A stretch of DNA of 47,942 bases. Source: Kiritimatiellia bacterium. Lineage in GTDB: Bacteria; Verrucomicrobiota; Kiritimatiellia; RFP12; UBA1067. The stretch is taken from contig JAFYDR010000125.1 of assembly GCA_017544725.1 (NCBI GenBank), positions 1 through 47,942 on the forward strand. The letters run 5' to 3'. The position numbers were made by a program, and so were the translations under genes. This document shows, one piece after another, positions 1-47,942 of the stretch (positions within the stretch are counted from its first letter, which is position 1; each line of letters begins with the position of its first letter). The notes below the pieces were generated by a model. It was not told the origin of the DNA and searched no databases. It saw only the letters and a list, made by a program, of their open reading frames with translations.

Positions 1-237
1 AAACATACTACTCCCTCCTAACCTATAACTTCGCTACGCGAAGTAGTGACGAGTGACGAATGACGAGTGACGAGATTCGGCAGGGCACCCTTACCGCATT
101 GCACCTCTGCGTGAGGCTTTCTACTGAGGGCTTCAGGTTGATATTTGTGATTTGTGAACAATTGTGACAATTTCGATTTGTGAACAATCATGTAAGTTTC
201 CTTCTTGTGCATTCCCTCGACGAACGTAGGTGGCGAA
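1..237. repeat. Spacer with dispersed repeats, no gene seen
   Basis: No credible gene was found here. Positions 27-51 hold a hairpin-like word (ACTTCGCTACGCGAAGT), followed by a run of near-heptamer repeats of GTGACGA up to about position 72. The same combination, in either orientation, recurs near 19700-19745, 30750, 21995 and 40040-40075, so it belongs to a dispersed spacer repeat. Positions 150-195 contain two copies of GATTTGTGAACAAT. Confidence 0.6.
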
Positions 238-864
238 CTAACCAAACAGTTGTCCCGGCAAGCGCAGGCGTTCCTTAGGTGGGAATTGACGGTCAAATTC
301 TTCTGCCTGTTTTTCATCGACAAAGTATCCTGCGGGTACGCGGTAGCGGACTTCCGTATCCTTTTGCCACGCATTCTCCTTCAGGATTTTGCCGAGAAAA
401 TACGGCACGGGATCATCCGTCGGTTCATCCATGTAGTGAACACCCAGAGTCGAGGCAACCACAAAACCGGACTTGCCGTAAAAGTTGATGTTGCCTTCCA
501 TGAAGACGCCGACCGCATCCGTCTCGGCAGCCAAATCCAATGAGCGGTCTAACAGGATTTTTCCGTATCCCTGCCGCTGGTAGTTCGGATGGATACAGAT
601 CGGTCCCATGGTCAGAATCGGCAACTCCGTCTGCGAGGATGTGCGCAGGCTATTCTTCACATACATCACCTGACCGATCAGTTCATCATCTCGAACCAAA
701 ACCAGATCGAGGTCGGCACAAAACTCGGGACGAGTCCGAAACTCGTGGAGCACGAAGTGTTCCAGGCATCCCGGACGATACACGTTCCAGAAGGACTCGC
801 GCACCAGATTTTCTGTCGCGCGGTAATCTCCCGGTTCTTCCTGACGAATGGTCAAGTGATTCAT
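238..864 (-). CDS. GNAT family N-acetyltransferase
   Basis: This 208-residue protein is a cytoplasmic GCN5-related N-acetyltransferase that would move the acetyl group of acetyl-CoA to an amine; the substrate is unknown. The N-terminus (IRQEEPGDY) is the usual first strand of the fold. The segment MGPICIHPNYQRQGYGKILL around residues 86-105 matches motif A, with the Q-R-x-x-G-Y/x-G pyrophosphate-binding loop. The start codon lies 10 bases after the stop of the nitroreductase gene and has only a weak ribosome binding site, so the two are probably transcribed together and translationally coupled. The C-terminal 50 residues resemble the GNAT subgroup that acts on small molecules, but I cannot name the substrate. 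Confidence 0.85.
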   Translation of the reverse strand: MNHLTIRQEEPGDYRATENLVRESFWNVYRPGCLEHFVLHEFRTRPEFCADLDLVLVRDDELIGQVMYVKNSLRTSSQTELPILTMGPICIHPNYQRQGYGKILLDRSLDLAAETDAVGVFMEGNINFYGKSGFVVASTLGVHYMDEPTDDPVPYFLGKILKENAWQKDTEVRYRVPAGYFVDEKQAEEFDRQFPPKERLRLPGQLFG

Positions 865-874
865 CTTCGCCCCG

Positions 875-1390
875 TTACAGTTTCTGAACGGTTTCCGCCA
901 GCGGTTTCTTTTGGGTGTGGAATCCGGCGGGTTTCGCGTCCTTTGCGGCGTAGCCGAGCGGCATCAACAGAACCGGCGCCTCGTTCTCCGGCAGACCGAG
1001 AGCTTTCGTGGCGGCGGTTGGAGAAAAATAGTTGACCCAACAAGAACCGATACCCTGTTCCCACGCGGCGAGCATCACATGCGTCGCAACGATACTGACG
1101 TCCTGTACGCCCGCGTGGACACCCTCCTCCAACGGGTTCTTCCAGTCGGCATTACGGTCGTACGCGAACAGCAACACGACCGGCGCGTTGAAGTGGCACA
1201 CCGTCAATGCACGCACCTTCTCCAACGCCTCTTGCGATTGGAATACATAGATGCGCTGCGGCTGGTAGTTGCACCCTGTCGGCGCAACGTTGCCTACTTC
1301 CAAAATGCGCGTCAGCTTCTCTTCTTCGATCGGGCGCGAATCAAACGCGCGCACCGAATACCGTGCCCTTGCCAATTCCTCAAACGTCAT
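875..1390 (-). CDS. Nitroreductase family protein (FMN-dependent)
   Basis: A 171-residue member of the nitroreductase/FMN oxidoreductase superfamily, which reduces nitro groups, quinones or similar acceptors with NAD(P)H and works as a homodimer in the cytoplasm. The N-terminal RYSVRAF is the family's FMN-phosphate binding R-x-S-x-R-x-F motif, NYQPQR near residues 40-45 is the second flavin contact, and the centre holds the usual dimer helix (MLAAWEQGIGSCWV). I chose the ATG at 1390 because AAAGGAG lies at the right distance; the open frame continues upstream to 1438 without support. The length is normal for the short class of nitroreductases. It is followed 10 bases later by the acetyltransferase gene. 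Confidence 0.88.
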   Translation of the reverse strand: MTFEELARARYSVRAFDSRPIEEEKLTRILEVGNVAPTGCNYQPQRIYVFQSQEALEKVRALTVCHFNAPVVLLFAYDRNADWKNPLEEGVHAGVQDVSIVATHVMLAAWEQGIGSCWVNYFSPTAATKALGLPENEAPVLLMPLGYAAKDAKPAGFHTQKKPLAETVQKL

Positions 1391-1434
1391 CTCGTTTCTC
1401 CTTTCGTTCGTAGTTGCTGAAACACCGACATTCA

Positions 1435-1965
1435 TCAAAGTGCATCCGCATTTCTCTCCGCTCCGCTTTTTTTAGAATGAAAACAACTTAAACAACTTGT
1501 TTCTAGTGCGCGGGCTAACTCGCCCGCGCCCAATAGCCGATCCTCAAATGGTTTCCCGTCTGAAGTCAAAATCTCTTGGCTTTCTACATCGTAGAAGTAT
1601 CGCTCGATTTCGGCGAACTTCGGAAAGAAATTCACGATGATTCCAAACGGTATTTTGAGTAACCTCATGTAATTAAATAGTTGAGCACGGTGCGTGGATG
1701 TCAAGGATGATACAGCCTTGCATTCCACGATGACATCACCTTTACACAGAAAGTCGATACGATATTCGGCATTCATCGGACGCCCTTTATAAAACGGGTG
1801 GAATACTTTCTCACGTTCAAATAGGATATCTCTATCAGAAAGTTCCATCGCCAGTACCTCCTGATAACAGTATTCATTGATGCCGGCACCGAGTTCGCTA
1901 TGGACAGAATGCAGTGCGCCCACGATATCATAAACGTGATTCTTTAGTTCAACTGTATCTCTCAT
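1435..1965 (-). CDS. GxxExxY protein (PD-(D/E)XK-like fold)
   Basis: This 176-residue protein carries the name-giving motif G28-x2-E31-x2-Y34 of the GxxExxY family, whose role is not established. Residues D71 (RIDFL) and E81-C-K83 have the spacing of a PD-(D/E)XK nuclease site and are intact. Family members are usually about 125-140 residues; here the last ~33 residues, from about residue 144, are encoded by the end of the surrounding inverted-repeat element and so are probably an accidental read-through tail. The ATG at 1965 follows AAAGGATAT; an in-frame start at 1986 has no such site. An extended -10 (TGGTATAAT) at 1994-2002 lies inside the element, so the gene seems to bring its own promoter. 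Confidence 0.85.
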   Translation of the reverse strand: MRDTVELKNHVYDIVGALHSVHSELGAGINEYCYQEVLAMELSDRDILFEREKVFHPFYKGRPMNAEYRIDFLCKGDVIVECKAVSSLTSTHRAQLFNYMRLLKIPFGIIVNFFPKFAEIERYFYDVESQEILTSDGKPFEDRLLGAGELARALETSCLSCFHSKKSGAERNADAL

Positions 1966-2104
1966 CACATATCCTTTTGGAAACAACGGAGTAATTATAC
2001 CAAACGATTGTCGACGGTAAAAGGCAAAAGAAAAAACGGATCGCGGACCGGTTGGTCCGCGAACCTTTTCAAGTTGTTTTTACCAGTTGTTCCTGTTGTT
2101 TTCC
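1479..2104. mobile_element. Inverted-repeat element carrying the GxxExxY gene (copy A)
   Basis: The GxxExxY gene lies between two arms that also occur, without the gene, at 5627-5831 and 39933-40159. The left arm has AAACAACTTG followed by the 8-bp hairpin GCGCGGGC-n6-GCCCGCGC (1507-1528). The right arm has the hairpin GCGGACC-GGTT-GGTCCGC (about 2043-2060) followed by AAGTTGTTTTTACCAGTTGT and a GTTGTTTTCC end. The outer ends are inverted repeats of about 34 bp when the better-preserved left ends of the other copies are used; in this copy the left end has lost about 12 bases. No target-site duplication is clear. Confidence 0.75.
1994..2022 (-). promoter_or_regulatory. Promoter of the GxxExxY gene
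   Basis: Read on the minus strand there is an extended -10, TGG-TATAAT, at 2002-1994, with a weak -35 (TTTTAC, 2022-2017) 17 bp upstream. It lies about 30 bases before the start codon and inside the mobile element. Confidence 0.55.
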
Positions 2105-2146
2105 AATATACATTCGCGTCTGAAGGATCGTAAGCGTCACTCGTCT

Positions 2147-2728
2147 CTACTGCCTTCTTTCCAACTCTGATCGACTGATCGCACCTTCGCGCAGGATGAC
2201 CGGTTCGCCGGCATCGTCAAAGCGGACGACCGTGCTGGCAACACCGCCCGGCGAGATGCCGCCATCAATCACCAAGTCCGCTTCCAACCCGATGCCGCGC
2301 AACGCCTCTGCCGCGCTAACGGCAGGTTGCCGTCCACTCAGGTTCGCGCTGGTCACGCGCAGGACACCGCCGCACAAACGGAGGAGTTGCCGCGTCGGTT
2401 CGCAATCTGGGACCCGGAATCCCTCCGTCACGCCACGGCACGGTAACACCAACGTCAGCGCACCGGGCCAATAGGCGTCTGCCAAACGTTTCGCTTTCTC
2501 AGGAAATACGGCACCGAAATCGACCACAGCCTGAAAATCCGCCGCCAGCAGGGCGATCGGTTTGTCTGACGGACGCCCCTTGATGCACTGGATGCGACGA
2601 ATCGCTTCGGGATGTTCCGGATGCGCGGCGATTCCATAGACGGTATCCGTCGGGAGAATCACCACACCACCCGCATTCAAGATGCGGGCGGCGGCCTGCA
2701 ACGATTTCTCGTCCATGGGCGATTGCAC
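2147..2728 (-). CDS. tsaC: L-threonylcarbamoyladenylate synthase (TsaC/YrdC/Sua5 family)
   Basis: A 193-residue cytoplasmic enzyme that makes threonylcarbamoyl-AMP from threonine, bicarbonate and ATP, the first step of t6A modification of ANN-decoding tRNAs. The segment GGVVILPTDTVYGI near residues 20-33 is the hallmark of the YrdC fold, KGRPSDKPIALL follows at about residues 50-61 (K-x-R-x-x-x-K-P), and RVTSANLSGRQP near 128-139 is the third conserved block. The length fits TsaC rather than the longer Sua5. The first codon is probably the GTG at 2728, which overlaps the recA stop by one base (TAGTG) and has AAGGGCG upstream; an ATG four codons later is the alternative. The arrangement implies co-transcription with recA. 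Confidence 0.93.
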   Translation of the reverse strand: MQSPMDEKSLQAAARILNAGGVVILPTDTVYGIAAHPEHPEAIRRIQCIKGRPSDKPIALLAADFQAVVDFGAVFPEKAKRLADAYWPGALTLVLPCRGVTEGFRVPDCEPTRQLLRLCGGVLRVTSANLSGRQPAVSAAEALRGIGLEADLVIDGGISPGGVASTVVRFDDAGEPVILREGAISRSELERRQ

Positions 2729-3765
2729 TACTTGTCGCCCTTGCCGTCCGCCTCAACGCCGACCGGCAACGGAGGTTCTGCCGTGATGCGGGAGATGATC
2801 TCCTGCACGACATCCGGATGGTTCCGCAGGAACTCCGTCGCGGCAAGCGCACCCTGCCCGATCTGGTCGGAACCGAAACTCAGCCAAGAGCCGCGTTTGT
2901 TGACGATGTTGCGTTCGAGTGCGGCGTCGAGCACGGACCCCTCCCACGAGATGCCGCGCGCATACAAAATGTCGAACTCGGCCTGGGTGAAAGGAGGCGC
3001 CACCTTGTTCTTGACGACCTTGACGCGCGTCCGGTTACCGACCACGGCGCCCGTCGCATCCTTGATCGCGCCGACGCGCTGCACATTCAGGCGTACGGAG
3101 GCATAGAACTTCAACGCCTTGCCGCCGGGTGTCGTCTCGGGATTGCCGAACATTACGCCGATCTTCTCACGCACTTGGTTGGTGAAGATGCAGAGCGTTT
3201 TGGTCTGCGCGATCGCACTGGTGAGCTTACGCATCGCTTGGGACATCAGGCGAGCCTGAAGGCCCATGTGCGAATCGCCCATGTTGCCGTCAATCTCGGC
3301 CTGGGGTGTCAGGGCTGCCACAGAGTCCACGACAATCACATCGAGCGAGCCGCTCTTGATCAGCTGTTCCGTAATCGTCAGCGCCTCTTCACCGGAGTTA
3401 GGCTGGGAGACCAGCAGGTTGTCGAGATCGACACCAATCCGGCGAGCATAAGAGGGATCCAGCGCATGCTCAGCATCGACGAATGCCGCGATACCGCCGT
3501 TCTTCTGCGCGTTAGCAATGACGTGGAGCGCGAGCGTCGTTTTGCCGGAAGATTCTTGTCCGTAGATTTCAATGATGCGACCGCGAGGCAGTCCGTTCAC
3601 GCCCAGCGCGAGATCGAGAGAGAACGCACCTGTGGAAATCACCTGAATGTTCTTCTGCGCATCCGACTCGCCCAGCCTCATGATCGAGGCCTCGCCGAAC
3701 TGCTTACGAATCTGGTTCATCACGGCGTCCAACGCCGAGTTGGTCGAATTCTTTTTTTCAGCCAT
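2728..3765 (-). CDS. recA: Recombinase RecA
   Basis: RecA polymerises on single-stranded DNA, drives homologous strand exchange and activates the SOS response. The 345-residue protein has the usual length. The Walker A motif GQESSGKT is at residues 69-76, the Walker B region ([12 protein letters not shown]) near 140-151, loop L1 in the [16 protein letters not shown] segment and loop L2 in the [20 protein letters not shown] segment. The C-terminus ends in a short charged tail. The start has AAAGGAG upstream. Together with recB, recC and recD further along, the locus gives a full double-strand-break repair route. It follows the UDP-sugar decarboxylase gene by 81 bases but also has its own promoter. 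Confidence 0.99.
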
Positions 3766-3798
3766 GTGAAAAACTCCTTTGAAAACTTGAATGAAACT

Positions 3799-3828
3799 AT
3801 CCTACCACACGAGACGCGCCGAAAACAA
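3799..3828 (-). promoter_or_regulatory. recA promoter
   Basis: On the minus strand TTGTTT (3828-3823) and TAGGAT (3804-3799) are 18 bp apart and the -10 is extended by TGG. The start codon is about 33 bases downstream. I did not recognise a LexA box, but the LexA site of this group is unknown to me. Confidence 0.6.
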
Positions 3829-3846
3829 GGCGCAAATCCGAAATCG

Positions 3847-4815
3847 TCAAACACCCCGGAAATAGGCAATCGTCTTCGCCAGACCATCGGGAAGCGCAAC
3901 CGACGGACTCCAGCGCAACAGTGACTTTGCCAGCGTGATGTCGGGCTTGCGACGCTTCGGGTCGTCCTTCGGAAGTGGCTCATAGATGATCTTGCTTTTG
4001 CTTTCGGGAATCTGCCGCAGCGTCTCCTCCGCCAGTTGCTTGATGGTGTACTCTCCGGGATTCCCCGTATTGATGACCGGAACGGGCAGATTGTGCTCGT
4101 GGATAAACTTGCGGATCACATCCGGCTCCAGCTTCATGTAGGCGCGGAAGGCACGAATCAGATCGTCGATGTACTGGAAGCTGCGTGTCTGTGAGCCGTC
4201 GCCGTACAGCGTGATGTCCTGGTCGTGCAGGGCCTGCATGATGAAGTTGCTGATCACGCGTCCGTCTTGCGGGTGCATGTGCGGACCGTAGGTGTTGAAG
4301 ATACGAACCATGCGGATATCCACACCGTGCTCGCGGAAGTAGTCGGCGCAAAGCGTTTCCGCAGCGCGCTTGCCTTCGTCGTAGCAGCTGCGGATGCCGA
4401 TCGTGTTCACGTTGCCCCAGTAGGTCTCGGGCTGCGGATGAACCGCCGGATCACCGTAAATTTCGGAGGTGGAGGCATGCAGTACGCGTGCCTTGGTTTT
4501 CAGCGCTAACTCCAGCACGTTCATCACGCCCATGAAAGAAGTGCGAATCGTCTCCACGGGATTCCGCTGGTAGTGGATGGGCGACGCGGGACAGGCGAGG
4601 TTGTAAATTTCGTCGAACTGTCCCCAGAACGGCTGGGTCACGTCATGTAGCATGAAGGTGAACCGGGGGTTCTCCAGCAACCCGTAGATGTTCACCTTCG
4701 TGCCCGTGAAGAGGTTGTCCAGCGCGGTCACCTCGTACCCCTCGTCCAACAGCTGCTGCGCCAAGTGCGAACCGATAAACCCTGCGCCACCCGTAATCAA
4801 CGCCTTTTTAATCAT
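3847..4815 (-). CDS. UDP-glucuronate decarboxylase (UXS-type SDR epimerase)
   Basis: A 322-residue extended short-chain dehydrogenase that most likely converts UDP-glucuronate to UDP-xylose with bound NAD+. The nucleotide-binding GGAGFIGSH is at residues 9-17, the catalytic Ser/Thr lies in STSEIYGDP and the Y-x3-K pair in [11 protein letters not shown]. The block [16 protein letters not shown], with its conserved Pro residues, is typical of UXS rather than of UDP-glucose 4-epimerases or dTDP-glucose dehydratases. The product would feed cell-surface polysaccharide. The start overlaps the end of rph by 8 bases, so it belongs to an rph operon. An alternative reading is another NDP-sugar epimerase of the same subfamily. 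Confidence 0.88.
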
Positions 4816-5515
4816 GGCTCAATGCCTCCCGCTGAATCGCCGCCAATTGTGCGATTCCTTTCTTCGCCAAAGCCTTCAGTTGGTCTAGTTCTTCATCGGT
4901 GAACGGATTGTGTTCGGCGGTTCCTTGAATCTCGACGAATCTTCCGTCATCCGTCATCACGAAATTCATATCGACATCGGCGGTCGAATCGTGCGCGTAG
5001 TCCAAATCCAGCACCGGTTCTCCGGCACAGATCCCCGCACTGACCGCTGCGACGGAACGCACCAGCGGATTCTCCGTGATCTCCCCGTTTGCCAGCAACT
5101 GGTTTACCGCATCCGTCAATGCCACCATGCCGCCCGTGATGGAGGCGCAACGCGTACCGCCGTCCGCCTGCAGGACGTCACAATCCACCGTAATCGTTCG
5201 CTCTCCGATCTTGTCCATCGCGATCGCGGCACGCAGGGCACGACCGATCAACCGACCGATCTCCACGCTCCGGTTGTCCTGCTTCAGCTTTTTGATATCC
5301 CGTTCCTTGCGTTCTACCGTGCTGCTCGGCAACATATTGTACTCGGCGGTCACCCATCCGTTCCCCGTACTCCGCAGAAACGATGGCACCTTGTCTTCAA
5401 TACAGGCCGTGCACAACACCCACGTGTCACCCCATTGGATCAAGACCGACCCCGCCGCATGTTTGGTAAAGTGGCGCGTGATGCGAATCGGTCGTAATTC
5501 ATCATTTCGTTTCAT
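4808..5515 (-). CDS. rph: Ribonuclease PH
   Basis: RNase PH is a phosphate-dependent 3' exoribonuclease that trims the 3' ends of tRNA precursors and forms a hexameric ring. The 235-residue protein has the family blocks in order: [19 protein letters not shown], the RNA-binding region [12 protein letters not shown], the phosphate-site [29 protein letters not shown] and [16 protein letters not shown] chose the ATG at 5515 because the family's N-terminal sequence starts there and a promoter ends only 6 bases upstream; an open frame reaching 5587 has no support. The mRNA should therefore be leaderless. The gene leads the block rph - uxs - recA - tsaC. Confidence 0.97.
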
Positions 5516-5521
5516 GCCGCC

Positions 5522-5550
5522 AGTATAGCAAACCGCCCAGCCTCTTCCAA
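5522..5550 (-). promoter_or_regulatory. rph promoter, leaderless
   Basis: On the minus strand TTGGAA (5550-5545) and TATACT (5527-5522) are 17 bp apart, with an extended TGC before the -10. Only 6 bases separate the -10 from the rph ATG, so transcription should begin at or next to the start codon. Confidence 0.75.
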
Positions 5551-5626
5551 GTCCGAATTTCCCGTGCCGTCGCAAGTGCATCAGCAAAATTTACGGTTTT
5601 CTTCACCATAAGCCATGTGTGGTTTA

Positions 5627-5831
5627 GGAAACAACATGAACAACCTGAATACAACAACTGAAAGATGTATGCGGACCAACCGGTCCGCGCATTGGTTTCC
5701 CTTTGCCTTTACCATGACAATCATTTGAGGGAATTGTCCCATTACCTTTATGGGATAGGCTATTGGGGCGCGGGCGAGTTGGCCCGCGCTCAAAAGACAA
5801 GTTGTTTTTGTAAGTTGTTTCTGTTGTTTTC
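5627..5831. mobile_element. Gene-less derivative of the GxxExxY element (copy B)
   Basis: This 205-bp element is inverted relative to copy A. It has both outer inverted repeats, the GGTCCGC-type hairpin (about 5670-5687) and the GCGCGGGC-type hairpin (about 5767-5790), but only about 75 bases between them. On one side the match with copy A runs past the hairpin into the 3' end of the GxxExxY coding sequence (CCCAATAGCC, then ATCC) and then breaks; on the other side GGTAAAGGCAAA matches the region upstream of the copy A gene. This is what an internal deletion of the gene would leave. Short open frames here are not genes. Confidence 0.72.
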
Positions 5832-5927
5832 TTTTTCAAACAATAGCTGAACTGGTGGCGAAAAACGCAGATGCGCCTCAGCTTAACACGCTTATCCAGC
5901 TTAACACGCTTATCCCGCTTACCCGAC
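5832..5927. repeat. Spacer repeats downstream of copy B
   Basis: The stretch holds the word CGCAGATGCGCC, which also occurs near 22058 and 40195, and then two direct copies of CAGCTTAACACGCTTATCC-like sequence. The latter word recurs near 17570, 19570, 20100 and 37340, in either orientation. Confidence 0.6.
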
Positions 5928-5956
5928 TTGATTTCAGGCGGTGAAGATGATATGCT
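5928..5956 (+). promoter_or_regulatory. Promoter of the tandem esterase gene
   Basis: TTGATT (5928-5933) and TATGCT (5951-5956) are 17 bp apart and the -10 is extended by TGA. The predicted leader is about 120 bases. I see no known riboswitch in it. Confidence 0.6.
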
Positions 5957-6082
5957 GGATTCAGCTAGGTTGCCTTAGGCGGACGTATCGGGAGACCTAC
6001 CGGAGTTTCCGCGCCAACGAGAAACAGGCTCGAAGCTTGTATGGCGACTTGTGTGTTCATCACGAAAGGAAAGGACAAAAGT

Positions 6083-7891
6083 ATGTTCCGAAAAATCGGG
6101 ATTATGTGTATTGCAGTGGTAGGTATCTGCCTGTTCGTACAGGGAGAGTCCTTCGGACCTCTTTCCCCGTCAGCGACTCCGTACGAGCGCCAGTACATCT
6201 GGCCGGAAGGGAAGATTCCGCATCTCCAGCCGCATCAAATCGCGGCCAAGACGGAAGAGACGCAGCAGCCTGGATTCAAGGCGGACGAATTCCGTCGCCC
6301 GTACATTGATTGGTACAAGCCGAACCCGGAATGCAAGACAGATCTTTGTGTACTGGTCATTTCCGGTGGCGGATTTGGCTGTTGTTGCGACGCATCCCGC
6401 CTGCAACCCGCTATTGATCGTTTTGCGAAGGCGGGGATCACCGTGGCGAACCTCACCTATCGCACGCCTCGTCCGAACGGATTGCCGATTCATCAGTCGG
6501 CGTGGGAAGATGCCCAGCGTGCGGTGCGCGTGATCCGTTCCGAGGCGGCAAAGCGTGGATTCTCTCCCGATAAGATCGGAGCGACCGGTATCTCCGCCGG
6601 CGCAAAGACGTTGCTGCTGCTGGCGACAAGTTCGCTCACGCCAGCCTATGAACCGCAGGATGAGATCGATAAGCTGCCGTGCAACCTTCTTTTCGCGATT
6701 CCACAGGCTCCCGCCTACGTGCTTACTGACGGACAGGGAACGCCCAACACGCGGGATGGCGACGCACCGGACGTACAGATCGTTCCTGAACTGAAATTTG
6801 ACGAGAAGACATGTCCGATGTGTTTCTTCCAGGGAGGAACGGATGACTATTCGCCCTTCGGCTCCACACGGATTTATCGGAAACTCCGTACGATGAAGAT
6901 TCCTGCGGAACTCCATCTCTTCGCCGACCGCTGGCATGGCTTCCATGGAGATATGAACAAGGGCGATGACGCGACTGGATGGGATCATTGGTTCTATCGT
7001 GCCGAGGAGTTCATCCGTCAGATGAACTTCGACGGACGTCTTGCGAAGGAAGAAGACCTGATGAAACGCTTTCCCGACAATTCCGAGCGCGGTGCCTACG
7101 AGAAAGAGAATGTCTGGCCGGATGGGAAGATGCCCTGTGCGCAGAAGGAACAGTGCATCCCCTACATCGAATGGCACTTCCCGAAGAACCAGAAGACCAA
7201 AGCTATCCAAATCATCTATTCCGGCGGAAGCTACATGGGCAACGGACCGGACGGATTTGAAGTCGCCCCCGCACGTCGTTACCTGAACGCGAAAGGCATG
7301 ACGGTTGTCACGCTGCGTTACCGTACCCCGCGTCCCGCCGGTCTGGCGAAGCACACCACCGCGTGGCAGGATCTACAGCGCACCATCCGTATCGTCCGTT
7401 CCAAGGCCATTTCGAAGGGACTTGACCCGAACCGGATCGGCATCATGGGATCCTCCGCCGGAGGACATCTGACGCTGATGGGCGCGACCTCCTCCCGTCA
7501 CCGCGCGTATTGGGCGATCGACAAGATCGACCAGATTCCCTGCAATGTACAATGGGCGGTGGCGATCTATCCCGCCTACGCGCTGACCGATGGAAGCAAT
7601 GCGCACAACACCACAGGCGGCAACTCAGACGAGGCGATCCTCGTGCCGGAATTCTCGTTTGACCTCAGTACCTGCCCGATTCTCTTTATCCACGGCGACG
7701 CAGACGGATGGGCTTCGATGAACTCGGTGAAAACGTGGGAACAACTTCACCGCATGGGAATTCAGTGTGATCTCCACACCCTCGCACGACGCAATCACTG
7801 TTTCCAACGCACGGCCGCCCCCGGCACGGGAAGCTACACTTGGCTTGACCGCATCTGGGAGTTCATGAACCATAAGGGTGTGAACCGCTAG
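6083..7891 (+). CDS. Exported protein with two alpha/beta-hydrolase esterase domains
   Basis: The 602-residue protein starts with a Sec signal peptide (MFRKIGIMCIAVVGICLFVQG) and contains two homologous alpha/beta-hydrolase domains, about residues 30-320 and 340-602. Each has a G-x-S-A-G nucleophile elbow (S171 in GISAG, S458 in GSSAG), an acid-residue loop (GGTDDYSP; HGDADG) and a C-terminal His (WHGFHG; RRNHCF). Both resemble the BD-FAE/acetyl-xylan-esterase-like family, so it probably removes ester groups from plant or host polysaccharide outside the cytoplasm. The oxyanion region of domain 1 is odd (SGGGFGCCCD), while domain 2 has SGGSYMGN. I chose the ATG at 6083 because AGGAAAGGAC precedes it. 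Confidence 0.85.
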   Translation: MFRKIGIMCIAVVGICLFVQGESFGPLSPSATPYERQYIWPEGKIPHLQPHQIAAKTEETQQPGFKADEFRRPYIDWYKPNPECKTDLCVLVISGGGFGCCCDASRLQPAIDRFAKAGITVANLTYRTPRPNGLPIHQSAWEDAQRAVRVIRSEAAKRGFSPDKIGATGISAGAKTLLLLATSSLTPAYEPQDEIDKLPCNLLFAIPQAPAYVLTDGQGTPNTRDGDAPDVQIVPELKFDEKTCPMCFFQGGTDDYSPFGSTRIYRKLRTMKIPAELHLFADRWHGFHGDMNKGDDATGWDHWFYRAEEFIRQMNFDGRLAKEEDLMKRFPDNSERGAYEKENVWPDGKMPCAQKEQCIPYIEWHFPKNQKTKAIQIIYSGGSYMGNGPDGFEVAPARRYLNAKGMTVVTLRYRTPRPAGLAKHTTAWQDLQRTIRIVRSKAISKGLDPNRIGIMGSSAGGHLTLMGATSSRHRAYWAIDKIDQIPCNVQWAVAIYPAYALTDGSNAHNTTGGNSDEAILVPEFSFDLSTCPILFIHGDADGWASMNSVKTWEQLHRMGIQCDLHTLARRNHCFQRTAAPGTGSYTWLDRIWEFMNHKGVNR

Positions 7892-8160
7892 AGCAACACG
7901 CAGCCTCTTCTATGGCGGCTAACACCACCAGCTGGGAGGTTGAGAAGAATTAAGTGGGGCTTTACCCCTAAGTGTCGCCAGCGCGACTAAGTGAGCCTTC
8001 GGCTCGAAGTGGAGCGTGTCACCGAAAGCAACCAGTCTCGCTAGTCCTATGCGACGACCCCCGACAAGCGCGTCCCTCCCGAACTTAGTCGCGTAGCGGT
8101 ACTTAGTCCCACAGGGACACTTAGTCGCGTAAGCGTAAGCGACACTTAACTCCCTATTGC
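7892..8160. repeat. Spacer of hairpin-forming CACTTAGTCGCG repeats
   Basis: No gene was seen. The stretch is built from variants of CACTTAG followed by small stems such as CGCGTAGCG and CCCACAGGGA. Very similar arrays lie at 17461-17570, 44020-44075, 45236-45262 and 45405-45432. It ends with CTCCCTATTGCCTAC, another dispersed word. Confidence 0.7.
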
Positions 8161-8445
8161 CTACTTTTTATTGTCCTCTTCCGTTGCTTTCTCGATCGGC
8201 TTAGCCTTTTGGGGAGAGAGAATCATCTTCCCACGAACGGCAGCGGGATCCTCCATCTCCTGACAAGCGTTTTGTTGTGGCTCCCGTGAGGGGTAACGGC
8301 CCATCGTGTTGGCGGGGGTTCTTTCGCGACAACCGGTGATGGTTGTAGCCACGAGACCGATCAGCAATCCGCCTAAAGATTTGCCGGAGGCAAGTGCTCT
8401 GCGAATTGCCCGCTGAATCGCCGAGTTCTCTTTGGTCAATTTCAT
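8161..8445 (-). CDS. Small predicted lipoprotein, unknown function
   Basis: This 94-residue protein begins with a charged segment (MKLTKENSAIQRAIRRALAS) and then a hydrophobic stretch ending in a lipobox-like TTITGC near residue 38, so it is probably a lipoprotein or an exported protein with an unusually long n-region. The rest is hydrophilic and rich in Pro, Glu and Lys, with no recognisable domain. A clear AAGGAG site lies 8 bases before the ATG, and an extended -10 lies upstream, so I regard it as real. It is divergent from the Cys/His-repeat gene and shares its 146-base control region. I recall similar small proteins in related gut bacteria but cannot give a function. Confidence 0.65.
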   Translation of the reverse strand: MKLTKENSAIQRAIRRALASGKSLGGLLIGLVATTITGCRERTPANTMGRYPSREPQQNACQEMEDPAAVRGKMILSPQKAKPIEKATEEDNKK

Positions 8446-8474
8446 TTCGTTTTGCTCCTTGGTGTAACGGCGTG

Positions 8475-8483
8475 ATTATACCA
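8475..8483 (-). promoter_or_regulatory. -10 region of the small lipoprotein gene
   Basis: On the minus strand TGG-TATAAT is a full extended -10. No convincing -35 lies 17-18 bp upstream. The start codon is about 30 bases downstream. Confidence 0.6.
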
Positions 8484-8520
8484 AGTTCCGAACGTGTGAG
8501 TCGAATGTTTTTTCGGAATG

Positions 8521-8561
8521 ACACTTTTCTTTTCGATTTTTTGCAAAAAGTGTGATATACT
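8521..8561 (+). promoter_or_regulatory. Promoter and inverted repeat before the Cys/His-repeat gene
   Basis: TGA-TATACT (8553-8561) is an extended -10. Immediately upstream an inverted repeat, ACACTTTT at 8521-8528 and AAAAGTGT at 8546-8553, covers the -35 position, where an operator would be expected. The start codon is about 30 bases downstream. Confidence 0.55.
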
Positions 8562-8591
8562 AGCCTTCGATGAATTCGAGGAGGAGTCACG

Positions 8592-8858
8592 ATGAGTACG
8601 ACAAGCACAAGATGCAGATATTGTAATTCGACGAGTTATGGATCTGGGTGTATCCATAGTCCGACCCGCAAACATGAACACCGTGATGACGAGAAGCACT
8701 GCGAGTGGTGCGGTTCGACAAGTTACGGATCGGGATGCATCCATTCGCCCACGAGGAAACACCGTCACGGGCCCGGCGCGAACAAGTGTATCTGGTGTGG
8801 ATCCACATCCACAGGAGGCGGTTGCATCCACAGTCCGACTGGGAAGCACGAGAAGTAA
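8592..8858 (+). CDS. Small protein of three tandem Cys/His (zinc-ribbon-like) repeats
   Basis: The 88-residue protein consists almost entirely of three copies of a 29-residue unit with the pattern C-x2-C-x8-C-x-H-x5-H: C8, C11, C20, H22, H28; C37, C40, C49, H51, H57; C66, C69, C78, H80, H86. The linker between ligands is nearly invariant (GSTSYGSGCIHSPTRKH). Each unit could bind one zinc through three Cys and a His, so nucleic-acid or protein binding is likely, but no function is known to me. The start has GGAGGAG 8 bases upstream. It lies 183 bases before recC on the same strand and is divergent from a lipoprotein gene. There is no signal peptide. Confidence 0.85.
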   Translation: MSTTSTRCRYCNSTSYGSGCIHSPTRKHEHRDDEKHCEWCGSTSYGSGCIHSPTRKHRHGPGANKCIWCGSTSTGGGCIHSPTGKHEK

Positions 8859-8967
8859 GAGCGGACGATGATCGAGTGCCGACTTCATCGACAGTAAAGA
8901 TGTGCGTCTGGGGAAACCGAACGTAGAGAGTGGGCGTGAAGGCGGTGCTGGATCCAGTGTATAAGAA

Positions 8968-9017
8968 ATCAGAAAACAGCATCCATTTCTGATGTTGTAA
9001 AATGTATTTCCAAATAC
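8968..9017 (+). promoter_or_regulatory. Inverted repeats in front of recC
   Basis: Two perfect inverted repeats sit in the recC leader: ATCAGAAA (8968-8975) with TTTCTGAT (8986-8993), and GTATTT-CC-AAATAC (9004-9017). They could be an operator or mRNA hairpins ending just before the GGAGG site. A clear -35/-10 pair was not found, so recC may also be read from the upstream promoter. Confidence 0.45.
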
Positions 9018-9041
9018 AGAAGAGAAAAGTGGAGGAACAAA

Positions 9042-12000
9042 ATGTCATTGAAAGTGTTGTGGAGTGATCGGCTGGAGGTATTGGCGGACCAGTTGTTCAA
9101 GGAGTGGGAGGAATCTCCCGTACAAGATCCTTTCTCACGCGTCTGCATTGTGGTAGGCGACATGGCGACGCGGAACTGGTTGCAAAGTTATTTCTTGCTT
9201 CACCGCAAGCCGGGTAAACGCCGCATTCTTGCGAACATCGACTTCAAACCCTTGCCGGAGTTCGTCAACGACTGGTTGGCGGCGATGTGCGGCAAGGACG
9301 GTTCGCATCGGAATCCCAGCGAACATCCTTATGCGAAGAACGTGCTCGCCTGGCGGATCAACGCCATTCTGAAAGACCAAACGGCGAATCCCGAACTCGC
9401 GGTTCCGCAGGTGTATGTTCATAGGGTAAAGGATTCGGTGATTGATCGTCGTCGTTTCGATCTGTCCACGCGGTTGGCAGAACTCTTCGACGATTACCTT
9501 GGCGCTCGCTATCAGATGCTGGCTAGGTGGGAAACCGGAAACCTCCCGAATGGAGACGAACGGTGGCAAGCGGTGTTGTACCGTCTTCTTGTACAGGAGG
9601 TTCCTGATACCTATACTCGGGACTACGCACAGGCGCTTGGCGCGGGTAGCAATCCGGAGTCGGCTTTCGAGAACGGTTTTTACCGGTATTCAGCGATTTT
9701 TGTGTTTGATGTGGCGTTTGCGCCGTGGCCGTACCTGTTGATGTTGCAGAAGATTTCCACTATCATCCCCACGACCTTCTGGAACTTCAATCCATCCCGC
9801 GACTACTGGCTCGACGATGCCACAAAGAAGGAAGCTCAGAGAAATTGGGCGCGAACGGTTTTGAAGGCATTGCAGAATGGGGACACGCCGCCCGAGGCGA
9901 CACTGGAGAATATGTTCGAGTCGCCGGACGTGCGGTTGTTGGGTGCATTGGCGTCTGGCGCACGTGGCGTCTTGGCCGCCCAACTCGACCTCACGGATGG
10001 TACATGCGATTGGGTTGGCGAGGAAAGCGTGTCATTCGCCGCGTTGAGGAATGTTGTTCCCGAGGTCCATGTGTGCCATTCGCCTCGCCGCGAACTGGAA
10101 GCTGCACGGGATGCGCTTCACCGATTTTTCGATGAGGTACCCGATGCGTGTCCGTCCGACGCGCTCGTCCTTTGCGCGGATTGGGGAACGTACTCTTCGC
10201 TGATTCCTTCCGTGTTTGGGACAAGTGGCGAAGGAAGCATTCCGTTCGCTCTCGGTGGCGGTGTTCAGGAGAATACGCCCATTTCCCACTCGCTTGAAGA
10301 ACTGTTCGGTTTCCGTACCAATAGGTTCGAAGTCAATGCGGTGTTTTCACTCCTAGGTGTTCCGGCAATTCGCAAACGGTTCGACATTGACGCCGATGGC
10401 CTTTCCGTACTGCGTGACATGGTGCGCAGAAACAATATCCATTGGGGTTACGATGATGCGGATGTGAACAACATTCTGTGTGTCACGCTTCCGGGTAAAA
10501 ACTATCCCTTCACTTGGAAGCGGGGACTGGACCGTTTCGTTGCCGATGCGCTCATTGGGCCACAAGAGGATCCGGGGGCACTTGTCGATGTCGGCGAATT
10601 GGGGCGGTTCAGACCGTGCGGTTCGGTGGAGGCGGATCGCGCGAGACTCGTGGGTGCATTGTACACGTTCGTCAGGGCCTTGGCGGATGTTCGCGCATTT
10701 CTGCAGAAGCCTCATTCGATCGAAGAATGGCGCACAAGACTTGTGCAGGTTATCGATGATTTCTATAAGGGCGATGATGAGACAAATGACGAACTGTCTG
10801 ACTTGCGATATGCGATTCTGTCGGCAACGGGAAATGCTTTGACCGCCCGTGCAGTTGGGCAAGCGTCGAGTAAAGACGATCCAGTTCCGGGTGACGTGAT
10901 GTGTTCAGCGATCCTTGCGGCCGTGGGATCAGGTGTTCGGCGTATCACGTCTGCTGGCGACGGTGTGCGCGTAGCGCCCCTGAAGAACGGTTCTGCGGTA
11001 CCGGCTCGCTTCGTCTGGATTTGTGGCTTGAGTGACGGCGTGTTCCCCCGATCCGAGCACCGTCCCGCATTCGATTTGATCGGACGCCACCCGACGCTGT
11101 TCGATGCGACCATGCGCGAGAGGGACGCACTGGCGTTGCTGAAAGCCGCTATGGGGGCGCGGGATCGACTGGCGTTAAGTTACGTCGGACGGAACGTCCG
11201 CTCCAACGAGGAGATGCCGCCAGCGGTTCCGTTGACCGATCTCGTCGAGTGGTTCGAGGCGTCAGGAGTGGAGGTGAAGAAGTTCCAGCATCCGTTACAA
11301 GCGTACAGCCCGCGCTATTTCACGAAGGCGGAAAAACCCGAACTGGTACTTCCGCCGAGTTATTCCACCGCGAACCACGATGCCGCCGTTGCGCTGACGG
11401 GGGCGCGGGAGGATTCTACATCGTCGGTTATGGTGGCTCCGTTTGCATACGCCACTACCGGCGAAACGATGATTGATGTCGATGATTTAGCCGCATTTTA
11501 TTCGCGCCCCAATCGTTTTCTGGCACGAAACCGACTGAACGTCAATCTTTCGAATCCGGGTTATGACAATCTGAATGATGAAGATTCCCTTGAGGCGAAC
11601 TTGCCACGTGACATGAAGCGGACACTACTGTTGCGCGGTGCCGATGCCGTAGATGTGAATGAAGAAGCGGAGCGATTGGTCGAGTCTGGCATCACGATGG
11701 ACACTACCGAGTTGACGAGCAAGATGAAGGCCGAGGGGGATGCCTGTGAAAATTACCGTTGTCGGCGACTAAAATACAAGAAAGCCGAAAGCGACGGGTT
11801 CACGTGCGCCGATGACAAGACTGCTGCCACGGCATTCGTTGAGTGGGAGGACAATGCCGTTCCTGTCTCTTACATTGTCGAGTTAGAGGTCGATGGTCAT
11901 CGCGTCATTTTGACGGGCTGTCGCCATGAAGTTAAACTGGACGTCTTGCCGAAAGGACAGCTGGCGCATGTATTTGCTTTTTCGGATTATTCAGAAATCT

Positions 12001-12314
12001 ACGATTCGATGAAAATCGATGCATGGGTTCGTCATGTCGCTGGTCATGCGGCGGGTGGAAATGGATTCGTGACTGCAATGATGTGTATGAAGGACGGTCC
12101 CGTTCAGACATATCGCCCCCTGCCGCAAGCGGAAGCATACGAGATCCTTGTACGAATAGTCCGTCAATCAATGAATCCGATGTCTTTTGACTTCGCGACG
12201 GCACTGAACGGTGACGACGAACTCCCGTCCGAATTCGCCGAAGCGTTGGGAGGCTATAACGGTAGGATCATTAAAACAGACGCTCGTGGAAGTCGCAACG
12301 TATGGAGCAGATAA
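9042..12314 (+). CDS. recC: Exodeoxyribonuclease V subunit gamma (RecC)
   Basis: RecC is the non-catalytic subunit of RecBCD that splits the duplex, contacts Chi and holds RecB and RecD. The 1090-residue protein is close to the E. coli length (1122). The N-terminus (SDRLEVLADQL, then ATRNWLQSYF and ANIDFKPLPEFVNDWL) aligns with RecC family sequence. C661-GLSDGVFPR matches the inactive second helicase domain, and the following RERDALALLKAAMGARDRL and LSYVGR blocks are also typical. LAAFYSRPNRFLARNRL near residue 817 starts the nuclease-like C-terminal domain that scans for Chi. GGAGG precedes the ATG. The end overlaps a small transposase-like fragment and recB follows. Confidence 0.95.
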   Translation: MSLKVLWSDRLEVLADQLFKEWEESPVQDPFSRVCIVVGDMATRNWLQSYFLLHRKPGKRRILANIDFKPLPEFVNDWLAAMCGKDGSHRNPSEHPYAKNVLAWRINAILKDQTANPELAVPQVYVHRVKDSVIDRRRFDLSTRLAELFDDYLGARYQMLARWETGNLPNGDERWQAVLYRLLVQEVPDTYTRDYAQALGAGSNPESAFENGFYRYSAIFVFDVAFAPWPYLLMLQKISTIIPTTFWNFNPSRDYWLDDATKKEAQRNWARTVLKALQNGDTPPEATLENMFESPDVRLLGALASGARGVLAAQLDLTDGTCDWVGEESVSFAALRNVVPEVHVCHSPRRELEAARDALHRFFDEVPDACPSDALVLCADWGTYSSLIPSVFGTSGEGSIPFALGGGVQENTPISHSLEELFGFRTNRFEVNAVFSLLGVPAIRKRFDIDADGLSVLRDMVRRNNIHWGYDDADVNNILCVTLPGKNYPFTWKRGLDRFVADALIGPQEDPGALVDVGELGRFRPCGSVEADRARLVGALYTFVRALADVRAFLQKPHSIEEWRTRLVQVIDDFYKGDDETNDELSDLRYAILSATGNALTARAVGQASSKDDPVPGDVMCSAILAAVGSGVRRITSAGDGVRVAPLKNGSAVPARFVWICGLSDGVFPRSEHRPAFDLIGRHPTLFDATMRERDALALLKAAMGARDRLALSYVGRNVRSNEEMPPAVPLTDLVEWFEASGVEVKKFQHPLQAYSPRYFTKAEKPELVLPPSYSTANHDAAVALTGAREDSTSSVMVAPFAYATTGETMIDVDDLAAFYSRPNRFLARNRLNVNLSNPGYDNLNDEDSLEANLPRDMKRTLLLRGADAVDVNEEAERLVESGITMDTTELTSKMKAEGDACENYRCRRLKYKKAESDGFTCADDKTAATAFVEWEDNAVPVSYIVELEVDGHRVILTGCRHEVKLDVLPKGQLAHVFAFSDYSEIYDSMKIDAWVRHVAGHAAGGNGFVTAMMCMKDGPVQTYRPLPQAEAYEILVRIVRQSMNPMSFDFATALNGDDELPSEFAEALGGYNGRIIKTDARGSRNVWSR

Positions 12315-12565
12315 CGATGTCGATTATGGTTGAAACCAAACATTCCATGTTACGACGATGCAGGAACTGGGATTACCGCCGCCAGCCTTGCATCTACCAG
12401 GTTACGCTTGTACTAGCCGATCGTCGAAGCCAAACGCTGGGACGGCTGATGATACCTTCCTGTACAGAACACTCCTCCGGTTCTGTGCTTGAAGCGGCAA
12501 CTTCCAGTTATATCGCTCTTACCCCAGCTGGTGAAGCGGTATCAAACATAGAGGGAGAGTTATGA
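12302..12565 (+). pseudogene. Truncated RAYT/IS200-like transposase N-terminus between recC and recB
   Basis: This 87-codon frame encodes the N-terminal part typical of REP-associated tyrosine transposases: LRRCRNWDYRRQPCIYQVTL is the usual first strand, followed by LGRLM and LTPAGEAV. The HUH metal-binding motif and the catalytic Tyr, which come later in the family, are missing, so it cannot be an active transposase. The frame starts inside the last codons of recC and its TGA overlaps the recB ATG (ATGA), so it now serves as a coupled spacer cistron. GGAAG lies upstream of the first ATG. It is either a relic or a co-opted fragment; it has not picked up a premature stop. Confidence 0.65.
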
Positions 12566-15500
12566 CAAAGGGAATTGACACGAAACGCATATTCAGCGAA
12601 GAGATTTTTGATCCGGCTTTCGTCTTGGAAGGTCCGCATCTGGTGGCGGCATCTGCCGGTACGGGAAAGACGTACAACATCCAGAACATCTACGCCCGGC
12701 TTGTGGCGGAGAAGGGATTTCGTGTGGCGCAAATACAGGTGATGACCTTCACCGAAGCGGCAACGAAGGAACTGCGAGCCCGTGTACGTGCGATGTTATC
12801 GAACATGGCGAGGTTTCTCGCCAACGAGACGAAGGACATCAATCAGGATGAACTAGATCGGTTGGAGAAGTTGCGAGACTGTGTGCGTAAGAACATCGGC
12901 GGCGCAGATGCCGATGCCGTTGCGCGTGCGCGTATCGAACTGGCACTTATGGAGTTTGACCAGGCTTCCATTTCCACCATCCACGGATTCTGCCGCCGAG
13001 CACTCGTCCGTTTCGCGTTCGAAACGAACAGTGCCTTCCGTTCGGAATTTGCGGATACAAAGAGACAGGATCTCTCGCACCGTGTACGCGACTGGTGGCG
13101 ATGCGAACACACGTCACTTGAGGAACCGATCAAGTCCGGTCTATCGTTGGGGACGCTGGACGGGTTCGTCCAGGCACTCTCCGGTAAGTCGGGATGGTCT
13201 GTCGATGAAGGCGAAGTGAACGATCCGAATATGTTTGCGCTCGCCCGTGCGAAGGAGATTGTCAATGCCTACGAGGAAGACCGCCCTGCGCGCGATACGC
13301 AGACCTACGACGACCTATTACGCGGTTTGCAAAGTGCTTTACGGGATAAAGAGAAAGGGGCGTCGCTTGCGGCACGTCTGCGCGAAGAATTCAAGGCCGC
13401 ACTGGTAGATGAGTTTCAGGACACAGATCCCGTGCAGTACGACATCTTTCGGCTTGTGTTTCTCGACCCCGAGGTGCGTCCGGCACCGACGCTCTTCTTC
13501 GTGGGAGATCCCAAGCAGGCGATCTACTCGTTCCGTGGTGGTGACATCTACACCTACAAGAAAGCCGTGACCGATCCGGCGGTGGAGGCGAACACCTTCC
13601 GCCTTGACAAGAATTTCCGATCAACGCCGCGCCTCATCGACGCGGTGAATGCGTTGTTCATGGACGACAAGAATCCGGATGGCTCGTGTGACTACACCTT
13701 TGGAAACAAGTCGATCGACTACCCCGACGCGCTCCGCGCCTCCGACAAGGCTGCGTTTACGCTACCCGACGGGACGGACGATCCGTCGCCGTTCCGGATC
13801 GTCGAGGTGGACAACAAAACATCGCGCAACCAGGCCGTCGTCGATACCGTCCTGGGCATTCTCGAGGAACAGCGCGCGAAGGGGCTCACGCCCAGGGACA
13901 TCGCCATTCTGGTGACGTCGCATACGGACGGTGCCGACTATCGGGACATGTTGCGGGATGTGGGCGTGCCGGCCGTCCTGCAGAAGGCGGGGAACGTCTT
14001 CGCCGGCGAACTTGCCTCCGATCTGCGCCAGGTGCTGATGGCGATGGCGCAGATGGGCGGGCGCGGGCAGGTCAAGGCCGCGCTGCTGACGCGTTTCTTC
14101 TCGTCGAACGAAGCACTCTTCGCCGACGAGGAGGAACTCGCCGACATGGTCGGCTTCTTCAGCGACCTCAACCAGAAGTGGCAGAAGCGGGGATTCAACG
14201 CGGCATTCGCCGCCCTCGAAGCGCATCCCAGATGCGATTTCCGGCGCAATCTGGCGAAGTTGCTGGACGGCGAACGCCTCTTGGCAGACTTGATGCAGAT
14301 CGTTGATCTGGCAGGTTCCGCCGTGAAGGAGATCGGTCCGTCGCCGGAAGCACTGGTGAACTGGATCACCGAACGAATCAACCAGTCGGGCGGTGACGAG
14401 GGGGATTCCGAAGAATATGCCAGGCAACTGGAGAGCGAAAGTGATGCGCTCAAGATTATGACGATCCATGTCTCGAAGGGATTGGAGTTTCCTGTCGTGA
14501 TCGTGCCGCTGACAGATGGCATGAATCCAAAGCCGCCGTTCTTTTACCATGACGAAGACTCGAATCTGCACGTGGGTATATCCGAGGAGGCGCAGGAGAA
14601 GGCGCAGGTTGAGCGCGACGCCGAAAGGATGCGTCTCCTGTACGTCGCATTTACGCGTGCGACGAAACGGACGGTGGTGGTGACCAAGGAACCTGCCCCC
14701 GAAACACCGTTGGGGCGTTTGTTTGAGAATGCGCGACGACATGGGGCGGGTGAGGACGATGCCGATTCTCCCATCGCTTGGTTAGCGTATGAGTTGCCAG
14801 AGACGCCGTTGCCCCCGTACATCCCGCCAACTAGGCAGAAGACGGTATTCATGGACTCGAGAACGCCCCGCACCTATTCGATGCGAGCTACGAAAGGCAG
14901 TTACTCGTCCCTGTCGCCAGAGTCCCACGGTTCGAGAGATACCGAGCATGACTTCGACATCGCCACAGGAGATATGGGCAAGGTGGAAGATTCCGTCGGC
15001 GTCTTCTCGTTACCGGGTGGAACCAAGACGGGAACGTGTTGGCATGCGATACTGGAGAAACTTCCGTTTGACGCATCCGTGAAGGATGTATTGGAAGAAA
15101 CCAAACGGGCATTGTCCATTTACGGTCTTAGAGATTCTGACGAGAAGGCGTTCGAAGCAAAGTCGATCTTGGTAGCAGAGATGATGACGGCTACACTGGA
15201 GTACCCGCTTCAGTCGCCACGGGGGGATTCGTTTACGTTACGGGACATCGGTTGGGCGGATCGTTTCAGCGAATGGGAGTTCGACTTCTCTTCTGTAGCC
15301 GCTGCGGACAACACGTCCGCCATTTCTGCGATTCTGCGCGAGGAATGGGGGGGAGATACATCCAAAAAAATGTTCCTAGATACGCTTGACGGATGGAATC
15401 AATCTATTCCCAAGGGATATCTCAAAGGATTCCTGGACCTTGTCTTCAGAAAAGACGGTTACTACTATGTCGTTGACTGGAAGTCAAACCGCATGAACGG

Positions 15501-15768
15501 GTGCGTGTCGGACTTCACCTCGGATGGCATTACCGTTGAAATAGCGAAGGAATGGTATTTCTTCCAGTATCTGCTCTATTCCGTGGTGCTTCATCGATTT
15601 CTCAAGGAAACCTTGGGGACAAATTATTCTTGGGATCGAAATTTCGGCGGGGTGCGCTACTATTTCCTGCGGGGGATTGCGGCGGGCGGAGACGCACCGG
15701 TTTTTGCTGATCGTCCCAGTGAAACCTTGTTGGACAAGCTTTCTGTTGCTTTGGGATTGAAGGGGTGA
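12562..15768 (+). CDS. recB: Exodeoxyribonuclease V subunit beta (RecB helicase-nuclease)
   Basis: RecB is the 3'-5' superfamily 1A helicase and the sole nuclease of RecBCD. The 1068-residue protein has Walker A AASAGTGKT at residues 29-37, TFTEAATKELRARV (motif Ia), the SISTIHGFC motif, motif II around D283-E284-F285-Q286 (VDEFQDTDP), motif III VGDPKQAIYSFRG, motif V MTIHVSKGLEFPVV and motif VI RLLYVAFTRA. The C-terminal nuclease domain has GTCWHAILE, then D959 (GFLDLVF), D972-W-K974 and QYLLYSVVLHRFL, matching the RecB active site and Q-x3-Y motif. GAGGGAGAG precedes the ATG. The stop lies 4 bases before recD. All catalytic residues needed for nuclease function appear present. Confidence 0.97.
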   Translation: MTKGIDTKRIFSEEIFDPAFVLEGPHLVAASAGTGKTYNIQNIYARLVAEKGFRVAQIQVMTFTEAATKELRARVRAMLSNMARFLANETKDINQDELDRLEKLRDCVRKNIGGADADAVARARIELALMEFDQASISTIHGFCRRALVRFAFETNSAFRSEFADTKRQDLSHRVRDWWRCEHTSLEEPIKSGLSLGTLDGFVQALSGKSGWSVDEGEVNDPNMFALARAKEIVNAYEEDRPARDTQTYDDLLRGLQSALRDKEKGASLAARLREEFKAALVDEFQDTDPVQYDIFRLVFLDPEVRPAPTLFFVGDPKQAIYSFRGGDIYTYKKAVTDPAVEANTFRLDKNFRSTPRLIDAVNALFMDDKNPDGSCDYTFGNKSIDYPDALRASDKAAFTLPDGTDDPSPFRIVEVDNKTSRNQAVVDTVLGILEEQRAKGLTPRDIAILVTSHTDGADYRDMLRDVGVPAVLQKAGNVFAGELASDLRQVLMAMAQMGGRGQVKAALLTRFFSSNEALFADEEELADMVGFFSDLNQKWQKRGFNAAFAALEAHPRCDFRRNLAKLLDGERLLADLMQIVDLAGSAVKEIGPSPEALVNWITERINQSGGDEGDSEEYARQLESESDALKIMTIHVSKGLEFPVVIVPLTDGMNPKPPFFYHDEDSNLHVGISEEAQEKAQVERDAERMRLLYVAFTRATKRTVVVTKEPAPETPLGRLFENARRHGAGEDDADSPIAWLAYELPETPLPPYIPPTRQKTVFMDSRTPRTYSMRATKGSYSSLSPESHGSRDTEHDFDIATGDMGKVEDSVGVFSLPGGTKTGTCWHAILEKLPFDASVKDVLEETKRALSIYGLRDSDEKAFEAKSILVAEMMTATLEYPLQSPRGDSFTLRDIGWADRFSEWEFDFSSVAAADNTSAISAILREEWGGDTSKKMFLDTLDGWNQSIPKGYLKGFLDLVFRKDGYYYVVDWKSNRMNGCVSDFTSDGITVEIAKEWYFFQYLLYSVVLHRFLKETLGTNYSWDRNFGGVRYYFLRGIAAGGDAPVFADRPSETLLDKLSVALGLKG

Positions 15769-15772
15769 GAGA

Positions 15773-17350
15773 ATGAAAGAGGCGGTTAAGGATTTGGTAT
15801 TGAGGATGACCGGCGGGAACACGATGGTCGCTGACATTTGTGCCTCGACGGTGTCGGATGTTGAGGATGGCGATGTCTGCCAACGGTTGAATGCGGAGAA
15901 TGTGAAAGCACTAGCCGCAGAACCGTCCGTCGTACAGTTTGTCGATGTAAACGCCGAAGGAGGGTATGGCGAGACACCTTTTGTCGTATGCGGCGATTTG
16001 CTCTACACGCGGCGCAATTGGCGATACGAGCAGATCGTACGCAAGCGAATCGGCGCAATGGCTTCCGAGGAATGGCTCGCCGATGTTACGGTGCCCTTGG
16101 ATGGTGAATTCGCCAGCCTTCGGGAAAAGGATCAGCGTCCAGCGGTTCCGAAGTTACTTTCGAGCAAGTTTTCGATTCTCACCGGCGGTCCCGGAACAGG
16201 AAAAACATTCACGCTCGGAAAAGCGGTGAAACAAGTGCGCGAACGCAATCCTAAAGCGACAATCGCTCTTGCGGCGCCTACCGCCAAGGCGGCAGCTCGC
16301 ATTAACGAGTCGCTGGAAGACCTGAAACGGCAGGGATTGCTTGACGGCGTACAGTCCGCGTCAACCTTGCATTCGCTCTTACGGCCAAATCCAGACTTCG
16401 TGACGTTCAAGCACAACAAGTCGAATCCGCTTCTGCTGGATTGGTTGGTTGTAGATGAAGCCAGTATGATCGATTTACCTTTGATGGCGAAGCTCCTCGA
16501 TGCGTTGCCTCCAACCTGTTCGCTGACACTGATCGGAGATGCCAACCAGCTCGCCTCCGTGGAAAGGGGGCGTGTGTTCGGTGATCTCTGTACGATGTTC
16601 CGTCAGAATGTGGCGGCACTTACGGAAAGCGCACGATTCCCGCATGGAGGGACGATCGATCGCTTGGCGCGAGCGGTCAACAGCGGGGAGAACGGATACC
16701 ATGTAGCAATGGAAGTTCTGGCGGAAGGGAAAGAGGCTTGTTATCACGATATTTCAGGAAACAATGCGTTTTCACCTGCAAGCTGGGGTGACTTTGAAGC
16801 GACGATTACGAGGGGATTTGAATCTTTCGCAAATTGCACAGATCCGAAAATGGCGATTGAAAAGTTACATGTATTCCGGATACTTTGTGTGCTCAGGCAC
16901 GGACCGTATGGTGTTGAACGAATCAACGAATATGTGTGCAAGCATTTGGGGAAGAAATGTCCGCAACCGATGATGATTACGCAGAACGACAAGACGCTGG
17001 ATGTACACAACGGTGATGTCGGGGTCGTAATGCCCGTTGAACAGAACGGGGGAGAGTATCTCTACCTTCTATCGTCACACGATGGCATACGGAAAATTCG
17101 TCGAGAACTCTTGCCCGAGACGGAACTGGCATTTGCGACAACGATTCATAAGGCGCAGGGGTCTGAGTTTGACGATGTGGCCATCGTTCTACCGCCGAAT
17201 GGCGAGAATCCCCTTTTGACGCGGGAGATCCTCTACACCGGCATCACTCGCACGAAGGGAAGCGTCCACATCTATGCCAGCGACGCTTCCATCAAGTCCT
17301 GCTGCCAAAAATCCGTCGAGCGTGTGACGGGGCTGACAGCCTCTCCGTAA
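15773..17350 (+). CDS. recD: Exodeoxyribonuclease V subunit alpha (RecD helicase)
   Basis: RecD is the 5'-3' superfamily 1B helicase of the RecBCD complex. The 525-residue protein has Walker A TGGPGTGKT at residues 137-145, APTAKAAARI (motif Ia), Walker B VVDEASMIDL with D228-E229, motif III LIGDANQLASVERG, and the C-terminal ATTIHKAQGSEFDDV and YTGITRTK motifs (V and VI). It is shorter than E. coli RecD (608), mainly in the N-terminal RecC-binding domain. The ATG lies 4 bases after recB with GGGGTGAGAGA as the ribosome binding site, so recC-recB-recD form one operon in the same order as in E. coli. Its presence implies a Chi-regulated rather than an AddAB machine. Confidence 0.94.
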   Translation: MKEAVKDLVLRMTGGNTMVADICASTVSDVEDGDVCQRLNAENVKALAAEPSVVQFVDVNAEGGYGETPFVVCGDLLYTRRNWRYEQIVRKRIGAMASEEWLADVTVPLDGEFASLREKDQRPAVPKLLSSKFSILTGGPGTGKTFTLGKAVKQVRERNPKATIALAAPTAKAAARINESLEDLKRQGLLDGVQSASTLHSLLRPNPDFVTFKHNKSNPLLLDWLVVDEASMIDLPLMAKLLDALPPTCSLTLIGDANQLASVERGRVFGDLCTMFRQNVAALTESARFPHGGTIDRLARAVNSGENGYHVAMEVLAEGKEACYHDISGNNAFSPASWGDFEATITRGFESFANCTDPKMAIEKLHVFRILCVLRHGPYGVERINEYVCKHLGKKCPQPMMITQNDKTLDVHNGDVGVVMPVEQNGGEYLYLLSSHDGIRKIRRELLPETELAFATTIHKAQGSEFDDVAIVLPPNGENPLLTREILYTGITRTKGSVHIYASDASIKSCCQKSVERVTGLTASP

Positions 17351-17611
17351 ACGCCTTGCCCGTAACTTCGCTGCGCGAGGGTGGCGAATCCGCCAGCTGA
17401 GAAGAAGGCAGTAGGCAGTAGCGGTGGCGGGTGCTTCGTGCCAGTGACGAGTATAGGTTAAGTGGACTTTGCCTTAAGTAAGCCTCTGGCTCGAAGTGGG
17501 GCTTTGCCACTTAGTCACGAAGGGACACTTAGCCGCGTAGCGGCACTTAGCTCCGCAGGGGCACTTAACCAGCTTAACACGTTTACTCATCCCCACCCAA
17601 CTTTTTCCGTG
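17351..17611. repeat. Spacer mosaic of dispersed repeats after recD
   Basis: No gene was seen. The stretch contains, in order, a TAACTTCGCTGCGCGA hairpin word, GGCAGTAGGCAGTAG, a GTGACGAGT word, an array of CACTTAG repeats with small stems (17461-17570), and CCAGCTTAACACG. Each recurs in other spacers of this window. Confidence 0.7.
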
Positions 17612-17640
17612 TTGCGGTAGGGATGGTGTCATGGTAACAT
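17612..17640 (+). promoter_or_regulatory. Promoter of the heparinase II/III-like gene
   Basis: TTGCGG (17612-17617) and TAACAT (17635-17640) are 17 bp apart, and the -10 is extended by TGG. The start codon is about 30 bases downstream. Confidence 0.6.
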
Positions 17641-17670
17641 ACAAGCGTTCAGTCACGAAAGGAAGACAAC

Positions 17671-19533
17671 ATGAACAGACTGCTTGGAATCGTTTTACTA
17701 ACCGCCTCGTCCGCTTTTGCGCTCGACAGTGCGCGTATTGATGAGATTACGCAATGGTTGCCAGAGAAACCTGCCGCCACAGGTGCGCGCATTGGCGATC
17801 GTGCCGCATGGGATCGTCTTGCCGCGCTTCCTTCTGCACCGAGACACATTCAGGATGCCGAGAAGGCACTCGCCGAACCGATCCCAGACGTACCGGATGA
17901 CCTTTACCTCGAGTTCTCCCGCAATGGAAACCGCAGGAACTTCGAGACGCCGTACTTTGCGCGTCTCAATTCCCTCTCTGACTTGCTACTCGGCGAGTGT
18001 CTGGAGAACAAGGGACGTTTTCTGCCAGGAATCATCGCACACGTGAAAGCCATTGCCGCAGAGCGCAGCTGGACAATGCCGGCACACGACGGTGAACTGA
18101 CCTGCTTTAACGGCACGCCGCACATCGACCTCGGGAGTAGCCATCGTACTCTCATATTCGCGTTCGTGTACGATTGGTTGCGTGACGTGTTGCCGCAGGA
18201 CGTGAAGGATCTCATTCTCGCCGAATGCGATCGGCGCACGTTCCAACCGTACCTCGTCACCTGCCGAGAACCGGACCGCAAGAAGATTCCGCGCCGTCAC
18301 TGGTGGTACGAGGGCGGAAACAACTGGAACTCGGTCTGCAACTCGTGCGTTGTACGCGCGGCGTTGGCGATGCTTGAGGACCGCCGTCTTCGAGCCGAGT
18401 TCGTTGCGGCCGCTGAACACACCGTGCCGTTCGCGATGAAGGGTTATACCGATGACGGCTACTGTTCCGAAGGCATGGGTTATTGGAACTACGGTTATGG
18501 GCATCACCTTTCGCTCGGTCTCGCCGTGCGTGCGGCGACAGGCGGCAAGGTGAACCTCTTCTCCGATCCCAAGCACCGTGCCGTGATGATGTATCCGTAC
18601 GGCTACCAGCTGATGGATTGGAAATCGCCGCACTTCGCCGACGGCGGCGGCAACCCGAGTGCAGTCCTGCTTGCCCTCCAGCGGCAAGTGTTTCCCGACA
18701 TCGTCAGTCGTCGTGCGGCTGATCTGGATCTCCTTTTTGGAGGGTTGACGGAAATCAGTCTGCGCGCGTTCGGTCAGGATCCCGGTCCCACCTACACGAA
18801 CGGGTTCGATACGTTGCCGATTCGTTCCTGGTTCCCAGACGCGCAGGTGCTGATCTCGCGCGGCGTCTGGCCGAAGCAGACGAAGCGTTTCAGTATCGCC
18901 ATCAAGGGCGGACATAATGCGGAGTTGCACAACCATAATGACGTTGGCTCCTACGCGATTATGCTTGACGGCATTGAGATGGGGGGCGATCCGGGAGGCG
19001 AGATCTACACGCGCCGCACGTTCTCGAAAGATCGTTACGTCTCGAAGGTCCTCAATTCATACGGGCATCCCGTGCCTGTGGTGGGCGGCAAGTTGCAGAA
19101 GACCGGACGGAACGCCGCTGCGAAGATTGTTCGGACGGACTTCACGGACAAGAAGGACGAGATTGTCTTCGACTACACGGCTGCTTATCCGGTGCAGACG
19201 TTAAAGTCGCTCGTGCGCACGATGACATTTGACCGCGAGAACGCCACCATCACGATTACGGACGTGGTCGCGTTATCCGAGCCGACTACCTTCGAGGTTC
19301 CGGTCATCACCTATCGCGAGTGGAAGGCGAATGACGACTCAACGTTGTTCACGTTCAAGAAGACGCCGAAATCCTACCGCCGGCTGAAGATGGCTGTTCA
19401 GACGTCCGCCCCCGTCACGTTCCGCGACGAGAAGATCGAGAACCCCGGACATGCTGAAATCACACGCCTCGGTTTCACCTTCAATCAGCCTGTCACCAAC
19501 GCCACCTTCACACTGGTGTACAGCACAGACTAA
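17671..19533 (+). CDS. Exported heparinase II/III-like protein
   Basis: The 620-residue protein has a Sec signal peptide (MNRLLGIVLLTASSAFA) and the two-part layout of polysaccharide lyases with an alpha/alpha-toroid and a beta-sandwich. The toroid (about residues 90-360) has SSHRTLIFAFVYDWL, GGNNWNSVCN and GYCSEGMGYWNYG. The heparinase II/III-like beta-sandwich begins near residue 400 with H420-NHND424 in a block typical of PF07940. It should cleave uronic-acid-containing polysaccharides by beta-elimination in the periplasm or outside; the exact substrate (heparin, alginate or another) cannot be told. GAAAGGAAG precedes the ATG. It stands alone between two repeat-rich spacers. Confidence 0.82.
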   Translation: MNRLLGIVLLTASSAFALDSARIDEITQWLPEKPAATGARIGDRAAWDRLAALPSAPRHIQDAEKALAEPIPDVPDDLYLEFSRNGNRRNFETPYFARLNSLSDLLLGECLENKGRFLPGIIAHVKAIAAERSWTMPAHDGELTCFNGTPHIDLGSSHRTLIFAFVYDWLRDVLPQDVKDLILAECDRRTFQPYLVTCREPDRKKIPRRHWWYEGGNNWNSVCNSCVVRAALAMLEDRRLRAEFVAAAEHTVPFAMKGYTDDGYCSEGMGYWNYGYGHHLSLGLAVRAATGGKVNLFSDPKHRAVMMYPYGYQLMDWKSPHFADGGGNPSAVLLALQRQVFPDIVSRRAADLDLLFGGLTEISLRAFGQDPGPTYTNGFDTLPIRSWFPDAQVLISRGVWPKQTKRFSIAIKGGHNAELHNHNDVGSYAIMLDGIEMGGDPGGEIYTRRTFSKDRYVSKVLNSYGHPVPVVGGKLQKTGRNAAAKIVRTDFTDKKDEIVFDYTAAYPVQTLKSLVRTMTFDRENATITITDVVALSEPTTFEVPVITYREWKANDDSTLFTFKKTPKSYRRLKMAVQTSAPVTFRDEKIENPGHAEITRLGFTFNQPVTNATFTLVYSTD

Positions 19534-19745
19534 TCCATGCTGGAGGGGGCGCTTCGCGCCAGCGTGTTAAGCTGGATAAGCATGTTAAGCTGGTTAGGCG
19601 AGAGGAAGGCAGCAGGGAGTAGGAAAAGCGGCAAGCTCCCCACCCGCGCCCCGCACGGGAACGTTCATGGGGAATAACTTGGAAAAGTACCGCATCTCGT
19701 CACTCGTCATTCGTCACTCGTCACTACTTCGCGAAGCGAAGTTAT
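19534..19745. repeat. Spacer mosaic of dispersed repeats
   Basis: No gene was seen. It contains GCGTGTTAAGCTGGATAAGC repeated in part, GGCAGCAGGGAGTAGG, CGGGAACGTTCATGGGGAAT (also near 21838 and 45047), then a run of GTCACTCGTCATTC heptamers ending in the ACTTCGCGAAGCGAAGT hairpin. Confidence 0.7.
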
Positions 19746-20075
19746 AGCCCCGAAGGGGCGAAGGTACACAGGCGGGGGCAAGCGTAGCGCAGCCCCCGAA
19801 ATCAAGCAAAGGCACGTTAGCCCTGAAAGGGCGACAGAATACGACATGGAATAACGTGCTGCGGTAGATTGTTCTGCCGCCCCGTCAGGGCTTGGCGGAT
19901 ATTGGTCGTACCGCCGGAGGTTACGCTTCGCTCACCTCCGTCTGTATAGTTGACGCCCTTTCAGGGCTTCCGTAACCATGCAATAGCAAACCCTACAGGT
20001 TTCTACAACGCCCCTCGGCGTCGAATAGCAGTGTCACCGCTACGTGGCATTTGGGGAGGGGCACGTTTGTCGCGA
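19746..20075. repeat. About 300-bp structured non-coding element
   Basis: No gene was seen. The stretch is a string of short perfect hairpins: CCCCGAAGGGG, GGGGGC...GCCCCC (19763-19797), GCCCTGAAAGGGC (19819-19831), a GCGGTAGA...TCTGCCGC stem near 19860-19885, GGAGGTTACGCTTCGCTCACCTCC (as stem GGAGGT/ACCTCC around 19917-19940) and GCCCTTTCAGGGC near 19955-19968. The CCCTGAAAGGG words in both orientations resemble a spacer family I recall from gut Bacteroidota, but that comparison is from memory. Confidence 0.55.
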
Positions 20076-20147
20076 CCGTTTAGTCCCGAAGACCAGCTTA
20101 TCCCGCTTAACCCCAGCTCAACACACTTACCCTGCGTTTCACCGCAC

Positions 20148-21704
20148 CTACTTTGTTGTTGCGGTAAAGAAGGCGTGGTAGGCGCGGTAGGTCATGTAGG
20201 CGTCCAGTTTTGAGGAAACCTCGGCGGGCGCGTGCATATTGAGGAGTGGCGTTCCCATATCCACCACGTCCATACCGTAGTACGCCATGAATTTCGCGAT
20301 GGTTCCACCACCGCCTTTCTCCGCCCGTCCCAGTTCGCCAATCTGCCAGACTACGCCGGCGGCGTCAAAGACGCGACGGAGATCTGCGATGTATTCGGCG
20401 CGTGCGTCACTTGCGCCCTTCTTACCGTCCGGCCCCGTGTACTTGATGATACACGGTCCCGCGTTGATCTGCGCCATGTTGTTCGGCGAGTCGGCGTCCG
20501 GGAAGTGAGGATCGGCGGCGGCGCAGACATCGGCGGAAAGCATCCGCGAAGCCTCCAGCGCACGGCGCACATGGATGTCGCGCGGATTCGCCTCCTGGCG
20601 TTCAATCAACTCGGCGACGGAGTTGGCGAAGAAGGTCGAATCCATGCCCGATGCGCCGACAGATCCGATTTCCTCCTTGTCGCACAGTAGCAAAACGGAG
20701 GTCTGCTCGGGAACACCCACTACATCCATCAGCGCCTTCAGCCCCGCATAGGCACAGACGCGATCGTCCTGTCCGTATCCCAGAATCATGCTTCGGTCGA
20801 ACCCCAGATCGCGTGGCATTCCCGCCGGAACGATCTCCAGTTCACCGCTGGCGAAATCCGCCTCCGTGATCCCGTAGGTTTTCTCCAGTAGCTCCATGAT
20901 ATGCTTCTTGACGCTCTCCTTCGCATCATCCGTGTCGCCCGGCGACGGAATGGAACCGATCAGCAAATCCATGTCTTCGGCGGGAACAACTTCGCGGACT
21001 GGCTTGTCCGCTTGTTCCTTCCCGTAATGCGGAAGGACATCCGTGATCATGAATACGGGATCTCCGGGCTTGTCGCCGATAGCAATCTCGACCTTGCTTC
21101 CATCCGGTTTCACCACCGTGCCATAAAGAGCGAGAGGACGCACCAGCCACTGGAATTTCTTGATTCCGCCGTAATAGCGCGTATCGAAAAAGGCGAGTCC
21201 GCTCTTCTCCATCAGCGGTACCGGTTTTAGGTCGAACCTCGGCGAATCAGTATGGCCGCCGACCACCCGCACACCGCCGGAAATAGGCGACTGTCCAATT
21301 ACGGCGGCGAAGAGGGTTTTACCGTGATATCCGCGATACACCTTGTCACCGGGATTCAGCTTCTGGAACGAGGACAACTCGCGAAAGCCCTTTTTCTCCA
21401 ACTGTCGAACTGCTTCTGCGTAGGCACGTCGTTCGGTCTTCGCGATTCCTAAAAAACTCTTGTAATCTTCGCTGTAGGCGTTCATCGCCTTACGCTGTGC
21501 ATCATCCAATAACCAAGTTGCATCCTTCCGGTCGGTCGGGGACGAGATACCTGTGTTCATCGTAACACCTTTTCCTTTCAAGTCATTGATTCCGTCACGC
21601 GGTTCGCCCGCCGTCATGGCCAGAGAATTCGCTCCCGCTGTGGCGACGGAACACATTCCGACCGCAGCCGCGAAAACCGCGCAAAACACCTGACGTTTCT
21701 TCAT
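20148..21704 (-). CDS. Exported M18 family aminopeptidase
   Basis: A 518-residue metallo-aminopeptidase of family M18 (aspartyl aminopeptidase type), which removes N-terminal residues using two zinc ions. The metal and catalytic positions are visible: GGHTDSP (His near residue 151), CDKEEIGSVGASG (the Glu pair), the Asp in LSADVCAAADPHFPD and the His in LNMHAP near the C-terminus. It also starts with a convincing Sec signal peptide (MKKRQVFCAVFAAAVGMCSV ending in ATAGA), which is unusual because M18 enzymes are normally cytosolic. GGAAGGAATCG precedes the ATG at 21704; upstream ATGs in frame lack a site. It stands alone between repeat-rich spacers. Confidence 0.9.
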   Translation of the reverse strand: MKKRQVFCAVFAAAVGMCSVATAGANSLAMTAGEPRDGINDLKGKGVTMNTGISSPTDRKDATWLLDDAQRKAMNAYSEDYKSFLGIAKTERRAYAEAVRQLEKKGFRELSSFQKLNPGDKVYRGYHGKTLFAAVIGQSPISGGVRVVGGHTDSPRFDLKPVPLMEKSGLAFFDTRYYGGIKKFQWLVRPLALYGTVVKPDGSKVEIAIGDKPGDPVFMITDVLPHYGKEQADKPVREVVPAEDMDLLIGSIPSPGDTDDAKESVKKHIMELLEKTYGITEADFASGELEIVPAGMPRDLGFDRSMILGYGQDDRVCAYAGLKALMDVVGVPEQTSVLLLCDKEEIGSVGASGMDSTFFANSVAELIERQEANPRDIHVRRALEASRMLSADVCAAADPHFPDADSPNNMAQINAGPCIIKYTGPDGKKGASDARAEYIADLRRVFDAAGVVWQIGELGRAEKGGGGTIAKFMAYYGMDVVDMGTPLLNMHAPAEVSSKLDAYMTYRAYHAFFTATTK

Positions 21705-22090
21705 TCTTCGATTCCTTCCCATGTGTGTGCCAGATCGCCGTGCACGGCTTCCAGCTGCGCAAGAGAACGTTATTTTACTCACCTCCCCTCAAGTCTGTCC
21801 ATCCCAAAGTTTGCGGGGGCTTCGCGCCAGTGTATCTGCGCGGGAATATTCATGTGGAATAACTTTCGACAGCTAGCGATGACATGCCGACAAACGACAC
21901 GCGACACGCCGCTACTGCCTACTCCCTACTGCCTATTGCCTTCTTTTCAGCCTTTCAGCTTCCCCGCTTCTCAGCTGGCGGCATAGCCGCCTGTCACTCG
22001 TCACTACTTCATGCAGCGAAGTTGTTGTTTTCATTTTCAAAAGACGATGGTGAAATACGCAGATGCGCCCCTACTCGCGAAACAAACCGG
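21705..22090. repeat. Spacer mosaic of dispersed repeats
   Basis: No gene was seen. The first 60 bases are leader of the aminopeptidase gene. Then come CGGGAATATTCATGTGGAAT (21839-21858), CGACACGCGACACGCC, CTACTGCCTACTCCCTACTG, a CAGCCTTTCAGCTTCCCCG word, a GTCACTCGTCACTACTT word and, at about 22018-22070, a fragment of the outer end of the GxxExxY element with its CGCAGATGCGCCC flank. Confidence 0.65.
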
Positions 22091-22097
22091 AACAGAA

Positions 22098-22127
22098 TTG
22101 ACGGTCGTTTTTCAGCTGTGATAAACT
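22098..22127 (+). promoter_or_regulatory. Promoter of the GH36 gene
   Basis: TTGACG (22098-22103) and TAAACT (22122-22127) are 18 bp apart, with an extended TGA before the -10. The start codon is 36 bases downstream. Confidence 0.65.
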
Positions 22128-22162
22128 GTGCGGCGTAGGAACAATCGGTAAGGGGTACATCG

Positions 22163-24961
22163 ATGATAACGTACAAACAGAGAATCGGTTTTCTTGTGGG
22201 TCTCTTGGTTTTAATCACGGGCGTTTCCCATTCTCTTGGGAATTCGGGCACCGCCCATTCTGGCGGGTATTCGGGCACTGCCCATTCTCGTGGGTGTCCG
22301 GGCACTGTCCCGGACACAGAGAGTTTTTTCCTCTCGTTCTTCGACGATCCCTCCGCCGTTCCTGTCTCGTTCGTTTACGACGGGGTACAACACGACGGGC
22401 TGGGCGGACTGAAAGTGATCGAACGGGAGATCGCCCCCGTTGCTCCCATCCGCAAGGGACGATTGGTCTGTGCGCTTGATGACTCGCTCACGGTTACGCT
22501 CGACGCAGCATACTGCTCAGAGTTTGGAGAGGTCGAATACACGCTTTGGTTCGCCAATACGGGGACGAAGCCATCGAAGACACTCTCCAACGTGTATGCC
22601 TACCGCGCTACGGTTCCGGGGGAGAAACCCAGGTTGCGCGGCATTCTCGGCGACCATCAGAATTTCTATGCTGCCTATGACAGCGACCTGTTGACGGAGC
22701 CACGCGCATTCCATTCCACGAACGGACGCGCAACGCACATCGTCTTCCCATACTTCGATTTCGTACACGGAAACGGCGGCACCCTGATGGCACTCGGTTG
22801 GGCCGGCACATGGGAAGCCGCTTTCGTGGGAATGAGCGACGGTACGCATGTGATGGCCAAAACTTGTATCGACCTAAACGCGGCGATTCTTCCCGGCGAA
22901 CGAATCCGTACGGGGCTTGTCGTGCTACTACCCTACGAGGGGCGTGACGCCAACCGCGCCACCAACCGTTGGCGCGCCTGGTTCATGAAGTACAACCTGC
23001 CAAAGGCCAATGCGAAAGGCGAAGCAATCCAACCCTTCTCCACGACCTGTTTCGCGAGCGACACCGGACTTCCGAATTCGGACGGAAGCATCTCGGAACG
23101 GGCGACTACCTGGAAGCGCACACTCGACAAGCTTGCCGCCGAGCGGATGTTACCCGACTTCCGCTGGTTCGACGCTGGATGGTACTGCGATCCCGCAAGG
23201 AGGTCTGTTCCCTCAGACTGGTGGGGCACAATCGGTACTTGGGAGTTGGACACCGAAAAGTGGCCGGGGAGTTCTTTCCGTGAGTCTAACGAGGCATGTC
23301 ATGCACTTGGATTGAAAACGCTGGTCTGGTTTGAGCCGGAACGCGTGACACACCTCGATGATCTCGTTCAGAATTTCGGCTACAAGAAAGAGTGGGGAAT
23401 CCAGACGGGACATTGCATCACCAGTAACATCGGTGACGACGAATGTCTCGCCTGGACGCTGGGTCGCATTACGAAAATGCTGGGGGAGAACGCGGTAGAT
23501 CTCTACCGCGAAGACAACAACAGCAATCCTGCGCAGGCTTGGCAGATTCTCGACGCTCGCGACACGGAACGCTTACACCTTCCGCGCAAGGGGATCAACG
23601 AGAACAAATGTATTCAGGGACACTACAAGCTCTGGGATGGAATCATCGACTTCTGCGCAAAGCACGGTAAATGTACGTATGTCGATTCCTGCGCAAGCGG
23701 TGGCGGACGCAATGACATCGAATCGATGCGGCGGGGCGTTCCCTTCATGCGTAGCGATTACGACCGTACAACGATTCCCATGCGCCTTTCGCAGACATGG
23801 GGTTTCTGCAAGTGGATTCCCTTTCATGGATCCTCCACGAAGGACACCGTTCGGCAACTGGAAGAGGCGAAAGGCGGCGGTAGCGACGCATACGTCGTGC
23901 GTGCCTCCTTCCTCCCCATCTACAATTTCAGCGGGATGTTCTCGCACAATCCCGACCTCGATTTCGACCTCATGCGCCGTAATTACGCCGAGTGGAAGAG
24001 CGTTCGCCATCTGCTCACCCGTGACTACTACACCCTCACCCCATGGCACGATACCAAATTCCAAGAGGGATGGACAGCACTCGCGTACGATGCGCCCGAA
24101 CTCGGCGAAAGCATCGTCCTCGCTTTCCGCATGGTCAATGCGGAAAAGCCGGATTTCTTTGCACGACTACCGTTCGCCGACCCAGCCACCGACTACACGC
24201 TCACCGACGCCGATTCCGGCAACGAGCAACACCTCTCGGGCTGGGAGCTGCAACGCGGATTGAAGATCACCCTTCCGCAGAAACGATCCAGTGCGCTCAT
24301 CCGAATGAAACGCAATCCTGCGGCAAAACCCGTGATCTGTCACGATCTGGCGAAAACCGTTTCGCCGAAACTCGCGGACGGCAAGCCATCCGTGTCTGAT
24401 GCGAATGGAGGTACTTGGAGCTTCCTGTACCGCAAGGAAATCTGTGCTGGCGACGGGGATGAGATGAGGGCGATCTCTGGGAACGTGGGCGGTGGACTAC
24501 TGGGCTTCCACGCATCTGCAACCGATGAGTTCCCGCAGGTTCTGGCGAATCCGCTCGATGACTGGCTACTCGTGCCGGGCGTGGCAGGCGGACGGAAAGA
24601 TCGTCCGTTCAAGCCGCTCGAATTCTTGGCTCACCCCGCCCCTGCCGACTTCGGGAAGTGCCGTGCGGTCATCCGCTACACCGCCGAGAAGGCAGGTACC
24701 TACAATCTTTTCGCCGACTTCCGTGCCATGAATGCGGGTAATGGCAAGGTAGATATCTCGATTGTCATGAACGGTCGTTTGCTCTGGCAGAAGGAACTGG
24801 TACGTAATGGCAAAACCTATGTTGAGCTGCCGCCACTTGCGCTGAAGGACATTCGGCTCGACAAAGGGGAACACCTCGAACTCGTCGTGGGACCCGGACT
24901 CGACGAACCGTCACACACCTGCGACGGAACAGGCGTCAGCCTTCTGCTTATCGAGCAGTGA
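22163..24961 (+). CDS. Exported GH36 alpha-galactosidase-like glycoside hydrolase
   Basis: The 932-residue protein starts with a signal peptide (MITYKQRIGFLVGLLVLITG) and then a 27-residue low-complexity stretch of three 9-residue repeats. Residues about 50-290 form the N-terminal beta-supersandwich, and 290-650 the catalytic barrel of clan GH-D. D451 in R-E-D-N-N is the likely nucleophile, and D532 in RSDYD after the CASGGGRND block is the likely acid/base. The family hydrolyses alpha-galactosides or alpha-N-acetylgalactosaminides by a retaining mechanism. A C-terminal beta-sandwich (about 700-932) may bind carbohydrate. It would act in the periplasm or outside the cell. The gene is convergent with the next one. 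Confidence 0.85.
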   Translation: MITYKQRIGFLVGLLVLITGVSHSLGNSGTAHSGGYSGTAHSRGCPGTVPDTESFFLSFFDDPSAVPVSFVYDGVQHDGLGGLKVIEREIAPVAPIRKGRLVCALDDSLTVTLDAAYCSEFGEVEYTLWFANTGTKPSKTLSNVYAYRATVPGEKPRLRGILGDHQNFYAAYDSDLLTEPRAFHSTNGRATHIVFPYFDFVHGNGGTLMALGWAGTWEAAFVGMSDGTHVMAKTCIDLNAAILPGERIRTGLVVLLPYEGRDANRATNRWRAWFMKYNLPKANAKGEAIQPFSTTCFASDTGLPNSDGSISERATTWKRTLDKLAAERMLPDFRWFDAGWYCDPARRSVPSDWWGTIGTWELDTEKWPGSSFRESNEACHALGLKTLVWFEPERVTHLDDLVQNFGYKKEWGIQTGHCITSNIGDDECLAWTLGRITKMLGENAVDLYREDNNSNPAQAWQILDARDTERLHLPRKGINENKCIQGHYKLWDGIIDFCAKHGKCTYVDSCASGGGRNDIESMRRGVPFMRSDYDRTTIPMRLSQTWGFCKWIPFHGSSTKDTVRQLEEAKGGGSDAYVVRASFLPIYNFSGMFSHNPDLDFDLMRRNYAEWKSVRHLLTRDYYTLTPWHDTKFQEGWTALAYDAPELGESIVLAFRMVNAEKPDFFARLPFADPATDYTLTDADSGNEQHLSGWELQRGLKITLPQKRSSALIRMKRNPAAKPVICHDLAKTVSPKLADGKPSVSDANGGTWSFLYRKEICAGDGDEMRAISGNVGGGLLGFHASATDEFPQVLANPLDDWLLVPGVAGGRKDRPFKPLEFLAHPAPADFGKCRAVIRYTAEKAGTYNLFADFRAMNAGNGKVDISIVMNGRLLWQKELVRNGKTYVELPPLALKDIRLDKGEHLELVVGPGLDEPSHTCDGTGVSLLLIEQ
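22227..22307 (+). repeat. In-frame tandem repeat, three 27-bp units, in the GH36 gene
   Basis: Three 27-bp units start at 22227, 22254 and 22281. Each begins CCCATTCT and ends with CGGGCACTG or CGGGCACCG, and each has a short CCCA...TGGG-type stem. They encode HSLGNSGTA, HSGGYSGTA and HSRGCPGTV directly after the signal peptide. A partial fourth unit (TCCCGGACAC) follows. Confidence 0.85.
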
Positions 24962-25043
24962 CAGGTTCTGTGGATTGCGCGATGTGTTTCCCATTGGTTC
25001 TGCAGGTTGCGCGTCTGCGCAACCACACCACCCAACAACCCCA

Positions 25044-28000
25044 CTACCTAACCGGTTCCTTTTCCGCGACTAGGCGACCGAGCCAGATGTAATCGATGCG
25101 GCACGTGCCGGTCACCTTTTCTCCGTCTGCCGAGAAAGCGAGTTTCAGTTGCTTGAGGTTGCCAACAGGCGGCAACTCCACGGTGTACACGGTATCGTCA
25201 TTGTCCATCGGCTTCACATCGAAGGTGACTGTGTTTTTCTCCTCCCACGCTGGTTCGCGGTTGTTCGTCTGCCACCAGAGGCGCATCCGATGCGAACTGG
25301 TATGGTTCTGCATCTTGATACGCAGCGTGTTGGCGCGATTCCCGCCGCAGATGACGCCCACGTCCATTTCGTCTGGCGTGATGAGATAGGCTTCTGCTGT
25401 ATCCTTGAGCGCTACCACCAGATAGTCGCCGCAGACAATCCGTACGGGATGTGACTTGCTGTTCCAGAACGGATTCTTGTCGAGAAGGAACTCGTAAGAG
25501 GTGCCTGTATTCTCCACGCGCCAACCTTGCATATCGAGGTTCTTCGCGAAGTCCCATGTCTTGAATGTGAGCGACCCTGGCGGCAGTATATGCACAGCGG
25601 TACGTACCGTACGCCAGAGCGTACCGTTGTCAGCCTTGAGGTGAACACGGTAATCACCTTCTGCTGAGAATGTCGCTTTCGTACAGGTGGCATCTGGTTT
25701 CTCAAACGTCACACGAGCGGGACCTTCCGTCTGCTCCCAAATGAGCGAGGCTTTGCCAGAGACGGAGGCGGAGAGCGCAACCGTCGTCTTGTCCGTCCAC
25801 ACCTCACCGCAGATTGTGGCTGAAGGTGGATCGATGTAGGGGAAAGCTCGATCGAGTTCCTCGGAGAAATCGAACTCGCGGTTGCGCGCAAGCGACCAGT
25901 CGTTGGTGGTGGGCGACTCGTTGATGTAGAACGGGATGCCGGGAATCAACACAAACCCGTTGTCCTCGATGCGCCCGTTCGAACAGGCAACCTCGCGTGG
26001 CGTATGGGAATTGCCCCACACTTGAATCTCGGCGGGACCGTTCTTACGAGCATAGTTGTTGCGGTCGAACTTGCAACGACGGATGTGTACGTTGCGCGTC
26101 TGCGGCGAACGGAGTCCCAGCACCTCGATTGACGCACCGGCATTGTTGCGGAAGGTGCACTCCTCCACGAGGCAGTTTTCGCCGCCCGCCTCGAAGTCGA
26201 TTCCCCCTTGGTCGGGCGAACCGGAGTCAGGCTGGTTGATGAAGTGGCAACCACGAATGATGTAACCGCAGTTGTTCGCGAGCATCACACCCATCGTGCC
26301 GGCGGCAGCATGCCATCCGGACGCATCGAAGAGAGAGTCCGTCATCCACGAACGGCTGGCGCAGTTGTAGGGATGCGGTGAAGTATTGTGCGCATAGTTG
26401 TCGTGACAGAACATCCGCGTCACGAACGTGTCCAGACCATTTACGCTGAATCCGCTGGAACACTGGTAGGACTCGCAATCGCGCATTACAACGTAGCGCG
26501 AACGGTTGCCGCCCGCCCAGATGCCGCAGGAACGTCCGCCACGTCCTACCGCGCCAGGCTCGTCACGCCACTCCGGAATACCATGCGAGTTGAATCGGTA
26601 CATGCCCTCGATGTGATGCGCCAGGCAACGCTCCACGAGTACGTGTCCCGTGCCAGGTGCGTCGCAGACAAGTGAGAAGCCCGACCCCGCGTTGCAGAAG
26701 ATAAGGTCGCGTACAGCCAGATAGACGGGATCGAGAATCACGCCACAGCGTTCGTTGATGTGACGGTTACGACGAATCTGCGGACGAATCCCCTCGCCAT
26801 ACGCGCCGATCTCCGCCCAGTTCTCCGCCGAACCGTGCGCAGACAACCGCAGTTCCTCGTTGAATACGCTTCCGCGCTTCAGCAGCAGACGCTCACCTGG
26901 ACCGAGTGTCAGATTGGTCACATTCGCAAATGACCTCCACGCCGTTGCCGGCGTGAGACCGTCACGTGCGTCATCACCATCCGTCGAGTCCACATGGTAT
27001 GTCCGTGTCGGCGCAATCGGCGGATTCCACGCCTTCGCCGAATAGTCGGGATCTTTTTCTGGCAGGAAGATTAGACGTTTACCTGTCCGTCCGACAACCT
27101 TCCCCTTCCCGTCCATCAGAAAGAACTCCAAGTTGACGACACCATTCGTACCCGCATCGACCATCCATTCCAACGGTACGGTGGCGCACTCGTCCAGTCC
27201 GCCCAACTCGACACGTGCGGGCGTCACCGAAGCGTTTTCGGCGACCTTCACCTCCAGCACGCAGGAATCAAGCGCGATACCGACATTGGAGATTTTCGCC
27301 AGCAATTGCACAGGTGCGCCCAGGCGTGGCAGGAATTCGCGTGTGCGAAACTCACCCATCGAAAAGATCGGACGTTTCTCGTTGCGGATACAGAAGTCCG
27401 TGACATCGACCTTCTCCTTTGTGCCGAGCAGGAGAGGCGCATCGGTCGGACGACAGCGACCTGTGCGTTTCGAGGGTATCCCGGAGATACCATCTACCGA
27501 GATGCTCGACTCCGTACCATTCCATCCGGCGGAGAGCCGGTAGGCGCGACCAACCTCAATGTCCGCCTGCTGTGAGACACGCGGTTCCCAGTGGCCGTCC
27601 AGAAATACGAAGAAGTTGAAGCATCCGACAGCATTGTTTAATTGATCATAGCGCAACCAATACTCATTCTTCTTGCAGGCAATCGTCATTTCGCCCGAAG
27701 GCGGTTCGCGAAACGTCGCCGTACACGAGATGCGGAAACCGGCACAGATCGAGGCGTCGTCGGCAACTTCTTTCACCGCAGGTCCTGTCACTGTGGGATT
27801 AGAGACCGTACCGAGCATCGGACCGATCGTGAGTGTACCGTTACACCCCAGCGCGGTCTGCGGTCCCTCGCGACGAATCGAGGCAGTCTTGCCGTTCACC
27901 GACAACCAGCTGTTCGTGCCATCCCAACCGGCGGCGACATCGTACCATTCGCCGGGAACCGGCCTCACAGGTACGCTGACGCGCGGTTCAGGTGTTCCCG

Positions 28001-28307
28001 CGTGGTTCACGAAGAAACTGAATTTCACACCTTCCTTCGAACCATCGACACGCAGGATGTACGAGCCGGGCGAGTTGGCACCGCCTTTCTGGAGAATGGT
28101 CGCCTGACCCTGTTCCTCAATGGATTCGTCGAACTTTACGCGACAAGAAAGGCGCAGTCCCGGGCGCAAATCGTATCCGAAACTGTCACCAAGCGAGCGC
28201 ATCCGTTGCGACGTATCCATCGTGTAGTCCATCGCGCTGACCGCCGTGACCACAAGCCCGACAAGAACTGCTGTCATTCGCATCCAAAACACCTTACATG
28301 TCATCAT
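25044..28307 (-). CDS. Giant exported LamG / parallel beta-helix protein
   Basis: The 1087-residue protein has a signal peptide and then two concanavalin-type (LamG-like) segments, about residues 25-165 and 180-310; each has a YILRVDG- or YWLRYDQ-type strand and a G-W-x-G-T turn. A linker (about 315-420) precedes a right-handed beta-helix region that begins at YHVDSTDGDDARDGLTPATA, the usual entry of pectate-lyase-like fold proteins, and runs to about 800. An Ig-like and a C-terminal beta-sandwich domain follow. It probably binds or cleaves polysaccharide outside the cell, but no catalytic residues can be assigned. GGAGG lies 8 bases before the ATG at 28307; the frame extends to a GTG at 28316. 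Confidence 0.78.
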   Translation of the reverse strand: MMTCKVFWMRMTAVLVGLVVTAVSAMDYTMDTSQRMRSLGDSFGYDLRPGLRLSCRVKFDESIEEQGQATILQKGGANSPGSYILRVDGSKEGVKFSFFVNHAGTPEPRVSVPVRPVPGEWYDVAAGWDGTNSWLSVNGKTASIRREGPQTALGCNGTLTIGPMLGTVSNPTVTGPAVKEVADDASICAGFRISCTATFREPPSGEMTIACKKNEYWLRYDQLNNAVGCFNFFVFLDGHWEPRVSQQADIEVGRAYRLSAGWNGTESSISVDGISGIPSKRTGRCRPTDAPLLLGTKEKVDVTDFCIRNEKRPIFSMGEFRTREFLPRLGAPVQLLAKISNVGIALDSCVLEVKVAENASVTPARVELGGLDECATVPLEWMVDAGTNGVVNLEFFLMDGKGKVVGRTGKRLIFLPEKDPDYSAKAWNPPIAPTRTYHVDSTDGDDARDGLTPATAWRSFANVTNLTLGPGERLLLKRGSVFNEELRLSAHGSAENWAEIGAYGEGIRPQIRRNRHINERCGVILDPVYLAVRDLIFCNAGSGFSLVCDAPGTGHVLVERCLAHHIEGMYRFNSHGIPEWRDEPGAVGRGGRSCGIWAGGNRSRYVVMRDCESYQCSSGFSVNGLDTFVTRMFCHDNYAHNTSPHPYNCASRSWMTDSLFDASGWHAAAGTMGVMLANNCGYIIRGCHFINQPDSGSPDQGGIDFEAGGENCLVEECTFRNNAGASIEVLGLRSPQTRNVHIRRCKFDRNNYARKNGPAEIQVWGNSHTPREVACSNGRIEDNGFVLIPGIPFYINESPTTNDWSLARNREFDFSEELDRAFPYIDPPSATICGEVWTDKTTVALSASVSGKASLIWEQTEGPARVTFEKPDATCTKATFSAEGDYRVHLKADNGTLWRTVRTAVHILPPGSLTFKTWDFAKNLDMQGWRVENTGTSYEFLLDKNPFWNSKSHPVRIVCGDYLVVALKDTAEAYLITPDEMDVGVICGGNRANTLRIKMQNHTSSHRMRLWWQTNNREPAWEEKNTVTFDVKPMDNDDTVYTVELPPVGNLKQLKLAFSADGEKVTGTCRIDYIWLGRLVAEKEPVR

Positions 28308-28336
28308 CTGATTCACCTCCTAACAAATCACCGGTC

Positions 28337-28345
28337 AGTATAGCA
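28337..28345 (-). promoter_or_regulatory. -10 region of the beta-helix protein gene
   Basis: On the minus strand TGC-TATACT is an extended -10, in the same GGTTTGCTATACT-type context as the rph promoter. No strong -35 is seen at 17-18 bp. The start codon is about 30 bases downstream, with a strong GGAGG. Confidence 0.55.
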
Positions 28346-28536
28346 AACCCGCCTTCGTTCCGCCAGTTCCGAGTTCTGAGTTCGGATCTGACACCGCCAT
28401 TTCATCACGCAGAGCCGCTGAGGTCTGCATGAGACCGCAGAGAATGGAGAGGGGCAACGTAGCCAATGAAGAATGAGGATTCATTCGTGGGTGAAGCACA
28501 GATGTGCCTCGCATTTCCTCTAGGTGTTGATTTAGA

Positions 28537-28565
28537 TTGAAACATCGAGATAAATCCGTTACACT
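28537..28565 (+). promoter_or_regulatory. nrnA promoter, very short leader
   Basis: TTGAAA (28537-28542) and TACACT (28560-28565) are 17 bp apart. The ATG at 28582 is 16 bases after the -10, leaving a leader of about 10 bases with no Shine-Dalgarno site. Confidence 0.6.
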
Positions 28566-28581
28566 GGTTGCGTTGTTGCTT

Positions 28582-29583
28582 ATGAAAACGAAAAACTATC
28601 GATCGAAGCTGCCACCGAAGGCACTAATAAAAAAGATCCTTGCGGCGAAATCCGTTTTGATTTCAGGACATCAGCGTCCGGACGGGGATTCGCTGGGGTG
28701 CATGATTGCATTGGCGCATGTGTTGAACCAGATGGGAATCCAGGCTTCTGCGGCGGTGGAGTTGAAGAGAGGACTGGGGTCTCCCGGTTTTCTGCGCGGC
28801 GTCAAAGATTTGTTGCGTCCCGAAGCTGCCGCCCAGAACACGTACGACCTGTTAATCGCCGTTGACTGCGCCACGATGGAGCGGTTGCCGGAAGACCTGC
28901 TCCCGGTCATCAAGAAGATTCCGCACTCCGTGAGTATCGACCATCACAAGACCAACACGCTTTTTGCGGAGGTGAACTGGGTTCAGGAGGCGTCTTCTGC
29001 AGGCGAACTGGTGTGGCGTCTGATCCATCATGCGAAATGGCCGCTGGATGAAATTACGGCGGAAGCTCTGTGGGTTGCGGTCATCACCGATACAGGACGA
29101 TTCGCCTACGACATGACCTCTGCGGATACGCTCCGTTGCGGGGCAGATTTGGTGGCGCACGGCGTAAGGACCGCATTCATCAATGACAAGATCTACTGCT
29201 CGTTCAGCCGCAAGGCGGTCGAGCTGAAACGGCGCGCTTACCAGACGCTGGAGGTTCAGGATGATGTTGCGTGGGTGACGATCAGCGGCAAGGACTTCGA
29301 GGAAATCGGGGGAACCAAGGCGGACACGGAAGATGTGATCGAGATCCCCCGCAGCATCGTTGGAAACCAGGTTGCTCTTTTCTTCTACGGTTCAAAGGAA
29401 AACGAGCGCGAAACGCGCATCAGCATTCGGACACGCGATCCGCTTGATGCCTCCAAACTGGCTGCGCTCTTTGGTGGCGGCGGGCATACGCAAGCCGCCG
29501 GGTGTACCATTTACGAGCCGATGGAAGAGGCGAGGAAAATCTTTCTGGAAGCTCTTGCGCGTTGGCGCGAGGAAAATTACTGA
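28582..29583 (+). CDS. nrnA: DHH/DHHA1 phosphoesterase (NrnA-like oligoribonuclease / pAp phosphatase)
   Basis: A 333-residue cytoplasmic phosphoesterase of the DHH superfamily. NrnA-type members degrade nano-RNAs and dephosphorylate pAp. All motifs are visible in order: GHQRPDGDS (motif I), AVDCA (II), DHHKTN (III, the DHH signature), ITDTGRFAYD (IV) and the DHHA1 substrate motif GGGGHTQAAG near the C-terminus. The length fits NrnA rather than RecJ. I placed the start at 28582 because a promoter ends 16 bases upstream and the family sequence begins there; a frame open from 28537 would begin inside the promoter. The next gene follows after 43 bases. Confidence 0.92.
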   Translation: MKTKNYRSKLPPKALIKKILAAKSVLISGHQRPDGDSLGCMIALAHVLNQMGIQASAAVELKRGLGSPGFLRGVKDLLRPEAAAQNTYDLLIAVDCATMERLPEDLLPVIKKIPHSVSIDHHKTNTLFAEVNWVQEASSAGELVWRLIHHAKWPLDEITAEALWVAVITDTGRFAYDMTSADTLRCGADLVAHGVRTAFINDKIYCSFSRKAVELKRRAYQTLEVQDDVAWVTISGKDFEEIGGTKADTEDVIEIPRSIVGNQVALFFYGSKENERETRISIRTRDPLDASKLAALFGGGGHTQAAGCTIYEPMEEARKIFLEALARWREENY

Positions 29584-29626
29584 TCCGACGGTGCGGTTAC
29601 GGCGGATTCGCCACAAGGAGGTAATC

Positions 29627-30622
29627 ATGACCATTCGACCAATTGTCACAACCCTTTGTCTGCAACTTCTCCTATTCGTTTTGGCAGGAGTCTCCCCGCT
29701 TTGCGCGGAAACGAGAATTGGCGTGATCGGACTTGACACCTCACACACAATCGCGTTTACCGAGATGCTGAACGTGAAGCGGGATATGGCGGAGTTTGCC
29801 GACTTCCGTGTCACAGCGGCATACCAGTACGGCAGCTTGGACATTCCGTCTAGTACCAATCGGTATCCTGAGTATCTTGCCAAAATGAAGGGGATGAGCG
29901 TGGCGATTCTTCCGTCCATCGCCGATCTGCTGAAACAGACGGACTGTATCCTGCTGGAAACGAATGACGGACGTCGCCATTACGAACAGGCGCTGGAGGT
30001 CTTCCAGTCTGGCAAGCGCGTCTTCATCGACAAGCCGATCGCCGCCTCGCTTTCCGACACGGTGAAAATTCTCGATGCCGCGAAAAAGTATCATGCGTCC
30101 TTCTTCTCCGCTTCCTCCTTGAGATATGTGACAAACGTCCAGCGCGCCCGTTCGGGGAAATTGGGGAAGGTTCTGGGTGCCGATGTGTTCTCCCCGTTCA
30201 CCGTGGAACCGACGCACTCGGAATACTACTGGTATGCGGTCCACGGCGTCGAACCGCTCATTACGATTATGGGAACCGGATGCAAGTCGGTTTCCTGTTA
30301 CCCGTCAGAGCGGGCGGATGTTCTCGTGGGCGTTTGGAAGGACGGACGTGTGGGCATTGCCCGTGCCATTCCAAAGCAGTGGAAATACGGTGGCTGTATC
30401 TTCACGGACAAGGGCGCGACCGAGATGGGTAATTACGAAGGGTATCGTCCGCTCCTGCAGGAAATCCTCACCTTCTTCCGCACAGGTGTCGTTCCGGTCG
30501 ATCCGCAAGAGACGCTGGAAATCTTCGCGTTCATGGAGGCGGCAACTGAAAGCAAGCGCAAGGGTGGAGTTCCCGTCACCCTAGAAGAAGTGCTGAAGAA
30601 AGCAGCCGCTGATGAAAAATGA
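29627..30622 (+). CDS. Exported Gfo/Idh/MocA-like protein
   Basis: The 331-residue protein has a Sec signal peptide (MTIRPIVTTLCLQLLLFVLA, cleaved after about residue 25) and then the two-domain layout of Gfo/Idh/MocA oxidoreductases. The nucleotide-binding loop reads GVIGLDTSH instead of the usual G-x-G-x-x-G, the conserved E-K-P is represented by IDKPIAAS, and HGVEPLITIMG corresponds to the second-domain helix. Family members use NAD(P) on sugars or derivatives; secretion and the altered loop make normal NAD use doubtful. A strong AAGGAGG lies before the ATG at 29627, whereas the frame upstream is only the shadow of nrnA. It is the second gene after the nrnA promoter. Confidence 0.82.
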   Translation: MTIRPIVTTLCLQLLLFVLAGVSPLCAETRIGVIGLDTSHTIAFTEMLNVKRDMAEFADFRVTAAYQYGSLDIPSSTNRYPEYLAKMKGMSVAILPSIADLLKQTDCILLETNDGRRHYEQALEVFQSGKRVFIDKPIAASLSDTVKILDAAKKYHASFFSASSLRYVTNVQRARSGKLGKVLGADVFSPFTVEPTHSEYYWYAVHGVEPLITIMGTGCKSVSCYPSERADVLVGVWKDGRVGIARAIPKQWKYGGCIFTDKGATEMGNYEGYRPLLQEILTFFRTGVVPVDPQETLEIFAFMEAATESKRKGGVPVTLEEVLKKAAADEK

Positions 30623-30842
30623 AAAGATAAAAATGAAGAATGAAGGTGGCGTGTCGCGTGTCATCGGCAGTTATCGATTGCTATCGACTGACACGCGACA
30701 AACGACATGCGACATGCCGCATTGGATTGGCAAGACTTGAGAAATCTCTCGTCATTCGTCACTCGTCACTGTGCGAAGCACCTCCGCTTCTCAGTTGGCG
30801 GCTTCGCCGCCATCGAGCGTTTTTTCGAAGTGAGAAACGGGC
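30623..30842. repeat. Spacer mosaic of dispersed repeats
   Basis: No gene was seen. It contains GACACGCGACAAACGACATG-type words (30686-30718), a CGTCATTCGTCACTCGTCAC word (30751-30770) and a TTGGCGGCTTCGCCGCCA hairpin (30796-30813). All have relatives in other spacers. Confidence 0.7.
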
Positions 30843-30871
30843 TTGTTTTCGGGTGGTGATTGTGCTACCAT
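30843..30871 (+). promoter_or_regulatory. Promoter of the rhaB-surA-rsmA-dus operon
   Basis: TTGTTT (30843-30848) and TACCAT (30866-30871) are 17 bp apart and the -10 is extended by TGC. The start codon is 26 bases downstream, with a TGGAGGTGA ribosome binding site. Confidence 0.62.
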
Positions 30872-30896
30872 ATTCTTTTGAATTTTGGAGGTGACA

Positions 30897-32408
30897 ATGG
30901 CGGAAAAGAAACTTTTTGCGGTCGATTTGGGTGCGTCCGGCGGGAAATGCTTTGTCGGTATCTTCGGCAAGAACTCGTTTCGGATGGAGGAGGTGCACCG
31001 TTTCGCGCACGAGGGCGTGACGTTCTTCCTGCCGGAGGGCAAGGGAAAGGTTACGGAGCGTAACTATTGGGATGACACCTGCATCTACCAGAATATCGTC
31101 AAGGGTTTGCAGGCGTACTCCCGTGCATACGGCACGAAACTGGACGGAATCGGGATCGATACGTGGGGCGCGGACGGGCATCTGGTGACCGCTGAAGGCG
31201 ATCTGCTCGGCAAGATGTATTGTTACCGTGACCATCGTCTGGACACGATGTGCGACGAGGTCAAGAAACGCATCGACGCGAGCCGTATCTACCGGATCAC
31301 GGGAAATCATTTCCAGCCGTTCAACCAGTCCAACCAACTGTTGTGGGTGGCGATGAATCATCCCGAATTGTTGGAGCTGGCGAAGGTCTATCTGCCCGTT
31401 CCTGCGCTATTCTACTATTATCTCGGCGGCACGAATGTTGTCGATTCTACCTTCGCAAGTGTGACGCAGATGATGGACGCGAAGCGCCAGTGCTGGAGTG
31501 GCGAAGTGCTGAAGGCACTCGGAATTCCGAAACGGATTATGCCGAAGATCGTTCCGCCCGCAACCAAGATCGGAACGCTCCAACCCCAGCTCGCCGCCTT
31601 GTGTGGATTGAAGGGCGCGGTTAATTTGATTGCCATCGGCTCCCATGATACGGCGTGTGCGTTCGCCTCCGCGCCTGTTCGGGATCCCGCCACTTCGCTC
31701 ATCATCAGTTCCGGTACATGGTCGCTGGTCGGCAAGCTGATCGCTCGTCCGATCACCACCGACGTCGCGATGAACGCTGGACTCAGCAACGAGGGCGGTA
31801 TCGGGAACACGCGTTTCCTGCGCAACTGCATGGGCACGTGGATCATTCAGGAGCTACTGCGCGTTTGGGAGATTAAAGACGGCAAGCGTATGCCTTGGTC
31901 TGAGGTGGATTCGTTGGCTCCCGCCGCCAAGCCGTTCGTCGCGATGATCGATCCGGATGATCCGGCGTTCTACAATCCGGCGAACATGGAGGAAGCAATC
32001 CACGCATTCATCCGGAAGACGCATCAGCCGAAACTGAAGGACCGGGGCGAGGTATTGCGCTGCGTGTACGAGAGCTTGGCGCTGAAGTACCGTTTCGTGA
32101 ACGAGCTGATCTGTCGCGTCACGGGAACGAAGACGGATGCGGTTCACATTGTCGGCGGCGGCAGCAACAACCAGCTGCTCAACCAGTTCACTGCCAATTC
32201 CGTGGGCGTCCCCGTCGTGGCCGGACCGAAAGAGGCGACGGCTGTCGGCAACCTCATGGTACAGGCTGTCGGCGCGAAGATCATTCGCAATCTCGCGGCG
32301 GCGATGCCGCTGATCAAGTCCGCCTTCCCCGTCGCCGAGTATCAACCTGCCGACAAGGAAGCTTGGGATGCCGCCTACGTTCGGTTTGAAAAAGTGTTGC
32401 AGAAATAA
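30897..32408 (+). CDS. rhaB: Rhamnulokinase-like FGGY carbohydrate kinase
   Basis: A 503-residue cytoplasmic sugar kinase of the FGGY family that most closely resembles rhamnulokinase, which phosphorylates L-rhamnulose at C1. Evidence is the N-terminal AVDLGASGGKCFVG phosphate loop, IGIDTWGADGHL, YRDHR, the ATP-side GSHDTACAFASAP and SSGTWSL motifs, and HIVGGGSNNQLLNQFTAN near the C-terminus. The combination DTWG plus SSGTWS is typical of rhamnulokinases among FGGY kinases. The ATG at 30897 follows TGGAGGTGACA; an ATG 12 bases earlier lies inside that site. The stop is 12 bases before surA. No isomerase or aldolase gene is nearby, so the substrate is an inference. Confidence 0.85.
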   Translation: MAEKKLFAVDLGASGGKCFVGIFGKNSFRMEEVHRFAHEGVTFFLPEGKGKVTERNYWDDTCIYQNIVKGLQAYSRAYGTKLDGIGIDTWGADGHLVTAEGDLLGKMYCYRDHRLDTMCDEVKKRIDASRIYRITGNHFQPFNQSNQLLWVAMNHPELLELAKVYLPVPALFYYYLGGTNVVDSTFASVTQMMDAKRQCWSGEVLKALGIPKRIMPKIVPPATKIGTLQPQLAALCGLKGAVNLIAIGSHDTACAFASAPVRDPATSLIISSGTWSLVGKLIARPITTDVAMNAGLSNEGGIGNTRFLRNCMGTWIIQELLRVWEIKDGKRMPWSEVDSLAPAAKPFVAMIDPDDPAFYNPANMEEAIHAFIRKTHQPKLKDRGEVLRCVYESLALKYRFVNELICRVTGTKTDAVHIVGGGSNNQLLNQFTANSVGVPVVAGPKEATAVGNLMVQAVGAKIIRNLAAAMPLIKSAFPVAEYQPADKEAWDAAYVRFEKVLQK

Positions 32409-32420
32409 GGAGAGAATTCG

Positions 32421-33419
32421 ATGAAAAAACTGATGTTGTTGTCCCTGCTGTTGATAGCGGGCGTGTCCGTGGCGGAACTCACGCTGGAACGTCCGAAAGA
32501 GCAGAAGTCCGCCAGTATCCTGATTGACGGAGTTGCCGCCTACGTGAACAGCGAGTTCATTACCATTTCGGATGTGATGAACGAGGTTCGCCGTAGCCCG
32601 TACGCCCAGAAGGGGAAGTTGGGAGAGAAGCGTCTCCGCCAGCTCTATGCCGCGACGCTCAATGCGTTGATCGACCGTAAACTGATCCTTGCCTACGCCC
32701 AGAAGGTGAAGGCGGAGTTGCAGCCGTGGGCGATCGATGCCCGTATCCGCGAGATCATCGCGACGAGTTTCGACGGTGACGAGACGAAACTCCAGGCTGT
32801 GCTCGCAGACCGGAAAATGTCCTACGAGGAGTGGCGGGCGCGGATCAAGGAAGACCTGACGATTCAGGCGATGCGCCATGAGAATGTGGAGAAGATTGCG
32901 GATCCGACGCCGAGCGAGGTGCGTGCGGAGTATGACGCGAACAAGACCCGTTATCAGACGGAACATGCCGTTGCAGTCAGCATGATTATTCTCGACCCTC
33001 CCGCCTCTGAAACGAACAAGACGGTGAAGGCGCGTGCCGACGAGATCTTCGAAGCACTCAACCACAAGAAGTCCTTTGCGGAGCTGGCGAAGGTTTACTC
33101 CTGCGACGGGAAGGCCGCGTCGGGCGGTTCCTGGGGTAAGGTGAACCCTGACGACGTTTTCCGGGAAGAGATCAGCGACGCCCTGCAGAAGCTGGCGCCG
33201 GGAGAAGTCTCCGACCTGCTGATTCTCGATGACTATGGCTACATTGTGAAAAAGGACGAGCAGCAGGATTCCCGTATCCTGACTTTTGAGGAGGCGGTTC
33301 CCTACGTACAGGGACATCTGCGGATGCAGGCTACGGAACGACTCTACAAGGAATGGACGGATCGTCTCCGCGCCGATTCGTACGTCCGTATCGTGGAACT
33401 TCCCGGCGGCAAGAATTGA
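32421..33419 (+). CDS. surA: SurA-like periplasmic peptidyl-prolyl isomerase / chaperone
   Basis: The 332-residue protein has a Sec signal peptide (MKKLMLLSLLLIAGVSVA), then a SurA N-terminal chaperone domain (VAAYVNSEFITISDVMNEVR, about residues 38-160) and one parvulin PpiC domain (about 170-285; SFAELAKVYSCDGKAASGGS and LAPGEVSDLLILDDYGYIV). SurA escorts unfolded outer-membrane proteins in the periplasm of Gram-negative bacteria. E. coli SurA has two parvulin domains; this one has one. AAGGAGAG precedes the ATG. The gene lies between a rhamnulokinase-like gene and rsmA, whose start overlaps its stop. The surA-rsmA neighbourhood is also seen in proteobacteria. Confidence 0.86.
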   Translation: MKKLMLLSLLLIAGVSVAELTLERPKEQKSASILIDGVAAYVNSEFITISDVMNEVRRSPYAQKGKLGEKRLRQLYAATLNALIDRKLILAYAQKVKAELQPWAIDARIREIIATSFDGDETKLQAVLADRKMSYEEWRARIKEDLTIQAMRHENVEKIADPTPSEVRAEYDANKTRYQTEHAVAVSMIILDPPASETNKTVKARADEIFEALNHKKSFAELAKVYSCDGKAASGGSWGKVNPDDVFREEISDALQKLAPGEVSDLLILDDYGYIVKKDEQQDSRILTFEEAVPYVQGHLRMQATERLYKEWTDRLRADSYVRIVELPGGKN

Positions 33420-34318
33420 ACCTAACCTCGCCATCGCAGGTTAAGGCCTGGTGTATCGAAAACGGGTTCCATCCAAATCGGAACCTGGGGCAAAACTTTC
33501 TGGTGGACCGGAATGTCCGCGAGGCAATTCTCTCTGTCGCTGGAGTAACCCTTGGACAACGCGTACTGGAAATCGGTCCCGGTCTGGGTGTCTTGACGGA
33601 AGGACTTCTCGCTCGGGGCATCCATGTCTGCGCGGTCGAAAAGGACACGCGCCTTGCGGATCGTCTCCGCATACATGTGGAAGAGGAGCTGGCGGCGGAA
33701 CGTCGCGATTTCGAATACGACTTGGCGACGCCTCCCGGCAACTTGGAGTTGATCGCGTCAGATGCCTTGCGCGTCGATTGGAACGAGCGGTTGCGTCCTC
33801 CATTCGATGCCTGCGTTTCGAATCTCCCGTATTCCGTCGGTACGCGTATCCTGATCGATTTGGCACTTCACCCGCTGGCACCACGCAGTTTCACGATCCT
33901 CGTGCAAACCGAGGTTGCGCAGCGGTTTGTCGCGAGAGAGGGCGATTCCGCACGGGGGCAAGCGGGAATCTGGCTCCAGTTGGATTACGACGTGGAAATC
34001 CGGCTGGATGTGAAACCCGCCTGTTTCTGGCCGCGACCGGAGGTCTCCTCCACGGTCGTCCGACTGGATCGCAAATCGGTTCCGCCCGCATTGACACCGA
34101 AGGAACGCCAGATGTTCTACGCCTTGACCAAGTTCTGCTTTTTGCAGCGACGGAAACAACTGGGAACGATTCTGCGAAAATCTTCCGAATACGCAGACGG
34201 CGTTCAAGCGATCCGCGACGCGGGGATCGAACCGTCTATCCGTCCGGAAGACATCACAAATGAACAATGGGTTTCTCTCACCCGTTCGCTCTGTCATCTG
34301 AGGGACCCTCAACCGTGA
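33416..34318 (+). CDS. rsmA: 16S rRNA (adenine1518/1519-N6)-dimethyltransferase RsmA
   Basis: RsmA (KsgA) dimethylates two adjacent adenines in the 3' terminal helix of 16S rRNA using SAM. The protein, about 300 residues, has NLGQNFLVD near the N-terminus, the SAM-binding EIGPGLGVLTEGLL, the E-K acidic loop (CAVEKDTRL) and the catalytic N-L-P-Y (SNLPYSVGT), followed by the usual WPRPEVSSTVVRL and LQRRKQLGTILRK segments. The start is uncertain: I favour the TTG at 33416 because it overlaps the surA stop (TTGA) and leaves a family-like N-terminus; the open frame runs back to 33353 inside surA. The stop overlaps the GTG start of dus. Confidence 0.94.
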   Translation: MNLTSPSQVKAWCIENGFHPNRNLGQNFLVDRNVREAILSVAGVTLGQRVLEIGPGLGVLTEGLLARGIHVCAVEKDTRLADRLRIHVEEELAAERRDFEYDLATPPGNLELIASDALRVDWNERLRPPFDACVSNLPYSVGTRILIDLALHPLAPRSFTILVQTEVAQRFVAREGDSARGQAGIWLQLDYDVEIRLDVKPACFWPRPEVSSTVVRLDRKSVPPALTPKERQMFYALTKFCFLQRRKQLGTILRKSSEYADGVQAIRDAGIEPSIRPEDITNEQWVSLTRSLCHLRDPQP

Positions 34319-35253
34319 TTCGCGAAACGCCACACACATTGATGCTGGCTCCAATGCATGGTATCACGCTTCGTCTCTGGCGGAACGCGATGGCAGAGTT
34401 CTTCCCGATGCCAGACCTCGCCGTGGCTCCGTTCATTCCCACGTTCGCCGGCACGAAGGTGAAGCAACGGTTGCTGCAAGATGTCGATCTGTCGGTGGAA
34501 CAACGGATTTCCGTGATTCCGCAAGTACTGGGGAAGAATCCGGATGAGTTGCGCGTGTTACTGCGTGCGTTTCGCGCGATGGGGCACCGACGCGCCGACC
34601 TCAACGCGGGATGTCCCTGGCCGATGGTGACGAAGAAAGGCAGAGGGGCGGGATTGCCTCGGACGCCCGACGTTCTGCGTCGGATGCTGGAGGTCGGGTG
34701 CGAGGAGATGCCCAACGGTTTCTCTGTGAAGCTGAGACTAGGGTATGACCGCCCCGACGAGCTTCTCCGTCTTCTGCCGATACTCAACGAACTGCCGCTT
34801 TGCGAGGTGACGATCCACGCACGTACGGCGAAGCAGATGTACGAAGGCAAGGTTCTGCTCAACGAGTTCTCCGAGGCGTTGGCAGGCTGCCGCCATCCGG
34901 TTGTTTACAATGGCGACATTTTTACAGTCGAGGATTTTATCCGATTGCGCAATCGTTTCGCGACCGTCACGCGTTGGATGCTCGGACGCGGAATCCTGTG
35001 CGATCCGTTTCTGATTGGAGATATCCGCGCCGGTTGTCGTCAACCACGAGACCCGGTGACACTTACCCGATTCCTCTCCGCCTATCTGGAACGGTGCAGT
35101 CAAGAACAATGCGGAGAACGACCAGTGCTCGGACGGATGAAAGAACTGTGGACTTATCTGCGGTACTCTGTTCCACAAGGCGAACAACTCTGGAAAAGCA
35201 TCCGCCTTTGCCGTACCTTGGACGAATACCGTCGTCTCCTTGGCTTGTGCTGA
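34315..35253 (+). CDS. dus: tRNA-dihydrouridine synthase
   Basis: A 312-residue FMN enzyme that reduces uridines in the D-loop of tRNA. The N-terminal LMLAPMHGIT corresponds to the flavin-binding L-A-P-M-x-G, LNAGCPWPMVTKKGRGAGL carries the catalytic Cys and the family signature, VTIHARTAKQMYEG follows, and VVYNGDIFTVEDF then MLGRGILCDPFL are the phosphate-binding end of the barrel. The start is the GTG at 34315, which overlaps the rsmA stop (GTGA) with AGGGA upstream; the frame open from 34267 lies inside rsmA. The Dus subfamily is uncertain, and the family is widespread. It is the last gene of the operon. Confidence 0.93.
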   Translation: MIRETPHTLMLAPMHGITLRLWRNAMAEFFPMPDLAVAPFIPTFAGTKVKQRLLQDVDLSVEQRISVIPQVLGKNPDELRVLLRAFRAMGHRRADLNAGCPWPMVTKKGRGAGLPRTPDVLRRMLEVGCEEMPNGFSVKLRLGYDRPDELLRLLPILNELPLCEVTIHARTAKQMYEGKVLLNEFSEALAGCRHPVVYNGDIFTVEDFIRLRNRFATVTRWMLGRGILCDPFLIGDIRAGCRQPRDPVTLTRFLSAYLERCSQEQCGERPVLGRMKELWTYLRYSVPQGEQLWKSIRLCRTLDEYRRLLGLC

Positions 35254-35288
35254 ACAGATGGTTTTTTCGACGGCTGTCGATTGTCGCC

Positions 35289-35409
35289 AATGAAAAAATT
35301 AAAAGGTTAAATCGCCGTTTTGCGGCTTGAAATTTGCTGGCGATACGTTCCATTTAAAGGGCGAAGCCCGATTTCAAGCAGTCGAAGACTGCGATTTAAC
35401 CATTTCATT
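35289..35409. repeat. Palindromic element, copy 1 (inverted)
   Basis: A 121-bp copy of an element also found at 39739-39855 and 45288-45403, here in reverse orientation. One end reads GGTTAAATCGCC and the other GCGATTTAACCATTTCATT, so the ends form an inverted repeat. Internal stems GGGCGAAGCCC (35369-35379) and GCAGTCGAAGACTGC lie between. A GGCGGCGAAGCCGCC hairpin abuts it at 35417-35431. Confidence 0.85.
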
Positions 35410-35437
35410 CTTAAAGGCGGCGAAGCCGCCTTTATCA

Positions 35438-35466
35438 TTGCTCCTGGTGGAACGGATGTGTATAAT
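35438..35466 (+). promoter_or_regulatory. Promoter of the GH31 gene
   Basis: TTGCTC (35438-35443) and a perfect TATAAT (35461-35466) are 17 bp apart. It begins 7 bases after the hairpin that flanks the palindromic element, so that element forms its upstream boundary. The leader is about 56 bases. Confidence 0.68.
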
Positions 35467-35528
35467 GGGTGCGATGGCTGACGAGGGAAAGATTCTTCCT
35501 TGTGTCTCATAGTTTTGGAGGGGTAAAA

Positions 35529-37163
35529 ATGCGTAGCATGATATGTGCGAACCGTTTGTTGATTATCTTATCGGCGGTCTCCCTGTTGGCGGGGTCGCTG
35601 GGCGCGTCACCGTTCATCTCGGAGATTCCCCTACGCGAAGGGGAACGTTGGTGGGGCGGTGGCGGCGGTGACGGGCAGAACCAACCATACGGCGCAGGCG
35701 AGTCGAGACGTGTCGATCTACGTGGCCACGGCAACACCTCCTCGCCCCTGCTCGTCTCTTCCTGCGGACGCTATGTTTGGAGCGAGAAGCCTTTTGGCTA
35801 TCTGTTCAAAGATGGGAAACTTATCCTCGATTCCGATGTCGAATCAATCACACCGGTTGAAGCCGGTACGACACTAAAGGATGCGTATCTTGCTGCGGCA
35901 AAGGCGCACATGCGCTTTCAAGGACGAATCCCCCCCGATGTCTTTTTCTCCCTTCCGCAGTGGAACAACTGGATCGAAATTTTTCTCAACGGGATGAATC
36001 AGAAGGCGGCGGATGACTATACCGCCGAACTGGCGAAGAGCGGATTTCCTTGTGGTATCTACATGATGGACGGCGGCTGGATGTCGCACCAAGGTTCCTA
36101 CGAGTTTTATGCGAAGGATTTTCCTGATCCCAAGGGACTCTTTGATCGCATCAACGCGCAAGGGTGGATCCCGCTCATCTGGACGGCGCATTTCGTTTCT
36201 CCTGATAGCCGTGAATACAAAAAGCTCCGTTACCATCCCACACTCAACGGACTGGACTACCTCGCCTACCGCAAGAAGCCCGGTACGCATGCTGCCGCCG
36301 TTGTCCGTTGGTGGAGTGGCGTCAGCGCAATCTATGACCTCACCAAGCCAGCGGCACGAACCTATTACGTCAAGACACTGAAAGATTTTGCGACGACCTA
36401 CGGAATCAGGGGGTTTAAGTTCGATGCGGGAGATCCAGGTTTCTTCATGGAGGATTGTCGTTTTGCGGACGAGAAAGCGGATCCAGTGGACTACACACGC
36501 CTCTATGCCGAGATGGCGGCGGAGGAGTTCCCGTACCACGAGATTCGTGTGAGTTGGAGGTGCGGCGGTCTTCCGCTCGTCACGCGCCTCAATGACCGTG
36601 CCCACGCCTGGACTGGCAACAGAGCGCAGGACACCGTCATCCCGCAAGTCATCTCGGCTGGGCTTCTCGGTTGTCCATACTTGCTTGCGGATATGGTGGG
36701 CGGCGGTTTAGAGGTATCGTTCGTCGGACGAGAGATCGATGAGAAACTTTTCGTCCGTTCAGCCGCGTTGCAGTCGCTCATGCCGATGATGCAGTTCTCG
36801 CCCGCGCCGTGGCGGCACCTTTCCGCCGAAGGCGAGAAACTCTGCCGCTCGTTTGCGGAGCTGCACATCGCCTTCGCGCCGTACATCTTGGAAACGGCGC
36901 GTCATGCCGCGAAGACGGGCGAACCGATCGTGCGGGCAATGGAGTACGAATTCCCGCAGCAGGGTTTTAACCGTCCGATACAACAGTTTATGTTGGGCGA
37001 TCGGTGGCTGGTCGCACCCGTGATCACGCCAGACGATGCCAAGACGGTTGAGTTACCGACGGGAAGATGGCGCGACGATTTGGGAATCGTCCACGAAGGT
37101 CCGAAAACGCTTCATCTCTCCAACGTTCCTCTCCATCGCCTTCCGCGCTACGAGCGGTTGTAA
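35529..37163 (+). CDS. Exported GH31-family glycoside hydrolase
   Basis: The 544-residue protein has a signal peptide (MRSMICANRLLIILSAVSLL) and a GH31 barrel. The nucleophile is D299 in GFKFDAGD, and WMSHQGSYEF and LIWTAHFVSP fit the first strands of the barrel. The family includes retaining alpha-glucosidases, alpha-xylosidases and alpha-galactosidases. The acid/base is normally the Asp of W-x-G-D; here the segment reads W361-T-G-N364-R-A-Q-D368, so N364 takes that place and D368 may serve instead. The length is short for GH31 because the N-terminal sandwich is reduced. GGAGGGG precedes the ATG at 35529. Confidence 0.8.
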   Translation: MRSMICANRLLIILSAVSLLAGSLGASPFISEIPLREGERWWGGGGGDGQNQPYGAGESRRVDLRGHGNTSSPLLVSSCGRYVWSEKPFGYLFKDGKLILDSDVESITPVEAGTTLKDAYLAAAKAHMRFQGRIPPDVFFSLPQWNNWIEIFLNGMNQKAADDYTAELAKSGFPCGIYMMDGGWMSHQGSYEFYAKDFPDPKGLFDRINAQGWIPLIWTAHFVSPDSREYKKLRYHPTLNGLDYLAYRKKPGTHAAAVVRWWSGVSAIYDLTKPAARTYYVKTLKDFATTYGIRGFKFDAGDPGFFMEDCRFADEKADPVDYTRLYAEMAAEEFPYHEIRVSWRCGGLPLVTRLNDRAHAWTGNRAQDTVIPQVISAGLLGCPYLLADMVGGGLEVSFVGREIDEKLFVRSAALQSLMPMMQFSPAPWRHLSAEGEKLCRSFAELHIAFAPYILETARHAAKTGEPIVRAMEYEFPQQGFNRPIQQFMLGDRWLVAPVITPDDAKTVELPTGRWRDDLGIVHEGPKTLHLSNVPLHRLPRYERL

Positions 37164-37400
37164 AAGGGGGAGGGGAAGCAAAAGCCAAAGCCGCGCACCA
37201 GACAAACAAGTGTGACCGCTCGATTGCTGTCGATGACACGGGACAAATGACACGCGACATTCCGCGTTGGACTGGCTGGACTGGCGTGACTAGCGAGACT
37301 GGCGGCTAAACACCTGTCCCCATCGTCCCCGCTTCCCAGCTTAACACGCCTAACCAGCTTAACACGCTTTCTCTATTCACTATTGCCTACTGTTTTCTTC
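37164..37400. repeat. Spacer mosaic of dispersed repeats
   Basis: No gene was seen. It has a GACACGGGACAAATGACACG-type word (37233-37262), direct copies of CAGCTTAACACGC (37336-37370) and an ACTATTGCCTACTGTTTTC word (37379-37397). Confidence 0.65.
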
Positions 37401-38696
37401 TTAGCCTCTCAACTTCTCTGCTACATTTTGTGCGAGTGCCAATAGAGAGGCATGTTCAAAAGGTGCGGTGGAGAGGAATGCCGCGGCACGTGAATCGCCG
37501 TCTGCACGTCCGTGTGAACCCCGTACTTTGCTTGTATCCAGAGAGACGTGGAACGGATTCCAGCCCCCGAAGAAAAGTTCGCAGGGATCGAATCCGGGCT
37601 TGTTGTGGATATCGACGTGCGTCGCAAAATCAGGCGCCTCTTTCGAGGAATCCCACCACGGGTATGCCAACCACGAACCTGGTTCGGCGACCACCACCAG
37701 TGCGCCCGCGTTCGGATGCGCCACGCCAGTCTCGCGTTGTCGGGTGGTGTCCATCACCTCTTCCACGCCGGGCAATTCGCGCAGGAGCGTTGCCACCTGC
37801 GGAATCAGCGCGGGATCGGGACAATACACGGTTCCTACCTGATGGTCGCATACAACAAACGCTTGGCTTTGGTAGAAATCGGGGTAGGCGCAGCCCGCCA
37901 CGTCGCGTGTTCGGAAGAGTCCGGCTTCCCGCAATACGCGGTTGGGAAGAACGGCTGGTCGTGTCACCGACTCAATCGCATAGTCGCCGAAGCAGACAAC
38001 CTCGTATCCCTTGCCTGTTGCGACGCGCAAGAGTTTTTCAATCTTCGCCTGAACCGTGCGGAGTGCTGTCGCGCTTTTAGGGTGATCGGGACCCATGCGT
38101 TGCAGATCGTAATCCAGTGCTGGCAGATAGGTGTAGAGGAGATCCGGTGCATCCGACGACTCCAACAGAGTGCAAATCGCATCGGCAATCCATTCCGAAC
38201 CGCGCGGTCCCGAAAGCGGTCCCCAATAATCCATTAGGCGGAACCGTCGCCCGACAGCGGCCGTCATACGGTCCACCACCCCAGCGGGCTTGCTGTAACA
38301 TCCCATAATCATTCCGCCGCCGTGTTTGTGGATCGGCGCAGGCGAAATGACGAGATCGGCATCCTCGCCCAGACTCTGTTGGATGAAGGCGAGTCCGACT
38401 TTACCGCCCGCTGCGCGATACTCCTCCCAAATCCGGTGTCCCTCGACGAGACGGCTCGACTGTTCCCAGAACAAGGGTTTCTGCAGCTGATTGAACCAGA
38501 TGCCGTTCCCGACCATACCGTGCGCAGCGGGAAGGGTCGCGGTGCGAAACGTGGCCTGCGCGGTACAGGTGACGGCAGGGAAAACCGGCGTGATCGGTTG
38601 CACGGGAAATCCGCCGATTCGATCCACGCCATGTTTCAGAGAAAATTCGTAACCCCAGGCGGCAACTTGGACAAACAGATATTTCTTGATACGCAT
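37401..38696 (-). CDS. Alkaline phosphatase-superfamily protein (nucleotide pyrophosphatase-like)
   Basis: A 431-residue protein with the core of the phosphodiesterase/nucleotide pyrophosphatase group. The nucleophile would be T43 in FPAVTCTAQATFRTA, followed by the PAAHGM segment; DYDLQRMGPDHP and THVDIHNKPG supply further metal ligands. Two usual ligands look altered: the first D-G motif is replaced by VAAWGY, and the S-D-H-G motif by GDYAI. It may therefore be a divergent enzyme or have lost normal metal binding. There is no signal peptide. I recall similar proteins in ebo-type gene clusters, but this is not certain. A perfect TATAAT ends 7 bases before the ATG at 38696, so the mRNA is probably leaderless. 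It is divergent from a LysR gene. Confidence 0.78.
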   Translation of the reverse strand: MRIKKYLFVQVAAWGYEFSLKHGVDRIGGFPVQPITPVFPAVTCTAQATFRTATLPAAHGMVGNGIWFNQLQKPLFWEQSSRLVEGHRIWEEYRAAGGKVGLAFIQQSLGEDADLVISPAPIHKHGGGMIMGCYSKPAGVVDRMTAAVGRRFRLMDYWGPLSGPRGSEWIADAICTLLESSDAPDLLYTYLPALDYDLQRMGPDHPKSATALRTVQAKIEKLLRVATGKGYEVVCFGDYAIESVTRPAVLPNRVLREAGLFRTRDVAGCAYPDFYQSQAFVVCDHQVGTVYCPDPALIPQVATLLRELPGVEEVMDTTRQRETGVAHPNAGALVVVAEPGSWLAYPWWDSSKEAPDFATHVDIHNKPGFDPCELFFGGWNPFHVSLDTSKVRGSHGRADGDSRAAAFLSTAPFEHASLLALAQNVAEKLRG

Positions 38697-38703
38697 GCGT
38701 CGT

Positions 38704-38732
38704 ATTATAATCCTTCGCTCATTTCGACGCAA
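38704..38732 (-). promoter_or_regulatory. Leaderless promoter of the phosphatase-like gene
   Basis: On the minus strand TTGCGT (38732-38727) and TATAAT (38709-38704) are 17 bp apart. The -10 is 7 bases from the ATG, so the transcript should start at about the A of the start codon. Confidence 0.72.
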
Positions 38733-38767
38733 GCCCGTTTCTCTGCTAGCCATTTGGATGAGTCATT

Positions 38768-38776
38768 TGATATACT
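38768..38776 (+). promoter_or_regulatory. -10 region of the LysR gene, leaderless
   Basis: TGA-TATACT is an extended -10 that ends 7 bases before the lysR ATG at 38784. There is no good -35 and no Shine-Dalgarno site. Only 87 bases separate the two divergent start codons, so the regulator may control both. Confidence 0.65.
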
Positions 38777-38783
38777 ATCTGCC

Positions 38784-39689
38784 ATGACCTTACAGCAATT
38801 GAAATATGTTGACGCCGTGGCGGTGTGCGGTTCTATCAACGAGGCAGCTCGCCGAACGTTCGTCTCGCAGCCGACCCTTACCGAGGCGATCCGGACGCTG
38901 GAAGAGGAGCTTCGCATCGCCATCTTCAACCGTACCGTGAAGGGCGTTTCTATCACGCGCGAGGGCGAAGAGTTCCTCGCATCAGCGCGACAGATCCTTG
39001 ACGACGCCGCACGAATCCAAGAGAAGTATAGCGGCAAGGCAGTACGTCGGCCTCAGTTCGCCGTCTCGTGCCAGCATTACGCTTTCGCGGTGGATGCCTT
39101 CATGGAGGTGGTGAAGGAGAACGGGTCGGGTTCCTACGACTTCACACTGCGCGAGACGGTGACAAGCGAGATCATCGAAGATGTGGCCAGACTCCGCAGC
39201 GAAATCGGGATCCTCTATCTCTCGCACCGGAATGAAAGGGCACTCTCGAAGATTCTTCGAAAAGAGGAACTTGTATTCGAGGAACTCTTCACCGCGAAAC
39301 CGCATATCTTTCTCGGCAGAAAACATCCGCTCGCGAAGAAGACGGTGGCGATTCTGCCGCGTGAACTGGATGCCTATCCATACATCTCATACGAGCAAGG
39401 GGCGGAGAATGCGCTCTACTTTGCGGAGGAGGTCATGCCCGCCATAGATCGAAAGAAGAACATCCGCGTGCGTGACCGTGCCACAATGACGAAACTCATT
39501 CTCGGGCTCAACGGCTACACGGTCTCGTCGGGTGCGAACAGCAAGATGTATTCGAGCGAAATCGTGGCGAAGCCACTCAAGCTCGAGGACGAGATCCGCG
39601 TCGGATTGATCCGCCGTGCAGGCGTCTCGCTTTCCGCGTCAGGCGAAACCTTTGTCCGCACCATTCGCACGAAAGCCGGCGTTTCCTAG
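38784..39689 (+). CDS. LysR-family transcriptional regulator
   Basis: A 301-residue LTTR with an N-terminal winged helix-turn-helix (residues 1-60; MTLQQLKYVDAVAVCGSINE, then AARRTFVSQPTLTEAIRTLE as the recognition region) and a periplasmic-binding-like effector domain from about residue 90. Such proteins bind as tetramers and usually control a divergent promoter. Here the divergent gene encodes the phosphatase-like protein, which is the first candidate target. The ATG at 38784 is set by the HTH sequence and by the -10 box 7 bases upstream; a frame open from 38322 only covers the opposite gene. The effector is unknown. Confidence 0.93.
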   Translation: MTLQQLKYVDAVAVCGSINEAARRTFVSQPTLTEAIRTLEEELRIAIFNRTVKGVSITREGEEFLASARQILDDAARIQEKYSGKAVRRPQFAVSCQHYAFAVDAFMEVVKENGSGSYDFTLRETVTSEIIEDVARLRSEIGILYLSHRNERALSKILRKEELVFEELFTAKPHIFLGRKHPLAKKTVAILPRELDAYPYISYEQGAENALYFAEEVMPAIDRKKNIRVRDRATMTKLILGLNGYTVSSGANSKMYSSEIVAKPLKLEDEIRVGLIRRAGVSLSASGETFVRTIRTKAGVS

Positions 39690-39738
39690 CCTAGTGCGCG
39701 GAACGCATAGCTGAAAAGGGCGGCTGGTGCCGCCTTAC

Positions 39739-39855
39739 AATGAAATGGTTAAATCGCAGTCTTCGACCGCTTTCAATCGGGCTTCACCCTTTAAATGAAT
39801 CGCGTTGCCGATTTCAAGCCGCGCGGCGGCGATTTAACCTTTTAACCATTTCATT
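39739..39855. repeat. Palindromic element, copy 2
   Basis: A 117-bp element with ends AATGAAATGGTTAAATCGC and GCGATTTAACC...CCATTTCATT, forming an inverted repeat. Inside are GCAGTCTTCGACCGC and CCGCGCGGCGG-type stems. A GGCGGCTGGTGCCGCC hairpin abuts the left side (39720-39735) and CGTCACTTCGGGGCAAAGCC the right; the same flanks surround copy 3, so the mobile unit may be about 165 bp. Confidence 0.87.
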
Positions 39856-39932
39856 CGTCACTTCGGGGCAAAGCCCACTTAATTCGGTCGCATCTACGTT
39901 CCTCTCCACCAGTTCAGCAATCGTTTGAAACA

Positions 39933-40159
39933 GAAAACAACAGAAACAACTTATAAAAACAACTTGTCTTTAGAGCGCGGGCCAACTCGCCCGCGCCCCA
40001 ACTATATTCAGGGGCAATTACCTCTTGTAAAACTACCGAATCTCGTCACTCGTTACCGCTTCGCGTAGCGAAGTTTTGGCAAAGGAGAGACGATACGCGG
40101 ACCGGTTGGTCCGCGCACCTCTTTCAGTTGTTGTCTTCAGGTTGTTCCTGTTGTTTCCC
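39933..40159. mobile_element. Gene-less derivative of the GxxExxY element (copy C)
   Basis: A 227-bp copy in the same orientation as copy A. The left end GAAAACAACAGAAACAACTT is an inverted repeat of the right end (GTTGTCTTCAGGTTGTTCCT, then GTTGTTTCCC). Both internal hairpins are present (GCGCGGGC-type at about 39976-39997 and GGACCGGTTGGTCC at about 40100-40113). The ~100-bp centre holds a fragment of another spacer repeat (CTCGTCACTCG and the ACTTCGCTACGCGAAG-type hairpin) instead of a gene. Outside the left end CCACCAGTTCAGC is shared with copy B. Confidence 0.75.
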
Positions 40160-40224
40160 AAATCCTCTCGCGCGCATGGAATGTGTGAATTATGCAGATG
40201 CGCCCCCTTAATCTTTTTAGCTTC
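40160..40224. repeat. Spacer words between copy C and the hemA fusion
   Basis: The stretch has GCAGATGCGCCCC (shared with 5866 and 22059) and a CTTCTCAGCTTTTCAGCCTC-type word that continues into the 3' end of the next coding sequence. Confidence 0.55.
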
Positions 40225-41796
40225 TCAGCTTTTCAGCCTCTCAGCTTCCCCGCTGGCGCGAAGCGCCTCTTCATTCTTCATTGCCGCCTTTGGCGGCTCA
40301 GCCGCCCTACTGCCTGCATCGCCACTATTCGCTCCGCGTAGGCTATTATGGATACGCTCGTAGAATTCGCGGTGTTCTTCCAATACGCGCTGGCAAATCG
40401 CGCGGGCTTGTCCCAGTGTACCGTTCATCGTGCGGTGCCAGTGTTTCAGCACATCGAGATCTGCCAGCATCGTCTTCATCCCCGCTAGGGCGGGATCGAG
40501 GTTGCGCGGCATTCCCAAGTCGATCAATAACGCACCTTGGGGATTCAGGAATGTGGCGTGTTTCTCGGCGGATACGACGGGATTCTTCACATCCACGGCG
40601 CTCATCACTAGATCCGTCTCTGGCAGCACCGTTGCGACGTCATCCAGCTGGATCACGCGTACGCCATTTGGTGCTTCGGGGCAGTGTTCGTGATACGCCC
40701 AGGTACAGGCGAAACCGCGTTGCAGTAAACCGCGTAACAGTCCCTTCCCTAGTACACCAGTACCGATCACCAGTGCGCGTTTCCGTCCCTGTAACATTCT
40801 GCTGGCATGATCCATGAACCGAAGTGCGACGTCCTCAATCTCCTCTACATCCAGCAACGACCCAATCGCATGGCGGATGTCCTTGGAGACATGGAATGCG
40901 GCATCGGTCAGCTCACGGATGATTGGCCCCGACCAACCATTTGCCTCCGCCTCCTCCAACGCCTCTTTCACTTGGGAAACTACATGGAACTCACCCGGCG
41001 TCTGCGAATCCATTCCCGCCGTGACGGAACAGAGATGGGTAAAGGCGTCAAACCCTTGTTTCATATAATAGCCATCGGGCGGCAGCTTGTCGAACTGCAA
41101 TAGCCGACGCAGAATACCACTGGCATCCGCCTCGCGCGAGATGGCTGCGATCAACTCGACGCGGTTGCAGGTATTCAGCAACAGAAACTCCTGAACGCCC
41201 CAGACTTGACGAATCATCTCGCCGACACGCTGTCGTGCGGGGGGGGGAAGATGATAGGGTTGCCTTTCCGTTGCGGAGAGACATTCGTGACTCGTGCCGA
41301 TCACCATGAGATCGGATCCCTCCACGGAATCAATATGGCGGCGAAGGTTTTCCTTAACCAGTCGCGCCAGACGGCAAGATTTGCCGCCGGTGGAGACGGC
41401 TAGCGTCAGGTCATCGGAACGGATAATCGCAGGCGTGACGAAATCCCCGTCCGGCCAATTGCCGTCCGCGCAACAGCACGGGACACCCGCCGTCCGTGCC
41501 GCTTGGAGGATTTCGCGATTGATGACACGGTCATCGGTACAGGCGAAAGCGAGTGTGATACCATCAAGGTCTCCCGACTCAAACGCACGCTGCCGGTATT
41601 CTATCTCTCCGGCGTCCGCTAACGCCGTCAGTTCGGAGACGCACTCGGGTGCGACAAGAACGATCTGAGCGCCGGAATCCAATAGCAGTTCCAGTTTGCG
41701 CTGTCCGACTCGTCCCCCTCCCACAACAAGAACCCGCTTTCCTTCCAAGAGGAAATTGACGGGAAAAGTTTTCTTCTCTGGTCTTGATGTTCTCAT
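40225..41796 (-). CDS. hemA: Precorrin-2 dehydrogenase / glutamyl-tRNA reductase fusion
   Basis: The 523-residue protein joins two tetrapyrrole enzymes. Residues 1 to about 155 are a Met8/CysG-N domain (GGGRVG at 26-31, then PAIIRSDDLTLAVSTGGKS), which oxidises precorrin-2 to sirohydrochlorin. From about 163 it is a glutamyl-tRNA reductase, which makes glutamate-1-semialdehyde: VIGTSH, the catalytic C210 in NTCNRVEL, GMDSQTPGE (usually S-M-V-L-G-E-x-Q), the Rossmann VIGTGVLGKGLL and a C-terminal dimer helix. The last ~30 residues are encoded by dispersed-repeat sequence and are unlikely to be functional. The ATG at 41796 lies 11 bases from a -10; an earlier ATG would lie inside the promoter. 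Confidence 0.9.
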   Translation of the reverse strand: MRTSRPEKKTFPVNFLLEGKRVLVVGGGRVGQRKLELLLDSGAQIVLVAPECVSELTALADAGEIEYRQRAFESGDLDGITLAFACTDDRVINREILQAARTAGVPCCCADGNWPDGDFVTPAIIRSDDLTLAVSTGGKSCRLARLVKENLRRHIDSVEGSDLMVIGTSHECLSATERQPYHLPPPARQRVGEMIRQVWGVQEFLLLNTCNRVELIAAISREADASGILRRLLQFDKLPPDGYYMKQGFDAFTHLCSVTAGMDSQTPGEFHVVSQVKEALEEAEANGWSGPIIRELTDAAFHVSKDIRHAIGSLLDVEEIEDVALRFMDHASRMLQGRKRALVIGTGVLGKGLLRGLLQRGFACTWAYHEHCPEAPNGVRVIQLDDVATVLPETDLVMSAVDVKNPVVSAEKHATFLNPQGALLIDLGMPRNLDPALAGMKTMLADLDVLKHWHRTMNGTLGQARAICQRVLEEHREFYERIHNSLRGANSGDAGSRAAEPPKAAMKNEEALRASGEAERLKS

Positions 41797-41807
41797 AAAG
41801 ATGGCAA

Positions 41808-41836
41808 ATTCTACCAAATCCATCCCCATCAAACAA
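41808..41836 (-). promoter_or_regulatory. hemA fusion promoter, near-leaderless
   Basis: On the minus strand TTGTTT (41836-41831) and TAGAAT (41813-41808) are 17 bp apart. The ATG is 11 bases from the -10, giving a leader of about 4 bases. Confidence 0.7.
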
Positions 41837-42075
41837 TCGAAAATAGGCGACGGTAAGGAGAAGGGGTGGAACTACTGATTGTTGATAGCAATCTGAAATG
41901 ACTTGCTCGTTCGTTCTGTTGCCATTCAGGGGTTTCCATAAAATCCCTCTCAGAGAGAAGCTTGTCATGCCCGCGTCCTCCGTGCGTCCCTCCTGGCCGT
42001 GTGTTCCGTGCATCTTCCAGTCTGGTTTCTGTGCGCGGGTTTATCATACCCGCGCCCTCAGTCCCCTCTGCTGAC
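41837..42075. other. Spacer, no gene seen
   Basis: No gene was found. Positions 41967-42055 hold words such as GCCCGCGTCCTCCGTGCGTC and a CGCGGGTTTATCATACCCGCG hairpin (42037-42057) that look like another dispersed repeat type, although I see only this copy in the window. Confidence 0.5.
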
Positions 42076-42116
42076 AACAAAAAAGGAGGCCCGCTTTCGC
42101 GGACCTCCCTTTTGTT
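42076..42116 (-). terminator. Rho-independent terminator of the 547-residue exported-protein gene
   Basis: A stem GGAGG-n-CCGC/GCGG-n-CCTCC with a TTTC loop is flanked by A and T runs on both sides, so it can work in both directions. It lies 21 bases after the stop codon of the minus-strand gene. Confidence 0.85.
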
Positions 42117-42136
42117 TGGCTATTCAGCCGGTCGGG

Positions 42137-43780
42137 TTACTTCACCCAGACTTTCACGAACTGAGCATCGTCAGATGTCGTGATTTCGATCGTCGCATCG
42201 TTCGTTCCCTGAGGAACCACAACCGTGGCGGCGGTGTCTTGTGCGGTCGCCAGATCTGCCAAAGTGTCGGCAGCCCTGTAGTAAACCGTACCGTTGACCG
42301 TGCCGAGGTCGGCAATCGTCTCATCCGAGTCATTAGCAGCCGTGTAGGCCTTCTTGACGGTGATCTTCAGACCAGTGGAGGTCTTCTCGATCGCGCTGAT
42401 CACCAGCGCGGGATCCGTTGCCGTGGCATCGATGTTCAGCAGGTACTGGCTGTACACGCTGGCAAAGCCAGCCTCGGTAACGTTCTGAGCAGTCGCCCAA
42501 GCCGCAGCCTTCGCAGCATCAACAGTTTCGGTTCCGGCAGTGATCGTGCCAGTTCCATACAAACCGGCGGCAGGAAGCGCAACCGTTCCAGCCTGTGTCA
42601 CGGAAGCGATCGTGAACGTCACAGTCTTGATGTTCTCGGTCGCACCTTCCGGCGTAACCGTGATCGTGCCAGGCGTGCCGTAAGCAGCGGCAGCGGTCGC
42701 CCAATCCGTAAGATTCGTCGCATAGTACCCGTGCCAATCAGCCGTGGTGATCGTCACCGTGTCACCAACACCAACCGTGTCACCCGTAGCCAGTGCCGCC
42801 GGGGTTTCGCCACCCAGCATGACGGAGGCGATACCATCGCCCGCACCCCAGGTCAGCGTGATGAGCGCGCCAGCGGAGGCCGCGAAGCTCGGCTCGTAGT
42901 CAGACACGACGAGGTTGTCGATCGCACCAGTTCCCTGGAACGCAACTTCGCTGACGCTATACGTGCCAGCATCGCCTAGTACATAGAACCAGCAATTGCC
43001 ATTTCCGTCCTCGATATCAATCGCATCAGGATTCGTCAACAGGACTCCGTCTAGACGAACACAAAACATGCTCATTCCATAGAGTGCTTTCATCTCAATG
43101 GTAAGACGATACCACTTTTCGGGGTCAATGCTGTTAGCAATAACATAATTGCCCGTCTCTGTTTCATACGTCTGCATGTTGACAACTTGGGCATAAACGA
43201 TGAGATCACCAGCAGCAAACTGCTCGGTGGTGTTCTTGTTGACCCAAAGAGCCAACTTGGCACCGGTAAGTCCCGTGCTGGTGAAGTCTTCACTCGCCGT
43301 GAACTGAATCATCGTATCCACGTAGAGCGGGGTGTCGCTTAATGTCGTGGAAGTAAACGAGCGGCTCACAGTATCCCCTTGGGTATCCAAGACGACATAC
43401 TGCTGGCTGGTAGATGCACCAACTAAGCCGTTCGTGCCCGGAACAGAGGTGTTAGCACCAGTCGCACGAGCTGCCGCTGCCGAGAAATCGACCGCCGCAT
43501 TCGTGATAATTGACTGATCACTATTGCCGCTGCTTGACCATGGCGCGATGGTCACGTTTCCAATTTCCAGCTGACGACGGAATCCCGTGAGAGCCATCCC
43601 ATTGGTCGGAGTCAACGTCCAACCGGTATCGTAGCTACCAGTGGCCCACCAATCGTAAGTGGACGTCCACGTCTGATCCGTTTCAAACGTATCATAGACG
43701 TAATCTGTATTCGCCATGGCGGCACCGGCGAACAAGCCTGCTACCGAAACGGCAAATAAGCTTTTTGAAGTAAGTTTCAT
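42137..43780 (-). CDS. Exported beta-rich protein, unknown function
   Basis: The 547-residue protein has a Sec signal peptide (MKLTSKSLFAVSVAGLFAGA) and is rich in Thr, Ala, Gly and Asp, with little Cys. Residues about 25-300 have the strand pattern and W/Y/G spacing of a LamG/concanavalin-like sandwich (YVDTMIQF...LALWVNK...WYRLTIEM...AIDNLVVSDYEP). Residues about 305-410 look like an immunoglobulin-like, TVTFTIASVT-containing domain, and the C-terminus ends in AQFVKVWVK. There is no PEP-CTERM or other sorting signal. AGGAGG precedes the ATG and a terminator follows. It is probably a surface or secreted adhesin-like or carbohydrate-binding protein, but I do not recognise a family. Confidence 0.75.
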   Translation of the reverse strand: MKLTSKSLFAVSVAGLFAGAAMANTDYVYDTFETDQTWTSTYDWWATGSYDTGWTLTPTNGMALTGFRRQLEIGNVTIAPWSSSGNSDQSIITNAAVDFSAAAARATGANTSVPGTNGLVGASTSQQYVVLDTQGDTVSRSFTSTTLSDTPLYVDTMIQFTASEDFTSTGLTGAKLALWVNKNTTEQFAAGDLIVYAQVVNMQTYETETGNYVIANSIDPEKWYRLTIEMKALYGMSMFCVRLDGVLLTNPDAIDIEDGNGNCWFYVLGDAGTYSVSEVAFQGTGAIDNLVVSDYEPSFAASAGALITLTWGAGDGIASVMLGGETPAALATGDTVGVGDTVTITTADWHGYYATNLTDWATAAAAYGTPGTITVTPEGATENIKTVTFTIASVTQAGTVALPAAGLYGTGTITAGTETVDAAKAAAWATAQNVTEAGFASVYSQYLLNIDATATDPALVISAIEKTSTGLKITVKKAYTAANDSDETIADLGTVNGTVYYRAADTLADLATAQDTAATVVVPQGTNDATIEITTSDDAQFVKVWVK

Positions 43781-43887
43781 GCGAAACCTCCTATCAAGTT
43801 TTTCTAAACCTTCAATCCAGTTTCATCCAGACGTCCTGACACTCGCCAAAAACGCCTAAATGAACCCCATTCTTTCGTTGTAGGAAT

Positions 43888-43916
43888 AGAATACCGCAAT
43901 TCTGCCCCCAATGCAA
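43888..43916 (-). promoter_or_regulatory. Promoter of the 547-residue exported-protein gene
   Basis: On the minus strand TTGCAT (43916-43911) and TATTCT (43893-43888) are 17 bp apart. The leader is about 100 bases. The next ~70 bases upstream are very AT-rich, as an UP-type region would be. Confidence 0.65.
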
Positions 43917-44111
43917 GGAGAAAAAAGCTAATATTTTCATTCTCTGTAAAATTTCGCATTTTTTTAGTAAAAATGTACTTTTTTTGAAGAAAATGTGTAT
44001 TTTTCGCTCCGTTTAAGGCGTAAGGCTCACTTAGTCACGCTAGCGACACTTAGGTGCGAAGCCTCACTTAATTTTTTCAGCTTTTCAGTTGGCGCGGGCG
44101 TTCGCCCGCGC
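43917..44111. repeat. AT-rich stretch followed by CACTTAG repeats
   Basis: No gene was seen. Positions 43917-44010 are AT-rich with T runs. Positions 44013-44075 form an array of CACTTAG words separated by small stems (GGCGTAAGGC, CACGCTAGCG), like those at 7950 and 17461. The GCGCGGGC-GTTC-GCCCGCGC hairpin at 44094-44113 overlaps the 3' end of the next gene. Confidence 0.65.
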
Positions 44112-45005
44112 TTAGCGTTGTGCGGGGATTATCAGTGGCTTGATTCCTTTTTCTGCAAGCCGTTTGTTCGTCTCTTCTGCATACGCCATCGCCTTTTCCG
44201 GATCCTCCTTGCGGAGCCGCAGGAACTCGCGTTGTTCGGTGAACCATTCCTGATGGGCTTTCTGGAGCTGCTGGTGATACTGCCTGACAAACTCTTGTGC
44301 CGTTCCGCCTTCCAGCATGAACTTCCGCATCTCTTCCTTGGCGTACGCCACATTTTCCTTCATTTCAACGGTCGCCTCGTCATCATCCTCCTGAATCTCG
44401 ATTACGCTGTTCAGCGTCTCCAAGATCTTTTCGTCGGGAGGTAGCCGGAAAATGGGCGGCGGCATGTCGCCAAGCCGCTTGGAGACGATCAAGCCAAGCA
44501 CCTGTTCGGTGGCGTTGGTGAATATCGGTTTCCGTCTTGGAGGCGGCTGTTCCGTCTGTACCGTCTCGACTGCCTTGACCGGCGGCACGGCAACAATAGG
44601 TCTGGGTTTCGGCGTGACGGTGGGTTTCGCAATCTCTGCCTCGTGCGGTTTGGGGGATGGCGGACGAATCGCCTCGGTCGCCTTCGGAGCCTCGTCCGCT
44701 TTCATCGGAAGGGCGGGAACGGAAACGGTCTGCCGAGTCGGCTTCTTCTTTTCGTCTTCCGGTGCATTTTTCGGTCGAAAGACAAAGAACAGGACGACGG
44801 TCGCAAGAACCGCAATCCCAAGCAAGATCGGTACGGATGGAAGCCGGTTTTTTGCGGCCGCAGTCTGCATTGACGCCTTGCGCAACTGAAGAGGCGTCAG
44901 ACTCCTTTCGCGCAGAATCCGCAATGCATCGGAACGGGAAGACGCATCAAGCCGTCCGCTGACACGTTGCCCATCCGCCGTTTTCGCATCATAGTCGAAT
45001 TTCAT
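44112..45005 (-). CDS. Single-TM protein with a GspF-N-like domain
   Basis: The 297-residue protein starts with about 43 residues (FDYDAKTADGQRVSGRLDAS, then SRSDALRILRERSLTPLQL) that match the N-terminal cytoplasmic domain of type II secretion/type IV pilus inner-membrane protein F. One transmembrane helix follows at residues 57-77, then a Pro/Lys/Glu-rich linker to about residue 160 and a Glu/Arg-rich helical, probably coiled-coil, C-terminus. The rest of PilC/GspF is absent. The N-terminus would be cytoplasmic and the C-terminus periplasmic. AGAGAGG precedes the ATG at 45005. No other secretion gene is visible nearby, so a role in pseudopilus machinery is only a suggestion. Confidence 0.72.
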   Translation of the reverse strand: MKFDYDAKTADGQRVSGRLDASSRSDALRILRERSLTPLQLRKASMQTAAAKNRLPSVPILLGIAVLATVVLFFVFRPKNAPEDEKKKPTRQTVSVPALPMKADEAPKATEAIRPPSPKPHEAEIAKPTVTPKPRPIVAVPPVKAVETVQTEQPPPRRKPIFTNATEQVLGLIVSKRLGDMPPPIFRLPPDEKILETLNSVIEIQEDDDEATVEMKENVAYAKEEMRKFMLEGGTAQEFVRQYHQQLQKAHQEWFTEQREFLRLRKEDPEKAMAYAEETNKRLAEKGIKPLIIPAQR

Positions 45006-45287
45006 GTCAAAACCTCTCTGTTCACGTGTTTTCAATCTCGGAAGCGGGAATGTTCATGGGGATAACCTGAAAACCCTTTCAGAGTCAAATGGACGCGACG
45101 GAGCGCGTCCCTCCCGTTCGATAGCTAACTACCGATGACACGCGACAAACGACATGCGACACGCCCTCTTCATTCTTCACTGCCACCTCGCTACTGCCTT
45201 CTTGTCAGCCTTTCAGCTTCCCCGTTGGCTCGTAGCACCTCACTTCGAGCCGAAGGCTCACTTAAAAGCGGCTAGCGCCGCCTTAAA
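45006..45287. repeat. Spacer mosaic of dispersed repeats
   Basis: No gene was seen. It contains CGGGAATGTTCATGGGGATA (45047-45066), GACACGCGACAAACGACATG (45137-45156), TTTCAGCCTTTCAGC-type words, a CACTTCGAGCCGAAGGCTCACTTA word and, at 45268-45284, the GCGGCTAGCGCCGC hairpin that abuts palindromic copy 3. Confidence 0.68.
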
Positions 45288-45403
45288 AATGAAATGATTA
45301 AATCGCAGTCTTCGACCGCTTTCAATCGGGCTTAGCCCTTTAAATGGACGTGCCGCCAATTTCAAGCCGCGTAGCGGCGATTTAACCTTTTAACCATTTC
45401 ATT
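45288..45403. repeat. Palindromic element, copy 3
   Basis: A 116-bp copy in the same orientation as copy 2. It has the AATGAAATG...TTAAATCGC left end, the GCGATTTAACC...CCATTTCATT right end and the internal GCAGTCTTCGACCGC word. Right after it comes CGTCACTTAGGGGCGAAGCC, matching the right flank of copy 2. Confidence 0.87.
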
Positions 45404-45472
45404 CGTCACTTAGGGGCGAAGCCCCACTTACTTCTTCTCAGTGGATGTCGGCGCAGGGGTAGCGCCTTTCGC

Positions 45473-46219
45473 CTAGACCTCGTTCCAAATCACTTTCTGG
45501 AAATCGTTGGTCGGAGTCGGTGCCCAGCCTTCCAGGCACGCCTTGCGGTAGGTCGTCATGCGGGTGACCGCCAAACCGGATGTTCGCGCCCCCTGCATCA
45601 TCTTGTTGAGCACCTCCGGACTGACAATCTCGGAGGGAAGGTTGTCCAGATCGGGGATGGAGTAAACCGGCTTCATCAGGCATTTGGGATTGACCGAATT
45701 GGCGGCTCCCAATACGTATGCGGAAGCCCGCCACAGTTCGCGCCGCGCCCGCTGTTGCAGTTTCTCCGCATCGGGATTATCGCTCGCCAAGGGCGCGACA
45801 TTCACAATCGCCCAACGCGACTCAGGGGCGAGCAAGAGCGACGGAAGCTCCGGCTTGTCCACCAGCAAGATCATCGCCCCGATGTCCTTGTCGGCAAGCG
45901 CGGCCGTACAGGCTTTCATCGCGCATCCTTCCGCCTTGACGCTGTCGGTTTTCACCTTCAGCTGGAGGATGCGCGCGATTTTCTGTCCCGCATCCTGCAA
46001 AAATTCCGGCGGAAGCTTTTGCTGTGCGTCACGAAACAGGAACGCGTTCCCCTTGACGGGAATCGGAAGAAGTCCACCGGTGCGCGCCAGGAAATTCGTC
46101 GTGTTGATGCGTTTGCGAACCAACTTGTCTTTTGCCTCTGGTGTCGGCGTCGCCACACCCTGCGCAAAGACAGAAACCGCCAGCAAAGCCATGCAAACGA
46201 CAATAATCGAATGTTTCAT
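45473..46219 (-). CDS. Exported protein, possibly a metzincin-like fold without its zinc site
   Basis: The 248-residue protein has a signal peptide (MKHSIIVVCMALLAVSVFAQ) and no family I can name with certainty. Residues about 55-215 follow the order of an archaemetzincin-type domain: a strand AMILLVDKPELP, then WAIVNVAPL, a helix RRELWRASAYVLGAANS and a C-L-M turn (PKCLMKPVYSIPDLDNL), the last resembling the C-V/L-M Met-turn. The zinc motif H-E-x-x-H-x-x-G-x-x-H is absent; the aligned helix reads R-E-L-W-R-A-S. It could be an inactive relative or an unrelated protein. An AGGAG-type site lies before the ATG. The C-terminus (AWAPTPTND-like, FQKVIWNEV) is well ordered. Confidence 0.6.
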   Translation of the reverse strand: MKHSIIVVCMALLAVSVFAQGVATPTPEAKDKLVRKRINTTNFLARTGGLLPIPVKGNAFLFRDAQQKLPPEFLQDAGQKIARILQLKVKTDSVKAEGCAMKACTAALADKDIGAMILLVDKPELPSLLLAPESRWAIVNVAPLASDNPDAEKLQQRARRELWRASAYVLGAANSVNPKCLMKPVYSIPDLDNLPSEIVSPEVLNKMMQGARTSGLAVTRMTTYRKACLEGWAPTPTNDFQKVIWNEV

Positions 46220-46475
46220 CTTACTCCTCTTTCTTTTGTGCCGTCTCCTGTTACATCCCGACGGTACGGCGTTCCGCCAGTCATTTCCTCAACGTGGATA
46301 ACGAATTTTGTGCAATGAGAGTGTTTGCGTTACTTGCCATCAGAGGCGGCAATGACGAATGACAAGTGACGACCCCCCATCCTACGTTAGAGTTTCCCCG
46401 TGTTCCAAAGCTCGGCGGATAGGACGGCATACAGGTAAGCAAAGACCCTCTCCGAGACGAGTGTAATAATGCGGA
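46220..46475. other. Spacer, no gene seen
   Basis: No gene or convincing RNA was found. A GACGAATGACAAGTGACGA word at 46352-46370 is a weak relative of the heptamer repeats seen elsewhere. Confidence 0.5.
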
Positions 46476-46476
46476 A

Positions 46477-46502
46477 AGGCGCGCCCCGATCGGGACGCGC
46501 CT
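46477..46502 (-). terminator. Hairpin terminator of the PEP-CTERM gene
   Basis: A long stem, AGGCGCG-n-CCCG with CGGG-n-CGCGCCT, lies 21 bases after the stop codon. It is followed on the minus strand by only a short TTT run, so it is a weaker terminator than the one at 42076-42116. Confidence 0.65.
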
Positions 46503-46523
46503 CTCGAACGCAAAGGATGCGCG

Positions 46524-47018
46524 TTACGCGATCTTGCGCTTCAGGCCGAGCGCCGCAACGCCCAGCAGCACCAGTGCCACCGAGCAGGGCTCGGGAACGG
46601 CAGCGGTGTAGACGCTGAAGTTAGCAGTTGTCCACTGTAGATTCACAGGTGTAGTTGCTGCCGCGATACGCATCGACTTGGTCGAGGTCGAAACCGCAGC
46701 CGTCTTCCCGTCACTGCTGATCACAGCCATGAACACATTGTAATTTCCTGTCGGCGAGGTGATCGATTCTGCAGAACTGAGAAAAGTTCCGCTGGTGAAC
46801 TCGCCCGTACGGAAGACCTCTCCACCGAGATCCGCAACCGCGAAGGATTCCTTCGATGCTAGCGAATCTGCAGTAGGGACGCTACCAATAATCAAATACG
46901 CCGTTCCCGACGAGATGTCGGAAATGGTATTTCCACTCACCATGCCCCACTTGACGGAGCTTGCATTCGCCGCAAACGTCACCGCCGCCGCGAACAACAC
47001 CAATAGTGCTTTCTTCAT
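46524..47018 (-). CDS. PEP-CTERM sorting-signal protein
   Basis: The 164-residue protein has a Sec signal peptide (MKKALLVLFAAAVTFAANAS), a short Thr/Ser-rich beta-type body, and a C-terminal PEP-CTERM signal: V-P-E-P at about residues 141-144, a hydrophobic segment (VALVLLGVAALGL) and a final KRKIA. Such proteins are recognised by an exosortase and associated with exopolysaccharide in Gram-negative bacteria. The exosortase is not in this window. An AAAGGAAA site precedes the ATG. It lies 59 bases after the next exported-protein gene on the same strand and is probably co-transcribed with it, though a hairpin lies between them. Confidence 0.92.
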   Translation of the reverse strand: MKKALLVLFAAAVTFAANASSVKWGMVSGNTISDISSGTAYLIIGSVPTADSLASKESFAVADLGGEVFRTGEFTSGTFLSSAESITSPTGNYNVFMAVISSDGKTAAVSTSTKSMRIAAATTPVNLQWTTANFSVYTAAVPEPCSVALVLLGVAALGLKRKIA

Positions 47019-47039
47019 TTTTTCGTTTTCCTTTCCAAG

Positions 47040-47067
47040 TCCCCGTCCCCGGAATTGGGGGTGGGGA
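47040..47067 (-). terminator. Hairpin between the last two genes, possible attenuator
   Basis: TCCCC-n2-CCCC and GGGG-n2-GGGGA can pair around a GGAATT loop. No T run follows, so it may slow or partly end transcription rather than stop it. Confidence 0.35.
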
Positions 47068-47077
47068 AATCCTTAGC

Positions 47078-47839
47078 CTAGTAGTTCAACGTAACCGTCC
47101 AGGTACGATCACCGCCGGGCATATAGAGCCCACCTTGTCCAGCCGCAAGGATGACAGTGTTGGGATCGGTGACAACTGAGTCTTCCGAAACAAGATCACC
47201 CCACATGATACCAAAACCACTTGTACCATTTCCGTCGATATCAGAATAGTACGTATAGAAGTCATAGTTGTACGCAGCCGGGTTGAAGATCAGCAGGGCG
47301 TCACCGTCTTGCAGGAAAGTGAGATCGCTCATCTTCGTCTCGATCGGGAAGGGGTTCGCGATCGGAATGATGCCGAGGTTGACATCATCCGGTGTGAACG
47401 TGACCGTAGCCGTGCCAGAAGCCTGAACTTCTCCACTCACCACAGCATCATTCCCGCCTGCTGGCATAAAGAGAACATTGTCACCCTTGTTAATCGTAAT
47501 CGAGTACACAATGGCATCATCTGAAACCAAATCGCCGAACATCACGCCGAACGCCTTTGTCCCATTACCATCAACGTCTGTGTAAAACGTGTAGTAGTCG
47601 TAGTTGTACGCAGCCGGGTTGAAGATCAGCAGAGCATCTCCGTCCTGCAACGCAGTGTCAAAGAGATTCGTAGTGATCGTGTAAGAACCGTCGGCGGAAC
47701 CGAGATTCTTAAACGTGACACCGATGTTGTGCATGTAATCATCCGCAGTAGCAAAGCTGTACGTCTGATATCCGACCGTGTTGCGGCTGGCGACGCCGTC
47801 GGCGAGGGCGGAGCCGGTGAGGGCGACCAAAGCCGCCAA
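47078..47839 (-). CDS. Exported protein with a duplicated domain; start codon apparently lost
   Basis: About 253 residues with a signal peptide core (LVALTGSALA) and two copies of a 45-residue segment, about 65-109 and 176-220, each beginning LQDGDALLIFNPAAYNYD and ending near G-D-L-V-S. The N-terminal NTVGYQTYSF after the signal is a motif I recall from related bacteria, but no function is known to me. No ATG opens the frame. The only listed start is a TTG at 47839 with no ribosome binding site, and upstream the frame reads K-G-I-V-T-A-L just as a normal signal peptide would, but with H-Y in place of M-K. The real start was probably cut off at the junction near 47858. Confidence 0.65.
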   Translation of the reverse strand: MAALVALTGSALADGVASRNTVGYQTYSFATADDYMHNIGVTFKNLGSADGSYTITTNLFDTALQDGDALLIFNPAAYNYDYYTFYTDVDGNGTKAFGVMFGDLVSDDAIVYSITINKGDNVLFMPAGGNDAVVSGEVQASGTATVTFTPDDVNLGIIPIANPFPIETKMSDLTFLQDGDALLIFNPAAYNYDFYTYYSDIDGNGTSGFGIMWGDLVSEDSVVTDPNTVILAAGQGGLYMPGGDRTWTVTLNY

Positions 47840-47857
47840 TGCCGTTACAATTCCCTT

Positions 47858-47942
47858 GTAGTGCGACGAATTATTTTTATCTTGTTCGAACGCAATGGAT
47901 TAGATGTTGTTTTGTGGACAGGGGTGTCCACTGTTGTCCACT
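47858..47942. repeat. Foreign-looking sequence with GTGGACA inverted repeat at the window end
   Basis: GTGGACA-GGGG-TGTCCAC (about 47915-47932) is a perfect inverted repeat, followed by another GTCCACT. The region from here to 47858 has no promoter or ribosome binding site for the gene it precedes and breaks that gene's signal peptide. It looks like the end of an inserted repeat or a rearrangement. Confidence 0.5.

Follow-up and report, generated by a model that had tools for sequence, protein, structure and literature searches.

GxxExxY genes are flanked in many phyla by inverted arms made of short tandem words, and the word in the arms follows the subfamily of the protein encoded between them. 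These observations were made starting from the window, that is, the whole 47,942-nucleotide stretch of Kiritimatiellia DNA analysed here. We consider it rather probable that two layers are nested in the window's family, a general cassette of nuclease gene and arms and, around it, an outer layer of ISKra4 type. More tentatively, as a possibility that falls somewhat short of probable, we propose that GxxExxY cassettes are undescribed, near-ubiquitous single-gene elements whose nuclease recognises its own arms and spreads them as hairpin mini-elements, with a word specificity that changes with the subfamily and with S23/IVS cassettes as a sister class. The association of GxxExxY genes with such arms is undescribed in the open-access literature that was searched and may have been described elsewhere.

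The GxxExxY gene of the window and its arms

In profile searches the product of the window gene (Table 1) exceeded the curated cut-offs of both TIGR04256 (119.3 bits, cut-off 35) and PF13366, PDDEXK_3 (110.3 bits, cut-off 22), and the family motif and the PD-(D/E)XK residues are present, so that the protein is a member of the GxxExxY family as the earlier note had proposed. The conserved core of the gene spans 1591-1944. An AlphaFold2 model of the protein reached a pLDDT of 93, and its best match among solved structures was Cas4 SSO0001 (Foldseek E 8e-4; VIA-align Z 9.5 with 94 residues at rmsd 2.2); lambda exonuclease and Hjc resolvases ranked lower. In an alignment of 27 diverse members of the family (alignment A1), the residues E, D, E-x-K, Q and Y were invariant and no set of cysteines was conserved. 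Cas4 proper has four cysteines that carry an iron-sulphur cluster and lies near CRISPR adaptation genes. By its predicted fold and its invariant catalytic residues, the GxxExxY protein models as a Cas4-like PD-(D/E)XK nuclease, and the invariance of D, E-x-K, Q and Y indicates that catalysis by these proteins is probably under selection. To our knowledge, the family is still without an assigned role. It is encoded in 164 of 289 sampled genomes of the window's phylum and is present in many other phyla. With the queries used, matches were found in 8 of 72,556 plasmid records and in none of the phage records, a scarcity that is expected of a chromosomal, RAYT-like resident and not of a travelling transposon.

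Table 1. Positions of the GxxExxY gene and of the three copies of its element in the window
Feature	Position	Strand	Description or basis
GxxExxY gene	1435-1986, first ATG 1965	-	TIGR04256 and PF13366 profile matches
Copy A, decayed outer TIR (GTGCATCCGCATTTCTCTCC...)	1440..1461	+	assigned by eye against the TIR consensus; weak
Copy A, left inner arm	1479..1545	+	AACAAC words at 1482 and 1491; hairpin 1508-1529
Copy A, right inner arm	1980..2104	+	hairpin 2043-2060; inverted AACAAC words at 2073, 2086 and 2095
Copy B, gene-less	5627..5878	-	two three-word arms; clear outer TIR 5860-5878, other end decayed
Copy C, gene-less	39886..40205	+	complete MITE of 320 bp; outer TIR and three-word arm at either end

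The open reading frame of the window gene crosses the whole left arm, which encodes the C-terminal tail of the protein from 1530 on; that arm's hairpin and words together spell the tail LLGAGELARALETSCLSC... (GELARA...SC). An arm-spelled tail was also found in two relatives, at L084 (genome G019) and L095 (genome G004), and thus in three genera in all. As the tail is spelled by the hairpin and words of the arm in each of these loci, we conclude that gene and arm belong together.

The arms of the window gene had been reported to recur without the gene and in both orientations, with a hairpin inside either end. Both arms were indeed recovered gene-less at 5627-5831 (minus strand) and 39933-40159, and both hairpins could be placed (Table 1). 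Copies B and C have three AACAAC words in each arm, at offsets of 9 and then 13-14 that match on both sides, and copy C folds as a single long hairpin. In the gene-bearing copy A, two words are present on the left and three on the right, and the outer ends are decayed. A perfect outer TIR was additionally seen at 22052-22070 (minus strand), with a second TIR nowhere near it in the window.

Sequence searches, from which all copy numbers of the window's own genome derive, gave 67 arm matches in this assembly (G000; 3.8 Mb, 366 contigs, 75% complete), and most copies are gene-less. Two further GxxExxY loci of this genome, L047 (G000:C167) and L048 (G000:C204), have words other than AACAAC (CTTCGCG-type, CGCGGAG-type); one of the two runs into a contig end and one is a remnant. 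Several of its MITEs, among them L009, L010, L022 and L033, carry a second left-arm module, AACTTCGCTGCGCGAAGTAGTGACGAGTGACGAATGACGAG, that resembles the 7-bp word arrays of the four-helix-bundle type described below, which points to mosaic elements like BIMEs.

Outer ends in common with an ISKra4-like insertion sequence

The outer terminal inverted repeat, GGGCGCATCTGCGTWWTTCRCC, lies about 45-50 bp outside the inner arms. It has 119 forward and 122 reverse matches in the window's genome, 241 in total, and the reversed control gave 0. The repeats of about 34 bp that the earlier note took for the outer ends are the inner AACAAC arms, and that sequence was rejected as terminal repeat because the copies stay homologous up to GGGCGCATCTGCG. 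At 7 of about 30 TIR pairs of the genome, a target duplication of 9 bp was found in which no more than one position differs, and some of these duplications are exact (L021, TGCAAGGAC; L032).

Genome G004 is that of a relative from a different genus of the same family as the window's host and contains at least 16 near-identical insertions that end at contig breaks. While no G004 copy of the gene-bearing element is assembled end to end, several run visibly into the GxxExxY gene in the position and orientation seen in the window (L064, L067, L095). Exact 9-bp duplications pair left with right ends seven times, against an expectation of 0.001, which excludes chance. Deletion derivatives are also present: L061 has lost internal sequence cleanly, and L093 is a further case. 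The suggestion of a gene-bearing inverted-repeat element with gene-less relatives formed by internal deletion was therefore borne out, and the target duplications that it called for were detected.

The same genome harbors an 1804-bp insertion sequence (L129, 194-1997) with TIRs identical to those of the GxxExxY element and a 9-bp duplication of its own, GAGGGTGAA, of which the left copy lies in L129 and the right copy in L130. The best family for its transposase is ISKra4 (NF033572, 148.8 bits, about 98 bits ahead), and as this score lies below the cut-off of 205, the insertion sequence is at most a distant member of that family. A DUF6788 gene is located beside the transposase gene (L129, 264-596, minus strand). 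No ISKra4-like transposase was found in the incomplete assembly of the window's genome.

By their common TIRs and duplication length, the insertion sequence and the GxxExxY element stand in the relation that defines a MITE or mobile insertion cassette. Given that an insertion sequence with identical ends resides in a relative, movement of the element probably proceeds in trans and would not need the nuclease. Judged from these sequences, the GxxExxY element of the window's family is probably a non-autonomous passenger of an ISKra4-like insertion sequence. The proposal that the nuclease moves its own element is disfavoured by this finding, the insertion sequence being the likelier mover. For the outer layer we envisage that the AACAAC cassette, which is enclosed by ISKra4-type terminal repeats, would be spread in trans by the ISKra4-like transposase with formation of 9-bp target duplications, and that internal deletions would then have led to the gene-less copies B and C. 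The window copy on its own would be a variant of a mobile insertion cassette only.

It could be argued that nothing more than a plain ISKra4-type MITE family is present, with GxxExxY as passenger gene and the inner arms as meaningless filler. The identical outer TIRs, the 9-bp duplications, the complete insertion sequence in G004 and the prevalence of gene-less copies in the window's genome all speak for such an interpretation, and it fully explains the outer layer of the window's family. The likeness to ISKra4-family insertion sequences with their MITEs and mobile insertion cassettes extends to the non-autonomous copies, one type of which bears a gene other than a transposase. It does not explain the general layer: cassettes in many phyla carry three-word arms without an ISKra4-type TIR, the word tracks the protein as set out below, and the arm spells the gene tail in three genera. 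The three-word inner arms and the nuclease have no counterpart in the insertion sequence and are found without it in other lineages. We therefore regard the interpretation as quite unlikely and retain a general cassette inside an ISKra4-type outer layer.

Three-word arms and their match to the protein

For a quantitative assessment of the arms, the two 350-bp flanks of each gene were aligned to each other, the trailing flank being reverse-complemented, with a score of 32 as threshold and with mispaired flanks and other open reading frames of the same loci as controls. The median score for 88 GxxExxY genes, nearly all from the window's phylum, was 40.5, compared to 19 for each of the two controls. 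A score of at least 32 was reached by 78% of these genes, 3% of mispaired flanks and 0.5% of other open reading frames. In a sample of 80 named loci that covered many phyla and included Methanosarcinales archaea, 76 genes were usable and gave corresponding values of 68%, 11.7% and 0.5%. The higher value for mispaired flanks is due to the word CACAGAG, which is common to many of these loci. As alignment A1 is too diverse for a genome scan, this sample was collected with a second alignment (A2) and the single motif GPGLLE, and it consequently leans to the GPGLLE subfamily. Ordinary gene flanks or common low-complexity sequence were ruled out as the source of the arms by the low scores of both controls.

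A heuristic word finder detected a tandem 7-mer common to the two arms in 137 of 163 cassettes and in 8% of a shuffled control. The words include CACAGAG, CACGGAG, CGCAGAG, CACGAAG, CGCAAAG, CGCCAAG, ACAGGAT, CACGGAA and CACGAAT and usually occur three times per arm. The median length from arm to arm is 465 bp, which leaves little room for anything besides the gene. In the 87 cassettes whose arms both contain three words, spacer length is equal between the arms in 92.5% of cases (39% expected by permutation) and spacer bases agree in 52% (33% expected); word identity between the arms is 94%, a value inflated by the fact that the word was partly picked for agreement, which does not affect the result for spacer length. 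The earlier note had made its case depend on the presence of the arms at GxxExxY genes elsewhere. The exact arms of the window are absent there and the three-word design is nearly always present, an outcome in favour of a broadened version of its proposal.

Word similarity tracks protein similarity (Mantel r 0.50, p 0.0002). ACAGGAT is the word of a VGEFVADI-type subfamily, CACGGAA or CACGAAT are those of an ICYDKII-type subfamily, and words ending in AG go with a DCGYRxD-type subfamily. The covariation holds under permutation inside single genomes (37 pairs, p 0.013), which argues that it reflects more than host ancestry, and it could come from joint inheritance alone. The spacing pattern did not track the protein significantly (p 0.07). 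The correspondence between word class and subfamily makes it most likely that the protein recognises the arms of its own gene. By anatomy and statistics, the inner layer is a gene for a Cas4-like nuclease between inverted arms about 465 bp apart, each arm usually consisting of three copies of a word of about 7 bp with spacers of 1-3 nt, and we suggest from the covariation that the nuclease would bind these arms as duplex DNA or as folded hairpin. Cutting at or near the folded arms may then cause arms and cassettes to be copied to new sites and to be lost again, and loss would leave gene-less hairpin pairs and solo arms behind.

Gene-less forms, related cassettes and known systems

A strict three-word CACAGAG arm was found in 31 of the 289 genomes, and the reversed control occurred in none. 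GxxExxY is encoded in 30 of these 31 genomes, as opposed to 164 of 289 overall (Fisher p 3e-7). Among the places listed, 14 convergent CACAGAG pairs are too short for a gene (72-228 bp) and four are gene-sized, all of the latter at GxxExxY loci; gene-less and gene-sized pairs have their orientation in common. In genomes G157 and G243 a sharply bounded arm of about 30 bp with constant spacers lies in many unrelated flanks, in some cases with an inverted partner. The only common insertion edge of the solo arms was a short T-T-R before ACC. In G243 (L426, L427, L430, L432), CACAGAG arms run directly into an array, ACAGAATTGACGGAATTAACAGAATT, of a different word class, an arrangement in which arms of different specificity are joined.

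Arm sites are polymorphic between congeners, another point on which the initial proposal had been made to depend. One such site, in a genus of the window's class, is an intergenic region that we take from the encoded peptides to be gatA/gatB. It is filled with a full cassette in three congeners (G073, G329, G324), holds a decayed gene-less remnant with pieces of the gene in G316 (L362), and is without the cassette in about 20 others. The empty sites are too diverged for a target duplication to be read, and the ISKra4 layer was the only context in which duplications were detected. At empty gatA/gatB sites (for instance L349, L353 and L361) a different short array, TTACGAATTACGGATTACGAATC, is often present, as if the spot attracted word arrays. 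In the window the element is flanked by a nitroreductase gene and sua5, and congener G001 lacks it at this site.

Homing would offer another account of the gene-bearing copies: the nuclease would cut gene-less arm pairs, and repair would copy the gene-bearing cassette into them. This would agree with a Cas4-like nuclease with conserved active site, with its cognate words and with the common orientation of gene-less and gene-sized pairs. However, gene-less copies retain pieces of the gene (L362 of G316; L093 of G004), so that wherever a direction can be read it is that of deletion from gene-bearing copies. We consider homing very improbable, and loss from gene-bearing cassettes remains the preferred origin of the gene-less forms.

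Similar arms also surround genes for four-helix-bundle proteins (TIGR02436). In a sample from 30 genomes of the phylum (L302-L331, for instance L311, G000:C213:4721), these genes have inverted arms of tandem words as well, with a period of mostly about 7 bp (AGTGGAT, GAATCGT), and 67% of them reached a score of at least 32 as opposed to 1.7% of mispaired flanks. Six such genes are present in the window's genome. The four-helix-bundle cassettes have similar arms without a nuclease, which counts against our explanation by two nested layers. In Coxiella, the intervening sequence (IVS) of the 23S rRNA gene encodes an S23 protein, has a 28-bp terminal stem that is cut by RNase III, and contains three tandem heptameric repeats ahead of the start codon (PMC4990558). 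This likeness ties the four-helix-bundle class to a known but unexplained element. GxxExxY elements resemble such intervening sequences in being small single-gene elements between inverted ends, and the three heptamers before the Coxiella reading frame have their equivalent around the TIGR02436 genes studied here. However, the proteins are unrelated, the word period is 8-10 for GxxExxY as opposed to mostly about 7 for the S23 type, and the window's element lies between protein genes and not in an rRNA gene, and is thus not an IVS.

Alternatively, the cassettes might act at the RNA level: RNase III would excise the paired arms from the transcript, insertions would thereby be tolerated, another enzyme would move the element in trans, and the nuclease would be cargo or act elsewhere. 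Consistent with this, gene-less forms fold as long hairpins in which the spacers form small internal loops (z -7.4, -5.3), the loops are kept symmetric by equal spacer lengths, the Coxiella stem with its S23 gene and heptamers is a precedent, and the layout is common to the four-helix-bundle genes. On the other hand, conservation rests on the words and not on overall pairing, with spacers free to differ, and the match between word and nuclease subfamily is left unexplained. The G-U bias between the arms was not significant (45 vs 33) and position matching between them was weak (p 0.01); purely RNA-level selection on the arms is thus unsupported. We judge the RNA-level explanation unlikely and keep to recognition of the arms by the nuclease as the more tentative part of our proposal.

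Among known systems, REP/RAYT/REPIN has a gene with inverted repeats on either side, repeats that coevolve with the protein, and inverted doublets that are non-autonomous (PMC2817692, PMC3116915). GxxExxY cassettes likewise consist of a single chromosomal enzyme gene between inverted repeats that covary with the enzyme, hairpin doublets and singlets are dispersed gene-less, and the presence of the enzyme goes with abundance of the repeats. The enzymes differ, a Cas4-like PD-(D/E)XK nuclease by prediction versus an HUH tyrosine transposase of the IS200/IS605 superfamily, and so do the repeats, three tandem words of about 7 bp versus a GC-rich palindrome headed by GTAG or GTGG. Coevolving, dispersed flanking repeats are thus present, whereas an HUH enzyme and a GT(A/G)G-headed repeat are not. 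With enzyme and repeats unrelated, the GxxExxY system would by analogy work like REP/RAYT without being a member. Rpn and GxxExxY proteins have the PD-(D/E)XK fold in common and belong to separate Pfam families; we know of no cognate inverted word arms of rpn genes. Rpn proteins (YhgA-like, PF04754) are reported to be a nuclease family that took its name from transposases and has a link to RecA-independent horizontal transfer (PMC5350276).

The arms provide a testable substrate for the GxxExxY family, and the words would allow its specificity to be read as a code from the sequence. The general layer has its logic in common with REP/RAYT and neither the enzyme nor the repeat. The parallel four-helix-bundle cassettes link the arms to the long-unexplained intervening sequences of 23S rRNA. 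If the proposal is true, it would explain the origin of many anonymous repeats in environmental genomes, such as those of the CACAGAG, CGCCAAG and ACAGGAT types.
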